The notes below the pieces were generated by a model that was not told the DNA's origin, did not search any database, and saw nothing but the letters and a program-made list of their open reading frames with translations. This document shows, one piece after another, positions 1-64,000 of a stretch of 64,000 nt of DNA. The stretch is from Psychrobacter glacincola (lineage in GTDB: Bacteria > Pseudomonadota > Gammaproteobacteria > Pseudomonadales > Moraxellaceae). The first letter of the stretch is position 1. Every line of letters starts with the position of its first letter. The stretch spans positions 124,001 through 188,000 of the forward strand of contig NZ_CAJGZH010000002.1 of the NCBI RefSeq assembly GCF_904846075.1, in the 5' to 3' direction. Made by a program: the position numbers and the translations under genes.

Positions 1-2
1 TT

Positions 3-722
3 CAAATGAATGTACCGTTTGATGCAGCAACTCTGGAGCAGGCGCACAAAGATGTGGTCAAGCAAAACAACTTGGCAGAAGCCTATATTCGTCCGCTCAT
101 TTGGGTCGGTGCAGAAAAACTAGGCTTGTCTTCACGTGATAACAGCATCAATGCAATGGTTGCTGCTTGGCATTGGGGCGCTTATCTGGGTGAAGAGGGT
201 ATCAAAAATGGTATCCGTGTAAAAACCTCTTCATTTACTCATCATATGACCAATGTGACCATGTGTAAGGCAAAAGCCTCGAGCAACTATCCAGTGTCCA
301 TTATGGCCAACCAAGAAGTCACTCGTAATGGCTATGACGAAGCTATCTTGATGGATCCGCAGGGTTATGTCTGCCAAGGTGCAGGCGAAAACTTATTCTT
401 AGTCAAAGACGGTGTGCTACATACGCCAGATTTAGCGGGCGGTGCACTTGACGGAATCACGCGTCGTACTATCATTCAATTTGCCGATGATCTAGGCATC
501 AAAGTCGTTGAACGTCGTATCACTCGTGATGAGTTTTACTTGGCGGATGAGATATTCATGACGGGTACGGCGGCTGAAGTGACGCCTATCCGTGAATATG
601 ATGATCGTACTATCGGCAATGGTGGACGTGGACCTTTGACTGAAAAGCTACAAACCTTGTACTTTGATGTGGTGCATGGTCGCAATGAGCAGTATATGGA
701 TTGGTTAAGTTTTATTGATTAA
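3..722 (+). CDS. ilvE: Branched-chain amino acid aminotransferase, 5' end outside the window
   Basis: A PLP-dependent fold-type IV aminotransferase that carries out the last step of valine, leucine and isoleucine synthesis with glutamate as amino donor, in the cytosol. The reading frame is open at the left edge, so roughly 70 N-terminal residues of a family usually near 305 are missing. Visible family marks are the lysine region KAKASSNY (probable PLP Schiff-base lysine), QGAGENLF, the GITR phosphate-binding turn and the C-terminal FMTGTAAEVTP segment. A strong terminator follows directly, so it ends its transcript. The family call is secure; the exact start cannot be seen. Confidence 0.95.
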   Translation, partial: QMNVPFDAATLEQAHKDVVKQNNLAEAYIRPLIWVGAEKLGLSSRDNSINAMVAAWHWGAYLGEEGIKNGIRVKTSSFTHHMTNVTMCKAKASSNYPVSIMANQEVTRNGYDEAILMDPQGYVCQGAGENLFLVKDGVLHTPDLAGGALDGITRRTIIQFADDLGIKVVERRITRDEFYLADEIFMTGTAAEVTPIREYDDRTIGNGGRGPLTEKLQTLYFDVVHGRNEQYMDWLSFID

Positions 723-747
723 TATTTAAAATTATATTGTATGAGAT

Positions 748-785
748 AAAAAAAGCTAAGATTACTTGAGGTCTTAGCTTTTTTA
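748..785 (+). terminator. Rho-independent terminator after ilvE
   Basis: A near-perfect hairpin with arms AAAAGCTAAGA and TCTTAGCTTTT around a loop of about 10 nt. A T-run follows in the plus direction and an A-run precedes it. It lies about 25 nt after the ilvE stop. Confidence 0.9.
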
Positions 786-1682
786 TGAACAATAGACCTG
801 TTATAAGAGTCATAAGCTAAGATCGGATTTAACAATACGAGTGAAGAGATTTATTTTGAGGTCATAGCGCTAACGACGATTGCGATATTTATGGTTGACG
901 ATTTTAAAATTTTTGACTAAGCCTACTTTATATTCAACCATAATACAGGGTTTAGCTAGGTATGGATTGGCTTATTTGAGATGCTCTGATAGTCGCTATC
1001 AGCTAATAGTTTAATATCATTAAGAAGTCAGTCAGGGTAAATTGCCTTATACAGCCTAAATTTTTGGGCGGAATCTTTAATGATTTGAACATCTGATATA
1101 TAGCCTATTTTCCAATAGGTGATCAATCGAGTTGTTAAGGTATACTATTTTTTCTGACAACTATACTAATCTCTTTAGTTTTTGTTTGAGCTCTGTAAGG
1201 ATTTCTGCTACATCGACAACGATTAGTGTCCAATTGACATCATCATCGACTCTATATTAGGAAGGTTTTTGGGTAATTTAAAATTACTAGAGTTAACAAT
1301 TATGTTTTTTACTCTGCGGCTAATCTAGCTAGGAAAAGACTCATGAATTCCGTAGTCTATATTGATGTGATAAAGCGTCTGGTATTCACACCAATAAGTA
1401 AAGGCCAGTAGTATTTGCTTTTGAACACTAAGTGCACTTGGCTTCTTTTATCTAGTCTTTTGTGCTTCAAACTGTTGGATCGCGTCCAACATTTAATGAA
1501 AGGTCGCTTTATGAGCACCGGTTTGGCGTAATATCCAACGTCATTGGGTTGTGTATAAACGATGCTGCTTGCTATTAAATACATATATAAAATTGCGAAT
1601 TGGTATGTAATTATTACAAATACATACTTATTTCAAGCTTAAAAACACCATGTGGGATCGTGATAGGTAACATAAGCAGGAA
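786..1682. other. Gene-poor AT-rich stretch between ilvE and the glycan locus
   Basis: No convincing gene was found here. A 75-codon minus-strand frame at 1357-1584 has no ribosome binding site or recognisable motif. The next segment carries transposase debris, so this stretch may hold other decayed mobile DNA, but I could not identify any. Confidence 0.5.
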
Positions 1683-1830
1683 CGTATTGAAAAACTATTC
1701 AATATGCATGGTCACCGCATTCTTTGGCTGTCATCCTAGTCTTAATCCCATCGAGCAGAAGTGGGCGTAGGCTAATTTTCTATCCCAAGAGTGGTAGGCT
1801 ATGAATTAAATAAACTATTTTGTGATATTG
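1683..1830 (+). pseudogene. Relic of an IS630-type DDE transposase, C-terminal part
   Basis: Translation gives RIEKLFNMHGHRILWL and then, after a frame change, HPSLNPIEQKWA followed by ANFLSQEW and INYFVI. This matches the C-terminal DDE region of IS630-like transposases, where the usual pattern is LPPYSPDLNPIEKxW with E as the last catalytic acid. Three in-frame stops, two at positions where tryptophan would be natural (TAG for TGG), and the frameshift show it is dead. I found no terminal repeats around it. It marks past mobile-element activity at the left edge of the glycan locus. Confidence 0.6.
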
Positions 1831-1911
1831 GATATATATTTTATATTGGGCTGACTATATTTATAGTGTCTTGGCTTTTAACTTTCAATATCTATTTTTT
1901 TGAGGAAAACT

Positions 1912-2910
1912 ATGTTCACAGATAAAACCATTTTAATTACAGGTGGTACAGGCTCATTTGGAAATACATTCGTACCAATGACTTTAGCTAAATATAATCC
2001 AAAGAAAATAATAATTTTCTCACGTGATGAGATGAAACAGTGGGATATGGCCAAAAATTTTGAAAATGATGATAGGGTTCGTTTTTTCATCGGTGATGTT
2101 CGTGATAAAGAACGTTTATACCGCGCTTTAGATGATGTGGATTATGTAGTTCATGCTGCTGCAACCAAAATTGTTCCTACGGCTGAATACAATCCATTTG
2201 AATGCGTGAAAACGAATATTAACGGGGCAATGAATTTAATCGATGCTTGTATCGATAAGGGTGTTAAAGGGGTTGTTGCGCTATCTACTGATAAGGCCAG
2301 TAGCCCTATTAACTTATATGGTGCAACTAAGTTAGCTTCTGACAAGCTTTTCGTCGCAGGCAACTCATACTCTGGTCAGCATGGTACTAAGTTCTCAGTG
2401 GTGCGTTATGGTAATGTAATGGGCTCACGTGGTTCAGTAATTCCTTTCTTTATGTCTATAAAAGATAAAGGTGTACTGCCAATTACTGATAAACGTATGA
2501 CTCGTTTTATGATTTCATTAGAAGATGGTGTTGAGCTGGTTTGGCATGCTTTCGAAGATATGATTGGAGGTGAAATCTATGTTAAGAAGATTCCATCAAT
2601 GAAAATGATTGACTTAGCTCGCGTCGTCGCACCAGAAGCAAAGCAAGACGTTATAGGTATTCGTCCAGGTGAGAAGCTGCATGAGCAAATGATTAGTGCA
2701 GAAGACGCTTATTATACTTACGAGTATTTAGAGCACTTCAAAATATTGCCAACTATTAATGGATGGGCGACTGACCCTGCTCGTATCAAAGATGGTAAAC
2801 GTGTTCCTGAAGGATTCGTTTATGCCAGTGACAATAATACTGAGTGGATGAGCGATGAACAACTTCAAGAATGGATAGAAACCAACCGTGAAAAAATCGG
2901 GAGCATCTAA
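1912..2910 (+). CDS. pseB: UDP-N-acetylglucosamine 4,6-dehydratase (inverting), PseB
   Basis: First step of pseudaminic acid synthesis: UDP-GlcNAc is converted to UDP-2-acetamido-2,6-dideoxy-L-arabino-4-hexulose. The 332-residue protein is an extended short-chain dehydrogenase. It has the NAD(P)-binding GGTGSFG at residues 11-17, STDKA at 125-129 carrying the Asp/Lys pair typical of PseB/FlaA1 dehydratases, and Y136-x3-K140. I chose ATG 1912, which has GAGG six bases upstream; a TTG at 1900 in the same frame has no such site. The stop codon directly abuts the pseC start, so the two are co-translated. It is first in the plus-strand operon and intact. Confidence 0.95.
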   Translation: MFTDKTILITGGTGSFGNTFVPMTLAKYNPKKIIIFSRDEMKQWDMAKNFENDDRVRFFIGDVRDKERLYRALDDVDYVVHAAATKIVPTAEYNPFECVKTNINGAMNLIDACIDKGVKGVVALSTDKASSPINLYGATKLASDKLFVAGNSYSGQHGTKFSVVRYGNVMGSRGSVIPFFMSIKDKGVLPITDKRMTRFMISLEDGVELVWHAFEDMIGGEIYVKKIPSMKMIDLARVVAPEAKQDVIGIRPGEKLHEQMISAEDAYYTYEYLEHFKILPTINGWATDPARIKDGKRVPEGFVYASDNNTEWMSDEQLQEWIETNREKIGSI

Positions 2911-4074
2911 ATGATTCCTTATGGTCGCCAAGATATTAGCCAACAAGATATTGATGTAGTAGTCGAGGTATTAAAATCTGATTTTTTAACTCAGGGACCA
3001 AAAGTCTCAGCATTTGAAGAATCAGTAGTGGATGCTTGTAATGCAAAGTATGGCGTGGCAGTTAATAGCGCCACATCTGCACTACACATTGCTTGCCTAG
3101 CATTAGGTTTAGGTAAAGATGATTGGTTGTGGACAACGCCCAATACGTTTGTGGCCTCTGCCAATTGTGGTTTGTACTGTGGTGCCCAAGTGGACTTCAT
3201 TGATATCGATCCTCATACCTACAATCTATGTGTTAAAGCATTGCAAGACAAGCTTATTATTGCAGAGAAAGAAGGTAAACTCCCTAAAGTCGTCGTTCCT
3301 GTACACTTTAGTGGTCAGCCTTGTGATATGGCCGCTATTTATGCTTTATCACAAATGTATGGGTTTAAAGTTATTGAAGATGCCTCTCACGGTATTGGTG
3401 GTAAGTATAAGGATGAACCTATTGGCAATTGTCAATACAGTGACATTACCGTATTTAGCTTCCATCCTGTAAAAATTATTACTACTGCTGAAGGTGGCAT
3501 GGCGGTTACTAATGATCCTAAATTAGCAGAGCGGTTAAATCTTCTACGAAGTCATGGTATTACTCGTGATGAAAATTTGATGACTAAGCCGGCTGATGGT
3601 CCTTGGTATTATCAGCAAATGGAGCTTGGTTACAATTACCGTATGACGGATATGCAAGCTGCCCTAGGTGTTTCTCAAATGCAACGTCTAGATGAATATG
3701 TTGCTAAACGCCATGAGCTTGCTGAGCGTTATAATGAGTTACTTAAAGATTTGCCTATTACACTGCCTTGGCAGAGTGATGATAGCTACTCAGGTCTGCA
3801 TTTATATGTGATTCGATTGCAGTTAGATAAAATATCTAAAACTCAGCTTGAAGTATTTAATGGTATGCGTGAAGCGGGTATCTTAGTGAACCTTCACTAT
3901 ATTCCCATACATCTACAACCTTATTATCAAGAGTTAGGTTTTGAAGCAGGACAGTTTCCTGAAGCTGAGCAGTATTATAAAGAAGCTATTAGCTTGCCTA
4001 TGTTTCCAACATTATCATATGAACAGCAGCAAGAAGTAGTGGCGAATCTTAAGAAGCTGCTTTTAAAAAACTAA
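2911..4074 (+). CDS. pseC: UDP-4-amino-4,6-dideoxy-N-acetyl-beta-L-altrosamine transaminase, PseC
   Basis: A DegT/DnrJ/EryC1 family PLP aminotransferase that aminates C4 of the PseB product with glutamate as donor. The protein has 387 residues, normal for the family. Visible marks are the substrate loop SDFLTQGP near the N terminus, EDASHG at about 156-161 and the PLP lysine K188 in FSFHPVK followed by ITTAEGG. It begins at the base after the pseB stop, which implies translational coupling. The gene is intact. Order and context (pseB upstream, pseG/H/I downstream) support PseC over other sugar aminotransferases of the same fold. Confidence 0.94.
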   Translation: MIPYGRQDISQQDIDVVVEVLKSDFLTQGPKVSAFEESVVDACNAKYGVAVNSATSALHIACLALGLGKDDWLWTTPNTFVASANCGLYCGAQVDFIDIDPHTYNLCVKALQDKLIIAEKEGKLPKVVVPVHFSGQPCDMAAIYALSQMYGFKVIEDASHGIGGKYKDEPIGNCQYSDITVFSFHPVKIITTAEGGMAVTNDPKLAERLNLLRSHGITRDENLMTKPADGPWYYQQMELGYNYRMTDMQAALGVSQMQRLDEYVAKRHELAERYNELLKDLPITLPWQSDDSYSGLHLYVIRLQLDKISKTQLEVFNGMREAGILVNLHYIPIHLQPYYQELGFEAGQFPEAEQYYKEAISLPMFPTLSYEQQQEVVANLKKLLLKN

Positions 4075-4134
4075 GAGACGTAAGCTCGTCTTAAGTAAGA
4101 TTACATTTAATAATAAGAGATATGGGCTTCTTAT

Positions 4135-5020
4135 ATGCTTAAAAAAATACTCGCTTAAAGATTGCTTTAGGGACAGTACAGTTCGGTCTGCCTTATGGAA
4201 TATCTAATAAAAATGGGCAAGTAAGTAGTTCAGAAGTAGGTAAGATTTTAGATTCAGCGCAAGCAAAAGGTGTCCATACATTAGATACTGCAATTGCATA
4301 CGGTAGTAGCGAAAAAGTGCTGGGTGAGCATAACCTTGGCAGTTTTGATATCGTTACTAAATTGCCTTCTATTCCAGAAGATATCTTAGATATCACAGGC
4401 TGGGTTGAAGAGCAAATGACAAGCTCTTTGAATAGGTTAAAAACATCTAAAGTAAATGCTGTACTTCTTCATCGCCCTGAGCAACTCCACTCAGAAATTG
4501 GGGCGAAAATATATGCTGCTCTGAATTCCTTAAAGAGTGGAGGTTTAACAGAGCGTATAGGAATTTCAACTTACTCTCCTAATGAATTTATAAACCTTAG
4601 TAGAAATTTTCACTTTGACTTAATTCAAGTTCCATTTAATGTTTTAGATACAAGATTGCAAGACTCAGGTGCTTTCGATGCATTAACAGCTCAAGATACA
4701 AGCTTGCATGTAAGGTCTATTTTTCTTCAGGGCTTACTATTGATGGAAAAAAAGAACGATCTAGTAAATTTAATCAGTGGTCACGGCTTTGGACAAAGTG
4801 GGAAGAATGGTTAAAGGAAAATAATCTAACCCCTTTAGAAGCATGTATACGTCATGCTTTATCTATGCCTCAGATTGAAAAGGTTGTGGTAGGCGTAGAT
4901 AGTGCCAATCAGTTGCAAGAAATTATAACGGCAGCTGAAGGTAACTTACCTATGCTACCTTCAAGTCTCTTTTGTCATGATGAAAAATTATTAAGCCCCC
5001 ATTTATGGAGTCAACTATGA
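4135..5020 (+). pseudogene. Aldo/keto reductase of the pse locus, broken by two single-base deletions
   Basis: Three consecutive reading frames together encode one aldo/keto-reductase-like protein of about 295 residues. The ATG at 4135 runs into TAA unless one A is added to the A7 run at 4141-4147, after which LKIALGTVQFGLPYG follows. The next frame carries LDTAIAYGSSEKVLGEH and LLHRPEQL, then needs one A in the A7 run at 4747-4753 to continue into WLKENNLTPLEACIRHAL and the end. The TGA overlaps the next start (ATGA at 5017-5020), so the gene once sat tightly in the operon. Reductases of this type occur beside spsF-like genes in nonulosonic acid loci; the substrate is unknown. It is non-functional as written unless the tracts slip. 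Confidence 0.8.
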
Positions 5021-7044
5021 AAACTGTCGCTATCGTTCAGGCCAGGATGGGGTCAACAAGACTTCCCAATAAAGTAATGAAAGAAATTAATGGAACCCCT
5101 ATGATAGAGGTTTTGTTAAAACGCTTGGCTAAATCCGAACAGATTGATCAGATAATTGTAGCTACATCAGTTGATGCGAAAAACGATTTATTAGTAAGAC
5201 ATGTAGAAAGTTTAGGTTATGTCTGTGAAAGAGGTAGTGAGAACGATGTTTTAGAACGCTATTATCAAGCTGCTAAAGCTCATAATGCTGATATAGTTAT
5301 ACGGATAACGGGAGACTGTCCACTTGTCGATGCTAATCTAGTAGATATTGCCATTAATGATTTTAAAGATCATGGAGTTGACTATCTAAGCAATACTAGT
5401 CCAGCGACCTATCCAGATGGTCTAGATATTGAAGTGTTCACTATGAGAGTATTAGAGCGTGCACTAACAGAGACTACATCTTTATTCGATCAAGAGCATG
5501 TTACGCCATATATCAGAAATAGCGGTAAATTTAAGACTCATTCGATTAGCTATACTGAGGATCTGTCGGACTTGCGATGGACCGTTGATGAGCCTGTCGA
5601 TTTTGAGGTGATTTCTAACATTTTTGACCATTTTTCACCTAATATATACTTCAGTTGGTATGAGGTTTATGAGTTGCAAAAACAGAAACCTATGTTATTT
5701 GATAATAATAGAAATATTAAACGTAATGAAGGAGCTAATATGGGCACAGGTCAAAAACTTTGGAAAAGGGCTAAGTCAGTCATTCCTGGCGGGAACATGC
5801 TGCTTTCTAAGCGTGCAGAAATGTTTTTACCAGAGCATTGGCCTGCATACTTTAGTAAAGCGAAAGGTTGCCAAGTTTGGGATTTAGATGGTAACCAATT
5901 TACTGATATGTGTATTATGGGCATAGGAACTAATACACTAGGTTATGGCAACGAAGAAGTAGATGATGCAGTTCGCTCTGTAATTGATCAAGGTAACATG
6001 TCAACATTGAATGCTCCTGAGGAGGTTTACCTAGCTGAGAAGCTAATTGAGCTACATCCTTGGGCGGATATGGTGCGTTTTGCTCGTACAGGCGGAGAGG
6101 CGAATGCGATTGCAATACGTATTGCGAGAGCAGCGTCAGGTAAAGAAAAGGTAGCTGTCTGTGGTTATCACGGTTGGCATGACTGGTATTTATCAGCAAA
6201 CCTTGGAGATTCAGAAAACTTAGCAGGTCACTTATTACCTGGTCTGAGTCCGAAAGGTGTACCTCAAAATCTTAGAGGTACAGTATTTCCCTTTAATTAC
6301 AATAATTTTGAAGAGCTAGAAGCACTAGTCAATAAACATGACATTGGCGTTATAAAAATGGAAGTGGTACGTAATATGGGGCCTGAGAATAATTTTTTAC
6401 ATAAGGTTCGTAAGCTTGCTACTGACAAGAATATAGTGCTTATATTTGATGAGTGTACATCAGGATTCCGTGAGACCTTTGGTGGGATTCATAAGAAGTA
6501 TGGTGTTGAGCCTGATATGGCAATGTTTGGTAAGGCTTTAGGGAATGGCTATGCTGTGACTGCCACGATTGGAAAAAGAGAAGTTATGGAGGCAGCACAG
6601 TCGTCATTTATAAGTAGCACATTCTGGACTGAACGTATAGGCTCTGTAGCTGGGCTAAAAACGTTAGAGGTTATGGAGAAGCTTCAATCATGGGATACCA
6701 TCACTCAAACGGGTCTTAATATTAAAAACAGCTGGCAAAAACTGGCTGATAAGTATGAGCTAGAGATTAGTCAATTTGGACTTCCGGCCTTAACAGGATT
6801 TTCGTTTGCTAGTGAAAAGAACTTATATTACAAAACCTTAGTTACTCAAGAGATGTTAAAGAAAGGCTATCTAGCTAGTAATGTTGTGTATGTATGTACC
6901 GAACATACAAAACCTATTGTTGAAGGTTATATGGAGGCTCTTGATCCTATATTTTCTTTGATAAAAGAGTGTGAACAAGGACGGTCTGTAGAGGGTTTAT
7001 TAAATGGCCCCGTATGCCACAGTGGTTTTAAAAGATTAAATTAA
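5017..7044 (+). CDS. Fused CMP-sugar cytidylyltransferase (SpsF/PseF-like) and class-III aminotransferase (GSA-aminomutase-like)
   Basis: A two-domain protein of 675 residues. Residues 1 to about 230 are a nucleotidyltransferase of the SpsF/NeuA type: VAIVQARMGSTRLP at the N terminus for CTP binding, then ITGDCPLVD. From about 242 it resembles glutamate-1-semialdehyde aminomutase, with ARTGGEANA, DECTSGFR and the PLP lysine near 506 in MFGKALGNG. The first half is the only candidate for the CMP-activating PseF step here; the aminotransferase substrate is unknown. ATG 5017 has GGAG six bases upstream and is preferred over ATG 5005. An internal ATG at 5740, at the domain border, has AAGGAG five bases before it, so a separate aminotransferase may also be made. 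Confidence 0.85.
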   Translation: MKTVAIVQARMGSTRLPNKVMKEINGTPMIEVLLKRLAKSEQIDQIIVATSVDAKNDLLVRHVESLGYVCERGSENDVLERYYQAAKAHNADIVIRITGDCPLVDANLVDIAINDFKDHGVDYLSNTSPATYPDGLDIEVFTMRVLERALTETTSLFDQEHVTPYIRNSGKFKTHSISYTEDLSDLRWTVDEPVDFEVISNIFDHFSPNIYFSWYEVYELQKQKPMLFDNNRNIKRNEGANMGTGQKLWKRAKSVIPGGNMLLSKRAEMFLPEHWPAYFSKAKGCQVWDLDGNQFTDMCIMGIGTNTLGYGNEEVDDAVRSVIDQGNMSTLNAPEEVYLAEKLIELHPWADMVRFARTGGEANAIAIRIARAASGKEKVAVCGYHGWHDWYLSANLGDSENLAGHLLPGLSPKGVPQNLRGTVFPFNYNNFEELEALVNKHDIGVIKMEVVRNMGPENNFLHKVRKLATDKNIVLIFDECTSGFRETFGGIHKKYGVEPDMAMFGKALGNGYAVTATIGKREVMEAAQSSFISSTFWTERIGSVAGLKTLEVMEKLQSWDTITQTGLNIKNSWQKLADKYELEISQFGLPALTGFSFASEKNLYYKTLVTQEMLKKGYLASNVVYVCTEHTKPIVEGYMEALDPIFSLIKECEQGRSVEGLLNGPVCHSGFKRLN

Positions 7045-7046
7045 AT

Positions 7047-8158
7047 ATGAATATAGTCTTCCGCTGTGACGCCTCTATTCAAATAGGTACTGGCCACGTT
7101 ATGCGTTGCTTAACCCTTGCTGATGAGTTAGCGCATCAGGGTGCTAAGTGCCATTTTATATGTCGTGAGCATGAGGGTCACCTGATAAAGCTTATCGCTC
7201 AAAAAGGTTATGACACTTATAAGCTTGAGGTAGAAAGTCAGGATATCTTTAATAAAAAAAACGATAACGAGCCGGTGCTATTCCACTCTAAATGGTTAGG
7301 ATCTACTCAAGAGGAAGATGCCAGGCAAACCAAAGAGATCATTAAAACATTACAACCGGAATGGCTGGTTATTGACCACTACGCCCTAGATAGTTATTGG
7401 GAGAAAAAGCTTAGACCTCATTACAATAATATTCTAGTGATTGACGATTTGGCAGATAGAAAGCATGATTGCGAAGTATTAATTGATCAAACATTTGGTC
7501 GTGATGAGCAAGACTATCATAACTTAGCTCCTAATCACTGCGAAATTTTATGTGGAACTACCTATGCGCTACTACGCCCAGAGTTTTCTAAATGGCGTCA
7601 GTATAGTTTAGAGCGTAGAAAAGATAATAGTTTACAACACGTCTTAATCAACTTAGGTGGTGTAGATAAGGATAATATAACCTCACATATATTGGAATTA
7701 TTGAAAAAGCACCTTTACCTAAATCATGTAAAGTTACGGTGGTTATGGGCTCTACCTCTCCATGGTTAGATGCTGTGACAACTAAAGCTAATCAACTGCC
7801 TTGGTATACTGAAGTTAAAACTGGCGTTTCTAATATGGCTGAGCTCATGGCTAACAGCGACTTAGCCATTGGTGCTGCTGGATCAACATCCTGGGAGAGA
7901 TGCTGCTTAGGCTTACCTACTATTATGTTAGTTATCGCGGATAATCAAATGGATATTGCAAATAATTTACGCTCTATAAATGCAGTAAAAATTGTGTTAA
8001 ACGATCATAACCTTGCTCAAGTTATCAATGAATATCTATGTGAGTTTATAAAAACGCCAGATAAACTAAAAGCAATGAGTCAGTCTAGCGCAGATGTGCT
8101 AGATGGTAGGGGTGTATATACGGTTATAGAACAGATTAAGAGCTTCCATAATGAATAA
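7047..8158 (+). pseudogene. pseG: UDP-2,4-diacetamido-2,4,6-trideoxy-beta-L-altropyranose hydrolase PseG, one frameshift
   Basis: PseG removes UDP from the PseH product to free the hexose for condensation by PseI. The N-terminal part has the glycine-rich FRCDASIQIGTGHVMRC start typical of this GT-B-like hydrolase. The C-terminal part in another frame has VVMGSTSPWLDAV and IGAAGSTSWERC. The frames join if one A is added to the A5 run at 7704-7708, giving LLKKAPLPKS and a protein of about 370 residues. It starts two bases after the fusion gene and overlaps pseH by 8 bases. With the deletion the translated protein stops around residue 240 and should be inactive. Confidence 0.85.
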
Positions 8159-8666
8159 ATCTCAGTTGAAACTACGGCCTATGCAGTCGTCTGACCTAGC
8201 ATTGGTGATTAGTTGGAGAAACCATATTGATATTCGTAGATATATGTATACCCAGCATGAGATTTCCTTAACTGAGCACACAAATTGGTTTAATAAGGTT
8301 TCTAAAGATAGTAGCTATAGCCTTTTAATCTTTGAATTAGATAATGAACCTCTAGGTTTTGTAAATATTCATCGAATCGCTCAACGTGGTATTGCCGATT
8401 GGGGATTCTATACTTCACCAGATGCTCCCAAAGGAACAGGGTCGAAGCTTGGTGCACAAGCTTTAGACTATGCTTTTAATATATTACGTCTTCATAAGCT
8501 CTGTGGACAAGCCTTAGACTTTAATGAAGCTTCTAGGAAATTTCATAAACGATTAGGTTTTAAAGAAGAGGGTATCCTAGAGCAACATCACTTCGATGGT
8601 AAAAAATATTATGATGTTATTTGCTTTGGTTTACTTGCCCACGAGTATTATCTAATAATTAATTAA
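8151..8666 (+). CDS. pseH: UDP-4-amino-4,6-dideoxy-N-acetyl-beta-L-altrosamine N-acetyltransferase PseH
   Basis: A GNAT-fold acetyltransferase of 171 residues that uses acetyl-CoA to acetylate the 4-amino group made by PseC. The GNAT signature is seen in WGFYTSPDAPKGTGSKLG (acetyl-CoA pyrophosphate loop region), followed by LHKLCGQALDFNEASRKFHKRLGF, the usual motif A/B order with the Asn-x-x-Ser and the LGF ending. It overlaps the end of pseG by 8 bases, consistent with coupled translation. The gene is intact. The assignment to PseH rather than another sugar N-acetyltransferase rests on context. Confidence 0.9.
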   Translation: MNKSQLKLRPMQSSDLALVISWRNHIDIRRYMYTQHEISLTEHTNWFNKVSKDSSYSLLIFELDNEPLGFVNIHRIAQRGIADWGFYTSPDAPKGTGSKLGAQALDYAFNILRLHKLCGQALDFNEASRKFHKRLGFKEEGILEQHHFDGKKYYDVICFGLLAHEYYLIIN

Positions 8667-8682
8667 TAATGAGAATTAAATT

Positions 8683-9712
8683 ATGTCTAATATCCCTAGT
8701 ATAAATATTGCAGGACGTAGGATCGCAACTGATGCTGCCCCTTATATCATTGCAGAGCTCTCTGCTAATCATAATGGCAGCTTTGATACTGCTTTAGAAA
8801 TTATCAATCAGGCCAAAACCTCAGGTGCTGATGCGATAAAATTACAAACTTATACTGCTGACACCATCACATTAGACAGTGATTCTGAAGATTTCAAAAT
8901 TCATGGTGGGTTATGGGACGGCGAGACTCTATATAGCCTTTATGAGAAAGCTCATATGCCATGGGAATGGCATAAGCCTTTATTTGAATATGCTCGTGAA
9001 TTAGATATTACTATGTTTAGCTCGCCTTTTGATAATACAGCTGTAGATCTGTTAGAAGACTTGAATGCTCCAGCATATAAAATTGCCTCTTTTGAAGCTA
9101 TTGACTTACCCTTAATTCGATATGTGGCAAGTACTGGTAAACCAATGATTATATCGACTGGTATGGCCGATGACAAAGAGATACAAGAAGCAATTGATGC
9201 CGCACGATCGGGGGCTGTAAAGAATTGGCTATCTTACACTGTGTTAGTGGTTATCCTGCTCCCGCGGGAGATATCTGCGTACTCTCTTAGACATGAGAGA
9301 GCGTTTCGGGTTAGTAACGGGTTTGTCCGATCACACCATTGACAACACAACGGCAATTACTAGTGTGGCGTTAGGTGCTTCAATTATTGAAAAGCATTTT
9401 ACTTTAGATCGTAACGGCGGTGGTCCTGACGATAGTTTCTCACTTGAGCCTGAGGATTTAGTTGCTTTATGTCGTGATAGTAAAACAGCTTGGCAAGCAT
9501 TTGGTTCAGTCAACTATGGCCGTAAACGTAGTGAGCAAGCAAACGTGAAATTCCGTCGCTCATTGTACTTTGTAAAAGATTTAAAAGCGGGTGATATCAT
9601 TACTGAAGATGCTATACGCAGTGTACGCCCTGGTTTCGGTCTTGCTCCTAAGTTCTATGATAAGATTGTTGGGAAGGTGGTTATAGAGGATATAAGGAAG
9701 AACACCTGTTAG
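8683..9712 (+). pseudogene. pseI: Pseudaminic acid synthase PseI, broken by at least two single-base deletions
   Basis: PseI condenses the 6-deoxy-diacetamido-hexose with phosphoenolpyruvate (NeuB family). The first frame has [32 protein letters not shown] and IISTGMA. One G is missing in the G-run at 9210-9214; the next frame reads [12 protein letters not shown]. Another base is missing near 9270-9274, after which [24 protein letters not shown] and VRPGFGLAPKFYD continue. The C-terminal SAF domain ends oddly at DIRKNTC. Shifting frame near 9695-9702 would give TPVSLTSFR and a stop at 9731, a more usual ending, so a third indel is possible. The restored length is near 349 residues, normal for NeuB/PseI. 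Confidence 0.86.
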
Positions 9713-9804
9713 TTTGACAAGCTTTCGATAACTAATATGTAAATATATTAAGAATGAGCTTTTATCTTAATTATTTGGATTTACTTAATAGAGCTTTTCT
9801 TCTA

Positions 9805-10439
9805 TTAGAGAAATGGATCATTATAAAATGGGATTTTAGACTTTATTTTACGCTCGACTTTTCTAACATTTCTAGTGTTAATAGTTTTACTCATAGATCT
9901 AAAGGGTATTATTAGCTTATCTCCAATACCATCAATGAGAACGAACTCAGGCCTACCTCTTCTATTTTCAGTGTACATTATGCCAGCAATATTAACTTCT
10001 CCAAAAACGATATGAAGATGACAACATTCATCAAAAAATTGATCCAAGGCTTTGGCATGTTTTGATGTAAACTCATCATGGCTAGATAAGTAGGATAAAG
10101 TCTTAGGAGAGCCTGATGGACTGATAATTTTTTCTGTTACTAGGCCTAACCCCAGTCTGTACCTACAAAGCCATGTACAGTCTCAATGGGGAAGGTGTAG
10201 TTTTTCTCATAAAAATTGGTTTTGCATAGTTGCAAATATTGGATTAATTCTCTACGGAACTGTCTGTAAATGCCCTGTGATCTATGTGCTCGTAAGTAGT
10301 GTTGACCAACTCTAGCACCATCTGCGGTGGCGTTCTCGGGTCTCATTATCTTAATTACTTTATCAGGACTTTCAATATGTTCAAAGACAAGTTTTTGAGT
10401 TCCTTTGCCTAAAAGATTTAAGTCTTTAATAGAATACAT
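9805..10439 (-). pseudogene. YrbL-like (PhoP regulatory network family) kinase-fold protein, one frameshift
   Basis: The first part begins MYSIKDLNLLGKGTQKLVF and continues with VIKIMRP and RQFRRELIQYLQL. The second part has HIVFGEVNIAGIMYTE and FVLIDGIGDKLIIPF followed by basic residues. Order and motifs match E. coli YrbL, which has a protein-kinase-like fold, and the restored length of 211 residues equals that family. One base is missing near 10157-10163; with it restored the text reads LGLGLVTEKIISPSGSPKT between the parts. It is last in the minus-strand glycan operon, next to a glycosyltransferase. A role as a sugar kinase on the glycan, like other lipopolysaccharide kinases of this fold, is an inference. 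Confidence 0.72.
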
Positions 10440-10457
10440 ATGTCCAATTCCTTTTAG

Positions 10458-11455
10458 TCACTTAAAAGCTTCTAATAAATAAGAAGGTGAGCTGCCCCAA
10501 TAGTACTCTACACATTCAAGCTGTGGGGTGGAGATGCTTTCATCAAACTCAAAAACATGGTTTTGATATGTTCAATATCATTTAAGTGTGTATTTAAATC
10601 ATCTCCTTGCCGTTGACTCAGCTCTTTTTTAGCTTCATCTTCCTGCCCTAGAATAGGTAAGTATTCTAGTTTGCTACCATTCCAGATTTGAATAGGCCTA
10701 TTTAATGATACAGAGTAGCCAACATGAGTGCCTACAGAATTAGTTAACACAGCATCCGAAATTAGCAGTATGGTTTTTAATCTCGAAAGAAAGTTAGCAT
10801 CATAAGAATGCCCAGCAGTTACAATTCTAAAGCCTGATAGCTCATATTCCTTATGGTTATTCAATTCAATATCTTTCCAGTACATGCAGACTAAGATTGA
10901 GTTAAAACGATATTTTTCCTTAAAAATTTCAATGTACTTAATGAACTCTGTAATATTGTGATTAGCATATACACTATCAATAGAATGGGAAGGGAAAACA
11001 ACCAAAGTTTTTCCCAATTTATCTTTCTCTGACAGTAGCTTTTCAGAGTCATAGAGAGACTTTGTATAGTTAATGTAGGGACCAACAGCAATGATATTTT
11101 GCTCTGTCTTAGCGCCAATAAATTTTTTTCTATACTCTGAAAAAGTAATGATATTCTTAAATCGACTTTTAAGATGGCGTGAGGGAACAAGACTACCAAT
11201 ATACAAGCCATGTTCAATTGTAGTCTCACTAAAATCTAAATGTGGGAAACTAGCTTGGATGACACTTCCATTTCCATATAAATTATTTTCTTTATGGGGT
11301 ACAAAAGGATAGAAGTCTAAGGGTTTCATTAGCTCCGTATAATCAAAAATACTAAGTCCCGATCGGGAGTTAATATCTTTTATAGATTGCCAACCACCGC
11401 GAAAGCCATATTTAACTTTTTTTAGATTTTCTATAGAGCTGTTTATAATTGACAT
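10458..11455 (-). CDS. GT-B-like glycosyltransferase of unknown specificity, probable 3' frameshift
   Basis: A soluble protein with no signal or membrane segments. The first uninterrupted frame ends at 10508 (315 residues). Adding one C in the C4 run (plus coordinates 10525-10528) continues the frame as QLECVEYYWGSS to a stop at 10458-10460, giving 332 residues and a short gap to the next ATG, which has AAGGA before it. I take that as the original end. EHGLYIGSLVPSRHLKSRF, VVFPSHSIDSVY and the late SDAVLTNSVGTHVGYSVSLNRP resemble two-Rossmann (GT-B) transferases acting on surface glycans. It is a candidate for adding the pseudaminic-type sugar, because no other nonulosonic acid transferase is seen, but this is inference. 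Confidence 0.6.
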
Positions 11456-11523
11456 ATATTACCCTGTAAGACAGTAAATGAGTTCAAGCTGTAAATTTAT
11501 ATGCATTATTTAAAGGTATGAAA

Positions 11524-12296
11524 TTATTTAAAAGCTATCTCTTTAGCTAATAATGCTTTTTTCGTTTGCTGAGCAACTCTCTTTAACTCCCTACGTACTT
11601 TATTGAACCCTGTTGTTTTATTAGCTTTCATTCTATCTTTACGTTCATTGATGAGTAAGCTTGGTAATAATAAGTCTGCTTCTGGGCCAGCTAAAATTAT
11701 CTCCTGTATGCACAAAGCGGGCTTCATTTGGTATATCGGCTCATCATAATTTAGTATAAACTCTTCGAAAATTAGTTCATCTAAGGGGCGTAAAATTGTT
11801 TTATTTATATAATTAAAAAAAGTGTGAGATCCTTTCAGAGAGAGTATATAGCCACCAGTACCTAAGTGTTTACTTTTTAATTGGTGCAACTGTCTTGTTA
11901 CTCCCTGTATGTTATAAGATTTCTTAGCATAGATAATTTTTTAAGAACAGTTTCAATCTTAATAATATTCCACTCAGACTTAATCCAAGTAGATCTGTTC
12001 AGTAATTCTTCAGCGTCTTCACCTAGATAGATATCATCTTCAAAGATAGTAACGTAAGGGATGTTTTCGTCAATCGTCTTTTTCCAGATAGCTACATGAC
12101 TCATCATACAAGCTAGTTCACCTGGAGTTAACTTAGCATCTTTAAGGTTTAAACCTAAATTGTTGGCAAAATCTTTGGCTGTATCTGGAGTTAACGCATC
12201 AAAGAACTCAAAATCTACTTTATATTTACCAAACTCTTCGTTTATATGCTTTCTGCGCTCTACCGCAGATTCTAAACTTATTACGATATTTTTCAT
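11524..12296 (-). pseudogene. Glycosyltransferase family 25 (LPS beta-galactosyltransferase type), one frameshift
   Basis: GT25 enzymes add hexoses to lipooligosaccharide. The first part has the family start NIVISLESAVERRKHI, GELACMMSHVAIWKK and the DxD-like VTIFEDDIYLG. The second part in another frame has GTGGYILSLKGSHTFFNYI and a basic tail with RRELKRVAQQTKK. Adding one base at the short T-run at 11920-11922 (plus strand) joins them as LRKSYNIQGVTRQLHQLKSKHL, giving 257 residues, a normal family length. As written the protein ends at residue 132, after the donor-binding half, and is probably inactive. It sits 10 bases after a second, intact GT25 gene. Confidence 0.82.
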
Positions 12297-12306
12297 AAAA
12301 TATAAA

Positions 12307-13071
12307 CTACTTGTTTAGGTATAAGTTGGCAACAGCTGTGGTTTTATTTTGCCACATTCTTTTCTGTTTTTTTATATTATAGGACAAGTCTCGATTTTCT
12401 TTGTCTTTGCGTTTTATGTTTTGCGAAGCTTCGGTTCCTAAGATATCGCTGTCAAGTCCCAAGGGCTGTACCAATGCAGGCCAAACCCCCAAACCTTTCC
12501 CATTGTCACTCAGCCATTGTTGGAAAAATATATCAACGGGCATAGAGATGGGTTTGGCGGCTGCTATAAATGCTTCAGCACCCTTACGTGACCAAATGAG
12601 GCCAAGACCACGAATAGGGAAATAATAGGCGTGCCATAATGTATGTTTATCAAAGCTAACGATATCCCGAGCAAGCTTTTTCTTTTTTGCTGCAAGATTT
12701 ATCAAGTACCAGTCCAACGTTGGATGAGCATATAAAAACGCTAGGGTTTCATTGACTATTGTCTTGAAGCTGGTAGACAAGGTCATATCATCTTCTAGTA
12801 CCACCAAAAAGTCAGCATCCGTCTGCAAAAATTGTTCAGCGCAGTTGTAATGACTTAGATAGCAGCCGATTTCGGAACTTAATAAGCCACGTCCTAGATT
12901 TTTTCTGACTTGAAAATCATCATAATCTACAAAATCAGACAGCTCTTTGCCGCGACCATCATAGGCAGGTATCCTCTCAAACGGCCAGCCTATCTGCTCT
13001 AACTGCTGAGTTGCGCTCTCTAGACGCGTATCGCTTCCATCTAAATTAATCAAATATGTCAATGTCTTCAT
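12307..13071 (-). CDS. Glycosyltransferase family 25 protein
   Basis: An intact GT25 enzyme of 254 residues, cytosolic or membrane-peripheral, likely adding a sugar to lipooligosaccharide or another surface glycan. Marks: YLINLDGSDTRLESA at the start, the acceptor/donor region EIGCYLSHYNCAEQFL, the metal-binding VVLEDDMTL, and GLGLIWSRKGAEAFI in the second half. The C terminus is rich in Lys/Arg/Asn, which is common in membrane-associated transferases. It lies between the UDP-sugar epimerase and the frameshifted GT25 gene, all on the minus strand with short gaps, so one operon is likely. Donor and linkage cannot be deduced. Confidence 0.88.
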   Translation of the reverse strand: MKTLTYLINLDGSDTRLESATQQLEQIGWPFERIPAYDGRGKELSDFVDYDDFQVRKNLGRGLLSSEIGCYLSHYNCAEQFLQTDADFLVVLEDDMTLSTSFKTIVNETLAFLYAHPTLDWYLINLAAKKKKLARDIVSFDKHTLWHAYYFPIRGLGLIWSRKGAEAFIAAAKPISMPVDIFFQQWLSDNGKGLGVWPALVQPLGLDSDILGTEASQNIKRKDKENRDLSYNIKKQKRMWQNKTTAVANLYLNK

Positions 13072-13116
13072 AGGTTGACTCTTCCTTGCTATATCTATTC
13101 TACGACTTATCGAGTT

Positions 13117-14139
13117 TTATGCTTGCTGTGATTCTTTTGGTTCTTCTAAATAATAGGCTCTGTACCAATTTACAAATTTCAAGATGCCATCTTCGATACT
13201 GGTTTCGGGTCTAAAGCCAATGTCGGCTGTTAGCTCGTCTATGTCGGCATAAGTCGCTGGGACGTCACCTGGCTGCATGGGCAACAAGTTTTCTTTTGCT
13301 TTTTTACCGCATGCACTTTCAATCGCAGTAATAAAGCGTCGCAGCGTTACGGGTTGGTTATTACCGATATTATAGATTTGGTAAGGCGCTATCGCTGTGG
13401 TCGCAAAAGATTGTTGTGGTTCTGGAATTTTATCAATAATACGAGTGATGCCTTCGACAATATCATCAATGTAGGTGAAATCACGTTGCATCTCACCATT
13501 GTTATAGACATCTATCTGCTCGCCTGCTAATATTTTTTTGGTGAATGAAAAGTAGGCCATATCAGGGCGACCATAAGGGCCATAGACCGTAAAAAATCGC
13601 AACCCTGTCGTGGGGATGTTGTATAAATGACTATAAGTATGTGCCATTAATTCGTTAGATTTTTTGGTCGCAGCATATAAGCTGATGGGATAATCTACAC
13701 GATCTCCAGTGCTAAAAGGCTGTTTGATATTCATACCGTATACAGAGCTAGAGCTGGCGTATACCAAATGTTTTACCTGAGTATGTCGACAGCCTTCAAG
13801 GACGTTCAAAAATCCAACCACATTGGAGTCAATATATTCGTGAGGCTTTTCAATAGAATAGCGTACGCCCGCTTGAGCGCCGAGATTGATCACAATATCA
13901 AAGCTATGTTCTGCAAACAAATGGACCATGGCTTCACGGTCAGCCAGATCTAAGGTGATAAATCTAAAACTATCTTTATTTGAATATTCGCTTAGTATTT
14001 TGAGGCGGTCTTTTTTTAACGCAACCTCATAGTAAGCGTTTAGATTGTCAATACCGACGATAAAGTGATTATCGCTTAGTAATGCTCTAATTAAATGAAA
14101 GCCAATAAAACCTGCAGCACCAGTCACTAAAATTTTCAT
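13117..14139 (-). CDS. NAD-dependent UDP-sugar 4-epimerase (UDP-glucuronate 4-epimerase type)
   Basis: An extended short-chain dehydrogenase of 340 residues. It has the NAD-binding GAAGFIGFHL at the N terminus, NLGAQAGVRYSIEKP, the SSSSVYG stretch and Y-x3-K in YAATKKSNE, then FFTVYGPYGRPDMAYF. This set is characteristic of UDP-glucuronate 4-epimerases (CapI/GAE group), which interconvert UDP-GlcA and UDP-GalA. The start overlaps the last base of the ugd stop (TAATG), so it follows directly on the enzyme that makes UDP-GlcA. The pair would supply UDP-galacturonate for the surface glycan. The epimerase fold is certain; substrate is inferred from motif and partner. Confidence 0.88.
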   Translation of the reverse strand: MKILVTGAAGFIGFHLIRALLSDNHFIVGIDNLNAYYEVALKKDRLKILSEYSNKDSFRFITLDLADREAMVHLFAEHSFDIVINLGAQAGVRYSIEKPHEYIDSNVVGFLNVLEGCRHTQVKHLVYASSSSVYGMNIKQPFSTGDRVDYPISLYAATKKSNELMAHTYSHLYNIPTTGLRFFTVYGPYGRPDMAYFSFTKKILAGEQIDVYNNGEMQRDFTYIDDIVEGITRIIDKIPEPQQSFATTAIAPYQIYNIGNNQPVTLRRFITAIESACGKKAKENLLPMQPGDVPATYADIDELTADIGFRPETSIEDGILKFVNWYRAYYLEEPKESQQA

Positions 14140-15305
14140 TAATCGCTCCCAAATAAATCTCTAGTAAACACTTTATGCGACACGTCTTGTATGTCTGCAG
14201 ATAAGCGGTTTGCCACGATAATATCGCTCATGGCTTTGAATGCGTCCAAATCCTTAATGACTTTTGAGTTAAAAAACTCTTCTTCTTTTAACACGGGTTC
14301 ATAGACAACCACTTCGATACCTTTTGCTTTGATACGCTTCATAATGCCTTGAATAGCAGACGCTCTGAAATTGTCCGAACCACTTTTCATCACTAGCCGA
14401 TGGATACCAACGACTTTTGGTTGCTTTTCAATGATTTTATCAGCAATAAAATCTTTACGAGTACTATTAGAGTCAACGATGGCTCTGATAAGGTTGCTCG
14501 GAACTTCATCATAATTTGCCAATAGCTGTTTGGTGTCTTTAGGCAAACAATAGCCACCATAGCCAAACGATGGATTGTTGTAATGATTGCCGATACGCGG
14601 GTCTAATCCTACGCCTTCAATAATTTGCTTGGTATCTAACCCAAAAGTCTGGGCATACGTATCCAGCTCATTAAAATAGGCAACACGCATCGCTAAATAA
14701 GTATTAGAAAATAATTTAATGGCCTCAGCTTCAGTAGATTCAGTAAATAGCTGAGGAACATCTTTCTTTATCGCACCTTCCAAAAGCAAATCTGCAAATT
14801 GTCTAGCTCGTTCCGACTGCTCACCGACAATAATTCTCGAAGGGTAAAGATTGTCGTATAGCGCTTTGCCTTCGCGTAAAAATTCAGGCGAAAAAATGAT
14901 ATTATCTGTCAAAAATCGTTTTCTAATGTCATTGGTATAGCCGACGGGCACTGTTGATTTTATAACGATTAGCGCATTTTTATTAACACTCAGGACCTCT
15001 TCAATGACGCTTTCAACACTTTGGGTATTAAAATAGTTGGTCTTTGAGTCGTAATCCGTAGGGGTAGCAACAATAATAAAATCTGCGTCTTTGTAAGCGG
15101 CTTTGGCATCTAAAGTGGCTGTGAAATCGATGGGTTTGTTGAGTAAAAAATCTTCAATATCTGGATCTACAATAGGAGATTGCTTGGCATTCAACCTCTC
15201 GACTCTTTTTGCTATGACATCGACAGCGATTACTTTATTGTGCTGGGCAAGTAACATAGCATTGGATAAGCCGACATAGCCTGTACCTACTACTGTTATT
15301 TTCAT
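14139..15305 (-). CDS. ugd: UDP-glucose 6-dehydrogenase
   Basis: Oxidises UDP-glucose to UDP-glucuronate with 2 NAD+ in the cytosol. The 388-residue protein has the Rossmann [14 protein letters not shown] at the N terminus, [31 protein letters not shown], and the catalytic cysteine in [15 protein letters not shown], followed by the C-terminal domain with the VVYEP segment. The length and the LREG spelling fit the short gammaproteobacterial Ugd group. It is coupled to the downstream epimerase by a one-base overlap, and 42 bases separate it from the restored end of the Stealth gene upstream. It supplies hexuronic acid for capsule or lipooligosaccharide. Confidence 0.95.
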
Positions 15306-15346
15306 AAAAATTCCAAGGTTATATTTTTATTATTATAAGATTGATT

Positions 15347-16349
15347 TTATTTAGTGGGATTTAGCAATAACGATGATGGCAGATGCTGGGAAAACTTCTG
15401 AATCATCGCCTCGGTAATATTGTTACGGGAGTCAGAGTCCAGCAAGTCTAAGCTTTGTATGCAGCCATATTTGACAGATTTTTTTTTGCAAACCTGCTAA
15501 AAAATCCTCAACACCATTTTCATTTTTTAGATAGTTGATCGCTACGGGCGGCTTTAGACAAGCTTGTCCTTGTTGAATCTTTAGGTGATTCATTAAGGTA
15601 ATGGGATTTACCTGAGCCACATCTCTAAATTTATATTGAATTTGCTCAATCAATAGCTGAGGGTGATGCAAAAGATAGTTTTTTAAAATATTCTTATCGA
15701 CAATATGGGGATAGTGGTGCACTTCAAAAAACTGATTCATCCCCAAGATTTTAGCGCTGAGCATTTGAGCAATTGTATGTTTGGGTTGAACTTTTTTGCC
15801 CGATAGTTTTTGTAGAGACTTTCGATATTGAAGTTTGGCTTGTAGAATGGCATTCTTGCGCCAATGACCATGAATGATAATCGTGTCGTCATCTAAAAAA
15901 TCTGTAATAACAGCAGGTTGGTTGAAGAAAAAATCATCATTCATGTATATAAAATAATCAGACAGATCTGAGATATTCCATAGCATGCTTTCAATAGACC
16001 GCGTGTTAAAAGTAGGTAAAAACTGCTCATAGCCCGCAAAGAGGTCTTTATGATCGATGATACGTATCTTGTCTTTTGCACAAATATTCTGTTCAGCAAA
16101 TGCTTCAATCAGTGCCGGTTGCTGTTGGTCGGTGACGATATAGATATGTCGACAGAAAGGTACGTATTTTATGATGGAGGCAATATTGTAATATATTTCA
16201 TCGTTACTGGCGAAACGTGTTGAACTGATAGCATCAGATGCCGCGCTGGTTGTTTTTTGATAACGCGCTCTTTTTTGTTTAAGCAGTGGCTCATCACCAT
16301 CTACCCAAGCAATCACAATATCTATTTGCTTTTCATCATCTGCTTTCAT
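15347..16349 (-). CDS. Stealth-family sugar-phosphate transferase with an A9 tract and 3' frameshift
   Basis: Stealth proteins transfer hexose-1-phosphate to capsule or lipopolysaccharide. CR1 is visible as IDIVIAWVDGDEPLL, CR2 as RFASNDEIYYNIASI with HIYIVTD, and CR3 as YFIYMNDDFFFNQP. As written the protein stops at 15432 after 305 residues, with an unusual tail (KICQIWLH). Removing one A from the A9 run (plus coordinates 15479-15487) instead gives KYGCIQSLDLLDSDSR and an ending at 15347-15349, for 333 residues with a normal-looking C-terminal region. The long tract close to the 3' end makes phase variation plausible. Upstream is another glycosyltransferase, 16 bases away. Confidence 0.8.
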
Positions 16350-16365
16350 GGTATTTCCTATGGGT

Positions 16366-17166
16366 TTATCGCCAATAATCTTTTAGCCAAGGGCTTGGCT
16401 TAACATGACGATACCACTTGCCGCCGCTACCATTGATGGCATCTGGCGGATTAATCTCACCATGAAAGATGACAATCTTTGCGCCATCCGGCAGAGTAGG
16501 TGCGCGCACAAAGTTAAAGGGAATAGGGGCGATGCATTGGTACTTGAAGCTGACACACCACGTTTTATCCCAATACTCCAAATGATGATGCTCACGTAAA
16601 TAGTTAGACAGATAAGCCTGCTCATGGCGCACTTGGGTACGAATGGTGGCAAAGTTACGCTCAAAGTTTGCGAGCAAATCAGGATAGGTGTTCATGCCAA
16701 TATTGAAACGATAAACAGAGCTATTACCAATCATTCGCCACGGTTTTTTCCAATCACGGATAATCACCACGCTGTCTTTGTGCTGAGCTTGATAGGTAAA
16801 AAAGGCATCTATGTTGTCAACAATAACAATGTCGATATCTAAAAATAAAGCCACACCCTTGAGACCATATAGTTCAGGTTTGAAAGTCGTGAGTTTTTTC
16901 CAACCACGCTCAGGTCCAGTAGGCAAATCCATCTCTGGAATAGGGTGGCAAGTCACAGCAGGGTCGATACCGCTGCTATCATCAGTGAGGCAGATCATTT
17001 GGAAGTCTAAAGTCAAATGGCGACTGACCATATTATAAAGACGGTTGACGTACTCAGCGCCGTATTTGTCACCCCATTTCATACAGATAACATAACGCTG
17101 CTCAGCAGTGCTACTGCGTGCATGCGTGTGGTCTGTCGATGAAGTATTGGTTACGTCAGTTGCCAT
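16366..17166 (-). CDS. Glycosyltransferase with GT-A-like DxD motif
   Basis: A 266-residue soluble protein. RYVICMKWGDKYGAEYVNRLY opens the Rossmann-like half. FQMICLTDDSSGI and WKKLTTFKPELYGLKG lead to the DxD-type metal site in FLDIDIVIVDN, and KIVIFHGEINP closes the domain. This order matches small GT-A glycosyltransferases (GT8/GT32-like) of lipopolysaccharide and capsule loci. The first 20 residues are Ser/Thr/His-rich and poorly conserved in character, so the true start may be slightly downstream. It is the first gene of the minus-strand glycan cluster after the repeat element at 17.2 kb. Sugar specificity is unknown. Confidence 0.78.
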   Translation of the reverse strand: MATDVTNTSSTDHTHARSSTAEQRYVICMKWGDKYGAEYVNRLYNMVSRHLTLDFQMICLTDDSSGIDPAVTCHPIPEMDLPTGPERGWKKLTTFKPELYGLKGVALFLDIDIVIVDNIDAFFTYQAQHKDSVVIIRDWKKPWRMIGNSSVYRFNIGMNTYPDLLANFERNFATIRTQVRHEQAYLSNYLREHHHLEYWDKTWCVSFKYQCIAPIPFNFVRAPTLPDGAKIVIFHGEINPPDAINGSGGKWYRHVKPSPWLKDYWR

Positions 17167-17201
17167 AATGCACTCATATTAATATAAATAAAAAATATTT
17201 A

Positions 17202-17370
17202 GGGCGTGTTCTCATTTTTAACATAGTGATGAAAATGAGATAAATTGTCGCCAAACAAGAAAATAGCGCAGACAATATGGAGCTATTGACTGACTATTTG
17301 ACGCTGTTTGGCAAAATTTAGCCATCTTTAATCCATTTATAGGACGATCGATTGAAATGAGAACACGCCT
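17202..17370. repeat. MITE-like inverted-repeat element, copy 1
   Basis: The terminal inverted repeats are GGGCGTGTTCTCATTT on the left and AAATGAGAACACGCC plus one base on the right, with TA on both outer sides. The interior has no gene. It aligns along its length with the reverse complement of the element at 59407-59576, for example at GAGATAAATTG, CTATTTGACG and AAAATTTAGCCAT. TA flanks suggest mobilisation by a Tc1/mariner-IS630 type transposase. It separates the glycosyltransferase gene from the acyltransferase gene. Confidence 0.85.
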
Positions 17371-17455
17371 TAGTAACGTTTAAAGGTACAAAAGTCAGCC
17401 AATACTATCACAGCTAGGATTCACGATATCTCTAAACGTTTGGCTAATTGTAAGG

Positions 17456-18421
17456 TTATTGCTCATTGTCAGCGCGCGTGGTTGTATCATGAACGTTTTG
17501 ATCAGCCCGCTTGTTGTCAAGAATGAATTTGGCCAAAGTTTCTTCATCAACGTTGTAAGGATTTCCTAATGTGGGAATGTGTTTGAAACGTCGATAGCCC
17601 CACATATAGTGACTACATTTTTCTTCAATCATCTGTTGCATGGCTTGGTTAAGTGCATAAGCGGCGGTCTCGGCATGACGATCATAAAGTGCTGGATCAT
17701 CGAGCTTATAACAATAGATGTCAAATCCACGACCATCGTCACGGCGAATACAAGATAAGCCGACCAAGGCACATCTGGTTTTACTAGCAAGTTTAGAAGC
17801 AAGCGTACTGGTTAGCGTTTTAATACCAAAAAAGGGCACAACCACGCCGCCCGAAGGGTCGGGAACATGATCGGGTAAGACGATACTAAAGCCACCTTGT
17901 TTAAGTGTTTTAAATATGGCTTTGACACCGCTACCATCGGTTGGCACTAAGGTCGCATTAAGCCTTGAACGCCCTTGTAGCACAAAGTTGTTGGTAATGT
18001 CACCTTTAACAGGTTTGTACATAATGGTTGGGGAACCAAATTGATTGAGCCAAGCGTTCATCATCTCCCATGTACCGAGATGCGGCACGATAGCGAGCAT
18101 GCCGTTGGCACTCGCAAGTCCTTCTAATAAAATTTCTTTATTATGAACGTCGCGAATCTGAGCAATACTCCACTCAGGTGGCATGGCCCAGCTTTTGATC
18201 GATTCAATACTGGTCAAACACTGGTGATAAATAATCTCTTTGGTTACTACTTGTTTTTGCACATCAGTCAGCTTAGGCGCAATTAACGTCATATTGATAC
18301 TGACTGTACGCATGATACTCAAATTGGGTATCTTAATAATCACCCACGCAACAAAACGTGCCAGTATCTGCAAAACAGACAATGGCACGATTTTAAAAAT
18401 GTAATACGGATTCATAACCAT
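17456..18421 (-). CDS. Lipid A biosynthesis (LpxL/HtrB-type) lysophospholipid acyltransferase
   Basis: A membrane-bound acyltransferase that adds a secondary acyl chain to lipid A or a related lipid on the inner face of the inner membrane. The N terminus has a hydrophobic anchor (FKIVPLSVLQILARFVAWVI). The catalytic HX4E motif is HLGTWE, followed by LVPTDGSGVKAIFKTLKQGG, the VLPDHVPDPSGGVVVPFFG block and MWGYRRFKHIP, all typical of LpxL/LpxM/HtrB proteins. The 321-residue length is normal. Two ATGs lie close together (18421 and 18415) without a clear Shine-Dalgarno, so the start is uncertain by two codons. It follows aspS with a 61-base gap, possibly co-transcribed. Confidence 0.9.
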   Translation of the reverse strand: MVMNPYYIFKIVPLSVLQILARFVAWVIIKIPNLSIMRTVSINMTLIAPKLTDVQKQVVTKEIIYHQCLTSIESIKSWAMPPEWSIAQIRDVHNKEILLEGLASANGMLAIVPHLGTWEMMNAWLNQFGSPTIMYKPVKGDITNNFVLQGRSRLNATLVPTDGSGVKAIFKTLKQGGFSIVLPDHVPDPSGGVVVPFFGIKTLTSTLASKLASKTRCALVGLSCIRRDDGRGFDIYCYKLDDPALYDRHAETAAYALNQAMQQMIEEKCSHYMWGYRRFKHIPTLGNPYNVDEETLAKFILDNKRADQNVHDTTTRADNEQ

Positions 18422-18482
18422 TCACATAGTGATGAATCACGTAATAAGTACTGAAAAAAAAATCCGGACATCGTTAGACCAT

Positions 18483-20324
18483 TTATTGCGCAGGTTTGTT
18501 GGTGTCAGCCTGTGCTTTTTCGCGCACACGGATACCAAGATCACGTAGCTGCTTGCTATCGACTTCAGCAGGTGCTTGAGTTAGTGGACATTCAGCAGTT
18601 TTAGTTTTTGGGAAAGCGATAACATCACGGATAGAGTCAGCGCCTACCATAAGCATAATCAGACGATCCAAACCAAAGGCCAAGCCACCATGTGGCGGCG
18701 CACCGAATCTTAACGCATCAAGTAAGAAACCAAACTTGTCTTCAGCTTCTTGCTCGCCGATACCTAACGCTTCAAGTACCGCTTGCTGCATGTCGTAGGT
18801 ATTGATACGTAAGCTACCACCGCCAACTTCTGTACCGTTCAATACCATATCATAAGCGATAGAGAGGGCAGATTCTGGGTTGTTTTTCAATTCATCAACA
18901 GAACCTTTAGGTTTAGTAAACGGGTGATGCATTGACGTCCAACGACCATCGTCCGTTTGCTCAAACATTGGGAAATCAGTGACCCAAAGTGGTGCCCACT
19001 GACAAGTAGTCATCTCAAGGTCTAGACCAATTTTTTGGCGTAGTGCGCCGATTGCGTCATTGACGACACTGGCTTTATCCGCACCAAAGAATATAATATC
19101 GTTGCTTTCTGCACCAGTACGCTCAATCAAGCTTACCAATACGTCATCGGTCATATTTTTGATGATAGGAGACTGAAGACCAGATTCTTGGTCAACGCCG
19201 TTGTTGATATTGCTCGCATCGTTAACTTTGATATACGCCAAACCACGTGCACCGTAAATGCTAACGAATTTGGTATAAGCATCGATTTGCTTACGGCTTA
19301 ATGAAGCACCACCAGGGATACGTAGCGCAGCAACGCGACCTTTAGGATCGTTAGCAGGACCGGCAAATACTTTAAAATCAACGTCTTTCATTAAATCAGC
19401 AACGTCGATGAGCTTTAATGGAATACGTAAGTCAGGCTTGTCTGAGGCATAGTCACGCATAGCTTCTGCGTAAGTCATGCGTGGGAATTGCTCAAACTCA
19501 ACATCCATCATGGTTTTGAATAAATGCTTAATCAAACCTTCGTTGATGTTCATGATTTCTTCTTCATTTAAGAAAGAAGTCTCAATATCGACTTGGGTAA
19601 ATTCAGGCTGACGGTCAGCACGTAAGTCTTCGTCACGGAAACACTTAGCGATTTGATAATAACGATCAAATCCTGACACCATTAACAACTGTTTAAACAG
19701 CTGTGGTGACTGCGGCAAAGCAAAGAAGTTACCTGGGCGTGTGCGTGATGGCACAAGATAATCGCGCGCGCCTTCTGGTGTCGCACGAGTCAAGATAGGG
19801 GTTTCAACGTCTAAGAAACCATGGTCATCTAAGTAACGACGAATGGCTGACGTGGCTTTAGCACGGAAAACCATACGCTCTTGCATTTGCGGACGACGCA
19901 TATCAAGATAGCGATATTTTAAACGCAAGTCTTCTGATACCGTGGTTTTCTCATCATTTAATGGGAAAGGCGGTGTTTCAGATTTCGCCAATACTTCAAT
20001 TTCTTTGCCCAACAGCTCAATCTGACCACTGGTCATATTATTGTTTTCAGTACCCGCGTAGCGTTGACGTACGCGACCAGTGATTTTTAGCACATATTCA
20101 GGACGTACCGCATCAGCAGTTGCAAAGGCTTCTGGTGTATCAGGGTCAACGACGACCTGCAAGATACCAGCGCGGTCACGCATGTCTAAAAAAATCACGC
20201 CACCGTGATCGCGACGACGATGTACCCAGCCTACGATACTAATGGTTTGATCGATGAAGCTTTCGGTTACGGCTCCGCAATATTCGTCTCGATATTCGCT
20301 ATGCGTCATAGTGCTTTGCGTCAT
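18483..20324 (-). CDS. aspS: Aspartyl-tRNA synthetase
   Basis: A class II aminoacyl-tRNA synthetase that charges tRNA-Asp. It has 613 residues, the bacterial length. The N-terminal OB-fold anticodon-binding domain has [21 protein letters not shown]. The catalytic core has motif 2 as [18 protein letters not shown], the bacterial GAD insertion at about 300-420, and motif 3 as [16 protein letters not shown], with the late [12 protein letters not shown]. All signature parts are intact, in contrast to the broken glycan genes next to it. The ATG at 20324 is preferred; an in-frame ATG lies five codons later. Confidence 0.97.
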
Positions 20325-20677
20325 AATATAATTATCCAGTTGTCAGCCCAATTCGAAATACAATAATGCAGCCATTGCTGTACGATTCAAGCTATCCGCT
20401 AAAAACGCACAAACACCGCGATTAAGACAAATGGTCATCACGTTGGCTACAGAAAATTTGGTGTAAACGCATATTATGCCTAATCTGCCCTTGTTATACA
20501 ACCAGTGGCGTCCAATCAAAGCGTAGGAAAGTATCAGTAATGGGTGTATTTATTCAGTAACATCTGCATTGGGTTAAATATTGTCATTTTGCTTGAAAAT
20601 ATCAGCCACTGTGCACATATCAGGCTCACTTATAAAATCTTATTAAAATTATTCTAATCATGTAAGGAATGCTACTC
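20325..20677. other. Divergent intergenic region aspS / sohB
   Basis: About 350 bases between two divergent genes, which must hold promoters for both. No gene, clear operator palindrome or RNA structure was recognised. Confidence 0.5.
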
Positions 20678-21658
20678 ATGCTTTTTCACCCTGCTAAGAA
20701 CCCTGTTGAGCTACAAGTTGTTCATCTAAATAAAAGCCAAGAACAACGCCGTGAAGATTTAATGGAGGCAACTCAAGGTAAAGCCGCGCTTAAGCAATTC
20801 AAAAAAGTAATGGCTAAAAAAGCCAAGCAAGCATTGAAAGCAAAAAGCAAAAATAAGAAAAAAAACAGTGATAATAAATCACAAGTTTTCGTTCTCGACT
20901 TTGACGGTGATATCAAAGCCACGGCAGTCAAGCATTTACGCGAAGAAATCAGCACATTAATCAGCAGTGCAAATAAAGGCGATGAAGTCGTGGTACGTCT
21001 TGAATCAGGCGGCGGGTTGGTTCATGGTTATGGTTTGGCAGCAGCGCAATTGGCACGTCTAAAAGAGGCTGGTTTAAAATTGACAGTCTGTGTCGATAAA
21101 GTCGCGGCAAGTGGCGGTTATATGATGGCGTGTGTGGCGGATAACGTAGTGGCTGCGCCCTTTGCCATTATTGGCTCAATCGGTGTGGTATCACAGTTGC
21201 CAAACTTTCATAAATGGCTAAAAAATCATGACGTCGATTATGAGATGTTTACCGCTGGTGACTATAAACGTACTGTCACTATGTTTGGTGAAAATGATGC
21301 TGACGACCGTGCCAAATACCAAGAAGAGCTTGAGCAAACGCACGAATTGTTCAAACATTTCGTGAACACGTATCGTCCGGCATTGGAGGTCGCGAAAGTG
21401 GCAACAGGCGAGCATTGGTATGGCGAAGATGCACTAAAATTGAATTTAATTGACAGTCTGCAAACCTCAGACAGCTATATTTTAGAGCGTATGGAAGACA
21501 ATGAAGTCTATGCGCTGCATTCACGTCAAAAGCCAACGCTGGCCGAAAAGTTGGGATTGTCACAAGCGGCAGAGGCCACCGTGAATATGGCGATTGATAA
21601 ACTACCAGATGCGCTAGCACGCTTTGATTTTAATAGCCGTTTAAATATCCTAAAGTAG
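20678..21658 (+). CDS. sohB: SohB-like S49 serine peptidase
   Basis: A signal-peptide-peptidase A family (S49) inner-membrane-associated protease using a Ser/Lys dyad. VWVLDF-like FVLDFDGDI opens the catalytic domain. The nucleophile serine is in KVAASGGYMMACVAD, and the general-base lysine in TAGDYKRT. GEHWYGEDAL is also conserved with E. coli SohB. ATG 20678 has AAGGA nine bases upstream; ATG 20669 directly abuts it. Residues 35-70 are a highly basic Lys/Ala linker. The N-terminal transmembrane helix of E. coli SohB is absent, and an in-frame TAA at 20663 blocks extension, so this form may be peripheral. A terminator follows. Confidence 0.9.
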   Translation: MLFHPAKNPVELQVVHLNKSQEQRREDLMEATQGKAALKQFKKVMAKKAKQALKAKSKNKKKNSDNKSQVFVLDFDGDIKATAVKHLREEISTLISSANKGDEVVVRLESGGGLVHGYGLAAAQLARLKEAGLKLTVCVDKVAASGGYMMACVADNVVAAPFAIIGSIGVVSQLPNFHKWLKNHDVDYEMFTAGDYKRTVTMFGENDADDRAKYQEELEQTHELFKHFVNTYRPALEVAKVATGEHWYGEDALKLNLIDSLQTSDSYILERMEDNEVYALHSRQKPTLAEKLGLSQAAEATVNMAIDKLPDALARFDFNSRLNILK

Positions 21659-21701
21659 TTTTCAATTTTCCACTCTAAATAGATGCATTGTTTGTATTTT
21701 G

Positions 21702-21736
21702 TAAAAGGCGTGTCCTAGCGGGTCGCGCCTTTTTGC
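21702..21736 (+). terminator. Terminator after sohB
   Basis: A hairpin with arms AAAAGGCG and CGCCTTTT around a loop of about 15 nt, then further T. It lies about 45 bases after the sohB stop. Confidence 0.75.
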
Positions 21737-21876
21737 TGTTTATTCATAAATGCTGTGTTATAAATGTGGCATACAGAACAGAGTATACGCACGTACACTA
21801 TAAAATTAATATTGGGCTTTTTATAAAAGCTTTATGTGAACGTGATGAAAATAATTAACCATCAGCAAGGAAAAGG

Positions 21877-23154
21877 ATGCCAGCTATGTCTGAAAATACA
21901 TTGATGTTTACCGCCACCGAACATGGTCAAACCATGCACGCCAAAGTCAAAGCATTTATCGAAACTCATATTGAACCAATAGAAGCACAGTTTTGGGCGG
22001 ATTGTCATGCGCAAAACCCAGACGGTAATTGGAAAAATTGGCAATGGCCAGAAAAATACGAGAGTTTGCGTAAACAAGCACGCGAAGCCGGTCTATGGAA
22101 TTTGTTTTTGCCAGATGACACGCTAGGGGCAGGGCTGTCGGTGACCGATTATGCACCGATTGCCGAGCTCACTGGACGCAGTTTATTAGCGCCTTATGTC
22201 TTTAACTGTAATGCCCCTGATAGCGGCAATATGGAGCTTTTATGGCGCTATGGTTCAGAGGAGCAGCAAGACAAATGGCTAACGCCAATCTTAGAAGGTA
22301 GAACGCGTTCGGTATTTTGTATGACTGAGCCTGATGTCGCCTCCAGTGATGCGACCAATATGCAAGCGACAGCTGTGGTTGATGGCGATGAGATTATTAT
22401 CAATGGCAGTAAATGGTGGTCATCGGGTCTGGGTGACCCTGCGGTCGATATTTTGATTGTGATGGCGTACACGCCTGATGAGAATAAAGACCGTCATCAT
22501 CAGCATTCGATGGTATTGGTCCCAGCAAAGACAGCGGGTGTCAACATCGAGCGTATGCTCAAAGTCTTTGGCGATTATGATGCGCCGCACGGCCATGGTG
22601 AAGTCAGCTTTGATAATGTACGTGTGCCAGTCAGTCACTTTATTGGTGGAGCGGGTATGGGCTTTGAGATTGCGCAAGGTCGCTTAGGACCAGGTCGTAT
22701 CCACCATTGCATGCGCTGTATTGGCGCTGCCGAAAAGTCGCTAGAGCTGGCTGTTAAGCGCGGCATGGAGCGTACGGCTTTTGGTAAGCCATTATTACAA
22801 CTGGGTGGTAATTTTGAGCGTATCGCTGAGGCGCGTATTAAGATTGACCAAGCGCGTTTATTGACACTATATGCAGCGCAAAAAATGGACGCGCAAGGCA
22901 CAAAAGCAGCATTGACTGAAATCTCTGCTATTAAAGTGGTTGCGCCAACCGTGCTACAAGAAGTGGTTGATATGGCGATTCAGATTCACGGTGGTATGGG
23001 CGTTTGCCAAGATACCATGTTGCCTGCATTCTTTGCCCAAGCTCGAGCGCTGCGCTTAGCTGATGGTCCTGATGAAGTGCATAAAACCATGATTGCTAAG
23101 TTAGAATTAAAGCGTCAGGGTTTTATTCGTCCTTCTAAATCTGGTAAATCCTAA
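21877..23154 (+). CDS. Acyl-CoA dehydrogenase
   Basis: An FAD-dependent acyl-CoA dehydrogenase that introduces a trans-2 double bond into acyl-CoA. The 425 residues have the N-terminal helical domain, the signature VFCMTEPDVASSDATNMQ (FAD/substrate binding), and the C-terminal helical domain with ERTAFGKPLLQLG and the second signature IQIHGGMGVCQDTMLP. It resembles the ACAD10/11 group rather than short-chain enzymes. A kinase-like gene follows 150 bases later, the usual partner of that group in bacteria. Two possible starts, ATG 21877 (AAGGA five bases before) and ATG 21886, differ by three residues. Cytosolic. Confidence 0.9.
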   Translation: MPAMSENTLMFTATEHGQTMHAKVKAFIETHIEPIEAQFWADCHAQNPDGNWKNWQWPEKYESLRKQAREAGLWNLFLPDDTLGAGLSVTDYAPIAELTGRSLLAPYVFNCNAPDSGNMELLWRYGSEEQQDKWLTPILEGRTRSVFCMTEPDVASSDATNMQATAVVDGDEIIINGSKWWSSGLGDPAVDILIVMAYTPDENKDRHHQHSMVLVPAKTAGVNIERMLKVFGDYDAPHGHGEVSFDNVRVPVSHFIGGAGMGFEIAQGRLGPGRIHHCMRCIGAAEKSLELAVKRGMERTAFGKPLLQLGGNFERIAEARIKIDQARLLTLYAAQKMDAQGTKAALTEISAIKVVAPTVLQEVVDMAIQIHGGMGVCQDTMLPAFFAQARALRLADGPDEVHKTMIAKLELKRQGFIRPSKSGKS

Positions 23155-23220
23155 GTTTATTTATTCATAAACTTATAGAGATTGATTTAAATAACCATCT
23201 GCTTAACTTAATTTCTCATT

Positions 23221-23255
23221 GAAAGTCACTATTACGCCGTTAATAGTGAATTTTC
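23221..23255. terminator. Hairpin between acyl-CoA dehydrogenase and kinase-like gene
   Basis: Inverted repeat TCACTATTA / TAATAGTGA with a 6-nt loop, extended by GAAA and TTTC at the outside. The T-run is short, so it may be an attenuating terminator or a messenger-stabilising hairpin. Confidence 0.45.
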
Positions 23256-23307
23256 ATCCCTATACTCACTGATAAAACATAATTGACCACACGATAAGGA
23301 ATGTCAT

Positions 23308-24591
23308 ATGGCAACTGCTAATCAAAGCAGCACTACCGTCAAAGAAGTAGCTAATAAAATCTTAGATAAAGGCGGCGAGGTTCGTGAGGGCGAAGAGCTT
23401 GATGCCAAAGCGGTCAGCTCATGGCTACGTGCTCAAGGCGTCGATATAGAAGGCGAGCCTACCGTTACTCAATTTTCAGGTGGTGCATCAAACTGGACCT
23501 ATCGTTTGCAATATGAAGGCGAAGGTAAAAGTAAAAGCCAAGATTTAATTTTACGCCGTCCACCAAAAGGCACTAAAGCCAAATCAGCACACGACATGGT
23601 GCGCGAATATACGGTTCAAAAATCCTTAAAAGATGCTTATCCTTATGTACCTAAAATGGTCGCGTTATGTACGGATGAGTCCGTCATCGGTGCAGACTTT
23701 TATGTCATGGAGCGTATGGAAGGTATCATTCCTCGTGCCAATTTGCCAAAAGGCATCGATTTAAATGAAGAGCAAACGCGTGCATTATGTACCAATGTCA
23801 TCGACGCTTTGATTGAATTGCATCAAGTCGATTATAAAGCGCATCCTGATTTGGTCAATCTTGGACGCGGTGAAGGTTACTGTGAGCGCCAAGTGACAGG
23901 TTGGGACAAGCGTTATGTCAAAGCCAAAACGCCCAATGTGCCAAGCTTTGCCTTGGTAAGACAATGGCTTGGTAAACATACGCCTGCTGACAGTAAGACT
24001 TGCCTCATTCATAACGATTGGCGCTTTGATAATGTGATTTTGGATGCAGCAGATCCGACCAAGGTGATCGGCGTACTTGATTGGGAAATGGCGACCTTGG
24101 GCGATCCTTTGATGGATTTGGGCAGCGCATTGGCGTATTGGATTGAAGAAGATGACAACATCATTATGCAGCAGTCACGCCGTCAGCCCACCCATTTAAA
24201 AGGCATGATGACTCGCGATGAGGTGGTTGCTTATTATCTTGAGCAGACAGGTCTAAAGATAGACAACTGGACATTTTATGAAGTGTTTGGTCTGTTCCGT
24301 CTAGCGGGTATCGTTCAGCAAATTTATTATCGCTACTATCATAAACAAACGACCAATCCCGCCTTTAAAAATTTCTGGATTATTGTGCACGTATTACATG
24401 CCAAATGTCTTAAACTAATTGCTCAATATGAAGGTGAGATTTTGTTTACTAGCCGAGTACAGCCGCATTTGCAAGATATAGGTGTTGATGCTGCGACGAT
24501 TGAGCAGTTGCCAAGTCCTATACAGGCTGTTATTAAAGGTATTTTGCCAAAGAGCTATTTTGGACAAAGCGCACCTAAAGCTGAAGAGTAA
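23308..24591 (+). CDS. Aminoglycoside-phosphotransferase-fold kinase, ACAD10/LvaA type
   Basis: A 427-residue kinase-fold protein. Marks are the ATP-binding region FSGGASNWTYRL, the Brenner-type catalytic HNDWRFDNVILD (HxDxxxxN) and the metal-binding VLDWEMATLGDPLMDLG. Proteins of this type are linked or fused to acyl-CoA dehydrogenases (ACAD10/11). In Pseudomonas the LvaA relative phosphorylates 4-hydroxyacyl-CoA on the way to beta-oxidation. The acyl-CoA dehydrogenase directly upstream supports the same kind of pathway here. The first 45 residues are polar and likely flexible. No antibiotic-resistance role is suggested. Confidence 0.85.
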   Translation: MATANQSSTTVKEVANKILDKGGEVREGEELDAKAVSSWLRAQGVDIEGEPTVTQFSGGASNWTYRLQYEGEGKSKSQDLILRRPPKGTKAKSAHDMVREYTVQKSLKDAYPYVPKMVALCTDESVIGADFYVMERMEGIIPRANLPKGIDLNEEQTRALCTNVIDALIELHQVDYKAHPDLVNLGRGEGYCERQVTGWDKRYVKAKTPNVPSFALVRQWLGKHTPADSKTCLIHNDWRFDNVILDAADPTKVIGVLDWEMATLGDPLMDLGSALAYWIEEDDNIIMQQSRRQPTHLKGMMTRDEVVAYYLEQTGLKIDNWTFYEVFGLFRLAGIVQQIYYRYYHKQTTNPAFKNFWIIVHVLHAKCLKLIAQYEGEILFTSRVQPHLQDIGVDAATIEQLPSPIQAVIKGILPKSYFGQSAPKAEE

Positions 24592-24659
24592 GCAAATTAA
24601 AAATTGAAAATCTAGGGCTTTTAAAAATTATAAGAGTGCGATTAATAAGGCAATATTTT

Positions 24660-25421
24660 ATGACAACCATACTTTTGGCCCGTCATGGTCAAGCGTCATT
24701 TGGACAAGAGAATTACGATCAACTCTCAGAGCTGGGTGGCAAGCAAGCGCAGATGCTAGGTCAGCATTACGCGACGACTCAGCGTCGAATTGATGCGATT
24801 TTTACTGGTAGTTTGGTTAGGCAGCAAGACTCTGCACATCATTTTTGGCAGCGTTATCAGTCATTTTTTGATAGCGATAGTAATATCTCTAGTAAGCCTG
24901 CGATCGATATGAGTGCAGCACCGGATAGCTATGTACTGCCACAATTTGATGAATTTAATCATAAGGACGTGTTGATAAAGTCTAATCCTGCTTTTATGAG
25001 TAAAGGTGCTATTGCGGCTGAGATTGCGCAAGCAGAAGTGCCGTCTATGCGTTTAGCGGAGTTGTTTGATGCCGCAATGCAGCGCTGGCATGCAGGTGAG
25101 AATGACGGTGATTATATTGAGAGCTGGTCACAATTTAATGAGCGGGCAAAACAAGCGCTTGAGCAAGTGCGTTTGCAAGTGGCTAATCTGAATTTAGAGC
25201 GTGATAGTACGGTGCTGGTGTTTACTTCGGGCGGCATTATTGCGGCTATTACCGCGCAGTTATTGCAGCAAGGCAGTCAGACTGCGTATCAAATTAATAA
25301 AAGCTTGGTTAATACGGGCGTAACGTCTATTACTTTAAAAGCGCAGAGTACACGGCTATTGTCTTTAAATGAATACAGTCACTTATTTGCTGATGGCAAA
25401 CGCTTCGTGACGTGGCGATAA
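24660..25421 (+). CDS. Histidine phosphatase family protein
   Basis: Phosphoglycerate-mutase-like phosphatase with the catalytic RHG motif near the N terminus (LLARHGQASFG) and the second half motif VFTSGGIIAAI. In that spot the usual second histidine is replaced by Thr-Ser, as in several divergent members. The 253-residue form starts at ATG 24660, which puts RHG near residue 8 as expected; an upstream GTG at 24636 would add eight unlikely residues. It lies 69 bases after the kinase-like gene and may be co-transcribed. Substrate unknown. Confidence 0.8.
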   Translation: MTTILLARHGQASFGQENYDQLSELGGKQAQMLGQHYATTQRRIDAIFTGSLVRQQDSAHHFWQRYQSFFDSDSNISSKPAIDMSAAPDSYVLPQFDEFNHKDVLIKSNPAFMSKGAIAAEIAQAEVPSMRLAELFDAAMQRWHAGENDGDYIESWSQFNERAKQALEQVRLQVANLNLERDSTVLVFTSGGIIAAITAQLLQQGSQTAYQINKSLVNTGVTSITLKAQSTRLLSLNEYSHLFADGKRFVTWR

Positions 25422-25619
25422 CATAGCATGTGATGGCTGGTGGGACATCAGGATAAAATGGCTACTCTAAACACGTAGCCGATTTTTATGTTATTAAAAT
25501 CGGCTATGATAATTGTTGAGTACTTTTTGTGTATTTTTATAACAGACAAGCCGCACTTATCAATTTGCGATATTATAGACTGTCAACTTCATATAATATG
25601 GATGTAAACAGGACGTTCT

Positions 25620-26489
25620 ATGCAAAATAAATTGATCAATTTAGTCACCAAAAGCGCTAAACAAAGTAAAAATCAGCTATTTAGCGCGATTGTGCCCGCA
25701 CGATACCTAAAAGGTTTAAATAAGCAGCAGATTGGTCGTGGTAAAACAGTATTAATCACGGGTGCCAGCTCAGGACTGGGCGAAGGTATGGCAAGATTAT
25801 TTGCTAAGCTTGGCTATAATTTGGCGATTTGCGCGCGTCGTACCGATCGTCTAGAAAGTCTACAATCAGAGTTAATGGCAGCGTATCCTGATATTCGTGT
25901 TGAATATCGAGCATTAGATGTCAGCGACTATGATGCCATATTCGATGTATTTGGTGCGTTCGCAACTGACTTTGGTCATATCGATCGTGTGGTGGTCAAT
26001 GCGGGCGTCGGGGATAGTCGCCGTATTGGTAAAGGGCGCTTCGATACCAACCGCCGCACCGTTGAAATTAACTTTGTCTCTGCGCTCGCGCAATGTGAAG
26101 CGGCGATGAATATATTCCGCGCACAAAACAGCGGTCATCTGGTGGTGATATCAAGCATGTCAGCAATGCGTGGACTGCCTAAGCATTTGACCGCTTATGG
26201 CGCAAGTAAGGCAGGTCTGGCTCATCTGGCAGAAGGCATTCGTGCTGATATGTTATTAACCAAATTGCCTATTAAAGTCTCGACCATTTATCCGGGTTAT
26301 ATCCGTACTGAAATTAATGAAAATGCCAAACCACTACCGTTTGAAGTGGATGCAGATACGGGCACCAAATCCATCGTTGCAGCGATTGAGGCTGGAGTCG
26401 ATGAAGCTTGTGTACCAAGTCTACCGTGGTCTATTGTCGGTCAAGCAATGAAGCATTTGCCATTGCAAGTGGTCAATAAAGTCAATTAG
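25620..26489 (+). CDS. Short-chain dehydrogenase/reductase
   Basis: A classical SDR of 289 residues with NAD(P)-binding TGASSGLGEGMARLFA at about 44-60, the NAG element in VVVNAGVGDS, catalytic Ser in VVISSMSAMRG and Y-x3-K in YGASKAGLA. Arg residues after the second strand (CARRTDR) point to NADP(H). The N-terminal 35 residues before the fold are unusual and basic. It lies between fatty-acid genes and converges on fadD with a shared terminator, so a lipid or fatty-acid substrate is plausible but not shown. Confidence 0.88.
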   Translation: MQNKLINLVTKSAKQSKNQLFSAIVPARYLKGLNKQQIGRGKTVLITGASSGLGEGMARLFAKLGYNLAICARRTDRLESLQSELMAAYPDIRVEYRALDVSDYDAIFDVFGAFATDFGHIDRVVVNAGVGDSRRIGKGRFDTNRRTVEINFVSALAQCEAAMNIFRAQNSGHLVVISSMSAMRGLPKHLTAYGASKAGLAHLAEGIRADMLLTKLPIKVSTIYPGYIRTEINENAKPLPFEVDADTGTKSIVAAIEAGVDEACVPSLPWSIVGQAMKHLPLQVVNKVN

Positions 26490-26533
26490 TAACTATTTGA
26501 CTTCATTGCTTTGGTATCAACAGCAATGAAGTC

Positions 26534-26595
26534 AAAAAGAAGACAATAAAAAACCCTCAGCATTAAAGTTGAGGGTTTTTTATTGTCTTCTTTTT
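26534..26595. terminator. Long bidirectional terminator between SDR and fadD
   Basis: A very long hairpin in which AGAAGACAATAAAAAACCCT and its reverse complement flank a short loop around CAGCATTAAAGTTGA. T-runs occur on both strands, so it serves both convergent genes. Confidence 0.92.
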
Positions 26596-26615
26596 AAAAA
26601 TATAAAATCTATGCA

Positions 26616-28316
26616 CTACAGGGTTTGAGGATTATCCGACATATGCTTTTCACGTAGCTTTTGACGCAATATTTTACCCACATTACTCTTTGGCAACTCA
26701 CTGACGAATTCGATATGACGTGGGCATTTATAGCCAGTCAAATTGTCCAAAGCAAATTCTTTAATATCACTCTTGGTAACATTGTTATCAGCAGGGACGA
26801 TATAAATTTTGACTGCTTCGCCTTGGTGGTCATCAGGAATACCGATCACCGCACAATCAATGATGCCTTTATAATCTAGCATGACTGACTCGATTTCATT
26901 TGGGAAAACGTTAAAGCCTGAAACCAAAATCATATCTTTTTTGCGATCAAGTAAAGTGATATAGCCCCGTTCATCCATACTGATGATATCGCCAGTACGG
27001 AAGTAACCATCGCTGGTAAAGTCATTGCTATTGTCTTTATTAAAATAGCCTGAAGTGATGTTTGGGCCTTTAATGCACATCTCGCCAGCTTGATGTAAGC
27101 CGACACGATTACCTTCATCATCAACGACAATGATATCTACGCTAGGGACTGGTATACCAATCGTACCGTTAAACTTGCGATCAGTGATGACGTTAGCGGT
27201 ACCAGCTGCAACCCCTTCAGTCATACCCCAACCTTCGACCATTGGGCAACCAGTGACTTCTAACCAGCGAGCAGCTGTTTGTTCAGTTGCTGCCATACCA
27301 CCTGCTTGTGAGATGCGCAGTGAGCTAAAGTCCAAGTCTTTAAAGGTTGGTTGATCAAGTAAGCCTTTAAACAAAGTATTCACCGCTGGCAATATATGGA
27401 ACGGCTGTTTTGACAGCGTTTTAACAAAGCCTGGCATATCGCGTGGGTTAGGAATCAAGATAAAGGTGTAACCTGAGCGCATGCCTAACAGGGTCAGCAT
27501 AAAGGCAAAAATATGATACAGCGGTAACGCCATGACCATATTGATATAGACCTCATTAATATCTGAGGTGATAGGGCGGTACCAAGCTTCTGACTGCATC
27601 GCAGCGGCGACGACGTTACGCTGAGTCAAAACAGCGCCTTTCGACAAACCAGTCGTTCCACCGGTATATTGCAAAATTGCTTTTTGTTGCAGTGTGGTTT
27701 TTGGTGCTTGGATAGGCAAGTTTTTGCCTTTTTTCAGCACATCAGGAAACTTGGTCACATCGTATTTAGGGTCATTCAGGTTATATTTAGGCACTAAGCG
27801 TTTGACCTGACGGATAACCGTATTAACCAAAATACCCTTTAGCCCCATCATATCGCCCATTTTCGAGAGGACAATACGTTTGATGTCGGTTTCTTCAATA
27901 ACTTGTTCGAGTGCTTGAGCAAAGTTATCGACTACAAAAATAACCTGAGCACCAGAATCATTTAATTGGTGGCGTAATTCACGCCCTGTGTATAGTGGAT
28001 TCACAGGGGTACACACATAACCCGCCCGCAAAATACCAATCATCGTTGGCAAATACTGTGGGACGTTTGGCATCATTAATGCGATTACACTGCCTTTAGG
28101 AATCCCTTGCGCTTGTAACCATGCGGCAACAGCAAGTGAGGCTTTATCCACGTCACCATAAGTATGCGTAACACCCATGCAAATAGTCATGGGGTGCATA
28201 CGAAAGCGATTGAAACATTCCTCATATAGCTCTATGAGGCTCTCATATTGATCAGGATTAATAGTCTTGGGTACGTTTTCTGGATATTGCGCAAGCCAAG
28301 GTTTATCTACTGTCAT
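26616..28316 (-). CDS. fadD: Long-chain fatty-acid-CoA ligase (copy 1)
   Basis: An adenylate-forming ligase that activates long-chain fatty acids with ATP and CoA at the inner membrane, the entry to beta-oxidation. The 566 residues include the P-loop-like YTGGTTGLSKGAVLTQRN, LPLYHIFAFM, GWGMTEG, YFRTGDI and the hinge LDRKKDMILVSGFNVFPNE, then GKILRQKLRE with the catalytic lysine. A second copy lies 751 bases upstream in the same direction and is near-identical along most of its length, so this is a tandem duplication. This copy is intact. Confidence 0.95.
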   Translation of the reverse strand: MTVDKPWLAQYPENVPKTINPDQYESLIELYEECFNRFRMHPMTICMGVTHTYGDVDKASLAVAAWLQAQGIPKGSVIALMMPNVPQYLPTMIGILRAGYVCTPVNPLYTGRELRHQLNDSGAQVIFVVDNFAQALEQVIEETDIKRIVLSKMGDMMGLKGILVNTVIRQVKRLVPKYNLNDPKYDVTKFPDVLKKGKNLPIQAPKTTLQQKAILQYTGGTTGLSKGAVLTQRNVVAAAMQSEAWYRPITSDINEVYINMVMALPLYHIFAFMLTLLGMRSGYTFILIPNPRDMPGFVKTLSKQPFHILPAVNTLFKGLLDQPTFKDLDFSSLRISQAGGMAATEQTAARWLEVTGCPMVEGWGMTEGVAAGTANVITDRKFNGTIGIPVPSVDIIVVDDEGNRVGLHQAGEMCIKGPNITSGYFNKDNSNDFTSDGYFRTGDIISMDERGYITLLDRKKDMILVSGFNVFPNEIESVMLDYKGIIDCAVIGIPDDHQGEAVKIYIVPADNNVTKSDIKEFALDNLTGYKCPRHIEFVSELPKSNVGKILRQKLREKHMSDNPQTL

Positions 28317-29013
28317 ACTTAGCGTCCTTAAATGTTAAGGTTCTATAAAAAAGTAGTCACATCCCTGTCAACAATATAAATCATCGCTTTGAAAGCAATG
28401 GATTGTCGCGTGCTATCCTATCAATTCACAGACTGCTAAAATACGTTGGCCTCTATATAAATTATTTAACTACAGATTCATCTAGCTATAAAAAGTGAGC
28501 GTCTAAATAGAGTAAACAGCTGGTTAATATTTTTGAAACTACAAAAATCGCCACCTGCAAATAATGCTCCTGAACTCACGTGAATAGAGCATGTTATCAA
28601 CTTACTCTAATAAAAAACAGCATCACTTATTTTTACAACACATTAACATAACTACAATTGATATTGTTATTCTTATACAAGAACTTAATAGTTTACAATT
28701 AAGTTTGATAAAGTAAAAAATATATGTTGTCACAATCTAAAGGATAAGCGGTTTGTAGGCGGTGATGAACGGTTTTTTTCCTTTAAATATCACCAGCGAT
28801 TATATTAGCATCTTTTTCTATAGGACATTTATTGTGTGATAATTTTAACAATATGGTTACAACATGAAAAATTTCTGTATGAGGATTATGAGGTATATTG
28901 AATATTCGCGAACAGTATTCATTAGCAGTTCATTGCTTTTAATTTTGCTTTACAAAAAGACAATATCTACCAGCACTCTGATTCAATGTCCACCATGACT
29001 TAAGTTTTTGCAT
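28317..29013. other. Intergenic region between tandem fadD genes
   Basis: About 700 AT-rich bases with no supported gene. They should hold the promoter of fadD copy 1 (read leftward). No FadR-like operator could be assigned by eye. Confidence 0.4.
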
Positions 29014-29049
29014 AAAAAAGCGCTCTGCATATGATGCAAAGCGCTTTTT
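29014..29049 (-). terminator. Terminator after second fadD
   Basis: A hairpin with arms AAAAAGCGCT and AGCGCTTTTT, extended by CTGCAT/ATGCAA around a tiny loop. It lies 17 bases past the fadD copy 2 stop and has T-runs on both strands. Confidence 0.85.
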
Positions 29050-29066
29050 GACGACTGGTGCTTTAT

Positions 29067-30762
29067 TTACGATTGCGGGTTTTCCGACATATGCTTTTCA
29101 CGCAGTTTTTGACGCAGTACTTTACCAACATTACTCTTTGGCAACTCACTTACAAATTCGATATGACGTGGGCATTTGTAACCAGTCATATTGTCTAACG
29201 CAAAATCTGTGATAATTTCTTTGGTTACATTGTTGTCGGCAGGGACGATATAGATTTTGACTGCTTCGCCTTGACGCTCGTCAGGAATGCCAATCACTGC
29301 GCAATCAATAATACCATCACAATCTAGCATGACCGACTCAACCTCATTTGGGAAGACGTTAAAGCCTGACACCAAAATCATGTTTTTTACGATCTAGTAA
29401 TCTAAAATATCCTTTTTCATCCATGCTGACGATATCGCCAGTGCGGAAGTAGCCATCTGTCGTAAAGTCATCACGACTGTCTCTGTTAAGATAGCCTACC
29501 GTGACGTTAGGACCTTTTACACACATCTCACCAGCTTGGTTTACACCAACGCGATTGCCTTCATCATCGATGACAATGACATCGACACTAGAGACAGGCA
29601 CACCAATCGTACCGTTAAATTTACGATCTGTGATGATATTGGCTGTACCCACGGCAACACCCTCTGTCATGCCCCAACCTTCAATCATGGCGCAACCAGT
29701 GGTCTCAAGCCAACGTGCAGCTGTCTGTTCAGTCGCTGCCATACCACCCGCTTGCGAGATACGTAATGAGCTAAAGTCCAAATCTTTAAAGTTTGGATGA
29801 TCAAGTAAGCCTTTAAATAAGGTATTAACCGCTGGCAATATATGGAAAGGCTGTTTTGATAAGGTTTTGATAAATCCTGGTATATCACGCGGATTGGGTA
29901 TCAAGATAAAGGTATAGCCTGAGCGCATGCCGAGTAGACTCAACATAAAGGCGAAAATATGATATAGCGGTAACGCCATGACCATATTGATATAAACCTC
30001 ATTAATCTCTGAGGTAATCGGCTTGGTCCATGCTTCTGACTGCATCGCAGCGGCGACGATGTTACGCTGAGATAAAATAGCCCCTTTAGACAGCCCTGTT
30101 GTTCCACCCGTGTATTGTAAAAATGCTTTTTGATCCAATTGCATTTTTGGCTTGTGGAACGGAAGGTTTTTACCTTTCTTCAATACATCAGGGAACTTGG
30201 TCACTTCGTGCTTAGGGTCATTCAGTTTGTACTTAGGTACTAAGCGTTTGACCTGACGGATGATGGTATTCACCAAGATACCTTTTAACCCCATCATGTC
30301 GCCCATTTTTGAGAGGACAATCCGCTTAATATGGGTTTCATCAATGACTTGTTCAAGCGCTTGGGCAAAGTTATCGACCACAAAAATAACCTGAGCACCC
30401 GAGTCGTTCAACTGATGGCGCAGCTCACGACCAGTATACAGTGGGTTAACAGGGGTACAAACGTAGCCTGCCCGCAAAATACCAATCATCGTTGGCAGGT
30501 ATTGCGGAACGTTTGGCATCATGAGTGCAACCACACTGCCTTGAGGTAGACCTTGCGCCTGCAACCATGCGGCAACGGCAATCGAAGCTTTATCAACATC
30601 ATCGTAGGTATGCGTCACGCCCATACAGATACTCATAGGGTGCAGACGAAAGCGCTCAAAGCATTCTTCGTACAGCTCCATGATGCTGCTATATCTATCG
30701 GGGTTGATGGTCTTTGGTACACCATTAGGATAATGGGCAAGCCAAGGTTTATTCGGCGTCAT
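29067..30762 (-). pseudogene. fadD: Long-chain fatty-acid-CoA ligase (copy 2), 2-base deletion
   Basis: A paralogue of the neighbouring fadD with the same motifs (YTGGTTGLSKGAI, GWGMTEG, YFRTGDI). In the A8-hinge region, copy 1 reads LDRKKDMILV. Here the A-run is followed directly by CATG where GACATG is expected, a loss of two bases at about 29382-29383. The first frame therefore ends LDRKKHDFGVRL after 467 residues. The C-terminal domain with the catalytic lysine (GKVLRQKLRE) is left in another frame starting MILVSGFNVF. Without that domain the adenylate-to-thioester step should fail. The rest is well conserved, so the break is recent or a sequence error. Confidence 0.88.
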
Positions 30763-31326
30763 AGTCAGCGTCCTTGAAGTTTGAAATAGGGTAAATTCTG
30801 TAGTAAAGCAGCCATATCCGTGTCAATAAAACACATCAGCGCTGACGTAAACCGTTTGCCGCTGAGAGTAGTAATATCCTTATCTATTGACTGGCTGCTA
30901 GGTTTTATTGCTATCGTACAAAACGACTTAATCATTATTAAAGGATAATGACGTCAATTGAACGAACAGATCGCTTAATCATAAAAGCATTTTTGCTCTG
31001 AAATAAGCTCTACCTGTTATCTAACACTAAGGTATCAAAAAATAATGATACATTTAAGCAATACAGTAGCATGAATATCATCAAATACTATACTAGTATG
31101 AAATACTGAGCAGTGCATAAATAAAGCTGAAAAATATGATTTTTATGGAATTTCACGTGACTAGATAGATGCGCTGTTTGTCATTTAAGATACGCTATTC
31201 GACACTTAATAAGTATAGAAATGAATGAGTATAGAAGGATGAGTGAAGCAAAAAAGTTATCATAGCCAACATCAATATATCAACTATAGATTTGTCAGCA
31301 CTCCAACTGAATGCAGTTATGCTCAA
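30763..31326. other. Intergenic region upstream of fadD copy 2
   Basis: About 560 bases, AT-rich, presumably holding the fadD copy 2 promoter. No gene, repeat or RNA was recognised. Confidence 0.4.
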
Positions 31327-32121
31327 TTATTCAGGTAATATCAGTTGCTTGTTTTGATTAAAAAAGCGTCGATAAATGAGTAAAGCGCTGATTGTACAGC
31401 CGAGCGTACTGCTCACACATATCAAAAACATAGTGACTATCTGATAGCGAATCGCTTGAGTGGGGTCAGCGCCAGCCAATATTTGACCCGTCATCATTCC
31501 GGGCAAGCTAACAATACCGACGACTAGCATAGAGTTCAGCGTTGGAGTCATGCCATTGACAATGGCGGCGCGTATTGGTTCATGCACTGCTTCAAATGGG
31601 CGAGCAGATAGGCTGAGCATCATCTCTATACGTCCTTGCTGCTCATGAAAGGATTCAATCAACTGGTTGCTGGTCAATGAGATAGCGGTGAGCGAATTGC
31701 CCAATATTAGCCCCAATATAGGAATAACGAATTGCGGTGTGTACCAAGGCTGTACTTTTAAAATAACCATGATGGCTATGGCAGTGACTAATATAGCCGA
31801 AGCGCTTACTGCTAACAAAGTGTCAGTTAACAAACCTCTATAGCTACGTTTGACGCGATTTTTGGCAGCAGCGCCTGCAATCAAGGTCATGATGGTCAAA
31901 ATTAACAGGACTTCATACCACTGTTCACGAGCGAAAATCCATGCCAATATTAAACCGATAAAACTAAGCTGGAGCACCGTGCGGATAGCCGCGATTAACA
32001 GCGTTTTGGTCAGCTGTAAGCGTAGCCGCCAAGAGATAATAAGAACGATGATAATTAAGCTGCTGGCAAGGGCAATATCACCGTAAGTTAAAAATACTTG
32101 TATATCATCTGTACCGCTCAT
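31327..32121 (-). CDS. fetB: FetB-type ABC transporter permease
   Basis: An integral membrane protein of 264 residues with about seven hydrophobic segments (for example SSLIIIVLIISW, VLLILTIMTLIAG, FVIPILGLILGNSLTA). LSARPFEAVHEPIRAAI and MTPTLNSMLVVGIVSLPGMMTGQILAG are the family signature of YbbM/FetB, linked in E. coli to iron export and oxidative-stress resistance. An ATP-binding partner lies 100 bases upstream in the same direction. The substrate assignment rests on the family. Confidence 0.88.
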   Translation of the reverse strand: MSGTDDIQVFLTYGDIALASSLIIIVLIISWRLRLQLTKTLLIAAIRTVLQLSFIGLILAWIFAREQWYEVLLILTIMTLIAGAAAKNRVKRSYRGLLTDTLLAVSASAILVTAIAIMVILKVQPWYTPQFVIPILGLILGNSLTAISLTSNQLIESFHEQQGRIEMMLSLSARPFEAVHEPIRAAIVNGMTPTLNSMLVVGIVSLPGMMTGQILAGADPTQAIRYQIVTMFLICVSSTLGCTISALLIYRRFFNQNKQLILPE

Positions 32122-32221
32122 AGTGGCTCATTATATAAACTGACGAATATAAGATAGACGTTAATGCGAATTTGTTAAGAAAAGTCATCTTAAAGAGTGA
32201 CATGACAGGCTTAGCTCAACA

Positions 32222-33100
32222 TTAGAATATCTCAGTTAATGCCCCTGCTTGCATCTGCCAATGCTGATCGGCTAACGGCATGATGTCTTGTGTATCGTGA
32301 GTTACCCACAGTAATGTACGCTGCTTATCTGCCTGTAACCAATTCATGAGTAGATTGACGAGCTGGGCTGATGTGTCACTGTCTAGGGCCGCAGTAGGCT
32401 CATCTAGTAACAACACCCGTGGGTTCAATTGTAAGAGGCGTAACGTGTTGACCAGTTGCCGCTCGCCGCCCGATAGATGATAGACTTCTTGCTGCAAAAA
32501 GTCAGCGCTGCGTTGCAATTGCTCAAGCTGTGCGATATGCCAGTCGATATCAAAGTCAAGGTGCTGATGCGCTTGTAGCTGATAAGGCATTTGCAAGTTC
32601 TCAAGTACACTGCCTTCTAATAATTGTGGGTGCTGGGCGAGTAGGGCAACGTGCGTGCGCCACTGTATCGGTGCAGTATCATGGATACTACAATAAGCAC
32701 TACTGGTTGATTGGTCATCACGGCGCAAACGCACATTGCCGCCGCTCATTGGCAATAGTCCAGCCAATACCCGTAATAATACCGATTTACCACTACCAGA
32801 ACCGCCTGTCAACACGGTTACTTGACCTGCTAACAGCCTGCCTGTGGCGCCATCGATTAATAATCGTTGATGAGCAGGTATGATTGGCTGAGAGACAGTG
32901 TTTGGTCTTAGTTTGCTGATCCATCTTTGATAAATGGTAGATAGCGCAGATGTTGTGGCTTCTATGGCTTCCATATTTTTGTTATTAATACTTTTATCGC
33001 CAACCTTGTTATCATTATAGGCAGGTATGCTGGCTGTACGTTTACTATGTACCTGAATATTCTCGAATATCAGTATCGGTTTATTATTATGAAGATGCAT
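32222..33100 (-). CDS. fetA: ABC transporter ATP-binding protein, FetA-like
   Basis: An ATPase subunit of 292 residues paired with the FetB-type permease. Walker A is TGGSGSGKSVLLR, Q-loop LLAQHPQLLEGSV, signature LSGGERQLV, Walker B VLLLDEPTAALD and the switch histidine in LWVTHDTQD. The N-terminal 75 residues before the ATPase fold are not part of the family and are rich in Asn/Thr/Ser, so translation may start downstream. No clear ribosome binding site decides this. Its product sits on the cytosolic side of the inner membrane. Confidence 0.86.
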   Translation of the reverse strand: MHLHNNKPILIFENIQVHSKRTASIPAYNDNKVGDKSINNKNMEAIEATTSALSTIYQRWISKLRPNTVSQPIIPAHQRLLIDGATGRLLAGQVTVLTGGSGSGKSVLLRVLAGLLPMSGGNVRLRRDDQSTSSAYCSIHDTAPIQWRTHVALLAQHPQLLEGSVLENLQMPYQLQAHQHLDFDIDWHIAQLEQLQRSADFLQQEVYHLSGGERQLVNTLRLLQLNPRVLLLDEPTAALDSDTSAQLVNLLMNWLQADKQRTLLWVTHDTQDIMPLADQHWQMQAGALTEIF

Positions 33101-33172
33101 AAGTCATTATCGCCAATTATTCAGCCACTAAATATCCAATCATTAAGTATCTAACTACTAATTATCCAGCCA

Positions 33173-33763
33173 CTAAGCATTCAGCTGCTCGTGGATCGCT
33201 TGCTCAATGGCATCGCGTAAATGCTTTGGAACACGAATAGGGCGCATGGGCGTGGCACTAGCAACCGCAGTATCTGCCTTACTATTGGATAGCGGTTTGG
33301 TTTTGACTTGGTTTTGCACACAAGCAATGCCGATTTTGCCACTACTTAATAAGCTGCTAGCATTAGCATTGCTATTAGCATAATCAGAAGAAAGGCTGTC
33401 TGGGCTGTGACGATAAATGCTCTGGTAAAAGATAATGCTGGCAGGTTTTAACTCGACTTTATCGATGCGCACACTGATGACTTCATCTAACAAAATAGCT
33501 CTTTTGTATTGCAAGTCTGCTTGACTGACGACAAAATGCTGAATTTCTCCATCGTCAGTCTGCAAAAAATACCCATTCAAATTCAGTTCCCCAAACCAAT
33601 CACGGCGGCAGTTTTCAAAAAACACCAAATGATTGGCATGGTAGACTATACCGCCGGCATCAGTATGGTTAATATAGACGTTATAATTTTTGGTAAACAA
33701 TGGCGTATATTCGCCGTCTACACTTGCCACTGTGTTTGTATTTTTGCTGTTATTTTTTATCAT
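33173..33763 (-). CDS. Acyl-CoA thioesterase, 4-hydroxybenzoyl-CoA thioesterase/YbgC type
   Basis: A hotdog-fold thioesterase. The catalytic Asp region is HTDAGGIVYHANHLVFFENCRRDWF, matching the YbgC/FcbC pattern DxxGxVYxxxYxxxxE with His in place of the first Tyr. The core is about 130 residues, but the protein is 196, extended by an Asn/Ser/Ala-rich insertion at about 120-160 and a polar C-terminal helix. It lies 72 bases before fetA in the same direction. The substrate is unknown; members hydrolyse short-chain or aromatic acyl-CoA. Confidence 0.82.
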   Translation of the reverse strand: MIKNNSKNTNTVASVDGEYTPLFTKNYNVYINHTDAGGIVYHANHLVFFENCRRDWFGELNLNGYFLQTDDGEIQHFVVSQADLQYKRAILLDEVISVRIDKVELKPASIIFYQSIYRHSPDSLSSDYANSNANASSLLSSGKIGIACVQNQVKTKPLSNSKADTAVASATPMRPIRVPKHLRDAIEQAIHEQLNA

Positions 33764-33984
33764 AAAGATGCTCGGTCATTGTTTTAATAAATATTGTTCG
33801 ATGTTCATGATTCGATGGCCAAAATTTGATAGCAGCCATATTAACCACAACTACTCTAGCTTAAGATATCAGGGCGCGCAACAGTTAGGTCGGTCGACGT
33901 CTGTTATGATAGCGGATTGTGCACTTTCATAGCCCATTTCTTTATATTAGCACCGTATTTTCATCAATTAGTATAGGATAATTT

Positions 33985-34809
33985 ATGACCCGTTTTGTCA
34001 GTTTTAATATCAATGGTATTCGCGCACGTCAACATCAGCTTGAGGCTGTGCGAGAAGTGATCGATCCTGATGTGATGGGTCTACAGGAAACAAAAGTACA
34101 TGATGAGCAATTCCCCCTAGAGAATATAGAGAGTCTGGGCTATCACGTAGAGTACTTTGGTCAAAAAGCCCATTATGGTGTGGCGCTACTATCCAAGGTT
34201 GCACCTATATTTGTGCAAAAAGGTTTCCCTGGTGAAGATGACGAGGCACAGAAGCGTTTTATCCATGCCCGCTATGAATTTGACGGTCGTGAAATTGATG
34301 TGCTCAATGGTTATTTTCCACAAGGAGAGAGCCAAGACCATCCGACCAAATTCCCGATGAAGCGGGCTTATTATGCAGATTTAATGGCGTATATCGATAC
34401 CCTAAAAGCAGAAGGTCGCTCGCTCATAATCATGGGTGATATGAATATTGCCCCAGAAGATACTGATATTGGCATTGGCGACGTCAATGCTAAGCGCTGG
34501 TTGAAAAATAGGAAGACCTCGTTTTTACCAGAAGAACGCGAGTGGTATGCGGCGCTGATGTCACGCGAGCTGACAGATACCTATCGCTTACATTATCCAG
34601 AGAGCACAGAGCTATATAGCTGGTTTGATTATCGCAGTCGTGGGTTCAATGATGAGCCGAAACGTGGCTTGCGTATCGATCATATTTTGTGCAGCTCGGA
34701 TCTTGTTGAGGCCTGTGTTGATGCTGGGATTAGCTATGAGCTACGGGCGATGGAAAAACCGTCTGATCATGCGCCAATTTGGTCGGCATTTGATTTAAAA
34801 AAACGGTAA
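33985..34809 (+). CDS. xthA: Exodeoxyribonuclease III
   Basis: An AP endonuclease and 3' exonuclease of base-excision repair. The 274-residue protein has the EEP fold marks: N7-region FNINGIRAR, the metal-binding glutamate in [25 protein letters not shown] and the catalytic DH pair in [18 protein letters not shown] is also conserved. ATG 33985 has AGGA six bases upstream. It is divergent from the thioesterase gene, with about 220 bases between them. Confidence 0.94.
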
Positions 34810-34936
34810 TATTTATATAGGTCGCGTTTGATACTTCACCAGCCGTAGCATCATGGTTGAAGGCTCAACGCACCTCAGTGTTTATCGCATCATCCGTGAT
34901 AAATAATGATAAAAATTTCACAATAAGGGTTAAACC

Positions 34937-36160
34937 ATGGGAGTCGGAAATGTTGCAGTACCTGATATTATTTATCCTATCGAAGGAATCAAGCTAAGCG
35001 CCACTGCCGCAGGCGTACGCTATAAAGACCGAGATGATTTAGTAGTAATTGAGATCGCTGATACCGCGACCACAGCGGTTGTGACTACCAAAAATACCTT
35101 CTGTGCAGCGCCTGTACGGGTATTACGCGAGCATTTTGCCAAGGCCAGCCCGCGCTATTTGGTGACCAACACGGGTAATGCTAATGCTGGGACGGGCGCT
35201 GATGGCAAACGTCGCGCCGTTGATATCTGTGCCGCTCTGGCGAGTAAGGCTGGCGTGGATAGTAATGCAATATTGCCATTCTCGACCGGTGTCATTGGCG
35301 AGCCATTAAATAGCGATGCGGTCATCGCGGGCTTAGATAATGCACTTGCCAATTTGGGGGCTGACAATTGGCTTGCCGCGGCGAATGGTATTCGCACCAC
35401 AGATACGATTCCGAAGCTCGCTAGCCAAAAAATCGACGTGGCGGGTATTAGCTATCATGTGACAGGTATGTCAAAAGGCTCAGGCATGATACGCCCTAAC
35501 ATGGCGACCATGTTGGGCTATGTGGCAACTGATGCCAATATCGCTGCTGACCTATTACGAGAAATGCTAAGTGCCATTAATGAGCAGTCTTTTAACCGCA
35601 TCACTGTCGATGGCGACACTTCAACCAATGATTGCTGTGTGTTGATCGCCACGGGTGCTGCCAGCTCAGATATCATTGATAGTCCAGAACATCCGCATTA
35701 TCAGGCTATATTTTCGGCTTTGACCGAGGTGTTTGTCCGTCTGGCGCAATTAATCGTACGTGATGGCGAGGGTGCTACCAAGTTTATGACCGTCAACGTC
35801 ACTGATGGCAAAACAACGCAAGAGTGCTGCGATGTGGCATATGCGGTCGCGCATTCACCGTTGGTCAAAACCGCATTCTTCGCTAGCGATGCCAATTGGG
35901 GTCGTATCTTAGCGGCAGTGGGTTATGCTGGTATCGAAGACTTGGATACGGAACAAGTGGATGTTTATCTAGATGAAGTCATGATTTGCCAGAATGGTGG
36001 TGTCGCCCCTAGTTATACGGAAGCGGCAGGTAAGACCGTCATGAGTCGCCCTGAGATTACCATTCATATCGATCTTGCTCGCGGCGATGCTAGCGATACG
36101 GTATACACCTGCGATTTATCATATGACTACGTCAAAATTAATGCGGATTATCGTAGTTAA
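34937..36160 (+). CDS. argJ: Bifunctional glutamate N-acetyltransferase / amino-acid acetyltransferase
   Basis: ArgJ recycles the acetyl group from N-acetylornithine to glutamate in arginine synthesis. The 407-residue precursor self-cleaves before the nucleophilic threonine in RPNMATMLGY; KGSGMI just before it and TVDGDTSTNDCC after it are also family marks. The length is typical. ATG 34937 has AAGG eight bases upstream. A terminator follows at 36206. It is transcribed alone, 127 bases after xthA. Confidence 0.95.
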   Translation: MGVGNVAVPDIIYPIEGIKLSATAAGVRYKDRDDLVVIEIADTATTAVVTTKNTFCAAPVRVLREHFAKASPRYLVTNTGNANAGTGADGKRRAVDICAALASKAGVDSNAILPFSTGVIGEPLNSDAVIAGLDNALANLGADNWLAAANGIRTTDTIPKLASQKIDVAGISYHVTGMSKGSGMIRPNMATMLGYVATDANIAADLLREMLSAINEQSFNRITVDGDTSTNDCCVLIATGAASSDIIDSPEHPHYQAIFSALTEVFVRLAQLIVRDGEGATKFMTVNVTDGKTTQECCDVAYAVAHSPLVKTAFFASDANWGRILAAVGYAGIEDLDTEQVDVYLDEVMICQNGGVAPSYTEAAGKTVMSRPEITIHIDLARGDASDTVYTCDLSYDYVKINADYRS

Positions 36161-36205
36161 GGGTTATCACTGTCAGCTAAGTAAAATACTTTTTAATGAA
36201 TAACT

Positions 36206-36236
36206 GAGCCAGAGTGACTATCACTCTGGCTTTTTG
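36206..36236 (+). terminator. Terminator after argJ
   Basis: An arm GAGCCAGAGTGA and its complement around a 3-4 nt loop, followed by TTTTT, 46 bases after the argJ stop. Confidence 0.9.
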
Positions 36237-36587
36237 ATGTGTAAATTTTTCTCAGTATCAATTTACTCTACTATTCAATACGCGCGATTAACAACAGTTG
36301 CAAAAGCTGACGTTACTTTACAAAGCAGTTATAGAGCAGAAGACGAGTTGCGCTCTATACTGACCTCAGTAAACAAACAATAGACGACATTATTGAGACT
36401 TAATAGGTTTATTCGGTAAAGCTAAATCAGGTGAATACTCTTGCTTGGCTCAATATCGACAGTAGTATTACACCCATCGCAAAAATTGACTGATATTTTT
36501 AAAATATATTTACCAGCATGATGTGTCCAAAACAATAATCTCAAACCATTAATAATGTATTTATAACAATTAACTGAGGATTTAATA
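36237..36587. other. Intergenic region upstream of the DUF4377 lipoprotein gene
   Basis: About 350 AT-rich bases, probably promoter DNA. No other feature was recognised. Confidence 0.35.
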
Positions 36588-36985
36588 ATGAAAAAATTAG
36601 TACTTGCAGCAGTAATGACCGCCTTTGCCTGTCAGGTTGCTCTACCATGGGTATGGATAACGAACGTACGATGGTTGTCGATGGGCAACCTATGAATGTT
36701 AAAGTGGTTAACATTCCAAGTTTTGAAATAGAAGTAGCACCACTGAAAGCCGTCTGTGAGCTGTCAACAGCTGAGGGTACTAAGGTTGAAGCAGAATGCT
36801 TACAGTATCGTCAGACTTATCAGAAAAACTACACACCTTTAAACGGTAATATTCAGGGCTTCACTTATGAGCCAAACTATCGTTATATTCTAGATGTTCG
36901 CCAAGAAGTCATGATGGATGAAAATACTAACATGGCTAAGCCAGTTTGGATTCTAAACGAAGTGGTTTCAAAAACAGCTGAGTAA
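36588..36985 (+). pseudogene. DUF4377-type outer-membrane lipoprotein, frameshift in the signal peptide
   Basis: ATG 36588 (GAGGA seven bases upstream) opens MKKLVLAAVMTAF and then runs into another frame. Adding one T to the T3 run at 36624-36626 gives CLSGCSTMGMDNERTM, a perfect lipobox (LSGC) before the mature part. The mature sequence continues openly from 36647 and contains CELSTAEGTKVEAECLQ and the hallmark GFTYEPNYRYILDV of DUF4377 proteins. The restored length is 132 residues. As written there is no secreted product, because an internal GTG/ATG start would lack a signal. Function of the family is unknown; some members are linked to stress response. Confidence 0.75.
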
Positions 36986-37026
36986 TGAATCATTGAGCAT
37001 GTCTAGTTGATGAGCATATTTGACCA

Positions 37027-37073
37027 AAATAAAAAAGACCCCTAATACAGAATTAGGGGTCTTTTTTATTTTA
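37027..37073. terminator. Bidirectional terminator
   Basis: A hairpin with arms AAAAAAGACCCCTAAT and ATTAGGGGTCTTTTTT around ACAGA, with T-runs on both strands, between convergent genes (lipoprotein and sdaA). Confidence 0.93.
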
Positions 37074-37176
37074 GCAAATACTTGGGAATGTGATGTCAGG
37101 ATAAGCTATATTAAACGATCGTTATGTTAGAACGTATCCCCATTTGGATAACAGTCAATCGAATTTAGAGAACGCT

Positions 37177-38610
37177 CTAGCACTGACTATATTTTACACT
37201 GACGCCATGAGTGGCAGTAGGGATACGATTGTCTGCATAAACGGCAAGACCGCCTCGTGAGGTTTCTTTGTATTTATCTAGCATATCCGCACCAGTGACT
37301 TTCATGGTTTCAATCACTTTATCTAAAGAGACAAAGTGCTGTCCATTACCGCGGCAAGCAAGTCGTGCCGCATTGACAGCTTTGACGGCGCCCATGGCAT
37401 TGCGCTCGATACAAGGCACTTGCACTAGACCGCCTACAGGGTCGCATGTTAGACCTAAGTTATGCTCAATACCAATCTCAGCCGCATTAAGGCATTTAGC
37501 TGGATCACCGCCCAAGATTTCTGCCAATGCAGAAGCTGCCATGGCACAAGCAGAACCAACTTCACCTTGGCAACCAACTTCAGCGCCAGAGATGGAGGCA
37601 TTTTGTTTGATTAAACTGCCAATAGCAGTCGCATTTAACAAAAACTTGCGTGCACCATCTTGGCTATAGCTTGATAAAAAGTCACGATAGTAATGCATCA
37701 CCGCAGGAATAATACCTGCTGCACCGTTGGTGGGGGCAGTGACGACATTTCCACCATTGGCATTTTCTTCATTGACCGCCAAGGCATATAAATCAATCCA
37801 GTCCATGGCAGCGAGTTTGTCATTTTTGGTAATGGGTTGGTTTTTCTCGGCGCACAATTGTAGATGTAATGCTTGGGCACGGCGTTTTACATCCAAGCCA
37901 CCAGGTAATATGCCACTGTTTTGACAGCCTCGCGTCACGCAGTCCTGCATTGACTCCCAAATAGAGTCTAAATAAGCAAAAACTTCTGATTGATTGCGGT
38001 AATGACATTCATTTGCCAATACCAATTCACTAACGCTTAAGTGGTGTTGACAACATTGCTCCAGCAATTCTGCGGCGCTATTAAAGGGGTAAGGAATGGC
38101 GTCAATGGTCGGCGTGGCGTTATCTTCATCCGGATTGGTGGCATCTTCTTCATTGATAACAAAGCCGCCACCTACCGAATAATAGGTTTGTTGGTAATGA
38201 CTGCCGTCGGTCAATAATGCGCGGATAGTCAAAGCATTAGGATGGTAGGGCAAAACGGTTTCGTCATACCAGTGAATATCGCGCTCTGTCTCAAAGGCAA
38301 TAACATGCGTGCCTGCTATATTGAGCTGTTTGTCTGAAAAAATCGGTGACAAATATTGACTGGTCAAACGGGTATCGATCGTACTAGGAGCATGCCCAAG
38401 CAGCCCTAACAATATAGCAGTATCGGTTGCATGTCCTTTGCCTGTGGCTGCCAAAGAGCCATAAAGCTCAATCTCAACACCTGTAATAGCCTTCAGCTCT
38501 GTTTGCTTGGTTAATGAGCCCAAAAAAAGATTGGCGGCGACCATGGGTCCTACCGTGTGTGAGCTTGATGGGCCAATACCGATTTTAAATAAATCAAAAA
38601 CACTAATCAT
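37177..38610 (-). CDS. sdaA: L-serine ammonia-lyase (iron-sulfur type)
   Basis: Converts L-serine to pyruvate and ammonia with a [4Fe-4S] cluster. A single 477-residue chain with fused beta and alpha domains: [23 protein letters not shown] at the start, then GFVINEED. The cluster cysteines lie in [14 protein letters not shown] and [13 protein letters not shown], with a third in the C-terminal region. [16 protein letters not shown] is also conserved. It shares the terminator at 37.05 kb with the lipoprotein gene. Confidence 0.95.
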
Positions 38611-39149
38611 AATAACTTACCAAGTTTTTTAAGTGCACTAACATGTTGTATAGCTGCTTTAGGCACTTTCATTGAGAATATAACAGGCAGCTCTCGCTTA
38701 TAGCACCGACAAAGGTATAGAGGAAGCACCGCCCATGGAAGTATTAACGCAAAAGAGGAAAAATGGTGATTGAATAATAACTTTTATTTGTTTTGAAACT
38801 CCGCTATCATGCTCGGAGCTAATGGCTATGTAACATCCTGTAAGTTGATTGTCGCTGCAGAGTACACTGAGTCATAAGCGACCATAACCGTTTTTTAGTT
38901 AAACATATCCGACCACATACATCTACCAAAACATGGTCATCATACCAAATAATACTTTTGGTTTGCCATATTGCAACATAAATGAATGAGTCAGGGCGAC
39001 ATATTATAAATGAAAAGATGCGGATTTTACTCGTTATTATAATTTCTAGCCACATATTCTTGCCGATTGATGCCCTGATTTAAAGCAATTTTTATTTTTC
39101 ATTTACTGTTGTCTATTATTTTAGCCCAGTTTACATAGGACAAGCGTGT
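38611..39149. other. Divergent intergenic region sdaA / uracil-xanthine permease
   Basis: About 540 bases between divergent genes, expected to hold both promoters. A 78-codon minus-strand frame at 38819-39055 has no ribosome binding site or familiar composition. I saw no other feature. Confidence 0.4.
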
Positions 39150-40583
39150 ATGCCCTCTCAAAAAGACCCTTCCTCGCCTTTAGAAAACAGCGCTCAAGCA
39201 CCATCTGCTGAACCTGGATTAGAGGCTGCGGCGATCAGTCCTCCGTACAATCCAGACTTTGAAAATGGACGCTGGTTTCCGACATGGCGTCCGTATCAAG
39301 GCGATTTAGATCGTGATCCAGTCGGTATCAATGAATATTTGCCACCGTCAAAAAGCGTGCTATTAGGTGTACAGCATACTTTTGCGATGTTTGGTGCGAC
39401 CGTGCTTGCGCCGCTGTTAATGGGCTTTGATCCCAACTTAGCCATTTTGATGTCAGGTATCTGTACGGTGATGTTCTTTATGATCACTGGTGGGCGCATG
39501 CCGAGCTATTTGGGCTCAAGTTTTGCTTTCATTGGTCCCGTTATCGCTGTGACAGCTTATGCAGGCGCAGGGTTCAATGGTAATTTGAATGTCGCTTTGG
39601 GCGGCATCATGGCTTGCGGTATCATTTATGCGTTAATTGGGCTGCTGGTGATGAAAACGGGTACTGGCTGGATTGAGCGTTTGATGCCGCCTATCGTTAC
39701 TGGTGCTATTGTGATGATTATTGGTCTCAACTTAGCGCCAGTGACCATTCAAGGGGTGTCTGCCAATCAGTTTGATGCTTGGATGGCTACCTTGACTGTA
39801 TTACTCATCAGTGGTGTGGCTGTCTTTACACGTGGTATGCTGCGTCGTCTGCTATTACTGGTTGGTTTAATATTATCCTATTTTGCCTATTTTATCATGA
39901 CCAACGTCATGGGTTTTGGTACGGCGATTGACTTTAGTGGTGTGGCAGCTGCTTCGTGGTTTGGCTTACCTAGTATCCATACGCCTCGCTTTGAGATGAG
40001 TGCTATTATTCTGATTGCGCCTGTGGCCTTTATTTTGGTGGCTGAAAACTTAGGGCATTTTAAGGCTGTCGAAGGTATGACCAAAGCTCGTGTCACGCCT
40101 TATATGGGTCGAGCATTTTTTGCTGATGGTTTGGCAACCACCTTTTCAGCAGGATTTGGCGGTACTGGTGTGACGACTTATGCTGAAAACATCGGTGTGA
40201 TGGCGGTGACTAAGGTGTATAGCACAACAATATTTGTCGTGGCAGGCGTGGTAGCTATTTTGTTAGGGCTATCACCGAAATTTGGTGCCATCATTCAGAC
40301 GATACCAGCCGCTTTATTGGGCGGTGCGTCCATTGTGGTGTTCGGTTTGATTGCTATTGCAGGCGTCAAAATTTGGATAGACAGTCGTATCGACTTTAGC
40401 AAAAACAGCAATCTAATTATCGCGGCCGTGACCGTTATTATGGGTACCGGTAACTTTAGTTTGCATTTAGGCGGCTTTGATTTGGGCGGTATCGGTACGG
40501 CGACTTTGGCAGCGATTGTCTTAAATGCGTTATTTAACCAAGGATCTGAAGCGAAGGCTGCTCATCAATCATTGGCTAAGTAA
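39150..40583 (+). CDS. uraA: NCS2 uracil/xanthine permease
   Basis: A proton-coupled nucleobase transporter with about 14 membrane segments in the 7+7 inverted-repeat fold. GVQHTFAMFGATVLAPLLMGFDP, PSYLGSSFAFIGP, the ALGGIMACGIIYALIG stretch and the substrate-site glutamate in LVAENLGHFKAVEGM, followed by GFGGTGVTTYAENIGVMAVTK, are diagnostic of the UraA/uracil side of NCS2. A 60-residue hydrophilic Pro/Ser-rich N-terminal tail is longer than in E. coli UraA. ATG 39150 has AGGA nine bases upstream. Uracil is more likely than xanthine, by motif. Confidence 0.9.
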   Translation: MPSQKDPSSPLENSAQAPSAEPGLEAAAISPPYNPDFENGRWFPTWRPYQGDLDRDPVGINEYLPPSKSVLLGVQHTFAMFGATVLAPLLMGFDPNLAILMSGICTVMFFMITGGRMPSYLGSSFAFIGPVIAVTAYAGAGFNGNLNVALGGIMACGIIYALIGLLVMKTGTGWIERLMPPIVTGAIVMIIGLNLAPVTIQGVSANQFDAWMATLTVLLISGVAVFTRGMLRRLLLLVGLILSYFAYFIMTNVMGFGTAIDFSGVAAASWFGLPSIHTPRFEMSAIILIAPVAFILVAENLGHFKAVEGMTKARVTPYMGRAFFADGLATTFSAGFGGTGVTTYAENIGVMAVTKVYSTTIFVVAGVVAILLGLSPKFGAIIQTIPAALLGGASIVVFGLIAIAGVKIWIDSRIDFSKNSNLIIAAVTVIMGTGNFSLHLGGFDLGGIGTATLAAIVLNALFNQGSEAKAAHQSLAK

Positions 40584-40643
40584 TCAGCTTTTATGATGCT
40601 GAGGTTTTATACCTATCAGATAACGACGATAACAGCGTATATC

Positions 40644-40695
40644 ACTCCATAAAAAGCGCCCATGCTATCGGTAGCATGGGCGCTTTTTATGGAGT
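40644..40695. terminator. Bidirectional terminator
   Basis: A 24-bp perfect stem: ACTCCATAAAAAGCGCCCAT followed by GCTA, a TCGG loop and the exact complement. It serves the convergent permease and EamA genes. Confidence 0.94.
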
Positions 40696-40730
40696 GGCAG
40701 CAAGTGCACGATAAAAATGCAGAATAAAAG

Positions 40731-41663
40731 CTACTTGTAGTCTCGCTTGTAAAATTTTGAGAAAAACCGATAACGTCGTAGGGCGCGCGGCTTAGGTTTC
40801 AGTGAGCCCAAATAGATTGCAAACATGGTCAACAGAGCACCGCTCCACTGTAAGCTATTAATCGGTTTGTCCAGCCAGCTATAATCAATGACCAGTGCGG
40901 CAATGGGTTCTGATAATAATAATAACCCAGTTAACGCCAAAGACAGCTTAGGAATGGAGTAAGCAATTAAACCCCATGCCAAGCACTGCATCACTGTACC
41001 GTAGATGAGCACCCAGCCAATCTCAGACCAAGTGTTTGGCAAAATATGACCCATATCAAACACAAACATGGGAACAATCATCGCCAATACACCACCGATA
41101 CTAATCAGCTGCATCAGCATAAATATGGGTGTGGGTTCAGTATCATGGGTCTTACGGATAAAGGTCATCGATGCCGCTAGCATTGCCCCTGAAACGATAC
41201 CAGTGATGAACCCCCAAGTGGCGGCGCTGTTATGCGCAAACTCAGGACTGCCTATCATGGCCACACCAAACATGGCTAAAAACAAACTGATGAGCTGCAA
41301 TATAGATTGGCGTTCATTAAAATATAAGAACCCAATGGCGGCTAAAAAGAAAATCTGTAGGCTATTCAGTAAAGTTGAGATGCCAGGGCCGACTGCATAA
41401 ATACTCTCGTGCCAGAGCGCCAGATCTAAGCCTAAAAAGACACCTGATAATAAACCATAAAAAATAGCGCGCCTTGAGCGGGGTAGACGCTGTCCCATGA
41501 TTTTGGCCAATACAGCGAATACGACACCTGAAATAGCCAAGCGCCAAAATGCCATTGCCCAACCGCCAATATCAACGTGAGCGACAATCAAACTACCTAG
41601 ACCAAAGATAATACAACCAATGACCAACCCAGTAGAGGCAGAGCGTGAAGAAGCAATCGCCAT
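40731..41663 (-). CDS. EamA (DMT superfamily) transporter
   Basis: A ten-helix inner-membrane drug/metabolite transporter of 310 residues composed of two EamA repeats. Membrane segments are visible as LVIGCIIFGLGSLIVA, FAVLAKIMG followed by GLLSGVFLGLDLALWHES, FFLAAIGFLYFNERQS and, in the second half, WGFITGIVSGAMLAASMTF and MQCLAWGLIAYSIPKLSLAL. The C-terminal tail is basic. The substrate cannot be read from sequence; members export amino acids or other metabolites. Confidence 0.88.
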   Translation of the reverse strand: MAIASSRSASTGLVIGCIIFGLGSLIVAHVDIGGWAMAFWRLAISGVVFAVLAKIMGQRLPRSRRAIFYGLLSGVFLGLDLALWHESIYAVGPGISTLLNSLQIFFLAAIGFLYFNERQSILQLISLFLAMFGVAMIGSPEFAHNSAATWGFITGIVSGAMLAASMTFIRKTHDTEPTPIFMLMQLISIGGVLAMIVPMFVFDMGHILPNTWSEIGWVLIYGTVMQCLAWGLIAYSIPKLSLALTGLLLLSEPIAALVIDYSWLDKPINSLQWSGALLTMFAIYLGSLKPKPRALRRYRFFSKFYKRDYK

Positions 41664-42067
41664 ATAATGTCCTTATATCCATATTATTATTTTATCTTAC
41701 TGTATCAACGATGACGCCAATGAATACTGACGCTAATACAAGCCGTATTGTCTAGGTTTTGACGCTAAAATGAAATGGTCAAACCATCATTTATGCTTAT
41801 TGTTTGATTTATTATCAAGATATTAGGTTTTATCTCTGTATATGCTAGGTATAAAATCAATGATGACCTTAAGCTTCACTCATATAAGAAAATCTCTATA
41901 ACAATACGAATATATGGTGGAGACATCCTTACAGGAACGATGTTGGCGTGGTTATCACTATTTGTTAATCTAGTGGTTTATAATCTCTGTAGTGGCATAA
42001 TAAAACAGGATAGTTTCTTATTAGTCTTTACCTCAAGTACTTCAATACCATTAGCCTAGGTTCATCT
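41664..42067. other. Divergent intergenic region EamA / WG-repeat gene
   Basis: About 400 bases. It must contain promoters for both neighbours. No gene or structured element was recognised. Confidence 0.4.
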
Positions 42068-43069
42068 ATGTTGCGACGTTCATTATCCCTACAACAACGA
42101 CTATCGACATCTGGTTTTGCTATAGCCATCTTTGCTAGTACGCTATTTATGGCGCCAAGCGTACAAGCGGCCAGTTGCAAAATTCCAAAAAGTTATTATA
42201 AAAACGTGGCTTGTACGGCAAATAGCGGCTATTTTTTGGCGACAAAAGATTTCGGCGCGCCAGTTGCTCTGATTAATAGTAAGGGCAAAAGCGTCGTTGA
42301 TTTATCACGTTATCAAAAAGTCGATGCCAGTAAGATATCGGCAGGTTTACTGCCTGTATTGCGCAATGGTCATGTCGGTTATCTTAATATGCAAGGTCGT
42401 GAAGTAGTACCTGCGATGTATGATGTGCTTAAAGAAGGACAGGGTTGGGCGCGTCCCGTCTCTAACGGGCGTATCGTGGTAAAGCAGGATGGTAAATATG
42501 GGGTCATTACTACTAGTAACAAAACCATCGTGCCGTTTTCATCCGCGATTAGTGACATTGATGATTACCAAAATGGTGTCGCCCGTGTACGTAAAAATCA
42601 AGCGATCAGTTGGATTGATGAAAACGGCAAAACGACCAGTGACCCAAATGGTAGTAACAACGAGCAATCCACGACGCCACGAGCACCTGCCAGCGCTAAT
42701 GGCAATGCATCCTCATCCAACCAGACACTTCCCAATCGCTTTACGATGCTACAACCGCGTCAGCAAGATGGCAAATGGGGGTTTATCGATGATAATAATG
42801 TGACCATGATTACCTATTCTTTTGACGAGGTGCGTCCCTTTGCCGAAGGCTTGGCTGGCGTGCGCATCGATGAAAACTGGGGCTTTGTTAATCTTGGTGG
42901 CGAGTTGGTGATTCCTTTTCGCTTTGCCAATAGCGGTGTGTCAGCTGGTGATCTTTATCAAGGCAAACCCGCCTTCACCTTTACTGGTGGTAAAGCGTGG
43001 ATTGGCAATCTAAAAAACGGCAATAAAATGTGTATCGATAAAGAGGGCACAGGAGTGGGCTGTGATTAA
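42068..43069 (+). CDS. Secreted WG-repeat protein
   Basis: A 333-residue exported protein. The first 34 residues form a Sec signal (basic start, hydrophobic AIFASTLFMAPS, cut after VQA). The mature part carries WG-type repeats: GHVGYLNMQGREVVPAMYD, DGKYGVITTSNKTIVPF, DGKWGFIDDNNVTMITYSFD and ENWGFVNLGGELVIPFRF. A disordered Asn/Ser/Thr/Pro linker lies at about 197-222. Four cysteines in the mature ends (CKIPKSYYKNVAC and CIDKEGTGVGC) suggest disulfides and hence a periplasmic location. WG repeats are protein-binding beta modules; no specific partner is known. Confidence 0.85.
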   Translation: MLRRSLSLQQRLSTSGFAIAIFASTLFMAPSVQAASCKIPKSYYKNVACTANSGYFLATKDFGAPVALINSKGKSVVDLSRYQKVDASKISAGLLPVLRNGHVGYLNMQGREVVPAMYDVLKEGQGWARPVSNGRIVVKQDGKYGVITTSNKTIVPFSSAISDIDDYQNGVARVRKNQAISWIDENGKTTSDPNGSNNEQSTTPRAPASANGNASSSNQTLPNRFTMLQPRQQDGKWGFIDDNNVTMITYSFDEVRPFAEGLAGVRIDENWGFVNLGGELVIPFRFANSGVSAGDLYQGKPAFTFTGGKAWIGNLKNGNKMCIDKEGTGVGCD

Positions 43070-43127
43070 GCGGCGCGTCCAAATATAAAGACCTACATGA
43101 TCTAATGACCTAGGTAAAATATCCAGC

Positions 43128-43183
43128 ATAAAAAAGAGCGTAAATCCTACTATTGATTCATAGGGTTTACGCTCTTTTTTATG
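43128..43183. terminator. Terminator between WG-repeat gene and alpha/beta hydrolase
   Basis: A hairpin with arms AAAAAAGAGCGTAAATCCTA and its near-complement ending in TTTTTT. A-runs and T-runs on opposite sides make it usable in both directions for the convergent pair. Confidence 0.9.
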
Positions 43184-43202
43184 AATTGTGTGACAACTAA
43201 AA

Positions 43203-44231
43203 TTATTCGTCTAATAAATGATTGCTGATTAAATCGACCATATAAGGTTGATAGTATTCAGGAATATCATGCGCCATGCCTTCGATTAAATGAAACTTGG
43301 CATTCGGAATGGTCTTGGCAACCACACGACCTTGTGAGGCGGGCAGTAGTCCATCTGCGCTACCATGCAGTACGATAGTCGGCGCTTTGACTTGCTTGCT
43401 AAACCTGCTAATAGAGCCTGATGCCAAGATAGCATTGAGCTGTTGTACCGTGCCGAGCGGATGAAAGTTGCGCTGATAACGCAATTTGGCAATTTCACGC
43501 ACCATACGTACGTTGACATGCCCAGGCGTACCGACTGTCTTCATAAACCACACGCTATGGCGCACGATATCGCGCTCAGAATGACTTTCAGGGCGGTTGA
43601 TCAGGGTATATAGCTGCCTAGGTTTTGGTGGTTTTAAAAATGCACGGTTGGTCGTGGTAAACATCAACGCCATGCGCTGTACTAAACTTGGATAACGTGC
43701 CGCTACGATTTGCGCAATCATGCCGCCCATCGAAGCCCCAATCAGATGGGTTTTCCCCAACTGCAACGCCTTAATCAAACGAGCGGTATCTTCTGCCATA
43801 TCTGTTAAATTATAAGCCACTTGCGTACCTTTATTGGACAACCCCGTTTGCAGGCGCATCATCATTTTTAGCTGACTGATACGCGGTAGTCCATCAATCT
43901 GCACTTTAGAAGACAGACCAATATCACGATTATCAAAACGAATGACAAAAAAACCGGCATCAATAAGGCGCTTGATAAAATTATCTGGCCAAAATATCAT
44001 CTGTGAGCCAAGTCCCATAATCATGAGCAGTGGTGGATCATTAGAATTGCCACCTGCCTCAACACACAGCTCAATGCCATCGCCGATATCAATCATTGAT
44101 TGATACAGATGCTTGCTAAGGTCAGAGTCTCGCCATTGGTGCGCGCCAAACTTTTGCCACTCAGGAGTAGGGTAGCCACCTAAGTCTTCTTGTAGGGTTG
44201 CCGATGGTTTGATGTCATTCGATGTTGTCAT
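43203..44231 (-). CDS. Alpha/beta hydrolase
   Basis: A serine hydrolase of 342 residues. The oxyanion/loop region is LLMIMGLGSQMIFW, the nucleophile elbow is GASMGG (G-x-S-x-G), the acid lies in VLHGSADGLLP and the catalytic histidine in GMAHDIPEYY. The order and spacing are normal for soluble esterases or peptidases of this fold. It starts 27 bases after a rubredoxin gene read in the same direction, so the pair is probably an operon. No signal peptide. Substrate unknown. Confidence 0.86.
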   Translation of the reverse strand: MTTSNDIKPSATLQEDLGGYPTPEWQKFGAHQWRDSDLSKHLYQSMIDIGDGIELCVEAGGNSNDPPLLMIMGLGSQMIFWPDNFIKRLIDAGFFVIRFDNRDIGLSSKVQIDGLPRISQLKMMMRLQTGLSNKGTQVAYNLTDMAEDTARLIKALQLGKTHLIGASMGGMIAQIVAARYPSLVQRMALMFTTTNRAFLKPPKPRQLYTLINRPESHSERDIVRHSVWFMKTVGTPGHVNVRMVREIAKLRYQRNFHPLGTVQQLNAILASGSISRFSKQVKAPTIVLHGSADGLLPASQGRVVAKTIPNAKFHLIEGMAHDIPEYYQPYMVDLISNHLLDE

Positions 44232-44258
44232 GAAGTGTCCTAATTAGAGGGTCGTCTA

Positions 44259-44423
44259 TTACAGCTCAAGCATCTCAAAATCAAGCTTGCCCACACCGCA
44301 CTCTGGGCAGGTCCAATCATCAGGGATGTCATCCCATTTAGTGCCTGGCGCAATCCCTTCTTCGGGACAGCCGAGTGCTTCATCATATATCCAGCCGCAG
44401 ACGATACATTCATAACGTTTCAT
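44259..44423 (-). CDS. Rubredoxin
   Basis: A 54-residue electron-transfer protein. Translation begins [20 protein letters not shown], continues [20 protein letters not shown] and ends KLDFEMLEL. The two CxxCG pairs that bind the single iron (C6-x2-C9-G and C39-x2-C42-G) and the aromatic core (Y4, W11, Y13, W30, W37) are all present. In related genera rubredoxins pass electrons to alkane hydroxylase or oxygen-stress enzymes, but no such gene is seen in the window. The alpha/beta hydrolase follows 27 bases later. Confidence 0.93.
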
Positions 44424-44778
44424 AAATAGTCCTATCGAGCATTATCAGTGTTTATAATCCGTGTTACAGGGTGTTTTTGACGTGCATACTTGCAACCACA
44501 GCCGTTAAATGAGACTGTAAAAGCGCACATAGTTTAGCATATAACCGTGATTTTCGTCGTTAAGTTTACACTTGTATATTGAGATTGATTGGTTTTTATC
44601 AAGGGGTTTAGGTCTTCTGTCTGTCAGTAAGCACCTGTACGCTTACGTGCGCAACTGCGATATTTCTATCAATTATGTTATAATAAGCGCCGCTAAATTC
44701 ACAGTATTAGCCATCATTTATCGTTGATATATTATTATCTAAATTACATTATCTAAGTCATATACGCTAAGGGTTACC
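44424..44778. other. Divergent intergenic region rubredoxin / apt
   Basis: About 355 bases. A perfect minus-10 hexamer TATAAT lies at 44679-44684 in the direction of apt, about 95 bases before its start, but no good minus-35 was found at the right distance. Nothing else was recognised. Confidence 0.4.
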
Positions 44779-45348
44779 ATGAGCATTAATGCTGCCGCTA
44801 CATCTAAAAATGTCGAAAATGAGTCGTCTAATAAGCTCAATACGGATCATCCCTTCTGGCAAGTGATTCGCACAGTACCAGACTTCCCGAAAGTCGGCAT
44901 TGATTTTTATGATATTACGCCGTTACTGCGCAGTCATATTAATGAGGTGATAGATGCATTGCTCGCCGCACTGCCTGAAGGTGTGATGGACGAGGTAGAT
45001 TGTCTAGGGGCAGTTGAAGCGCGTGGTTTTGTCTTTGCAAGTTTGCTTGCAGGTCGATTGGGCAAAGGGATGATTTTGCTACGTAAACCCGGTAAGCTGC
45101 CACCGCCCGTTGCCAATAAAGCGTATGCTCTAGAATATGGTAAAGACACGCTTGAGATGCAAAACAATCTACCGCCTGAGCGCGTGCTATTGGTCGATGA
45201 TATTTTAGCCACAGGTGGCACTTTAACCACCGCTTATGAGCTGTGTAAATCGGCAGACCATACCGTGGTGGGGGCGTTAGTATTGCTAGATTTGGTTGAT
45301 TTGCATGGCGAATTTCCAGTGCCTGTCTATACGGTTTTAAAGGCTTAA
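44779..45348 (+). CDS. apt: Adenine phosphoribosyltransferase
   Basis: Purine salvage: adenine plus PRPP gives AMP. 189 residues, slightly longer than usual because of a polar 18-residue N-terminal extension. FPKVGIDFYDITPLL opens the domain. VEARGFVFAS and the PRPP-binding loop VLLVDDILATGGTLTTAYEL (two acids and the TGGT turn) are diagnostic. KPGKLPP is also conserved. ATG 44779 follows AAGGG at a normal distance. The downstream gene is convergent. Confidence 0.95.
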   Translation: MSINAAATSKNVENESSNKLNTDHPFWQVIRTVPDFPKVGIDFYDITPLLRSHINEVIDALLAALPEGVMDEVDCLGAVEARGFVFASLLAGRLGKGMILLRKPGKLPPPVANKAYALEYGKDTLEMQNNLPPERVLLVDDILATGGTLTTAYELCKSADHTVVGALVLLDLVDLHGEFPVPVYTVLKA

Positions 45349-45388
45349 AACTGGCAACGCTTTTTTAATTGCCTGTATTTGCTTTGTC

Positions 45389-45865
45389 TTAACGTACGTT
45401 ACTTGTCTTGCTGGTAAGGTAAGTTTTACACGCCTGTTCTATTAGCATACGACTAATCGTTTTTGGCTTGGTTATCTTAAAATCTTTGGTGGTTAATATG
45501 GGTTTTTCTGATTGCCAAGATTCTAATACCTTATTATTGGCATCATAGTTAACGTAAGCGCGTTTATAGTAACTGGCGTCTTTACAAGAGATGAGCAATT
45601 GCTGATCGCTATGATGAATCGCTTTTTCTTTACCTTCCTTATCTACTTTTGTTTCATCTTTTTGTGCAGGGTATGTTCTGCGGATAGATACGGTGATGTT
45701 TTCGACATTTTTTTCGTCTATGATATTGATGTCGGAGCTTTCAATAGAGTCCAAGTCTAAGCTAAAAATTGATCCAGTAGGACTTTCTGATATTTTTGAC
45801 CAGTTCACTGCATGCGTGCTGACTGCTAGAACACCACCCACTAATAACACTGATAGCCGTTTCAT
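45389..45865 (-). CDS. Exported adhesin-E-like protein
   Basis: A 158-residue secreted protein. The N terminus is MKRLSVLLVGGVLAVSTHA, a clear Sec signal cut after THA. The mature part begins VNWSKISESPTGSIFSLDLDSI, a pattern of the surface-adhesin protein E family (PF16747-like), and has one pair of cysteines (SCKDASYY and EQACKTYL) that may form a disulfide. It is very hydrophilic with many Lys, Asp and Ser. ATG 45865 is chosen because AAGG lies eight bases upstream; the frame continues two codons to a TTG. The family call is tentative. Confidence 0.6.
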   Translation of the reverse strand: MKRLSVLLVGGVLAVSTHAVNWSKISESPTGSIFSLDLDSIESSDINIIDEKNVENITVSIRRTYPAQKDETKVDKEGKEKAIHHSDQQLLISCKDASYYKRAYVNYDANNKVLESWQSEKPILTTKDFKITKPKTISRMLIEQACKTYLTSKTSNVR

Positions 45866-46007
45866 AATCAAGCCTTGCTTCTTGTTGTGAGAAGTGAGCC
45901 ATGATAGCCAACTTACTATTAGCAGGCAAATTTCTTTTATAACCTGCGACTGAGGTTTGTAAAATGTTGATCATACTCATCACTGTTTATAACGCTCGAC
46001 GCTCATA

Positions 46008-46949
46008 TCAATGACGCATCGCTGCTAACATCTGAGCAAGCTCATCACGAGCACCAATAAAGCCGTCGATACCTTTTGGTAATAAATCTTGTGTAACCGT
46101 GTCTTGTTGATAGGCGCTACTATATTCCTCTCGCGTTAGACTCACGCGTTTCATGTCGGCTACATCTAATGACATGCTAGGTGACAGTTGCTGTATCACC
46201 TCAGTATCCATCGCTGCCAGCGCGTCGATAAGGTCAGGCGCGATGGTCAATAGATCACACCCTGCTAGCGCTAATATCTGTTCAGTCGAGCGAAAGCTTG
46301 CGCCCATCACTTGCGTATTATAGTTATGCTGCTTGTAGTATTGATAAATGCGCTTTACAGACTGCACGCCCATATCATCAGAAGCGGGCACGTTTTGACG
46401 ATTTTGTTGGCGTTTTTGCCAGTCTAAAATACGACCAACGAAAGGCGATATCAATGTCACACCTGCATCGGCACAGGCAATTGCTTGATGCTGTCCAAAT
46501 AACAACGTTAAATTGCAGTGAATATTTTGGGTTTCAAGATAGCGTGCTGCCTCAATCCCTTGCCATGTCGCGGCCATTTTAATTAATACGCGCTCTGAGT
46601 TAACCCCTGCTTTTTGGTAAGCTTCCATAAATACTAAGGCTTTATCAATCGTCGCCTGAGTGTCATAAGACAAACGAGCATCCACTTCGGTAGAGACGCG
46701 GCCTTGAATAAGCTCTAAAATATCACAGCCAACCTGAATGGTCAGCGCGTCAATCACTGCATCTATATTGCCATTATGACGACTCATGGTTTCTGACAGC
46801 ATGCCTTGGTTGTCAGGATGGAGGAGTGCTTTGGTAATGAGGCTTGGATTGGTGGTCGCATCGATAGGTTTTAAGCGCGCAATGGCGGCAAGGTCACCAG
46901 TATCAGCGACAATGGTGGTCATGGTACGAAGCTGTTGTAATGCGCTCAT
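46008..46949 (-). CDS. tal: Transaldolase
   Basis: Non-oxidative pentose-phosphate pathway enzyme: transfers dihydroxyacetone between sedoheptulose-7-phosphate and glyceraldehyde-3-phosphate. The 313 residues begin with TTIVADTGDLAAI and carry DATTNPSLI. The Schiff-base lysine is in RVLIKMAATWQGI, with LLFGQHQAIACADAG, and SFVGRILDW completes the phosphate site. Length and order match TalA/TalB. The gene ends close to the adhesin-E-like gene in the same direction. Confidence 0.95.
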   Translation of the reverse strand: MSALQQLRTMTTIVADTGDLAAIARLKPIDATTNPSLITKALLHPDNQGMLSETMSRHNGNIDAVIDALTIQVGCDILELIQGRVSTEVDARLSYDTQATIDKALVFMEAYQKAGVNSERVLIKMAATWQGIEAARYLETQNIHCNLTLLFGQHQAIACADAGVTLISPFVGRILDWQKRQQNRQNVPASDDMGVQSVKRIYQYYKQHNYNTQVMGASFRSTEQILALAGCDLLTIAPDLIDALAAMDTEVIQQLSPSMSLDVADMKRVSLTREEYSSAYQQDTVTQDLLPKGIDGFIGARDELAQMLAAMRH

Positions 46950-47469
46950 CAGATATCCTTTTTGATCAAAAACAGATTGTGTTCAGTTACGTGGTAATTT
47001 TCTACTTTATAGTGCTATTTGCTATCAGTTTTAGACTGTAACATAGTTTTGAGTGGATGTTCCTTCATAGTTTTGCCGTGCATCGCTGCCATATTGCCTC
47101 TGTTTGCCAATATTGACGAATTTACGCGCATTTACACATGGGCACTGTCGATAGTTTTTGTTATAGTAGAGCGGGTCAGCGATCTGGCTGCTACATTTGC
47201 ATGCTGGTGTGTGTGACTAACATACGGCAATAGTAGACGATAGCGCTCGCCGTGCAGGGTGCTTTTGAGAGGCTGCCTGCTATTTAGTGTGATTCCTATC
47301 GAATATCATTGCTAGTATGCTTGACACCTTTGACCGTCATTGAGTGCTGATTCAATAATGAAATGATTGGTTGTCGATAATTAGAAATACTTGAAGCCTT
47401 CAAAGTTAAAAAAGCAGTACCTAACTAGTAAAAAACTCAGTAATAATTTTAGAAAAAGGATAGGCGGTA
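46950..47469. other. Intergenic region upstream of pheA
   Basis: About 520 bases between divergent tal and pheA, with no supported gene. A 65-codon frame at 47019-47216 has no ribosome binding site and is probably chance. I looked for a leader peptide rich in Phe before pheA and did not find a convincing one. Confidence 0.4.
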
Positions 47470-48651
47470 ATGAGTGAGCAGTCATCAGAGCAAAACATGG
47501 ATAAGCTAAATCAAGCCATCGCAGGGGCTAACGATACTGCAACTGAAAAAGCATTTTTGGACGATATTCGCCAAAGTATTGATACAGTAGACTGCGAAAT
47601 CCAGACATTGATTAATAACCGTGCCAAGTTGGCTCAGCAAGTGGCCGCAGTAAAGAAACAACACATTGTCAATAACCCGACTGCCGACAATAGCAATCCT
47701 ATTTTTTATCGCCCTGAGCGTGAAGCGCAAGTGCTAAAAGCGGTGATGGAACGCAACACAGGTCCGATCGCTGATGACAAAATGGCGCGGTTGTTCCGTG
47801 AAATTATGTCGGTCTGCCTTGACTTAGAAGCACCGCAGCGCATTGCTTTCTTAGGACCAGTAGGTACTTTTACTCATGCTGCTGCGCTCAAGCATTTCGG
47901 TAAAGCCGCTGATACCGTACCAATGACCACCATCACTGATGTATTCCGTGAAGTTGAAGCAGGCACAGCGATGTATGGTGTGGTGCCAGTCGAAAACTCG
48001 TCTGAGGGTGTGGTTAACCATACGTTAGATGGATTTTTGTCTTCTACCTTAAAGATAATTGGAGAAGTTGAGCTGCCGATTCATCAGAATTTCTTGGTCG
48101 CTGAACATACCAAACTTGATGGTTTAAGCCGTATTTACTCGCATCAGCAGTCACTAGCGCAGTGTCGTCATTGGCTCGATGTCAATTACCCGAATGTCGA
48201 GCGCGTGGCGGTATCGAGCAACGGCGAAGCGGCCCGCCGCTTGAAAAACGAATGGCATTCAGCGGCAATCGCAGGTGATGTGGCTGCTGCTGAATATGGC
48301 TTGCATAAGCTATATTCAAATATCGAAGACAACCCGAGCAATACCACGCGATTCCTTATCATCGGTCACGAAGCGATTGCGCCATCAGGTCAGGATAAAA
48401 CGTCTATCGTCGTATCAGCACATGACAAAGCGGGTGCATTGATCGAGATTTTGAAGCCTTTGTCTTATCATGGCGTGTCGATGACCAGTATCGAAACCCG
48501 TCCTGAGCGTCCGAATAAGTGGGCATACGTGTTTTTCATCGATATGAATGGTCATATTGACGAGCCAAACGTCAGCGCTGCTATCGCTGATATCCGTCCG
48601 TTGGTAAAAGATGTGCGTGTTCTAGGTTCTTATCCAAAAGCAGTGCTATAG
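47470..48651 (+). CDS. pheA: Bifunctional chorismate mutase / prephenate dehydratase
   Basis: Makes phenylpyruvate from chorismate. The 393 residues hold an AroQ-type chorismate mutase (about 25-115, with DDIRQSIDTVDCEIQTLI and FYRPEREAQVLK), then the dehydratase with FLGPVGTFTHAA and the catalytic Thr in SNTTRFLIIG. The C-terminal ACT domain carries SIETRPERPNKWAYVFFID, the phenylalanine-feedback site. ATG 47470 has AAGGA nine bases upstream. It heads the aromatic cluster pheA, hisC, tyrA-aroA. No attenuator was seen. Confidence 0.95.
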   Translation: MSEQSSEQNMDKLNQAIAGANDTATEKAFLDDIRQSIDTVDCEIQTLINNRAKLAQQVAAVKKQHIVNNPTADNSNPIFYRPEREAQVLKAVMERNTGPIADDKMARLFREIMSVCLDLEAPQRIAFLGPVGTFTHAAALKHFGKAADTVPMTTITDVFREVEAGTAMYGVVPVENSSEGVVNHTLDGFLSSTLKIIGEVELPIHQNFLVAEHTKLDGLSRIYSHQQSLAQCRHWLDVNYPNVERVAVSSNGEAARRLKNEWHSAAIAGDVAAAEYGLHKLYSNIEDNPSNTTRFLIIGHEAIAPSGQDKTSIVVSAHDKAGALIEILKPLSYHGVSMTSIETRPERPNKWAYVFFIDMNGHIDEPNVSAAIADIRPLVKDVRVLGSYPKAVL

Positions 48652-48814
48652 TCCCTCTACTGTAAAAGAGTCATGGCGTTTACCTTGCGTGAAGCATCAC
48701 ATAATCATCTGCACTCGGTTGCCTTGGTTACCCTTGACTCGCTCTGAAATTGAACCAACGATATAACGCCGAATGGCTCACATCACTTGCCAAAATCATA
48801 TCTAAGGATAAATC

Positions 48815-49957
48815 ATGCCGTCATCTCATTCAGTAGAGTCAAATTTATCACCGCTTGTACCTGCCTACGATAGTATTTTAGAGCTAGTGCCTTATCAAAC
48901 GGGCAAGCCGATTGAAGAGTTGACGCGTGAGTATGGCGTCTCAGATGTGGTAAAACTTGCCAGTAATGAAAACCCAAGAGGCTGCTCACCGCACGTCACG
49001 CTAGCGATTACTGAGCAATTGGGTCAGTTGGCACGTTATCCTGATGGCAACGGTTACTATCTAAAACAAGCGCTGGCTGACTTCAATGATGTCAGTGTGG
49101 AGCAGATTACTTTGGGTAATGGCTCTGACGATTTGCTTGATATTTTAGCGCGTAGTTTTGCTGGTGCTGACGATGCTATCGTTTACAGTCAATATGCCTT
49201 TATCGTTTATCCGATGTTGGCTAAAATACAAGGGGCGACAGGTATAGAAGTGCCTGCCCATCGCTTTGGGCATGATTTAAAAGCGATGAGTCAAGCGGTT
49301 CAAGACAACCCCAATACTAAAATAGTCTTTATCGCCAATCCTAATAATCCAACTGGCACACAGCTTGAACCTCAAGAGTTACGAGCATTTATGGCTAGTA
49401 TACCAAGCTCGGTATTGGTGGTATTAGATGAGGCGTATATTGAATATAGCCCTGAGAGTAATAATCGGGCGTTGTTAGATGAATTTGATAATGTCGTTAT
49501 CGTGCGCACTTTTTCCAAAGCTTATGGACTGGCGGGTTTACGTGTCGGTTATGCGCTTAGCTCAGTGGCTGTCGCGGACTTACTCAACCGAATCCGTCAA
49601 CCATTTAACGTGAGTAGAGTGGCTTTAGCGGCGGCGGCGGCGGCACTTGCTGACTCAGACTTTATTGAAAAAACTCGTCTGATGAATGATGAGCAAATGC
49701 GCTGGTTAGAAAAGCAGTTTGACGCATTAGGGTTGGGTTTCATTAAGTCACATGCTAACTTTATTATGGTGGAAATAGCCGTTGAGATGGAAGACATCAC
49801 CGCTGCTTCTATTCATCAAGCATTGCTAGAGCAGGGTGTTATCGTCCGTCCATTAGAGGGCTATGGCTTACCTCATTGGCTGCGTATCACAGTAGGGGTA
49901 GCAGAAGAAAATATGCGCCTGATTGATACACTGCGCTCAATCTTGACTGATAATTGA
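48815..49957 (+). CDS. hisC: Histidinol-phosphate / aromatic aminotransferase
   Basis: A PLP fold-type I aminotransferase of 380 residues, HisC2 group. KLASNENPRGCSP binds substrate, then GNGSDDLLD, ANPNNPTGTQ, DEAYIEYS, and the PLP lysine in RTFSKAYGLAGLRVGYAL. In Pseudomonas and relatives the copy between pheA and tyrA serves aromatic amino acid transamination as well as histidine synthesis, and the location here suggests the same. ATG 48815 has AAGGA six bases upstream. Intact. Confidence 0.93.
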   Translation: MPSSHSVESNLSPLVPAYDSILELVPYQTGKPIEELTREYGVSDVVKLASNENPRGCSPHVTLAITEQLGQLARYPDGNGYYLKQALADFNDVSVEQITLGNGSDDLLDILARSFAGADDAIVYSQYAFIVYPMLAKIQGATGIEVPAHRFGHDLKAMSQAVQDNPNTKIVFIANPNNPTGTQLEPQELRAFMASIPSSVLVVLDEAYIEYSPESNNRALLDEFDNVVIVRTFSKAYGLAGLRVGYALSSVAVADLLNRIRQPFNVSRVALAAAAAALADSDFIEKTRLMNDEQMRWLEKQFDALGLGFIKSHANFIMVEIAVEMEDITAASIHQALLEQGVIVRPLEGYGLPHWLRITVGVAEENMRLIDTLRSILTDN

Positions 49958-50015
49958 TCAGAAGTATGTTAGGTCGTTTTGGATAAGTAAATAATTTATT
50001 AATCATTTTCATGAC

Positions 50016-50052
50016 ACTAGCGTCGGCTTGTTTTAGTCATTCTGACGCTAGT
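50016..50052 (+). terminator. Intercistronic hairpin before tyrA-aroA
   Basis: A stem with arms ACTAGCGTC and GACGCTAGT around a 19-nt loop, followed by TTGTTT. It may end some hisC transcripts or be a processing site. Confidence 0.55.
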
Positions 50053-50071
50053 TTGTTTAACGAGAAAAGCC

Positions 50072-52435
50072 GTGAGTCGCCAGCAAAACAATATAAGCAA
50101 TCAAAACATAAGCAATCAAAACAATAATATGCAGTCTATGAATACTCAGCCGCCGTTATTTAAACAGATTTGTGTGATTGGTTTAGGGCTTATCGGTGCG
50201 AGCCTTGCCCAAGCCATTAAAGACAATGGTCTAAGTGAGCGCTTAGTGGCGGTTGATAGACATACACCAAGCATCGACGAAGCCATTCAGCACGGCTTAT
50301 TAGACGCTGGTAGTGCTGTCTTAAGTGAAGTAGTGTTTGGTAGTGATTTGATTGTTATCGCCGTACCAGTACAAGCGGTGCAAGCCGTATTTATTGATAT
50401 CAAAGCAGCGATGGATAATGGACAACTTGCCACTGATTGCATCATTACTGATGTTTGTAGCACCAAGGTCAATATCATTGATGCGGCTCAAGCGGTGTTC
50501 GGCTCGCTACCGACAGGATTGGTGCCTGCACATCCAATTGCGGGTGCAGAGAATTCAGGATATCATGCCAGACGTGCGACATTGTTTGTTAATCATAGTG
50601 TCATTATCTGCGAGCTACCAACGACCCATAATAGCGCCATTGCTAAGCTGCGGCAGTTATGGGAAGCGGTAGGTGCAAACGTTATGTCAATGGATGCGGA
50701 ACACCACGATCGCATATTGGCGCACACCAGTCATCTGCCACATCTGCTTGCCTTCAATTTGGTTGAGCAGCTGGCAAGCCATGATGATAATTTAGATATG
50801 TTTCGCTATGCAGCGGGCGGCTTTCGTGACTTTAGCCGTATCGCTGCCAGTGACCCTAAAATGTGGCATGATATATTTTTTGCCAACGAAAGCGCGATTG
50901 TTAGCGCCCTTGATGAGTATGGCGTTTACCTACAGACCATGCGTCAGCTCATCATCGATAAAGATTCAACCGCCCTGATGGGACTTTTGGGCCGCGCGCA
51001 AGCCGCACGGCGACATTTTGGCCATATGTTAGCCAGCACCCCTTATACGGATACTTCTGCCATGTCAGCTTCTTATAATATTACTCCTAGCAATACTGTA
51101 TTGGGCACTATTGCCATTCCTGGTGACAAGTCTATCTCGCATCGCAGCATTATGCTGGGCAGCCTTGCGACAGGCGTGACCAATGTCACTGGATTTTTGG
51201 AAGGGGAAGATGCGCTTGCCACCTTGCAAGCATTCCGTGATATGGGCGTGACCATTGAAGGGCCTGATAACGGCAAATTGACCATTCATGGCGTGGGTAT
51301 GAACGGTCTGAAACCGAGTAAAACACCATTGTATATGGGCAACTCAGGTACTAGCATGCGCCTGCTGGCTGGTATTTTGGCGGCGCAATCATTTGACAGC
51401 GTGTTGACAGGCGATACCAGCCTAAATAAACGCCCAATGGAGCGTGTAGCCGCACCTTTACGCGAGATGGGTGCAGTCATTCAAAGTACGGGTCATAGTG
51501 GTACGGCGCCACTTAGTATCACTGGTCGAGCGACTATTGGTAAGCCATTACAAGGTATCGATTATGAGATGCCTGTGGCTTCTGCGCAGATTAAATCCTG
51601 CTTGTTGCTGGCTGGACTTTGGGCAGAAGGCACCACAACCGTTACCCAACCGGAAGTCAGTCGTGACCATACCGAGCGTATGCTTTCAGCTTTTGGTTAT
51701 CCAGTAACGGTTGATGGCAACCGCATCAGTGTAGCAGGTGGCGGACAACTCACAGGTGGTGATATCGCTGTCCCTGCTGATATATCCTCTGCGGCATTTT
51801 TTATGGTCGCTGCTGCGATCAGCCAAAATAGCGAGCTGACCTTGACGCAAGTAGGTATTAATCCGACACGCACGGGCATTATCGATATCTTAAAATTAAT
51901 GCAAGCAGATATCAGCTTAAGTAATGAGACACATGTCGGCGGCGAACCAGTCGCAGATATCACTATTCGTAGCTCAAGCCTAAAAGGTATTGAAATCCCA
52001 GAGCATTTAGTGCCATTAGCGATTGACGAATTCCCAGTATTGTTCATTGCTGCCAGCTGTGCGCAAGGTCGTACGGTGTTGACTGGTGCCAAAGAGCTGC
52101 GTGTAAAAGAGTCTGATCGTATTGCAGTCATGGCAGAAGGATTACAAACACTGGGTATTGATTGTACCGTGACGGAAGATGGGCTAATCATCGAAGGTAA
52201 AGGCATTGAGGGTCAAAATAGCAATATCAATAATAGCCAGCCTGTCTTTGGTGGCGGTCACATTACCTCGCACCATGATCATCGCATTGCCATGAGTTTT
52301 GCCATTGCCAGCTTACGTGCATCCAAGCAAATTACTATTGAAGGCGTTGAGACCGTCAATACCAGTTTCCCAGGATTTGCAGAGCTTGCCAATCACATTG
52401 GAATGTCTATTAAAGTTGATAATGCTGCGGTTTAA
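50072..52435 (+). CDS. tyrA-aroA: Fused prephenate dehydrogenase / 3-phosphoshikimate 1-carboxyvinyltransferase
   Basis: Two enzymes of aromatic synthesis in one 787-residue chain. Residues about 33-325 are TyrA: GLGLIGASLAQAI for NAD and HPIAGAENSGYHA. Residues about 345-787 are AroA (EPSP synthase): PGDKSISHRSIMLG, GNSGTSMRLLAG, RPMERVAAPLREMG, VKESDRIAVMAEG and HHDHRIAMSFA. This fusion is known in Moraxellaceae and is not a sequence error. The start is uncertain: GTG 50072 with a weak GAGAA before it, or ATG 50129 after a repeated NISNQ segment. The gene is third in the aromatic cluster. Confidence 0.95.
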   Translation: MSRQQNNISNQNISNQNNNMQSMNTQPPLFKQICVIGLGLIGASLAQAIKDNGLSERLVAVDRHTPSIDEAIQHGLLDAGSAVLSEVVFGSDLIVIAVPVQAVQAVFIDIKAAMDNGQLATDCIITDVCSTKVNIIDAAQAVFGSLPTGLVPAHPIAGAENSGYHARRATLFVNHSVIICELPTTHNSAIAKLRQLWEAVGANVMSMDAEHHDRILAHTSHLPHLLAFNLVEQLASHDDNLDMFRYAAGGFRDFSRIAASDPKMWHDIFFANESAIVSALDEYGVYLQTMRQLIIDKDSTALMGLLGRAQAARRHFGHMLASTPYTDTSAMSASYNITPSNTVLGTIAIPGDKSISHRSIMLGSLATGVTNVTGFLEGEDALATLQAFRDMGVTIEGPDNGKLTIHGVGMNGLKPSKTPLYMGNSGTSMRLLAGILAAQSFDSVLTGDTSLNKRPMERVAAPLREMGAVIQSTGHSGTAPLSITGRATIGKPLQGIDYEMPVASAQIKSCLLLAGLWAEGTTTVTQPEVSRDHTERMLSAFGYPVTVDGNRISVAGGGQLTGGDIAVPADISSAAFFMVAAAISQNSELTLTQVGINPTRTGIIDILKLMQADISLSNETHVGGEPVADITIRSSSLKGIEIPEHLVPLAIDEFPVLFIAASCAQGRTVLTGAKELRVKESDRIAVMAEGLQTLGIDCTVTEDGLIIEGKGIEGQNSNINNSQPVFGGGHITSHHDHRIAMSFAIASLRASKQITIEGVETVNTSFPGFAELANHIGMSIKVDNAAV
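50093..50122 (+). repeat. Tandem 15-bp repeat at the start of tyrA-aroA
   Basis: ATAAGCAATCAAAAC occurs twice in direct tandem with no mismatch. If GTG 50072 is the start it encodes NISNQ twice; the unit is a multiple of three, so copy-number change would not shift frame. Confidence 0.9.
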
Positions 52436-52742
52436 TACCACAAACTATATTAACTTGCTGAATAGTGTTATTGGCTTTTGCAACACTGAGCTTTAAAGTA
52501 CTGAATTGTAAAATGCTGGCTACAGCATTCAATAAAGTCTAAAAAGTTGCTCATTAGCCTTGATGTAAATGTTGTTTTTAAAGTTGTTATCGTTAGCAAT
52601 GTGTTGATGCCTATATTGGCATGAGCGCATTGCTTTTTAACTTGTATCCTATCTGTAGTGACCCTGCGCTTTTGCCATTGAATTGATATAGAAATTAATA
52701 TGGGGCAAGAGTGCGCTTTGCTCTAAAAAGTTGTACTGTACT
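52436..52742. other. Intergenic region tyrA-aroA / rarD
   Basis: About 307 bases with no gene recognised. The cmk and rpsA genes that often follow aroA in relatives are not here. Confidence 0.4.
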
Positions 52743-53705
52743 ATGACCACCCAAAACGTCATCAAAAAACCAGTTACGCCCATTAAGACAACCAGACGTG
52801 GCATCATCACCGCACTCATTGCCTTTTTTATCTGGGGTGGGTTTCCATTATATTTTAAACAATTGGCCGCCTACGATGCGACCGAGATTATCGGTCACCG
52901 TATTATTTGGACGTTTGCTTGCTTGCTTATCGTGTTGGTAGTCACCAAGCGCTGGCAGTGGATCGATACCTTAAAGAAAAACCCGAGATGGATCGCGTTC
53001 TCATTTATATCGGGTTTGATTATTGCCACCAACTGGCTCACTTATGTATGGGCCGTCAATCACGACCGCATTCTCGAAGCCAGTTTGGGTTATTTTATCG
53101 GACCATTGGTGGGCGTTGCACTATCGATGATTTTATTCAAAGAGCGCTTACGTACGCTGCAATGGGTTGCCATCGGTTTCGCCTTATTATCCGTGGTCAT
53201 TCAAGTAGTTATGATTGGTAGCTTGCCATGGATATCACTGATTTTAGCCTTTAGTTTTAGTACTTATGGCACCATTCAACGGCAGACGCCTTTGACGGCT
53301 GTCGATGCCATGTTTGTCGAAACAACGATGTTGGTGCCGATTTGCTTATGGTGGTTCTGGCAATCAGATGTGGTCAGTAGTCAATTGAGTTTTTGGTTTA
53401 GTCCCAATATTTGGCTACTAATGATCGCAGGGCCGATTACCTTGATACCGCTATTATTGTTTAATAAATCTACCAAGCTCGTTGCTTATAGCATTTTAAG
53501 TTTTATGAATTATCTGACGCCGACCTTTATCTTCTTCTTAGCGGTGTTCTATTATAACGAGCCATTTGATTTACAGCGTCTTGCAGTGTTTGGTCTGATT
53601 TGGTTTGGTCTGTTATTATTTAGCATTGACTTATGGCGTCATCGACCTAGTAAAGCGCTAAAAGCCGCGCGTTTGCGTGAAGAGGCGTTGCAGAAAACCA
53701 ATTAA
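52743..53705 (+). CDS. rarD: RarD-type EamA transporter
   Basis: An inner-membrane DMT-superfamily protein of 320 residues with ten predicted helices. GIITALIAFFIWGGFPLYFKQL, EIIGHRIIWTFACLL and ATNWLTYVWAVNHDRILEAS followed by LGYFIGPL are the RarD signature; the second half ends with LTPTFIFFLAVFYYNEPF. A basic 20-residue tail faces the cytosol. ATG 52743 is chosen; the frame continues four codons up to a TTG without site. RarD is often named chloramphenicol-sensitivity protein, but the transported substrate is unknown. Confidence 0.9.
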   Translation: MTTQNVIKKPVTPIKTTRRGIITALIAFFIWGGFPLYFKQLAAYDATEIIGHRIIWTFACLLIVLVVTKRWQWIDTLKKNPRWIAFSFISGLIIATNWLTYVWAVNHDRILEASLGYFIGPLVGVALSMILFKERLRTLQWVAIGFALLSVVIQVVMIGSLPWISLILAFSFSTYGTIQRQTPLTAVDAMFVETTMLVPICLWWFWQSDVVSSQLSFWFSPNIWLLMIAGPITLIPLLLFNKSTKLVAYSILSFMNYLTPTFIFFLAVFYYNEPFDLQRLAVFGLIWFGLLLFSIDLWRHRPSKALKAARLREEALQKTN

Positions 53706-53755
53706 AAAACCTGAGTTCAAAATCTAATTAAAATTTAGCAAACAAGGATGAGAGC

Positions 53756-54166
53756 ATGTTTCATACCGAATCTGATGTAGTATTCGTTAAAGGCTTAACA
53801 GTAGAAGCAGTCATCGGTGTTTACGCGTGGGAGCGCGCAATCACGCAGCCGCTGCTGATTGATATAGCACTTGAAACAGATATCAGCCGTGCGGCTATCT
53901 CAGATGATGTCAATGATGCGCTGAATTATAAAGCGGTTTGCGATGATGTGAGCGCGTGGTGCCAAGCGATTAAAGCGCAGTTGCTAGAGCATTTAGCGGG
54001 GCAAATCGCTGATAAGTTGCTTGCAAAATATAGCTGTCATAAAATCACTTTAAGCATTGCTAAGCCCACTGCTATAAAGCAAGCCGATGCGGTTGGGGTT
54101 CAAATCACGCGTTATGCAACGGTCATCGAAGATAAGCCAGTTGTAAGCAAGGACGATGATGCATAA
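53756..54166 (+). CDS. folB: Dihydroneopterin aldolase
   Basis: Folate synthesis enzyme that makes 6-hydroxymethyl-dihydropterin. The 136-residue protein opens with FVKGLTVEAVIGVYAWERAITQPLLIDIAL, holding the catalytic Tyr/Glu region, then NYKAVCDDV and the late catalytic lysine in LSIAKPTAI. Length is close to the family's 120. Its end overlaps the start of folK by 11 bases, which is typical of coupled folate genes. ATG 53756 follows AAGGATGAGAGC. Confidence 0.93.
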   Translation: MFHTESDVVFVKGLTVEAVIGVYAWERAITQPLLIDIALETDISRAAISDDVNDALNYKAVCDDVSAWCQAIKAQLLEHLAGQIADKLLAKYSCHKITLSIAKPTAIKQADAVGVQITRYATVIEDKPVVSKDDDA

Positions 54167-54752
54167 TATGCATAAAAATTTGGCTGATTTGAGTCTTGAG
54201 ACTCTAAAAAAGCAGACGCCTGAACAGTTGCAAACACAATCTGTGACGGCAGTATTATTGGCTTTAGGTAGTAATTATCAAGCTAAACATTATCTGCCGC
54301 TTGTCCGAAAGGATCTAGCGGCGCTAGGGGAAATACAGTTATCTACTGCGTTTGAAAATCCTGACTTTACATCGACCAAAGCGCAACCAAAGCCCGATTA
54401 TACCAATCAGTGTGTCTATTTACGTTTAACAAAACCTGTAACACTGCAACAGTTACAGCAGGTTTTCAAAGATCTTGAAGGTGACTGTCATAGACAGCGT
54501 CTAACAGAAGCTCAGACGCCAATAAAAAAAGTTACGATGGATATCGATATTCTATTGATAGAAAAGCTATTAATAGAAGTTGTTTCTGATAAAAATAGCC
54601 TAAGCAGTAATAAGGAATTTGAAGAGTCTAATTGGATTGTAATGGCAGATCGTTACCCATTCAAAGCGCATGAAAGAGCAGGGGTAGAGGAGTTGATTAA
54701 AGGTCATTTTTTAAAAGGTCACATGAAGCAGCCTAGATGCTATTCTAAATAA
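54156..54752 (+). CDS. folK: 2-amino-4-hydroxy-6-hydroxymethyldihydropteridine pyrophosphokinase, divergent
   Basis: Transfers pyrophosphate from ATP to the FolB product. LLALGSNYQAKHYL, the acceptor region AFENPDFTS and the metal-binding TMDIDILLI are present. The usual C-terminal IPHPxxxxRxFVLxPL block is replaced by DRYPFKAHERAGVEEL, keeping HER only. The 198 residues exceed the usual 160 by an N-terminal helix and a polar insertion at about 145-160. A solo end of the MITE-like element lies 10 bases after the stop. Start at 54156 overlaps folB. Confidence 0.85.
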   Translation: MMHNMHKNLADLSLETLKKQTPEQLQTQSVTAVLLALGSNYQAKHYLPLVRKDLAALGEIQLSTAFENPDFTSTKAQPKPDYTNQCVYLRLTKPVTLQQLQQVFKDLEGDCHRQRLTEAQTPIKKVTMDIDILLIEKLLIEVVSDKNSLSSNKEFEESNWIVMADRYPFKAHERAGVEELIKGHFLKGHMKQPRCYSK

Positions 54753-54761
54753 GTAAAAGTT

Positions 54762-54776
54762 ATTGAGGACACGCCC
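54762..54776. repeat. Solo end of the MITE-like element
   Basis: ATTGAGGACACGCCC followed by TA is identical to the terminal repeat of the copy at 59407 (reverse complement). No other part of the element is present. Confidence 0.7.
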
Positions 54777-54797
54777 TAGTGTTTTGCTTAAAACCTC

Positions 54798-54832
54798 TCA
54801 AAATAAAAGCTGAGCAAAATGCCCAGCCTATA
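54798..54832 (-). terminator. Hairpin between folK and the SDR
   Basis: Read on the minus strand, GCTGGGCA and TGCTCAGC (one mismatch) form a short stem followed by TTTTATTTT, about 30 bases past the SDR stop. Confidence 0.6.
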
Positions 54833-54860
54833 TCACATTTAAAAATTTTAACTATTACGC

Positions 54861-55595
54861 CTACTGTGCGGTCAAACCACCATCAACGACAAACTCTGAA
54901 CCCGTCGAGTAGCTTGAGTCATCAGACGCTAAAAATAACACCATGCCGCTGACTTCTTCTGGCTGTGCCACACGTCTCATCGGAATAGTTTTGGCAAATG
55001 CTTCAACCGCATCTTTGGTATCGCCTTGCATAATCATCGGTGTAGCAATAACGCCGGGGTGAATGGAGTTCACGCGAATGCCATGAGGGGCGCACTCTAA
55101 TGCTGCCGCTTTGGTCATACCGCGTACCGCAAACTTAGAATCGGTATAGCCGATAGCGCCGCCAACCAAGCCATTAATTGATGAGATATTGATGATAGAA
55201 CCTTGTTTGGCGGCTTTCATCGTTGGAATGACTGCTTTCATGCCTAAAAAGACCGACACCTGGTTAATCTCTAGAATCTTGCGATACGCTTCTACTGAGG
55301 TATCTAAAATAGATTTGTGCGTAGTGATACCTGCATTATTAACCAGTACATCAATTTTGCCAAATTTATCTTGGGTGGCTGTAACAACTTGCGTCCAATC
55401 TTCTTCACTAGTAACGTCATGCTTAATAAATAGAGCGCTATCGCCAAGCTCTTTTGCTAATGCGTTGCCTTTATCAGAGTTGATGTCGGTCAAGACGACT
55501 TTAGCGCCTTCTGCCATACACAAACGCACATGAGTCTCGCCCATGCCTTGAGCGGCACCAGTAATAATGATAACTTTATCTTGTAAACGCGCCAT
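54861..55595 (-). CDS. Short-chain dehydrogenase/reductase (FabG-like)
   Basis: A classical NAD(H)-type SDR of 244 residues. TGAAQGMGETHVRLC binds cofactor, Asp in VVLTDINSD favours NAD, NNAG is present in VLVNNAGITTH, the catalytic Ser lies in SIINISSINGLVG and Tyr/Lys in YTDSKFAVRGM. The start at ATG 55595 has AGGA upstream and puts the Rossmann motif near residue 13; a longer frame to 55685 would add a hydrophobic tail without its own site. It resembles alcohol and 3-alpha-hydroxysteroid dehydrogenases; the substrate is unknown. Confidence 0.88.
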   Translation of the reverse strand: MARLQDKVIIITGAAQGMGETHVRLCMAEGAKVVLTDINSDKGNALAKELGDSALFIKHDVTSEEDWTQVVTATQDKFGKIDVLVNNAGITTHKSILDTSVEAYRKILEINQVSVFLGMKAVIPTMKAAKQGSIINISSINGLVGGAIGYTDSKFAVRGMTKAAALECAPHGIRVNSIHPGVIATPMIMQGDTKDAVEAFAKTIPMRRVAQPEEVSGMVLFLASDDSSYSTGSEFVVDGGLTAQ

Positions 55596-55759
55596 GAGTT
55601 TTCCTATTTTTTTAGTTATGAATAATGAAAGAGTATAGGACACAATCGCTAAATACTCCTTAGTGATTATGAAACCAAAAGTCAATACTTGATGTTTTTA
55701 AATGATAGCTTTGAATAATGCTTTTGGCTGACTGTTTTAAATAATGTAGTGAGGAAATG

Positions 55760-56302
55760 ATGTATAACGACATATTAAATTTCTGTTTTAAAGAGGCGGG
55801 TAGTGAGAAGTTTTTTGAGAAAGACATAGCGTTTGATCAATTATTAATAGAGCGATACAGCGATATACTTGAGCAAGCGAAGGCTGCAGAGTTTTATACA
55901 TGGCGTAGTAGCATAAAGGGGCGTTTAGCAGAAATAATTATATTGGATCAATTTTCACGCAATATTTACCGTGATACGCCAGCAGCTTTTGCCCAAGATG
56001 CGATGAGTCTCGCGCTCGCGCAAGAAGCGGTTGCTGCCGGTGCATTAGAGGCGCTTGAAACGATGGATGAGCGTAAGTTTTTATTGATGCCTTATATGCA
56101 CAGCGAATCAAAACTGATTCATCAGCAGGCGGAACAGCTATTTAAGCAATATACCAATGCAGATACCGTGGATGCTGAGCTTAGACATAAAGTGATTATC
56201 GATCGTTTTGGTCGTTATCCGCATCGTAATGATATTTTGGGACGGGTTTCGAGTAGTGAAGAAATAGCGTTTTTGACGCAGCCTGACTCATCTTTTTTAT
56301 AA
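55760..56302 (+). CDS. DUF924 family protein
   Basis: A 180-residue soluble helical protein. The family marks are visible: ILNFCFKEAGS at the start, WRSSIKGRLAEIIILDQFSRNIYRDTPAAFAQD in the middle and FLLMPYMHSES with the late DRFGRYPHRNDILGR. The fold resembles TPR-like helices; function unknown, with no clear genetic partner here. Two adjacent ATGs exist; the second (55760) is five bases from GAGG, so it is preferred. Confidence 0.9.
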   Translation: MYNDILNFCFKEAGSEKFFEKDIAFDQLLIERYSDILEQAKAAEFYTWRSSIKGRLAEIIILDQFSRNIYRDTPAAFAQDAMSLALAQEAVAAGALEALETMDERKFLLMPYMHSESKLIHQQAEQLFKQYTNADTVDAELRHKVIIDRFGRYPHRNDILGRVSSSEEIAFLTQPDSSFL

Positions 56303-56357
56303 ATATTGTCTGTTAAATAGCTAGTCAGTAAAGCATTGTTTATCAATTGATTAAAAT

Positions 56358-56389
56358 GTAAAAAGAAGCCATTTGGCCTCTTTTTTATT
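56358..56389. terminator. Terminator between DUF924 gene and cysE
   Basis: AAAAAGAAGCC and GGCCTCTTTTTT form a stem with one mismatch around ATTT. T-runs on both strands suit the convergent genes. Confidence 0.7.
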
Positions 56390-56412
56390 CAGTATCGACG
56401 ACAGCTAGAAGA

Positions 56413-57354
56413 TTACTTCTGCTCAGTGTCTATCTCATCCATATCAGCACGACCAATCACATCGATATCCTCTAAGCAAAGTTTGTCATATTCTTTTTTA
56501 CAAAAGTCAGGATCGATTTTGCACATCGCTGCTTGTAATTGATCTAAGCGATTTTCTGATTGCTGAATGTGTTCGAGCATTTTAGCAAAGGCTTCGGCGA
56601 CAGGGTCTTGTGACATAGGGTCGATGCCATAAGCCCGAAACGCGTTTTCGCGTGCTAAATGATTGGTGGCTTTTTCATCTATTGATTTTTTATCTACTGC
56701 CTTTTTATCTATGCCATTATCTGTAGAAGCAGCTTGCGCTACTTTTTCTTGCTGCTTGGCATCATCGACTTTTTTGACAATTGGATTGCCCTTTTCATCA
56801 TGATGGTCTGATATCATCCGAGCTGCGCTGCCGACCATAGTCGCACCTGCTGGTACTGCCTTTACTACGACGGCATTTGAGCCAATTTTGGCGCCTTTAC
56901 CGACAGTAAATGGTCCCAATACTTTAGCACCAGCACCAACGATAACCCCATCTTCCAAAGTAGGGTGGCGCTTGCCATTATTCCAAGAGACGCCGCCAAG
57001 CGTGACCCCGTGATAAAGCGTCACATCATTGCCAATCTCTGCCGTTTCGCCAATCACGATACCCATACCATGATCAATAAAAAATCGTCGACCGATTTTG
57101 GCAGCAGGGTGTATCTCAATACCTGTGATGATGCGTGAGCCATAAGAAATTACTCGCGCCGCCAGTTTTTGTTCATGATTCCAAAGATAATGGGCACCGC
57201 GATGTAGGACGAGCGCGTGGATGCCAGGATAAGTCAAGATGACTTCCAGACTATTACGCGCAGCAGGATCACGGTTAAATACCGCATCGATATCTTCTGT
57301 TAGGTCTTTTTTGATGCGTGAAAGTGATTTGAATAAGGCAGTTGGCAATGACAT
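56413..57354 (-). CDS. cysE: Serine O-acetyltransferase
   Basis: First step of cysteine synthesis from serine and acetyl-CoA. The left-handed beta-helix is recognisable by its hexapeptide repeats, for example [42 protein letters not shown] and [19 protein letters not shown], with the catalytic His/Asp pair in FIDHGMG. The core ends near 185; a 120-residue charged tail (Lys/Asp/Ala-rich) is longer than usual. ATG 57354 has AGGA six bases upstream. Confidence 0.93.
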
Positions 57355-57502
57355 AAATTGTCCTATCGTATTTTTGATTACAATCTATTTAGTTATAGCA
57401 GCTTTGCAGCACAAAATATAGCGATGAGCGATAAATAAAAATGACGGCTGATAGATAAAATGCCAGTCATTGACAATTTATCTACAGGCAATTATTTATG
57501 AT

Positions 57503-57946
57503 TTAGCTATCACTGACAACATATTTTAGCAGATCAACAACTTGCTCTGGCGTTTGCGCCCAAGCCATTGCCGCCGCATCGACTTCTTTTAGCGGATGGA
57601 TAATATCTTCAGCATGAAGGGTAATATACGGCTTGCCTAAAGCCGCGCAGTAGCCGGCATCGAAGGCAGCGTTCCACTGCTTATATTTATCACCAAAACG
57701 AATGATAGCAATATCGCACTTTTGAATCATGTTTTTGGTGCGAATCGCATTCACCTTTGATGACTGATGGTCGCGCCAGAACCCATTATCTTCTTTACCG
57801 AGTACGTCACCAGCGGCGTCACTGGCTTCATGTTCAGTCACTGCGGAGGTAAAGGTAATATCTAAACCTTTGTCTTTCGCGCCTTGCATGATTTTTTGTC
57901 GCCAGTCAGTGTGTATTTCTCCAGACAAATAAACGTTCCAATTCAT
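57503..57946 (-). CDS. YtoQ family protein
   Basis: A 147-residue soluble protein. VYLSGEIHTDWR at the start, ITFTSAVTEHEASDAAG and IIRFGDKYKQWNAAFDAGYCAALGKPYITLH match the YtoQ family, related in fold to nucleoside 2-deoxyribosyltransferases. No biochemical function is established. Start at ATG 57946 because AAGGA lies seven bases before; a TTG and another ATG precede it. It is alone between cysE and trmJ, all on the minus strand. Confidence 0.87.
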   Translation of the reverse strand: MNWNVYLSGEIHTDWRQKIMQGAKDKGLDITFTSAVTEHEASDAAGDVLGKEDNGFWRDHQSSKVNAIRTKNMIQKCDIAIIRFGDKYKQWNAAFDAGYCAALGKPYITLHAEDIIHPLKEVDAAAMAWAQTPEQVVDLLKYVVSDS

Positions 57947-58061
57947 CATCAATTCCTTTTTATTATTGAATCATATCATTTTTAAAATCATAGGATTTGT
58001 AAATGCTACGGCTGCTAATGCAATAGAAACTCAATGCCGGAAACCTTGCATATTAAAAGTT

Positions 58062-58955
58062 TTAGTCTTTTGCAAGTTTGGCAATTAATGCGCTTAATAG
58101 CTGATACTCTTTTTGATCAAGCTGTAAGCGTGAGCCCAGTCGTGACAGCCGCGATGGTAATGACTTCAAGTTTTCGCTATCGGCTAAACCACGTTGAACC
58201 ATCAGTTCAGTTGTGCGATGAGTCAGCTGTTGCAATTGCTGCTGGGTAATGGCGGGTTCATCCCATTGCTGACGTAAATGTACATCGAGCATTGGCTGAG
58301 TAGTAGTACTCAAAGCAGTATCTAAACTATCCGCTGTCTGAGTGTGTGATTGCGCGTAGGCAAAAATAAAGCTAGCGATTACTTGCACGGCTGACGCGAC
58401 ATTGAGTACAGGATAAGCAGGGTTGGCATCGATTTGGATATGATAATCGGCATAAGCCAACTCTTCATTGGTTAATCCACGATCTTCACGCCCAAATAGG
58501 ATAGCGATATTTGGTTTATTAGTAGTAGCAGCCGATAGGGTATCAGCGTTGCTATCGCCTTTGCTCGACGCCGACTGTTTATCGATGAAATCAAACATAA
58601 TCTTAGCAGCTTGCGTGGGTGTCACGACAGGGCGAGGCAAATGACGACTGCGACTGCTGGCAGCAAATACCAGCTGGCAATCCGCAATAGCAGATTCTAA
58701 AGTAGGTGCAATGATGGCTGATGATAGCAGCTCGCTGCCACCTGCTGCATGAGACACACTGGTTTCATCAATTGGTAACTTAGGATCGACAACCGTCAAA
58801 CGAGACAAACCCATTGTGTGCATCGCGCGCGCTGCTGAGCCAATATTGGCAGGCAAAGTGGTATTAATCATGACGATTTGAACACAAGACAAATAGTCGC
58901 TCACTGTATGGTTGACAGTAGATGCTGCTAATATAAGGGTAGAATCATTACTCAT
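58062..58955 (-). CDS. trmJ: tRNA (cytidine/uridine-2'-O-)-methyltransferase TrmJ
   Basis: A SPOUT-class S-adenosylmethionine methyltransferase acting on position 32 of tRNAs. Motif 1 is INTTLPANIGSAARAMHTMG, motif 2 LFGREDRGLTNEEL and motif 3 YPVLNVASAVQVIASFI, forming the trefoil knot. The C-terminal domain (about 210-297) is typical of TrmJ. 297 residues include Ser/Asp-rich insertions near 145 and 215. The start overlaps the stop of the upstream Hpt gene by one base (TAATG), so they are translationally coupled. Confidence 0.9.
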   Translation of the reverse strand: MSNDSTLILAASTVNHTVSDYLSCVQIVMINTTLPANIGSAARAMHTMGLSRLTVVDPKLPIDETSVSHAAGGSELLSSAIIAPTLESAIADCQLVFAASSRSRHLPRPVVTPTQAAKIMFDFIDKQSASSKGDSNADTLSAATTNKPNIAILFGREDRGLTNEELAYADYHIQIDANPAYPVLNVASAVQVIASFIFAYAQSHTQTADSLDTALSTTTQPMLDVHLRQQWDEPAITQQQLQQLTHRTTELMVQRGLADSENLKSLPSRLSRLGSRLQLDQKEYQLLSALIAKLAKD

Positions 58956-59332
58956 TACAACCCCAGTCTTAGATTGATTTCTTGTTCTGCGCGTTGCAAT
59001 GCGACGGCGATATTTTCAATCAGTGCCGCTTGCTCGCTGATAAGACGCTCGCGGCAGCGCTCTTGTAACTGGCTGCTCAAGTTCATTAATTGGGTCGTGC
59101 CCAAGTTGGCGCTGGCCCCTTTTAGCGCATGAGCAACCTCAAAACCATTGGCATTGTCATTTTCTTGCTGAGCGACTCGCAGCGCACTTACTCGCTGCTG
59201 ACTATCAGTGATATACACTTGTATCAAATCAGCAAAGTCTTCTTCTAACAAATCACGCATGTCTTCAAATTGCTCATGATTAATGATTTCTTCAGCTTGG
59301 TGAGCCATATTTTTATTTGGGGTTTCATCCAT
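58955..59332 (-). CDS. Histidine-phosphotransfer (Hpt) domain protein
   Basis: A free-standing 125-residue four-helix Hpt protein. The phosphorylatable histidine is in VAHALKGASANLG, matching the AHxLKGxSxxLG pattern. LLEEDFADLIQVYITDSQQRV forms the preceding helix. No sensor kinase or response regulator lies in the window, so it probably serves a remote hybrid kinase. It is coupled to trmJ, a curious partner for a signalling protein, and lies about 75 bases downstream of the repeat element after dnaE. Confidence 0.9.
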   Translation of the reverse strand: MDETPNKNMAHQAEEIINHEQFEDMRDLLEEDFADLIQVYITDSQQRVSALRVAQQENDNANGFEVAHALKGASANLGTTQLMNLSSQLQERCRERLISEQAALIENIAVALQRAEQEINLRLGL

Positions 59333-59406
59333 GGTTTTATGTCCAATTCTAAAAGTTAAAGCGGTAAAGGGTTTGTTATAAATACGTCAATGTTCTTCAG
59401 GTATTA

Positions 59407-59576
59407 GGGCGTGTCCTCAATTCAATCAATTACTCTGTAAATGGGCTAAACATGGCTAAATTTTGTTAAACATCGTCAAATAGCTTATCAATATCTCGAT
59501 ATTAACGGCGATATCTTCCTTGTTTGACGGCAATTTATCTCATGTTTATCAACATTTTTAAAATGAGGACACACCC
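59407..59576. repeat. MITE-like inverted-repeat element, copy 2 (inverted)
   Basis: GGGCGTGTCCTCAATT on the left and AAATGAGGACACACCC on the right form terminal repeats with TA outside both. It matches copy 1 at 17.2 kb in reverse-complement orientation over nearly its full length. The dnaE stop codon TAG is made of the TA target plus the first base of the element read on the minus strand. Confidence 0.88.
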
Positions 59577-62500
59577 TAGCTATAATGGAAATGCAAATTG
59601 TCTTCACTAACCATATTCTTTAATTGCTGTAAGTTATCATCGTTGGGGTAGATGCGCCAGTGCTCAGATAGCCCTACGTTAGCGATGCCAAATTCCTCAT
59701 AAATGCTCAGTCCCAGTGGCAGACAATTATCATTAATGGAGGTGTCGGTATTGCTCAAAGCATTATTGGCATAACTTTGATTAGCACTATTTTGATTCAT
59801 GTCATTTTCTAGCGCCAATAAATCATTGCCATTTTCATCATATAAACTTCCGCCCATCGCAGCATCGTAGCCACTATTGCCATTAAAGCTGCCACTTTGC
59901 TCGTCTTGCTCGTTGTCATGAGAGAGTTTTGGTGCCGGAATAATGCTGGCTTGTGCAGACTTGAGTAACGGTTGCAGTCGCGTCAGCAGATTGATGTCGC
60001 TGCCATGAATTTTAATACTGATTTTTTTCATCCATCTTAGGCGCGCATCGACCATGCTCATGGCACTATCAAGACGGGCAAATAAACGCCCATCACGCTC
60101 ACGAATGCTGCCTTTGATGATGACGACTTCATCAATTTTTAACTGTTCTTTAACGCGATTGAAACGCTCGGCATAGCAGCTTACTTCCAGCCTTGAAGTG
60201 CCGTCATCTAAGATAATGACATTGCGATTACCAAAGTTGGCAATATCAATAATCAATCCGGCGAAATAACAGCTACCGTTATAGCCCGTGTCAGTCAGTT
60301 TATCGAGACGAGTGCCTGAGGTATAGCGTTTTAACTCATCCAAGTATTCATTGATTGGATGACCCGTCAAATACAATCCTAACGTGTTCTTTTCTGCTTT
60401 TAAACGATGTTTATCACCCCAAATCAGCTCTGGCGTCATAACCAGTGGCGGCGCGGCGACGACACCATCCATTTCACCAAACAAATCCATCATGCCGATT
60501 TCACGGTTCTGACGGTCTTGTTCAGCAGCTTGTACGGCACTTGGCAGCTGGCTCATTAATGCGCCGCGAATCTCGTACGCTTCATCGGCTGGTAAATCTG
60601 GTCGCAGGGTAGCTGCAAAGTCATCAAAACATCCCGCGTTTATCAGTCCCTCTAAAGTGCGTTTATTGACCTTTTTAATATCAACGCGGCGACAAAAATC
60701 ATAGAGATCTTTAAACGGACCTTCACGGCGGCGTGCATCAACGATAGACTCAACCGCACCTTCACCAACGCCTTTAATCGCACCTAAGCCATAAATAATA
60801 TTGGTCGGTGTATCGGCAACAAAATGCCATTCACTACGGTTAACGGATGGATTAACCACGGTTAAATCAAAGTTTTCACGGCAATCATTGATAAAGAACA
60901 CCACGTTATCGGTGTTGTTCATATCGGAAGTTAATACCGCCGCCATAAATTCAGCAGGGTAGTATTGTTTGAGATAAGCGGTCTGATAAGCGAGCACGCC
61001 ATAAGCGGCGGAATGTGAGCGGTTAAAACCGTAACCGGCAAACTTCTCCATCAAGTCAAACACGCCGCCTGACGTTGCTTCATCAATACCTTGCTCTGTT
61101 GCACCAGTAATAAAGATATCGCGCTGCTTAGCCATTTCTTCAGGTTTCTTTTTACCCATGGCTCGGCGTAGCATATCTGCACCGCCCAAGCTATAGCCTG
61201 CCATCACCTGCGAGATTTGCATGACCTGTTCTTGATAAACAATAACGCCATTGGTATTTTCTAAAATCGGCTCAAGATTGGGATGATCATAAATCACTTC
61301 CTCGCGACCGTGCTTACGGTCGATATACATCTCTACCATGCCCGCATCGAGCGGACCGGGACGATAAAGCGCACACATGGCGATCACATCTTCGATGTTG
61401 GTCGGTTGTAATTTCGCCAGATACTTTTTCATGCCCATACTTTCTAGCTGAAAAACGGCAGTGGTCTTGGCATCTTGCAAGAGCTTGTAGGCTTTTTTAT
61501 CATCTAATGGTAGGTCTTCTAACACCAACGCATCTTTGCCTTCTTTTGCACGGCGCAGGTTGATATTTCTGACAGCAGCATCAATCACCGTCAAGTTACG
61601 TAGACCCAAAAAGTCAAATTTTACTAGCCCAACGGCTTCAACGTCATCCTTATCAAATTGGCTGACACGGTGACCTTCATCATCACAATAAATCGCGCTA
61701 AAATCTGTGATTCTGTGCGGCGCAATCAATACGCCACCAGCATGTTTACCCACGTTCCGGCAAATGCCTTCAAGCTTAATCGCCATCTCCCACACTTCAG
61801 TGGCATCTTCATAATCCATGTTATCAGGATTGGAGATTAAGTCTTTGAGCTGCGGCTCTTGCTCAAGCGCTTGACTGAGGGTGATACCCGGTGTTTTAGG
61901 TATCAGTTTCGACATTTTACTGGCAAGGAAGTAGGATTTACTTTGTGCACGTGCCACATCTCGAACTACCGCTTTTGCTGCCATCGTACCAAAGGTAATG
62001 ATTTGCGAGACCGCTTCACGACCATAGGTTTGCGCGACATAATCAATAACGCGGTCGCGACCTTCAATACAGAAGTCAATATCGAAATCGGGCATGGACA
62101 CACGCTCAGGGTTTAAAAAGCGCTCAAACAATAAGTCGTAATGAATAGGGTCGAGGTCGGTAATATTGAGCGAATAAGCAACGAGCGAGCCTGCACCAGA
62201 ACCACGACCAGGACCGACTGGTACGCCATTGGCTTTTGCCCAGCGGATAAAGTCCATGACGATGAGGAAGTAACCAGGAAAGCCCATTGAAAGAATAACC
62301 TTTAGCTCATACTCTAAGCGGTCATCATATCTTTGGCGAAAGTCGCTCCAATTATCGCTACGTTTCTCGATCGGGAATAGTTTATCTAGTCGATTATTAA
62401 GCCCACGGATTGATTCTGCACGGAAAAACGATTCAATCGTCTCACCTTCAGGCACAGGAAAGTCAGGCAGGACATTGATACCAAGCGTCAACGTCACATT

Positions 62501-63286
62501 ACAGCGGCTTGCTAAGTGCAAAGTATTGTCGATAACCTGCGGAATATCAGCAAATAGCTGCTGCATTTGCGCTTGGGTTTTAAGATATTGCGCATCGGAA
62601 TAAGTCTGCGGGCGATTTTGGTCGGCAAGTACGTAGGAGCCTGCGATACAAACCCGCGCTTCGTGAGCATCGAAATCATCCTGCTCTAAAAACCGCACAT
62701 CATTATGAGCAATGATAGGAATATGATGCTTAGCACCAGAGTGAATAGCCGCTTTAATAAAGGCGTCTTCACCTGAGCGATTGGTACGCTTAATCGCAAA
62801 ATATAAGCGATCAGCAAATTGCGCTTGCCATTCTATTAGCAGCTCATCGGCTTTTTCTGGCATCGAGCCAACCAGTGCCTGACCGACATCTGATTTTTCA
62901 GTAAATAAAACAATCACGCCTGCCGCATGCGCTAGAATATGACTGCGCTTGACGACTGGCACACCATGATTGGCATCGTCGGCGCGCCCTTCGGTAAAGC
63001 CAAGTGATACGATACGAGTGATGTTTTGATAGCCCTCGTTGTCCATCGCGAGTAGGGTGAGCCGTGTGTCTTCATTTTCCATGATGACTTCACTGCCGAT
63101 AATGGGCTTGATACCCGCACCTAGGCAGGCACGATAAAACTTCACCGTGGCATACAGATTGGACAAATCGGTCAATGCCAGCGCGCGCTGATGGTCAGCC
63201 GCCGCAGCTTTCACTAGCGGCTTGATACGCACGATAGAATCAGTGATTGAATATTCGCTGTGGATGCCAAGGTGTACAAATGCCAT
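59576..63286 (-). CDS. dnaE: DNA polymerase III alpha subunit
   Basis: The replicative polymerase. It has 1236 residues, intact: an N-terminal PHP domain (HLGIHSEYSITDS), the C-family palm with GPGRGSGAGSLVAYSL and the catalytic acids in MPDFDIDFCIEGRDRVIDY, the fingers (QVMQISQVMAGYSLGGAD), the helix-hairpin-helix region, the OB domain (SCYFAGLIIDIANFGNRN) and a C-terminal tail. A Asn/Ser-rich insertion near 1125-1190 is specific to this group. The stop codon lies at the border of the repeat element. ATG 63286 opens the family start. Confidence 0.97.
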   Translation of the reverse strand: MAFVHLGIHSEYSITDSIVRIKPLVKAAAADHQRALALTDLSNLYATVKFYRACLGAGIKPIIGSEVIMENEDTRLTLLAMDNEGYQNITRIVSLGFTEGRADDANHGVPVVKRSHILAHAAGVIVLFTEKSDVGQALVGSMPEKADELLIEWQAQFADRLYFAIKRTNRSGEDAFIKAAIHSGAKHHIPIIAHNDVRFLEQDDFDAHEARVCIAGSYVLADQNRPQTYSDAQYLKTQAQMQQLFADIPQVIDNTLHLASRCNVTLTLGINVLPDFPVPEGETIESFFRAESIRGLNNRLDKLFPIEKRSDNWSDFRQRYDDRLEYELKVILSMGFPGYFLIVMDFIRWAKANGVPVGPGRGSGAGSLVAYSLNITDLDPIHYDLLFERFLNPERVSMPDFDIDFCIEGRDRVIDYVAQTYGREAVSQIITFGTMAAKAVVRDVARAQSKSYFLASKMSKLIPKTPGITLSQALEQEPQLKDLISNPDNMDYEDATEVWEMAIKLEGICRNVGKHAGGVLIAPHRITDFSAIYCDDEGHRVSQFDKDDVEAVGLVKFDFLGLRNLTVIDAAVRNINLRRAKEGKDALVLEDLPLDDKKAYKLLQDAKTTAVFQLESMGMKKYLAKLQPTNIEDVIAMCALYRPGPLDAGMVEMYIDRKHGREEVIYDHPNLEPILENTNGVIVYQEQVMQISQVMAGYSLGGADMLRRAMGKKKPEEMAKQRDIFITGATEQGIDEATSGGVFDLMEKFAGYGFNRSHSAAYGVLAYQTAYLKQYYPAEFMAAVLTSDMNNTDNVVFFINDCRENFDLTVVNPSVNRSEWHFVADTPTNIIYGLGAIKGVGEGAVESIVDARRREGPFKDLYDFCRRVDIKKVNKRTLEGLINAGCFDDFAATLRPDLPADEAYEIRGALMSQLPSAVQAAEQDRQNREIGMMDLFGEMDGVVAAPPLVMTPELIWGDKHRLKAEKNTLGLYLTGHPINEYLDELKRYTSGTRLDKLTDTGYNGSCYFAGLIIDIANFGNRNVIILDDGTSRLEVSCYAERFNRVKEQLKIDEVVIIKGSIRERDGRLFARLDSAMSMVDARLRWMKKISIKIHGSDINLLTRLQPLLKSAQASIIPAPKLSHDNEQDEQSGSFNGNSGYDAAMGGSLYDENGNDLLALENDMNQNSANQSYANNALSNTDTSINDNCLPLGLSIYEEFGIANVGLSEHWRIYPNDDNLQQLKNMVSEDNLHFHYS

Positions 63287-63639
63287 AGAAGACTCTTACT
63301 AGTACGATCAAAAGCAATAAGCTATCGATAAAATAAAGGATGTGTATCCGTTATTTATATGGATGTTCAAAGGTAAATAAGACCTCGATAGCCATGTTGA
63401 TACGTTTTAAATGGGGTCGTCAATAATAGCATTATTTGCCGTAGACAGCCACTGATTCAAAGGGTTTAATCTGAGTGAGAGGATTTGTTTTTCTTATTTA
63501 TAAAGGTGAGATTTTGCTGTGTTTTGTCTTAATAGTTGGTAGCATAAACATTTGTCCTTAAGTTATTGCGAAACAAAGCCCATTTGACGCCTTATTTCAC
63601 ACAATAATGTTCATGTAATCAAATAAAGACGATAATATT
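63287..63639. other. Divergent intergenic region upstream of dnaE
   Basis: About 350 AT-rich bases between divergent dnaE and the last gene. It should carry both promoters. Nothing else was recognised. Confidence 0.4.
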
Positions 63640-64000
63640 ATGAGTAACATTACGAAGCTGCCCGCATTTGGTGACATGTTAAATGCGGGTATACAAACCA
63701 TAAAAAATTTGAGTACGCGGAATACCGTTGGTCGCACGGTATTTTATAGAGAGTTTGAAAAGTTAGCACAAATTGTCAATGATCATAAAGAAATCAATTA
63801 CATGAGTAATTATGATATACGCCATGAGTGTCATAACGGCTCACCTTGTTATGATGACATCGTTGATCTAATTTTATTGTGCTTGTCCGCGATGGGGCTG
63901 GTCAAAGAAGACAAGTTCAGCTTAGTACCCAATTTAAATCAGAATTTTGCTAATTTTATTACTTTTGATGAAAAAGTAACGCCTAAAAACATCATACGTT
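63640..64000 (+). CDS. Unidentified protein, 3' end outside the window
   Basis: The frame from ATG 63640 stays open to the right edge (120 codons). It begins MSNITKLPAFGDMLNAGIQ and includes FYREFEKLAQIV, NYMSNYDIRHECHN and YDDIVDLILLCLSAMGLV. The last part looks like a small helical or winged-helix domain, as found before catalytic domains of some methyltransferases, but this is only an impression. No signal peptide. Upstream bases TATTATGA give no strong Shine-Dalgarno, so the start is uncertain. I do not recognise the gene. Confidence 0.6.
   Translation, partial: MSNITKLPAFGDMLNAGIQTIKNLSTRNTVGRTVFYREFEKLAQIVNDHKEINYMSNYDIRHECHNGSPCYDDIVDLILLCLSAMGLVKEDKFSLVPNLNQNFANFITFDEKVTPKNIIR

Follow-up and report, generated by a model that had tools for sequence, protein, structure and literature searches.

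The pse operon and its frameshifts

The locus analyzed here raises the question of which sugar is made by a pseudaminic acid (Pse) operon in which the only cytidylyltransferase is fused to an aminotransferase. The operon lies on the forward strand of the window, a stretch of 64,000 nucleotides from Psychrobacter glacincola, and begins with pseB (UDP-GlcNAc 4,6-dehydratase, inverting; 1900 to 2910; TIGR03589, 553 bits with a cut-off of 408) and pseC (C4 aminotransferase; 2911 to 4074; TIGR03588, 583 bits with a cut-off of 423.5). Downstream of the fusion are pseG (UDP-sugar hydrolase; 7047 to 8158), pseH (N-acetyltransferase; 8151 to 8666; TIGR03585, 139 bits with a cut-off of 93) and pseI (pseudaminic acid synthase; 8683 to 9712). 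Two of these are frameshifted: pseG matches TIGR03590 in two pieces with 253 and 73 bits (cut-off, 154, exceeded by the N-terminal piece) and is a single 370-amino-acid ORF in the relative G090, and the two pieces of pseI score 273 and 173 bits with TIGR03586, each under the cut-off of 340, versus 504 bits for the intact pseI of G090. PseB, PseC, PseG, PseH and PseI are each best matched by their own NCBIfam equivalog, which assigns them to the Pse pathway; by family membership, they would make Pse through the known steps. The aldo/keto reductase (AKR) gene upstream of the fusion is frameshifted in this assembly as well, and if the frameshifts in the AKR gene, pseG and pseI are real, the pathway may therefore be dead in this strain.

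An intact fusion of two enzymes

The fusion reading frame is open from 5005 to 7044 (679 amino acids) or, counted from the ATG at 5017, over 675 amino acids. The later start is more likely, because that ATG overlaps the AKR stop codon (ATGA at 5017 to 5020, with the AKR frame as in G090). Residues 1 to 233 (5017 to 5715) form a putative SpsF-type cytidylyltransferase domain, with PF02348 (CTP_transf_3) matching residues 4 to 169 at 119.3 bits (gathering cut-off, 22.6) and a fold match to 6oew (target TM score, 0.92; rmsd, 1.5). Its residues R96, D100 and D137 are present in all 79 aligned fusions, and R10 and K19 in 78 of them. A linker, RNEGANMG (5722 to 5745), joins the two halves; its RNEG also occurs near the C-terminal end of several unfused cytidylyltransferases, and its methionine aligns with the position at which unfused aminotransferases begin, among them those of loci L085 and L089. 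The second half, residues 242 to 675 (5740 to 7041), belongs to the class III aminotransferases (PF00202, residues 276 to 602, 137.6 bits with a gathering cut-off of 30.5), and its pyridoxal phosphate (PLP) lysine, K506, lines up with that of glutamate-1-semialdehyde aminomutase (GSAM) and, like D478 and E479, is invariant in the 79 aligned fusions. The initial annotation had described an SpsF-like domain fused to a GSAM-like PLP enzyme, and one intact ORF with both Pfam matches and the invariant K506 bears this out.

The aminotransferase half shares its fold and PLP lysine with both HemL (glutamate-1-semialdehyde aminomutase) and FumI, the latter being its top fold match. The substrate end of FumI, CH3-C(=O)/CH3-CH(NH2), resembles C8-C9 of Pse. 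This half is not the HemL of the genome, given that it reaches 189.1 bits with TIGR00713 against a curated cut-off of 527.3 and that a separate hemL-type gene is located at C1:386831. The latter is a PF00202 match that, over the partial stretch scanned, scores 580 bits with PRK00062 (cut-off, 398) and 522 bits with TIGR00713, just under its cut-off.

The fused state was treated in the initial annotation as peculiar to this locus; it turned out to be widespread. It is a single ORF in the relatives G090, G139 and G111 (98, 76 and 71% identity), and the single-base differences relative to G090 that disrupt the AKR gene and pseG lie outside the fusion ORF, which itself has no indel relative to G090, so we rejected the notion that indels like those in the neighboring genes had created the fusion artificially. 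A single ORF was found in 75 of 80 database loci and in 79 of the 86 loci with this aminotransferase, a sample chosen by similarity to the full fusion. Among 369 genomes drawn from the class, all six matches of at least 68% identity (own genome included) are open frames of 676 to 686 amino acids. The cassette also occurs in database records labeled with several bacterial phyla. When a phage collection was searched with the fusion, 32 records matched, none covering 80% of it, and in the 20 matches listed the alignment falls on the aminotransferase half and extends hardly or not at all into the cytidylyltransferase half.

These data bear on whether the product could simply be plain CMP-Pse, with an aminotransferase half that is structural, regulatory or in the service of another pathway. 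Plain Pse does occur in Psychrobacter arcticus and elsewhere among bacteria. Nevertheless, we regard this as improbable, since the PLP lysine and other active-site residues are invariant in 79 of 79 fusions, the starred branches of the tree require the fused state to have been gained or lost at least three times, and the genome has its separate hemL-type gene.

The fusion takes the place of PseF

As the initial annotation had claimed, the pse set contains no separate PseF, and the fusion occupies the usual place of pseF. A canonical pseF elsewhere in the genome would have spoken against that account; in searches of the whole genome, TIGR03584 (cut-off, 205.7) matched only kdsB (36.7 bits) and the fusion (29.4 bits), and PF02348 matched these same two places, so a PseF encoded elsewhere was rejected. 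The fusion thus resembles PseF in operon place and in its predicted CMP-activating role but differs from it in sequence, scoring 29 bits and forming a separate tree clade (support, 100/99). Among 36 relatives with a PseI over the cut-off, 25 have a PseF over the cut-off, 5 have a PseF-like gene at 170 to 180 bits, 4 have the fusion and no PseF, and 2 (G184 and G048) have neither. The last two carry, between PseC and PseG, an EpaA-like fusion of a cytidylyltransferase with an AKR, followed by a short-chain dehydrogenase/reductase (SDR; PF13561). In six loci, a second SpsF-like gene, belonging to one clade of such genes, lies downstream of the fusion; therefore, the fused domain is not necessarily the sole CMP-sugar enzyme at every locus.

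A neighboring AKR points to C8

The AKR gene (4135 to 5020; PF00248 on its longest fragment), the proposed C8 oxidase, was missed in the initial annotation, whose reading was thereby incomplete, as this gene is the key to the position of the amine. Its frame is broken by two one-base differences from G090, where the copy is a single 295-amino-acid ORF matching PF00248 with 107 bits. Residues D51, Y56, K76 and H113 of the G090 protein are kept in seven of seven AKRs compared, and no second AKR match lies elsewhere in the window's genome at an E value of ≤0.001. An AKR is present in 73 of 78 fused loci by HMM count, not always adjacent: in L032 and L042 it does not adjoin the fusion, and in L086 and L088 it was not seen despite several kilobases upstream of the fusion. 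The arrangement of the proposed C8 cassette, an AKR beside the aminotransferase, is found at the present locus, with the AKR intact in G090 and frameshifted here.

Among the nearest known systems is the EpaA-EpaB pair from Acinetobacter baumannii prophages, in which EpaA (CTP_transf_3 plus AKR) and EpaB (a PF13561 SDR) convert Pse into 8-epi-Pse, as determined by NMR for the pair jointly and not for separate AKR and EpaB steps (PMC12053666). With 8-epi-Pse as product, the chemistry of such a pair is therefore placed at C8. Compared with EpaA-like proteins of the same architecture rather than with EpaA's own sequence, the G090 AKR scored 108 to 139 bits against four of their AKR domains, nearly as high as the 114 to 156 bits that it reached against the AKRs of three unfused cassettes; judged by these sequence comparisons, it is a member of the family of the EpaA AKR. 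Both systems combine a PF02348 cytidylyltransferase, an AKR and a third enzyme acting on Pse, and EpaA-like plus SDR genes fill the same PseC-PseG slot in G048 and G184. They differ in that EpaA has the AKR fused to the cytidylyltransferase and an SDR as third enzyme, while at the present locus the AKR is separate and the third enzyme, a class III aminotransferase, is itself the fusion partner of the cytidylyltransferase. Accordingly, the locus is not of the EpaA type, with no SDR in the PseC-PseG interval of either the window or G090. EpaA-like proteins matched three records of the phage collection, none covering 80%.

Taken together, our preferred reading, held with moderate confidence and built on this analogy, is that the end product of the operon is an 8-amino form of pseudaminic acid activated with CMP. 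The NAD(P)-dependent AKR would oxidize the C8 hydroxyl of Pse to a ketone, as suggested by EpaA, and the class III aminotransferase domain would convert the ketone into an amine, the third amino group of the sugar. The SpsF-type domain, as a PseF substitute, very likely activates the sugar with CMP. Joining the two domains would channel the aminated sugar into CMP activation, and amination could precede or succeed CMP transfer. The extra-aminated, modified nonulosonic acid (NulO) put forward in the initial annotation thus stands as the best reading, with the sugar deduced from genes.

Alternative chemistries and other backbones

The cassette also occurs beside another backbone set, consisting of an RmlD-like reductase and a NulO synthase that reaches neither the PseI nor the NeuB cut-off, with no PseC, PseG or PseH adjoining. 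From this PseC-less set we left out L047, which has a 61-amino-acid PseC-like piece at a contig edge just before the AKR. Given this second backbone set, the cassette appears to behave as a portable tailoring unit and not as a stand-in for PseC. That it accompanies two different backbone gene sets, with the position read from sequence analogy, could also mean that the AKR and aminotransferase aminate the sugar at another carbon (e.g., C4) or act on an earlier intermediate. We consider this rather unlikely, because the related EpaA-EpaB pair works at C8 (PMC12053666), the C7 amine is already provided by PseC, and the 8-amino sugar is the one found reported in nature (PMC3210612).

Alternatively, the two enzymes might build an amino- or hydroxy-acyl substituent for the Pse amines, with the fused cytidylyltransferase merely replacing PseF. 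Acylated Pse is known, and a Psychrobacter capsule bears 5-N-lactoyl-Pse (PMC7281560). Extra ORFs of at least 130 amino acids lie between PseC and the AKR in 17 of 41 loci, and the seven extra genes beside the AKR that we scanned encode five GNAT acyltransferases and two methyltransferases; the present locus, however, has no such ORF. We give this explanation little credence, as it accounts neither for the fusion of the aminotransferase to a CMP-sugar enzyme nor for the EpaA-like plus SDR swap at the same place.

Related gene sets are known from other bacteria. In group I flagellin glycosylation islands of Aeromonas, an AKR, pseF and a class III aminotransferase lie between pseC and pseG (PMC7874193), the same set by gene order and names but drawn as separate, unfused genes, for which no function is proposed in the part of that paper available to us. 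Vibrio B9-25K2 encodes an SpsF-AKR fusion after PseC in a NulO cluster that lacks NeuA, whose role it is believed to take over (PMC7371886); its cytidylyltransferase is SpsF-like as here, but its partner is an AKR instead of an aminotransferase.

Chemical precedent for the 8-amino sugar comes from two sources. The Kdo8N pathway of Shewanella, with KdnA and KdnB, follows the logic proposed here, in that C8 is oxidized and transaminated and the sugar is CMP-activated, on a different sugar and with enzymes of other families. Kdo8N has been described together with an 8-amino nonulosonic acid that is a natural sugar of Flexibacter maritimus, from the O-antigen of this fish pathogen (PMC3210612). 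In the literature searched, as far as its text was accessible, we found no genes assigned to 8-amino nonulosonic acid; a term search of the accessible text of the Tenacibaculum maritimum genome paper found no neuB and nothing on how a NulO is made. The Shewanella oneidensis flagellin paper takes the sugar as Pse with one acetyl, and the terms aminotransferase and aldo are absent from its accessible portion.

Among glycans reported so far, the flagellin of A. hydrophila AH-1 carries a 403-Da residue (oxonium ion at m/z 404.4; PMC4691044), while that of A. caviae Sch3 shows plain Pse at m/z 317.1 (PMC9290775). By the nitrogen rule, 403 Da requires an odd number of nitrogens, which we take as a weak hint of an extra nitrogen. 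An acetamidino group yields the same 0.984-Da shift as an 8-amino group. The AH-1 authors' own formula contains no nitrogen (PMC4691044), and for A. caviae a review still gives 373 Da, again an odd value (PMC8625153). For Psychrobacter polysaccharides, Pse5Ac7Ac and lactoyl-Pse, not the 8-amino sugar, are reported in the accessible part of the source (PMC7281560).

A probable internal start in close homologs

The initial annotation had also pointed out an AAGGAG upstream of an internal ATG that might release the aminotransferase alone. Both elements are where they were said to be: the Shine-Dalgarno (SD)-like AAGGAG at 5729 to 5734 and, at 5740 to 5742, the ATG, from which a free aminotransferase of 434 amino acids (an estimated 48 kDa or so) may be translated and which is ATG in 51 of 79 aligned fusions. 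The suggestion gained evidence from a synonymous-site signature, limited to close homologs. In these, the Gly codon of the SD is GGA in 24 of 34 sequences versus 5.8 expected (z = 8.59, top of 47 Gly columns), even though codon identity at identical four-fold residues averages 0.29, and the excess survives thinning by synonymous identity (15/23 versus 4.3 expected). For the whole set it remains after thinning at 75% protein identity (18/35 versus 9.6 expected) and is gone at 70% (9/26 versus 8.1 expected), and the 45 fusions under 68% identity show none (15/41 versus 13.3 expected). The internal SD signal is therefore confined to close homologs. The SD codon is enriched where the ATG is present (31/51) and not where a start codon is absent (4/17). 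A simple test without codon correction did not separate the two groups (33/51 with Met, 15/28 without), while codon-corrected tests did.

Could the SD and ATG be an unused relic of the start of the once unfused gene? The matching start of the unfused aminotransferases in L085 and L089 would fit, as would the loss of signal in the distant fusions and on thinning at 70%, and we allow this a doubtful but appreciable chance. Against it stand the GGA excess among close homologs at so low a mean codon identity, its persistence after both synonymous and 75% thinning, and its dependence on the ATG. Since the SD is thus kept at synonymous sites, close homologs probably also make the free aminotransferase from the internal ATG. 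Such an internal ribosome-binding site would allow more aminotransferase than cytidylyltransferase to be made and bears on how one fused gene could give dual products.

The replacement of the fusion by EpaA-like plus SDR genes hints that C8 tailoring follows a general rule. In the tentative scheme that we propose, in which we have somewhat less confidence than in the 8-amino sugar itself and which would describe a widespread branch of nonulosonic acid biosynthesis, the AKR would give a C8 ketone and the next enzyme would set the outcome, an SDR leading to the 8-epimer and a class III aminotransferase to the 8-amino sugar. SpsF-type synthetases would have been fused separately to either partner in the place of PseF, and in the close-homolog group a conserved internal ribosome-binding site would let the fused gene give two proteins. 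The cassette is a concrete candidate gene set for 8-amino nonulosonic acid, and if the assignment is true, it would reveal in genome sequences a triamino sugar whose genes could at present be mistaken for those of plain pseudaminic acid or for a stray glutamate-semialdehyde aminomutase.

The fusion occupies the place of PseF

One open reading frame encodes the fusion (window 5005/5017 to 7044; 679 or 675 amino acids, depending on the start), and the ATG at 5017 overlaps the stop codon of the preceding AKR gene. Pfam places CTP_transf_3 at residues 4 to 169 and Aminotran_3 at residues 276 to 602, both well above cut-off. A structure model was based on the window's sequence and 46 others (47 in total; mean pLDDT 86.5, pTM 0.64). 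Its first part matches the cytidylyltransferase 6oew (33% identity, rmsd 1.5, TM 0.92 by target), and its second part matches FumI and GSA aminomutases (22 to 27% identity). The PLP lysine, K506, is kept in 79/79 aligned fusions, a set that leaves out the near-copy from G090, a relative with an intact locus.

In line with the initial annotation, which had seen no separate PseF, a genome-wide profile search found none in the window's own genome, where PF02348 has two places, the fusion and kdsB (TIGR00466, 241 bits; cut-off, 155). Among 195 genomes searched, this one included, 36 have PseI above cut-off, the window's own PseI, which is in pieces, not being counted among them. PseF is found above cut-off anywhere in the genome in 25 of the 36, and five have a PseF-like gene at 170 to 180 bits (G190, G064, G007, G049, and G156). 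Four carry the fusion (G090, G139, G111, and, at 38% identity, G115), and in these no PseF-like match exceeds about 52 bits. The remaining two (G184 and G048) have neither, and their PseC-PseG slot holds a cytidylyltransferase-AKR fusion (543 or 542 amino acids) followed by a PF13561 SDR.

Three neighbors of the fusion, the AKR gene (4135 to 5020), pseG (7047 to 8158), and pseI (8683 to 9712), are split by frameshifts in the window assembly. The window aligns to G090 at 98.3% over 13.5 kb, with 12 gap openings; two one-base differences disrupt the AKR frame and a single one disrupts pseG, each of them within an A run, and pseI differs by several indels, some of them outside runs. Either sequencing or assembly error or decay may account for these breaks. 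Two reading frames at 11524 to 12296 are candidates for a similar split. None of the differences falls inside the fusion, and G090 has a complete intact set (PseB, PseC, AKR of 295 amino acids, fusion of 679, PseG of 370, PseH, and PseI). The fusion is real and conserved, and it occupies the place of PseF.

A predicted C8-amination cassette

In Acinetobacter prophages, EpaA combines CTP_transf_3 with an AKR, EpaB is a PF13561 SDR, and the two jointly convert Pse to 8-epi-Pse in the capsule, by NMR (PMC12053666). This arrangement in G048 and G184 fills the slot held in the window by the AKR and the cytidylyltransferase-aminotransferase fusion. Using EpaA-like proteins, which share the architecture of EpaA, in place of EpaA's own sequence, we found that the G090 AKR gives 108 to 139 bits with the AKR domains of four EpaA-like proteins and 114 to 156 bits with the AKRs of three unfused cassettes, and that all seven AKRs compared share the aligned D-Y-K-H residues. 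By sequence, the AKRs of both kinds look like one family; the AKR has no other place in the window's genome at an E value of ≤0.001. The swap of partners around similar AKRs suggests that the step common to both pairs is probably C8 oxidation. The second enzyme would then decide the outcome, an SDR giving the epimer and an aminotransferase the amine. The fusion most likely belongs to a C8-amination cassette whose sugar product is predicted.

The EpaA-like fusion and SDR in the PseC-PseG slot of G048 (locus L150, 3806 to 6236) and G184 (L149, 3641 to 6069) mark candidate chromosomal 8-epi-Pse loci, one of them in the window's genus. Elsewhere, an EpaA-like fusion directly adjoins the cytidylyltransferase-aminotransferase fusion (L012, Massilia, 5384 to 9028; L043, Chitinophagaceae, 3337 to 7070), giving two SpsF-type domains per cluster.

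Among the loci around homologs of the fusion, 73 of 78 fused ones also have the AKR, which is non-adjacent in L032 and L042. Of the five others, the fusion in L027 and L060 starts no more than about 140 bases from the end of the locus, the upstream sequence of L006 amounts to 1.5 kb, and L086 and L088 show no AKR despite several kilobases upstream. In six loci (L021, L025, L030, L044, L061, and L085, the last with unfused halves), the cassette occurs with a NulO synthase, with no PseC, PseG, or PseH match between the two and, in L030, no PseB within the available stretch. The extra gene is RmlD-like in 4/4 tested (L025, L044, L061, and L085), and the synthase falls below both PseI and NeuB cut-offs in 4/4 tested (L021, L025, L044, and L061), perhaps indicating a further, unassigned nonulosonic acid. 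The occurrence of the cassette with two backbone sets speaks for late tailoring.

An extra reading frame of at least 130 amino acids lies between PseC and AKR in 17 of 41 loci having the two near each other (L002 and L003, both copies from the window's own genome, excluded); the window locus has none of that size there. Seven extra genes beside AKR, two from these loci and five from others (after AKR in L143), comprise five GNAT proteins and two methyltransferases. A second, separate SpsF-like cytidylyltransferase is encoded in L014 (11683 to 12417), L025 (11893 to 12633), L028 (10014 to 10760), L036 (11862 to 12623), L089 (11354 to 12088), and L143 (11821 to 12567); these form their own clade and have a PseC-like (DegT-type) aminotransferase gene downstream.

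An 8-amino-3,5,7,8,9-pentadeoxynonulosonic acid is reported from the Flexibacter maritimus O-antigen, given without C8 configuration (PMC3210612; PMC4052302). The polar flagellin sugar of A. hydrophila AH-1 has 403 Da (oxonium m/z 404.4), and some of its fragments are shifted by one unit from those of an acetylated Pse (PMC4691044); by calculation, a mass of 403 needs an odd N count. For A. caviae, plain Pse (m/z 317.1) is described in Sch3 (PMC9290775), although 373 Da is given in a review (PMC8625153). These data fit an O-to-NH exchange and also an acetamidino group, and the accessible part of the AH-1 source does not state the subgroup of that strain, so they are only a hint.

Distribution and history of the fusion

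A single-frame fusion occurs in 79 of 86 loci with this aminotransferase, namely 4/6 loci from relatives and 75/80 from public genomes. The latter were the 80 most similar to the full fusion among at least 581 relatives, a choice biased toward fused forms. A class draw of 369 genomes gave 12 aminotransferase matches at an E value of ≤1e-60: six at ≥68% identity (own genome included), all open frames of 676 to 686 amino acids, and six only 33 to 36% identical, unsorted as to fusion. In a phylum draw of 398 genomes with 18 matches, those at ≥49%, own genome and G139 aside, are unfused (G577, 71%; G864, 53%; G894, 49%), and all others are 33 to 36% identical and likewise unsorted. Full-length homologs of the whole fusion on plasmids of Pseudosulfitobacter (NZ_CP022416.1, 317529 to 319559; 58% identity) and the haloarchaeon Halorussus (NZ_CP100401.1, 174550 to 176673; 46%) show that the fusion crosses domains.

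A tree of 44 cytidylyltransferase domains sets PseF apart as a clade of its own (100/99). Outside this clade, the domains that are fused, EpaA-like, unfused partners, or second SpsF-like copies group together (93/89, not starred). At least three changes of the fused label are required by the starred branches, so fusion or fission took place repeatedly. The motif RNEG precedes the junction and also lies near the C terminus of the cytidylyltransferases that are unfused in L008, L009, L063, L085, and L089; the internal Met of the fusion corresponds to the start of the unfused aminotransferases in L085 and L089.

A likely internal start in close homologs

The junction ATG is present in 51/79 fusions. 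We compared the 34 fusions that share 68% identity or more with the window's, itself included (close set), with the other 45 (distant set), deriving expected GGA counts from each gene's own Gly codons. In the close set, the Gly codon before the ATG is GGA in 24/34 versus 5.8 expected (z 8.59), the highest excess of 47 Gly columns, and AGGAG stands immediately 5′ of the ATG in 20/34, versus 3/45 distant fusions. Shared ancestry is a poor explanation, since codon identity at identical four-fold residues averages 0.29 in the close set; thinned to pairs at or below 0.4, this set retains the excess (15/23 versus 4.3 expected, z 5.92). The distant set gives no signal (15/41 versus 13.3 expected). 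Across the whole set, the signal stays on thinning at 75% protein identity (18/35 versus 9.6) and is gone at 70% (9/26 versus 8.1). The excess accompanies the ATG (31/51 versus 12.2 expected), with none where a start codon is lacking (4/17 versus 4.9). Because the signal is limited to the close set, the codon data suggest that the internal start, raised as a possibility in the initial annotation, is likely used among close homologs and not family-wide. The overall picture is of a likely Pse tailoring that uses a new second enzyme, of a fusion that recurs, and of a probable second product in close homologs.
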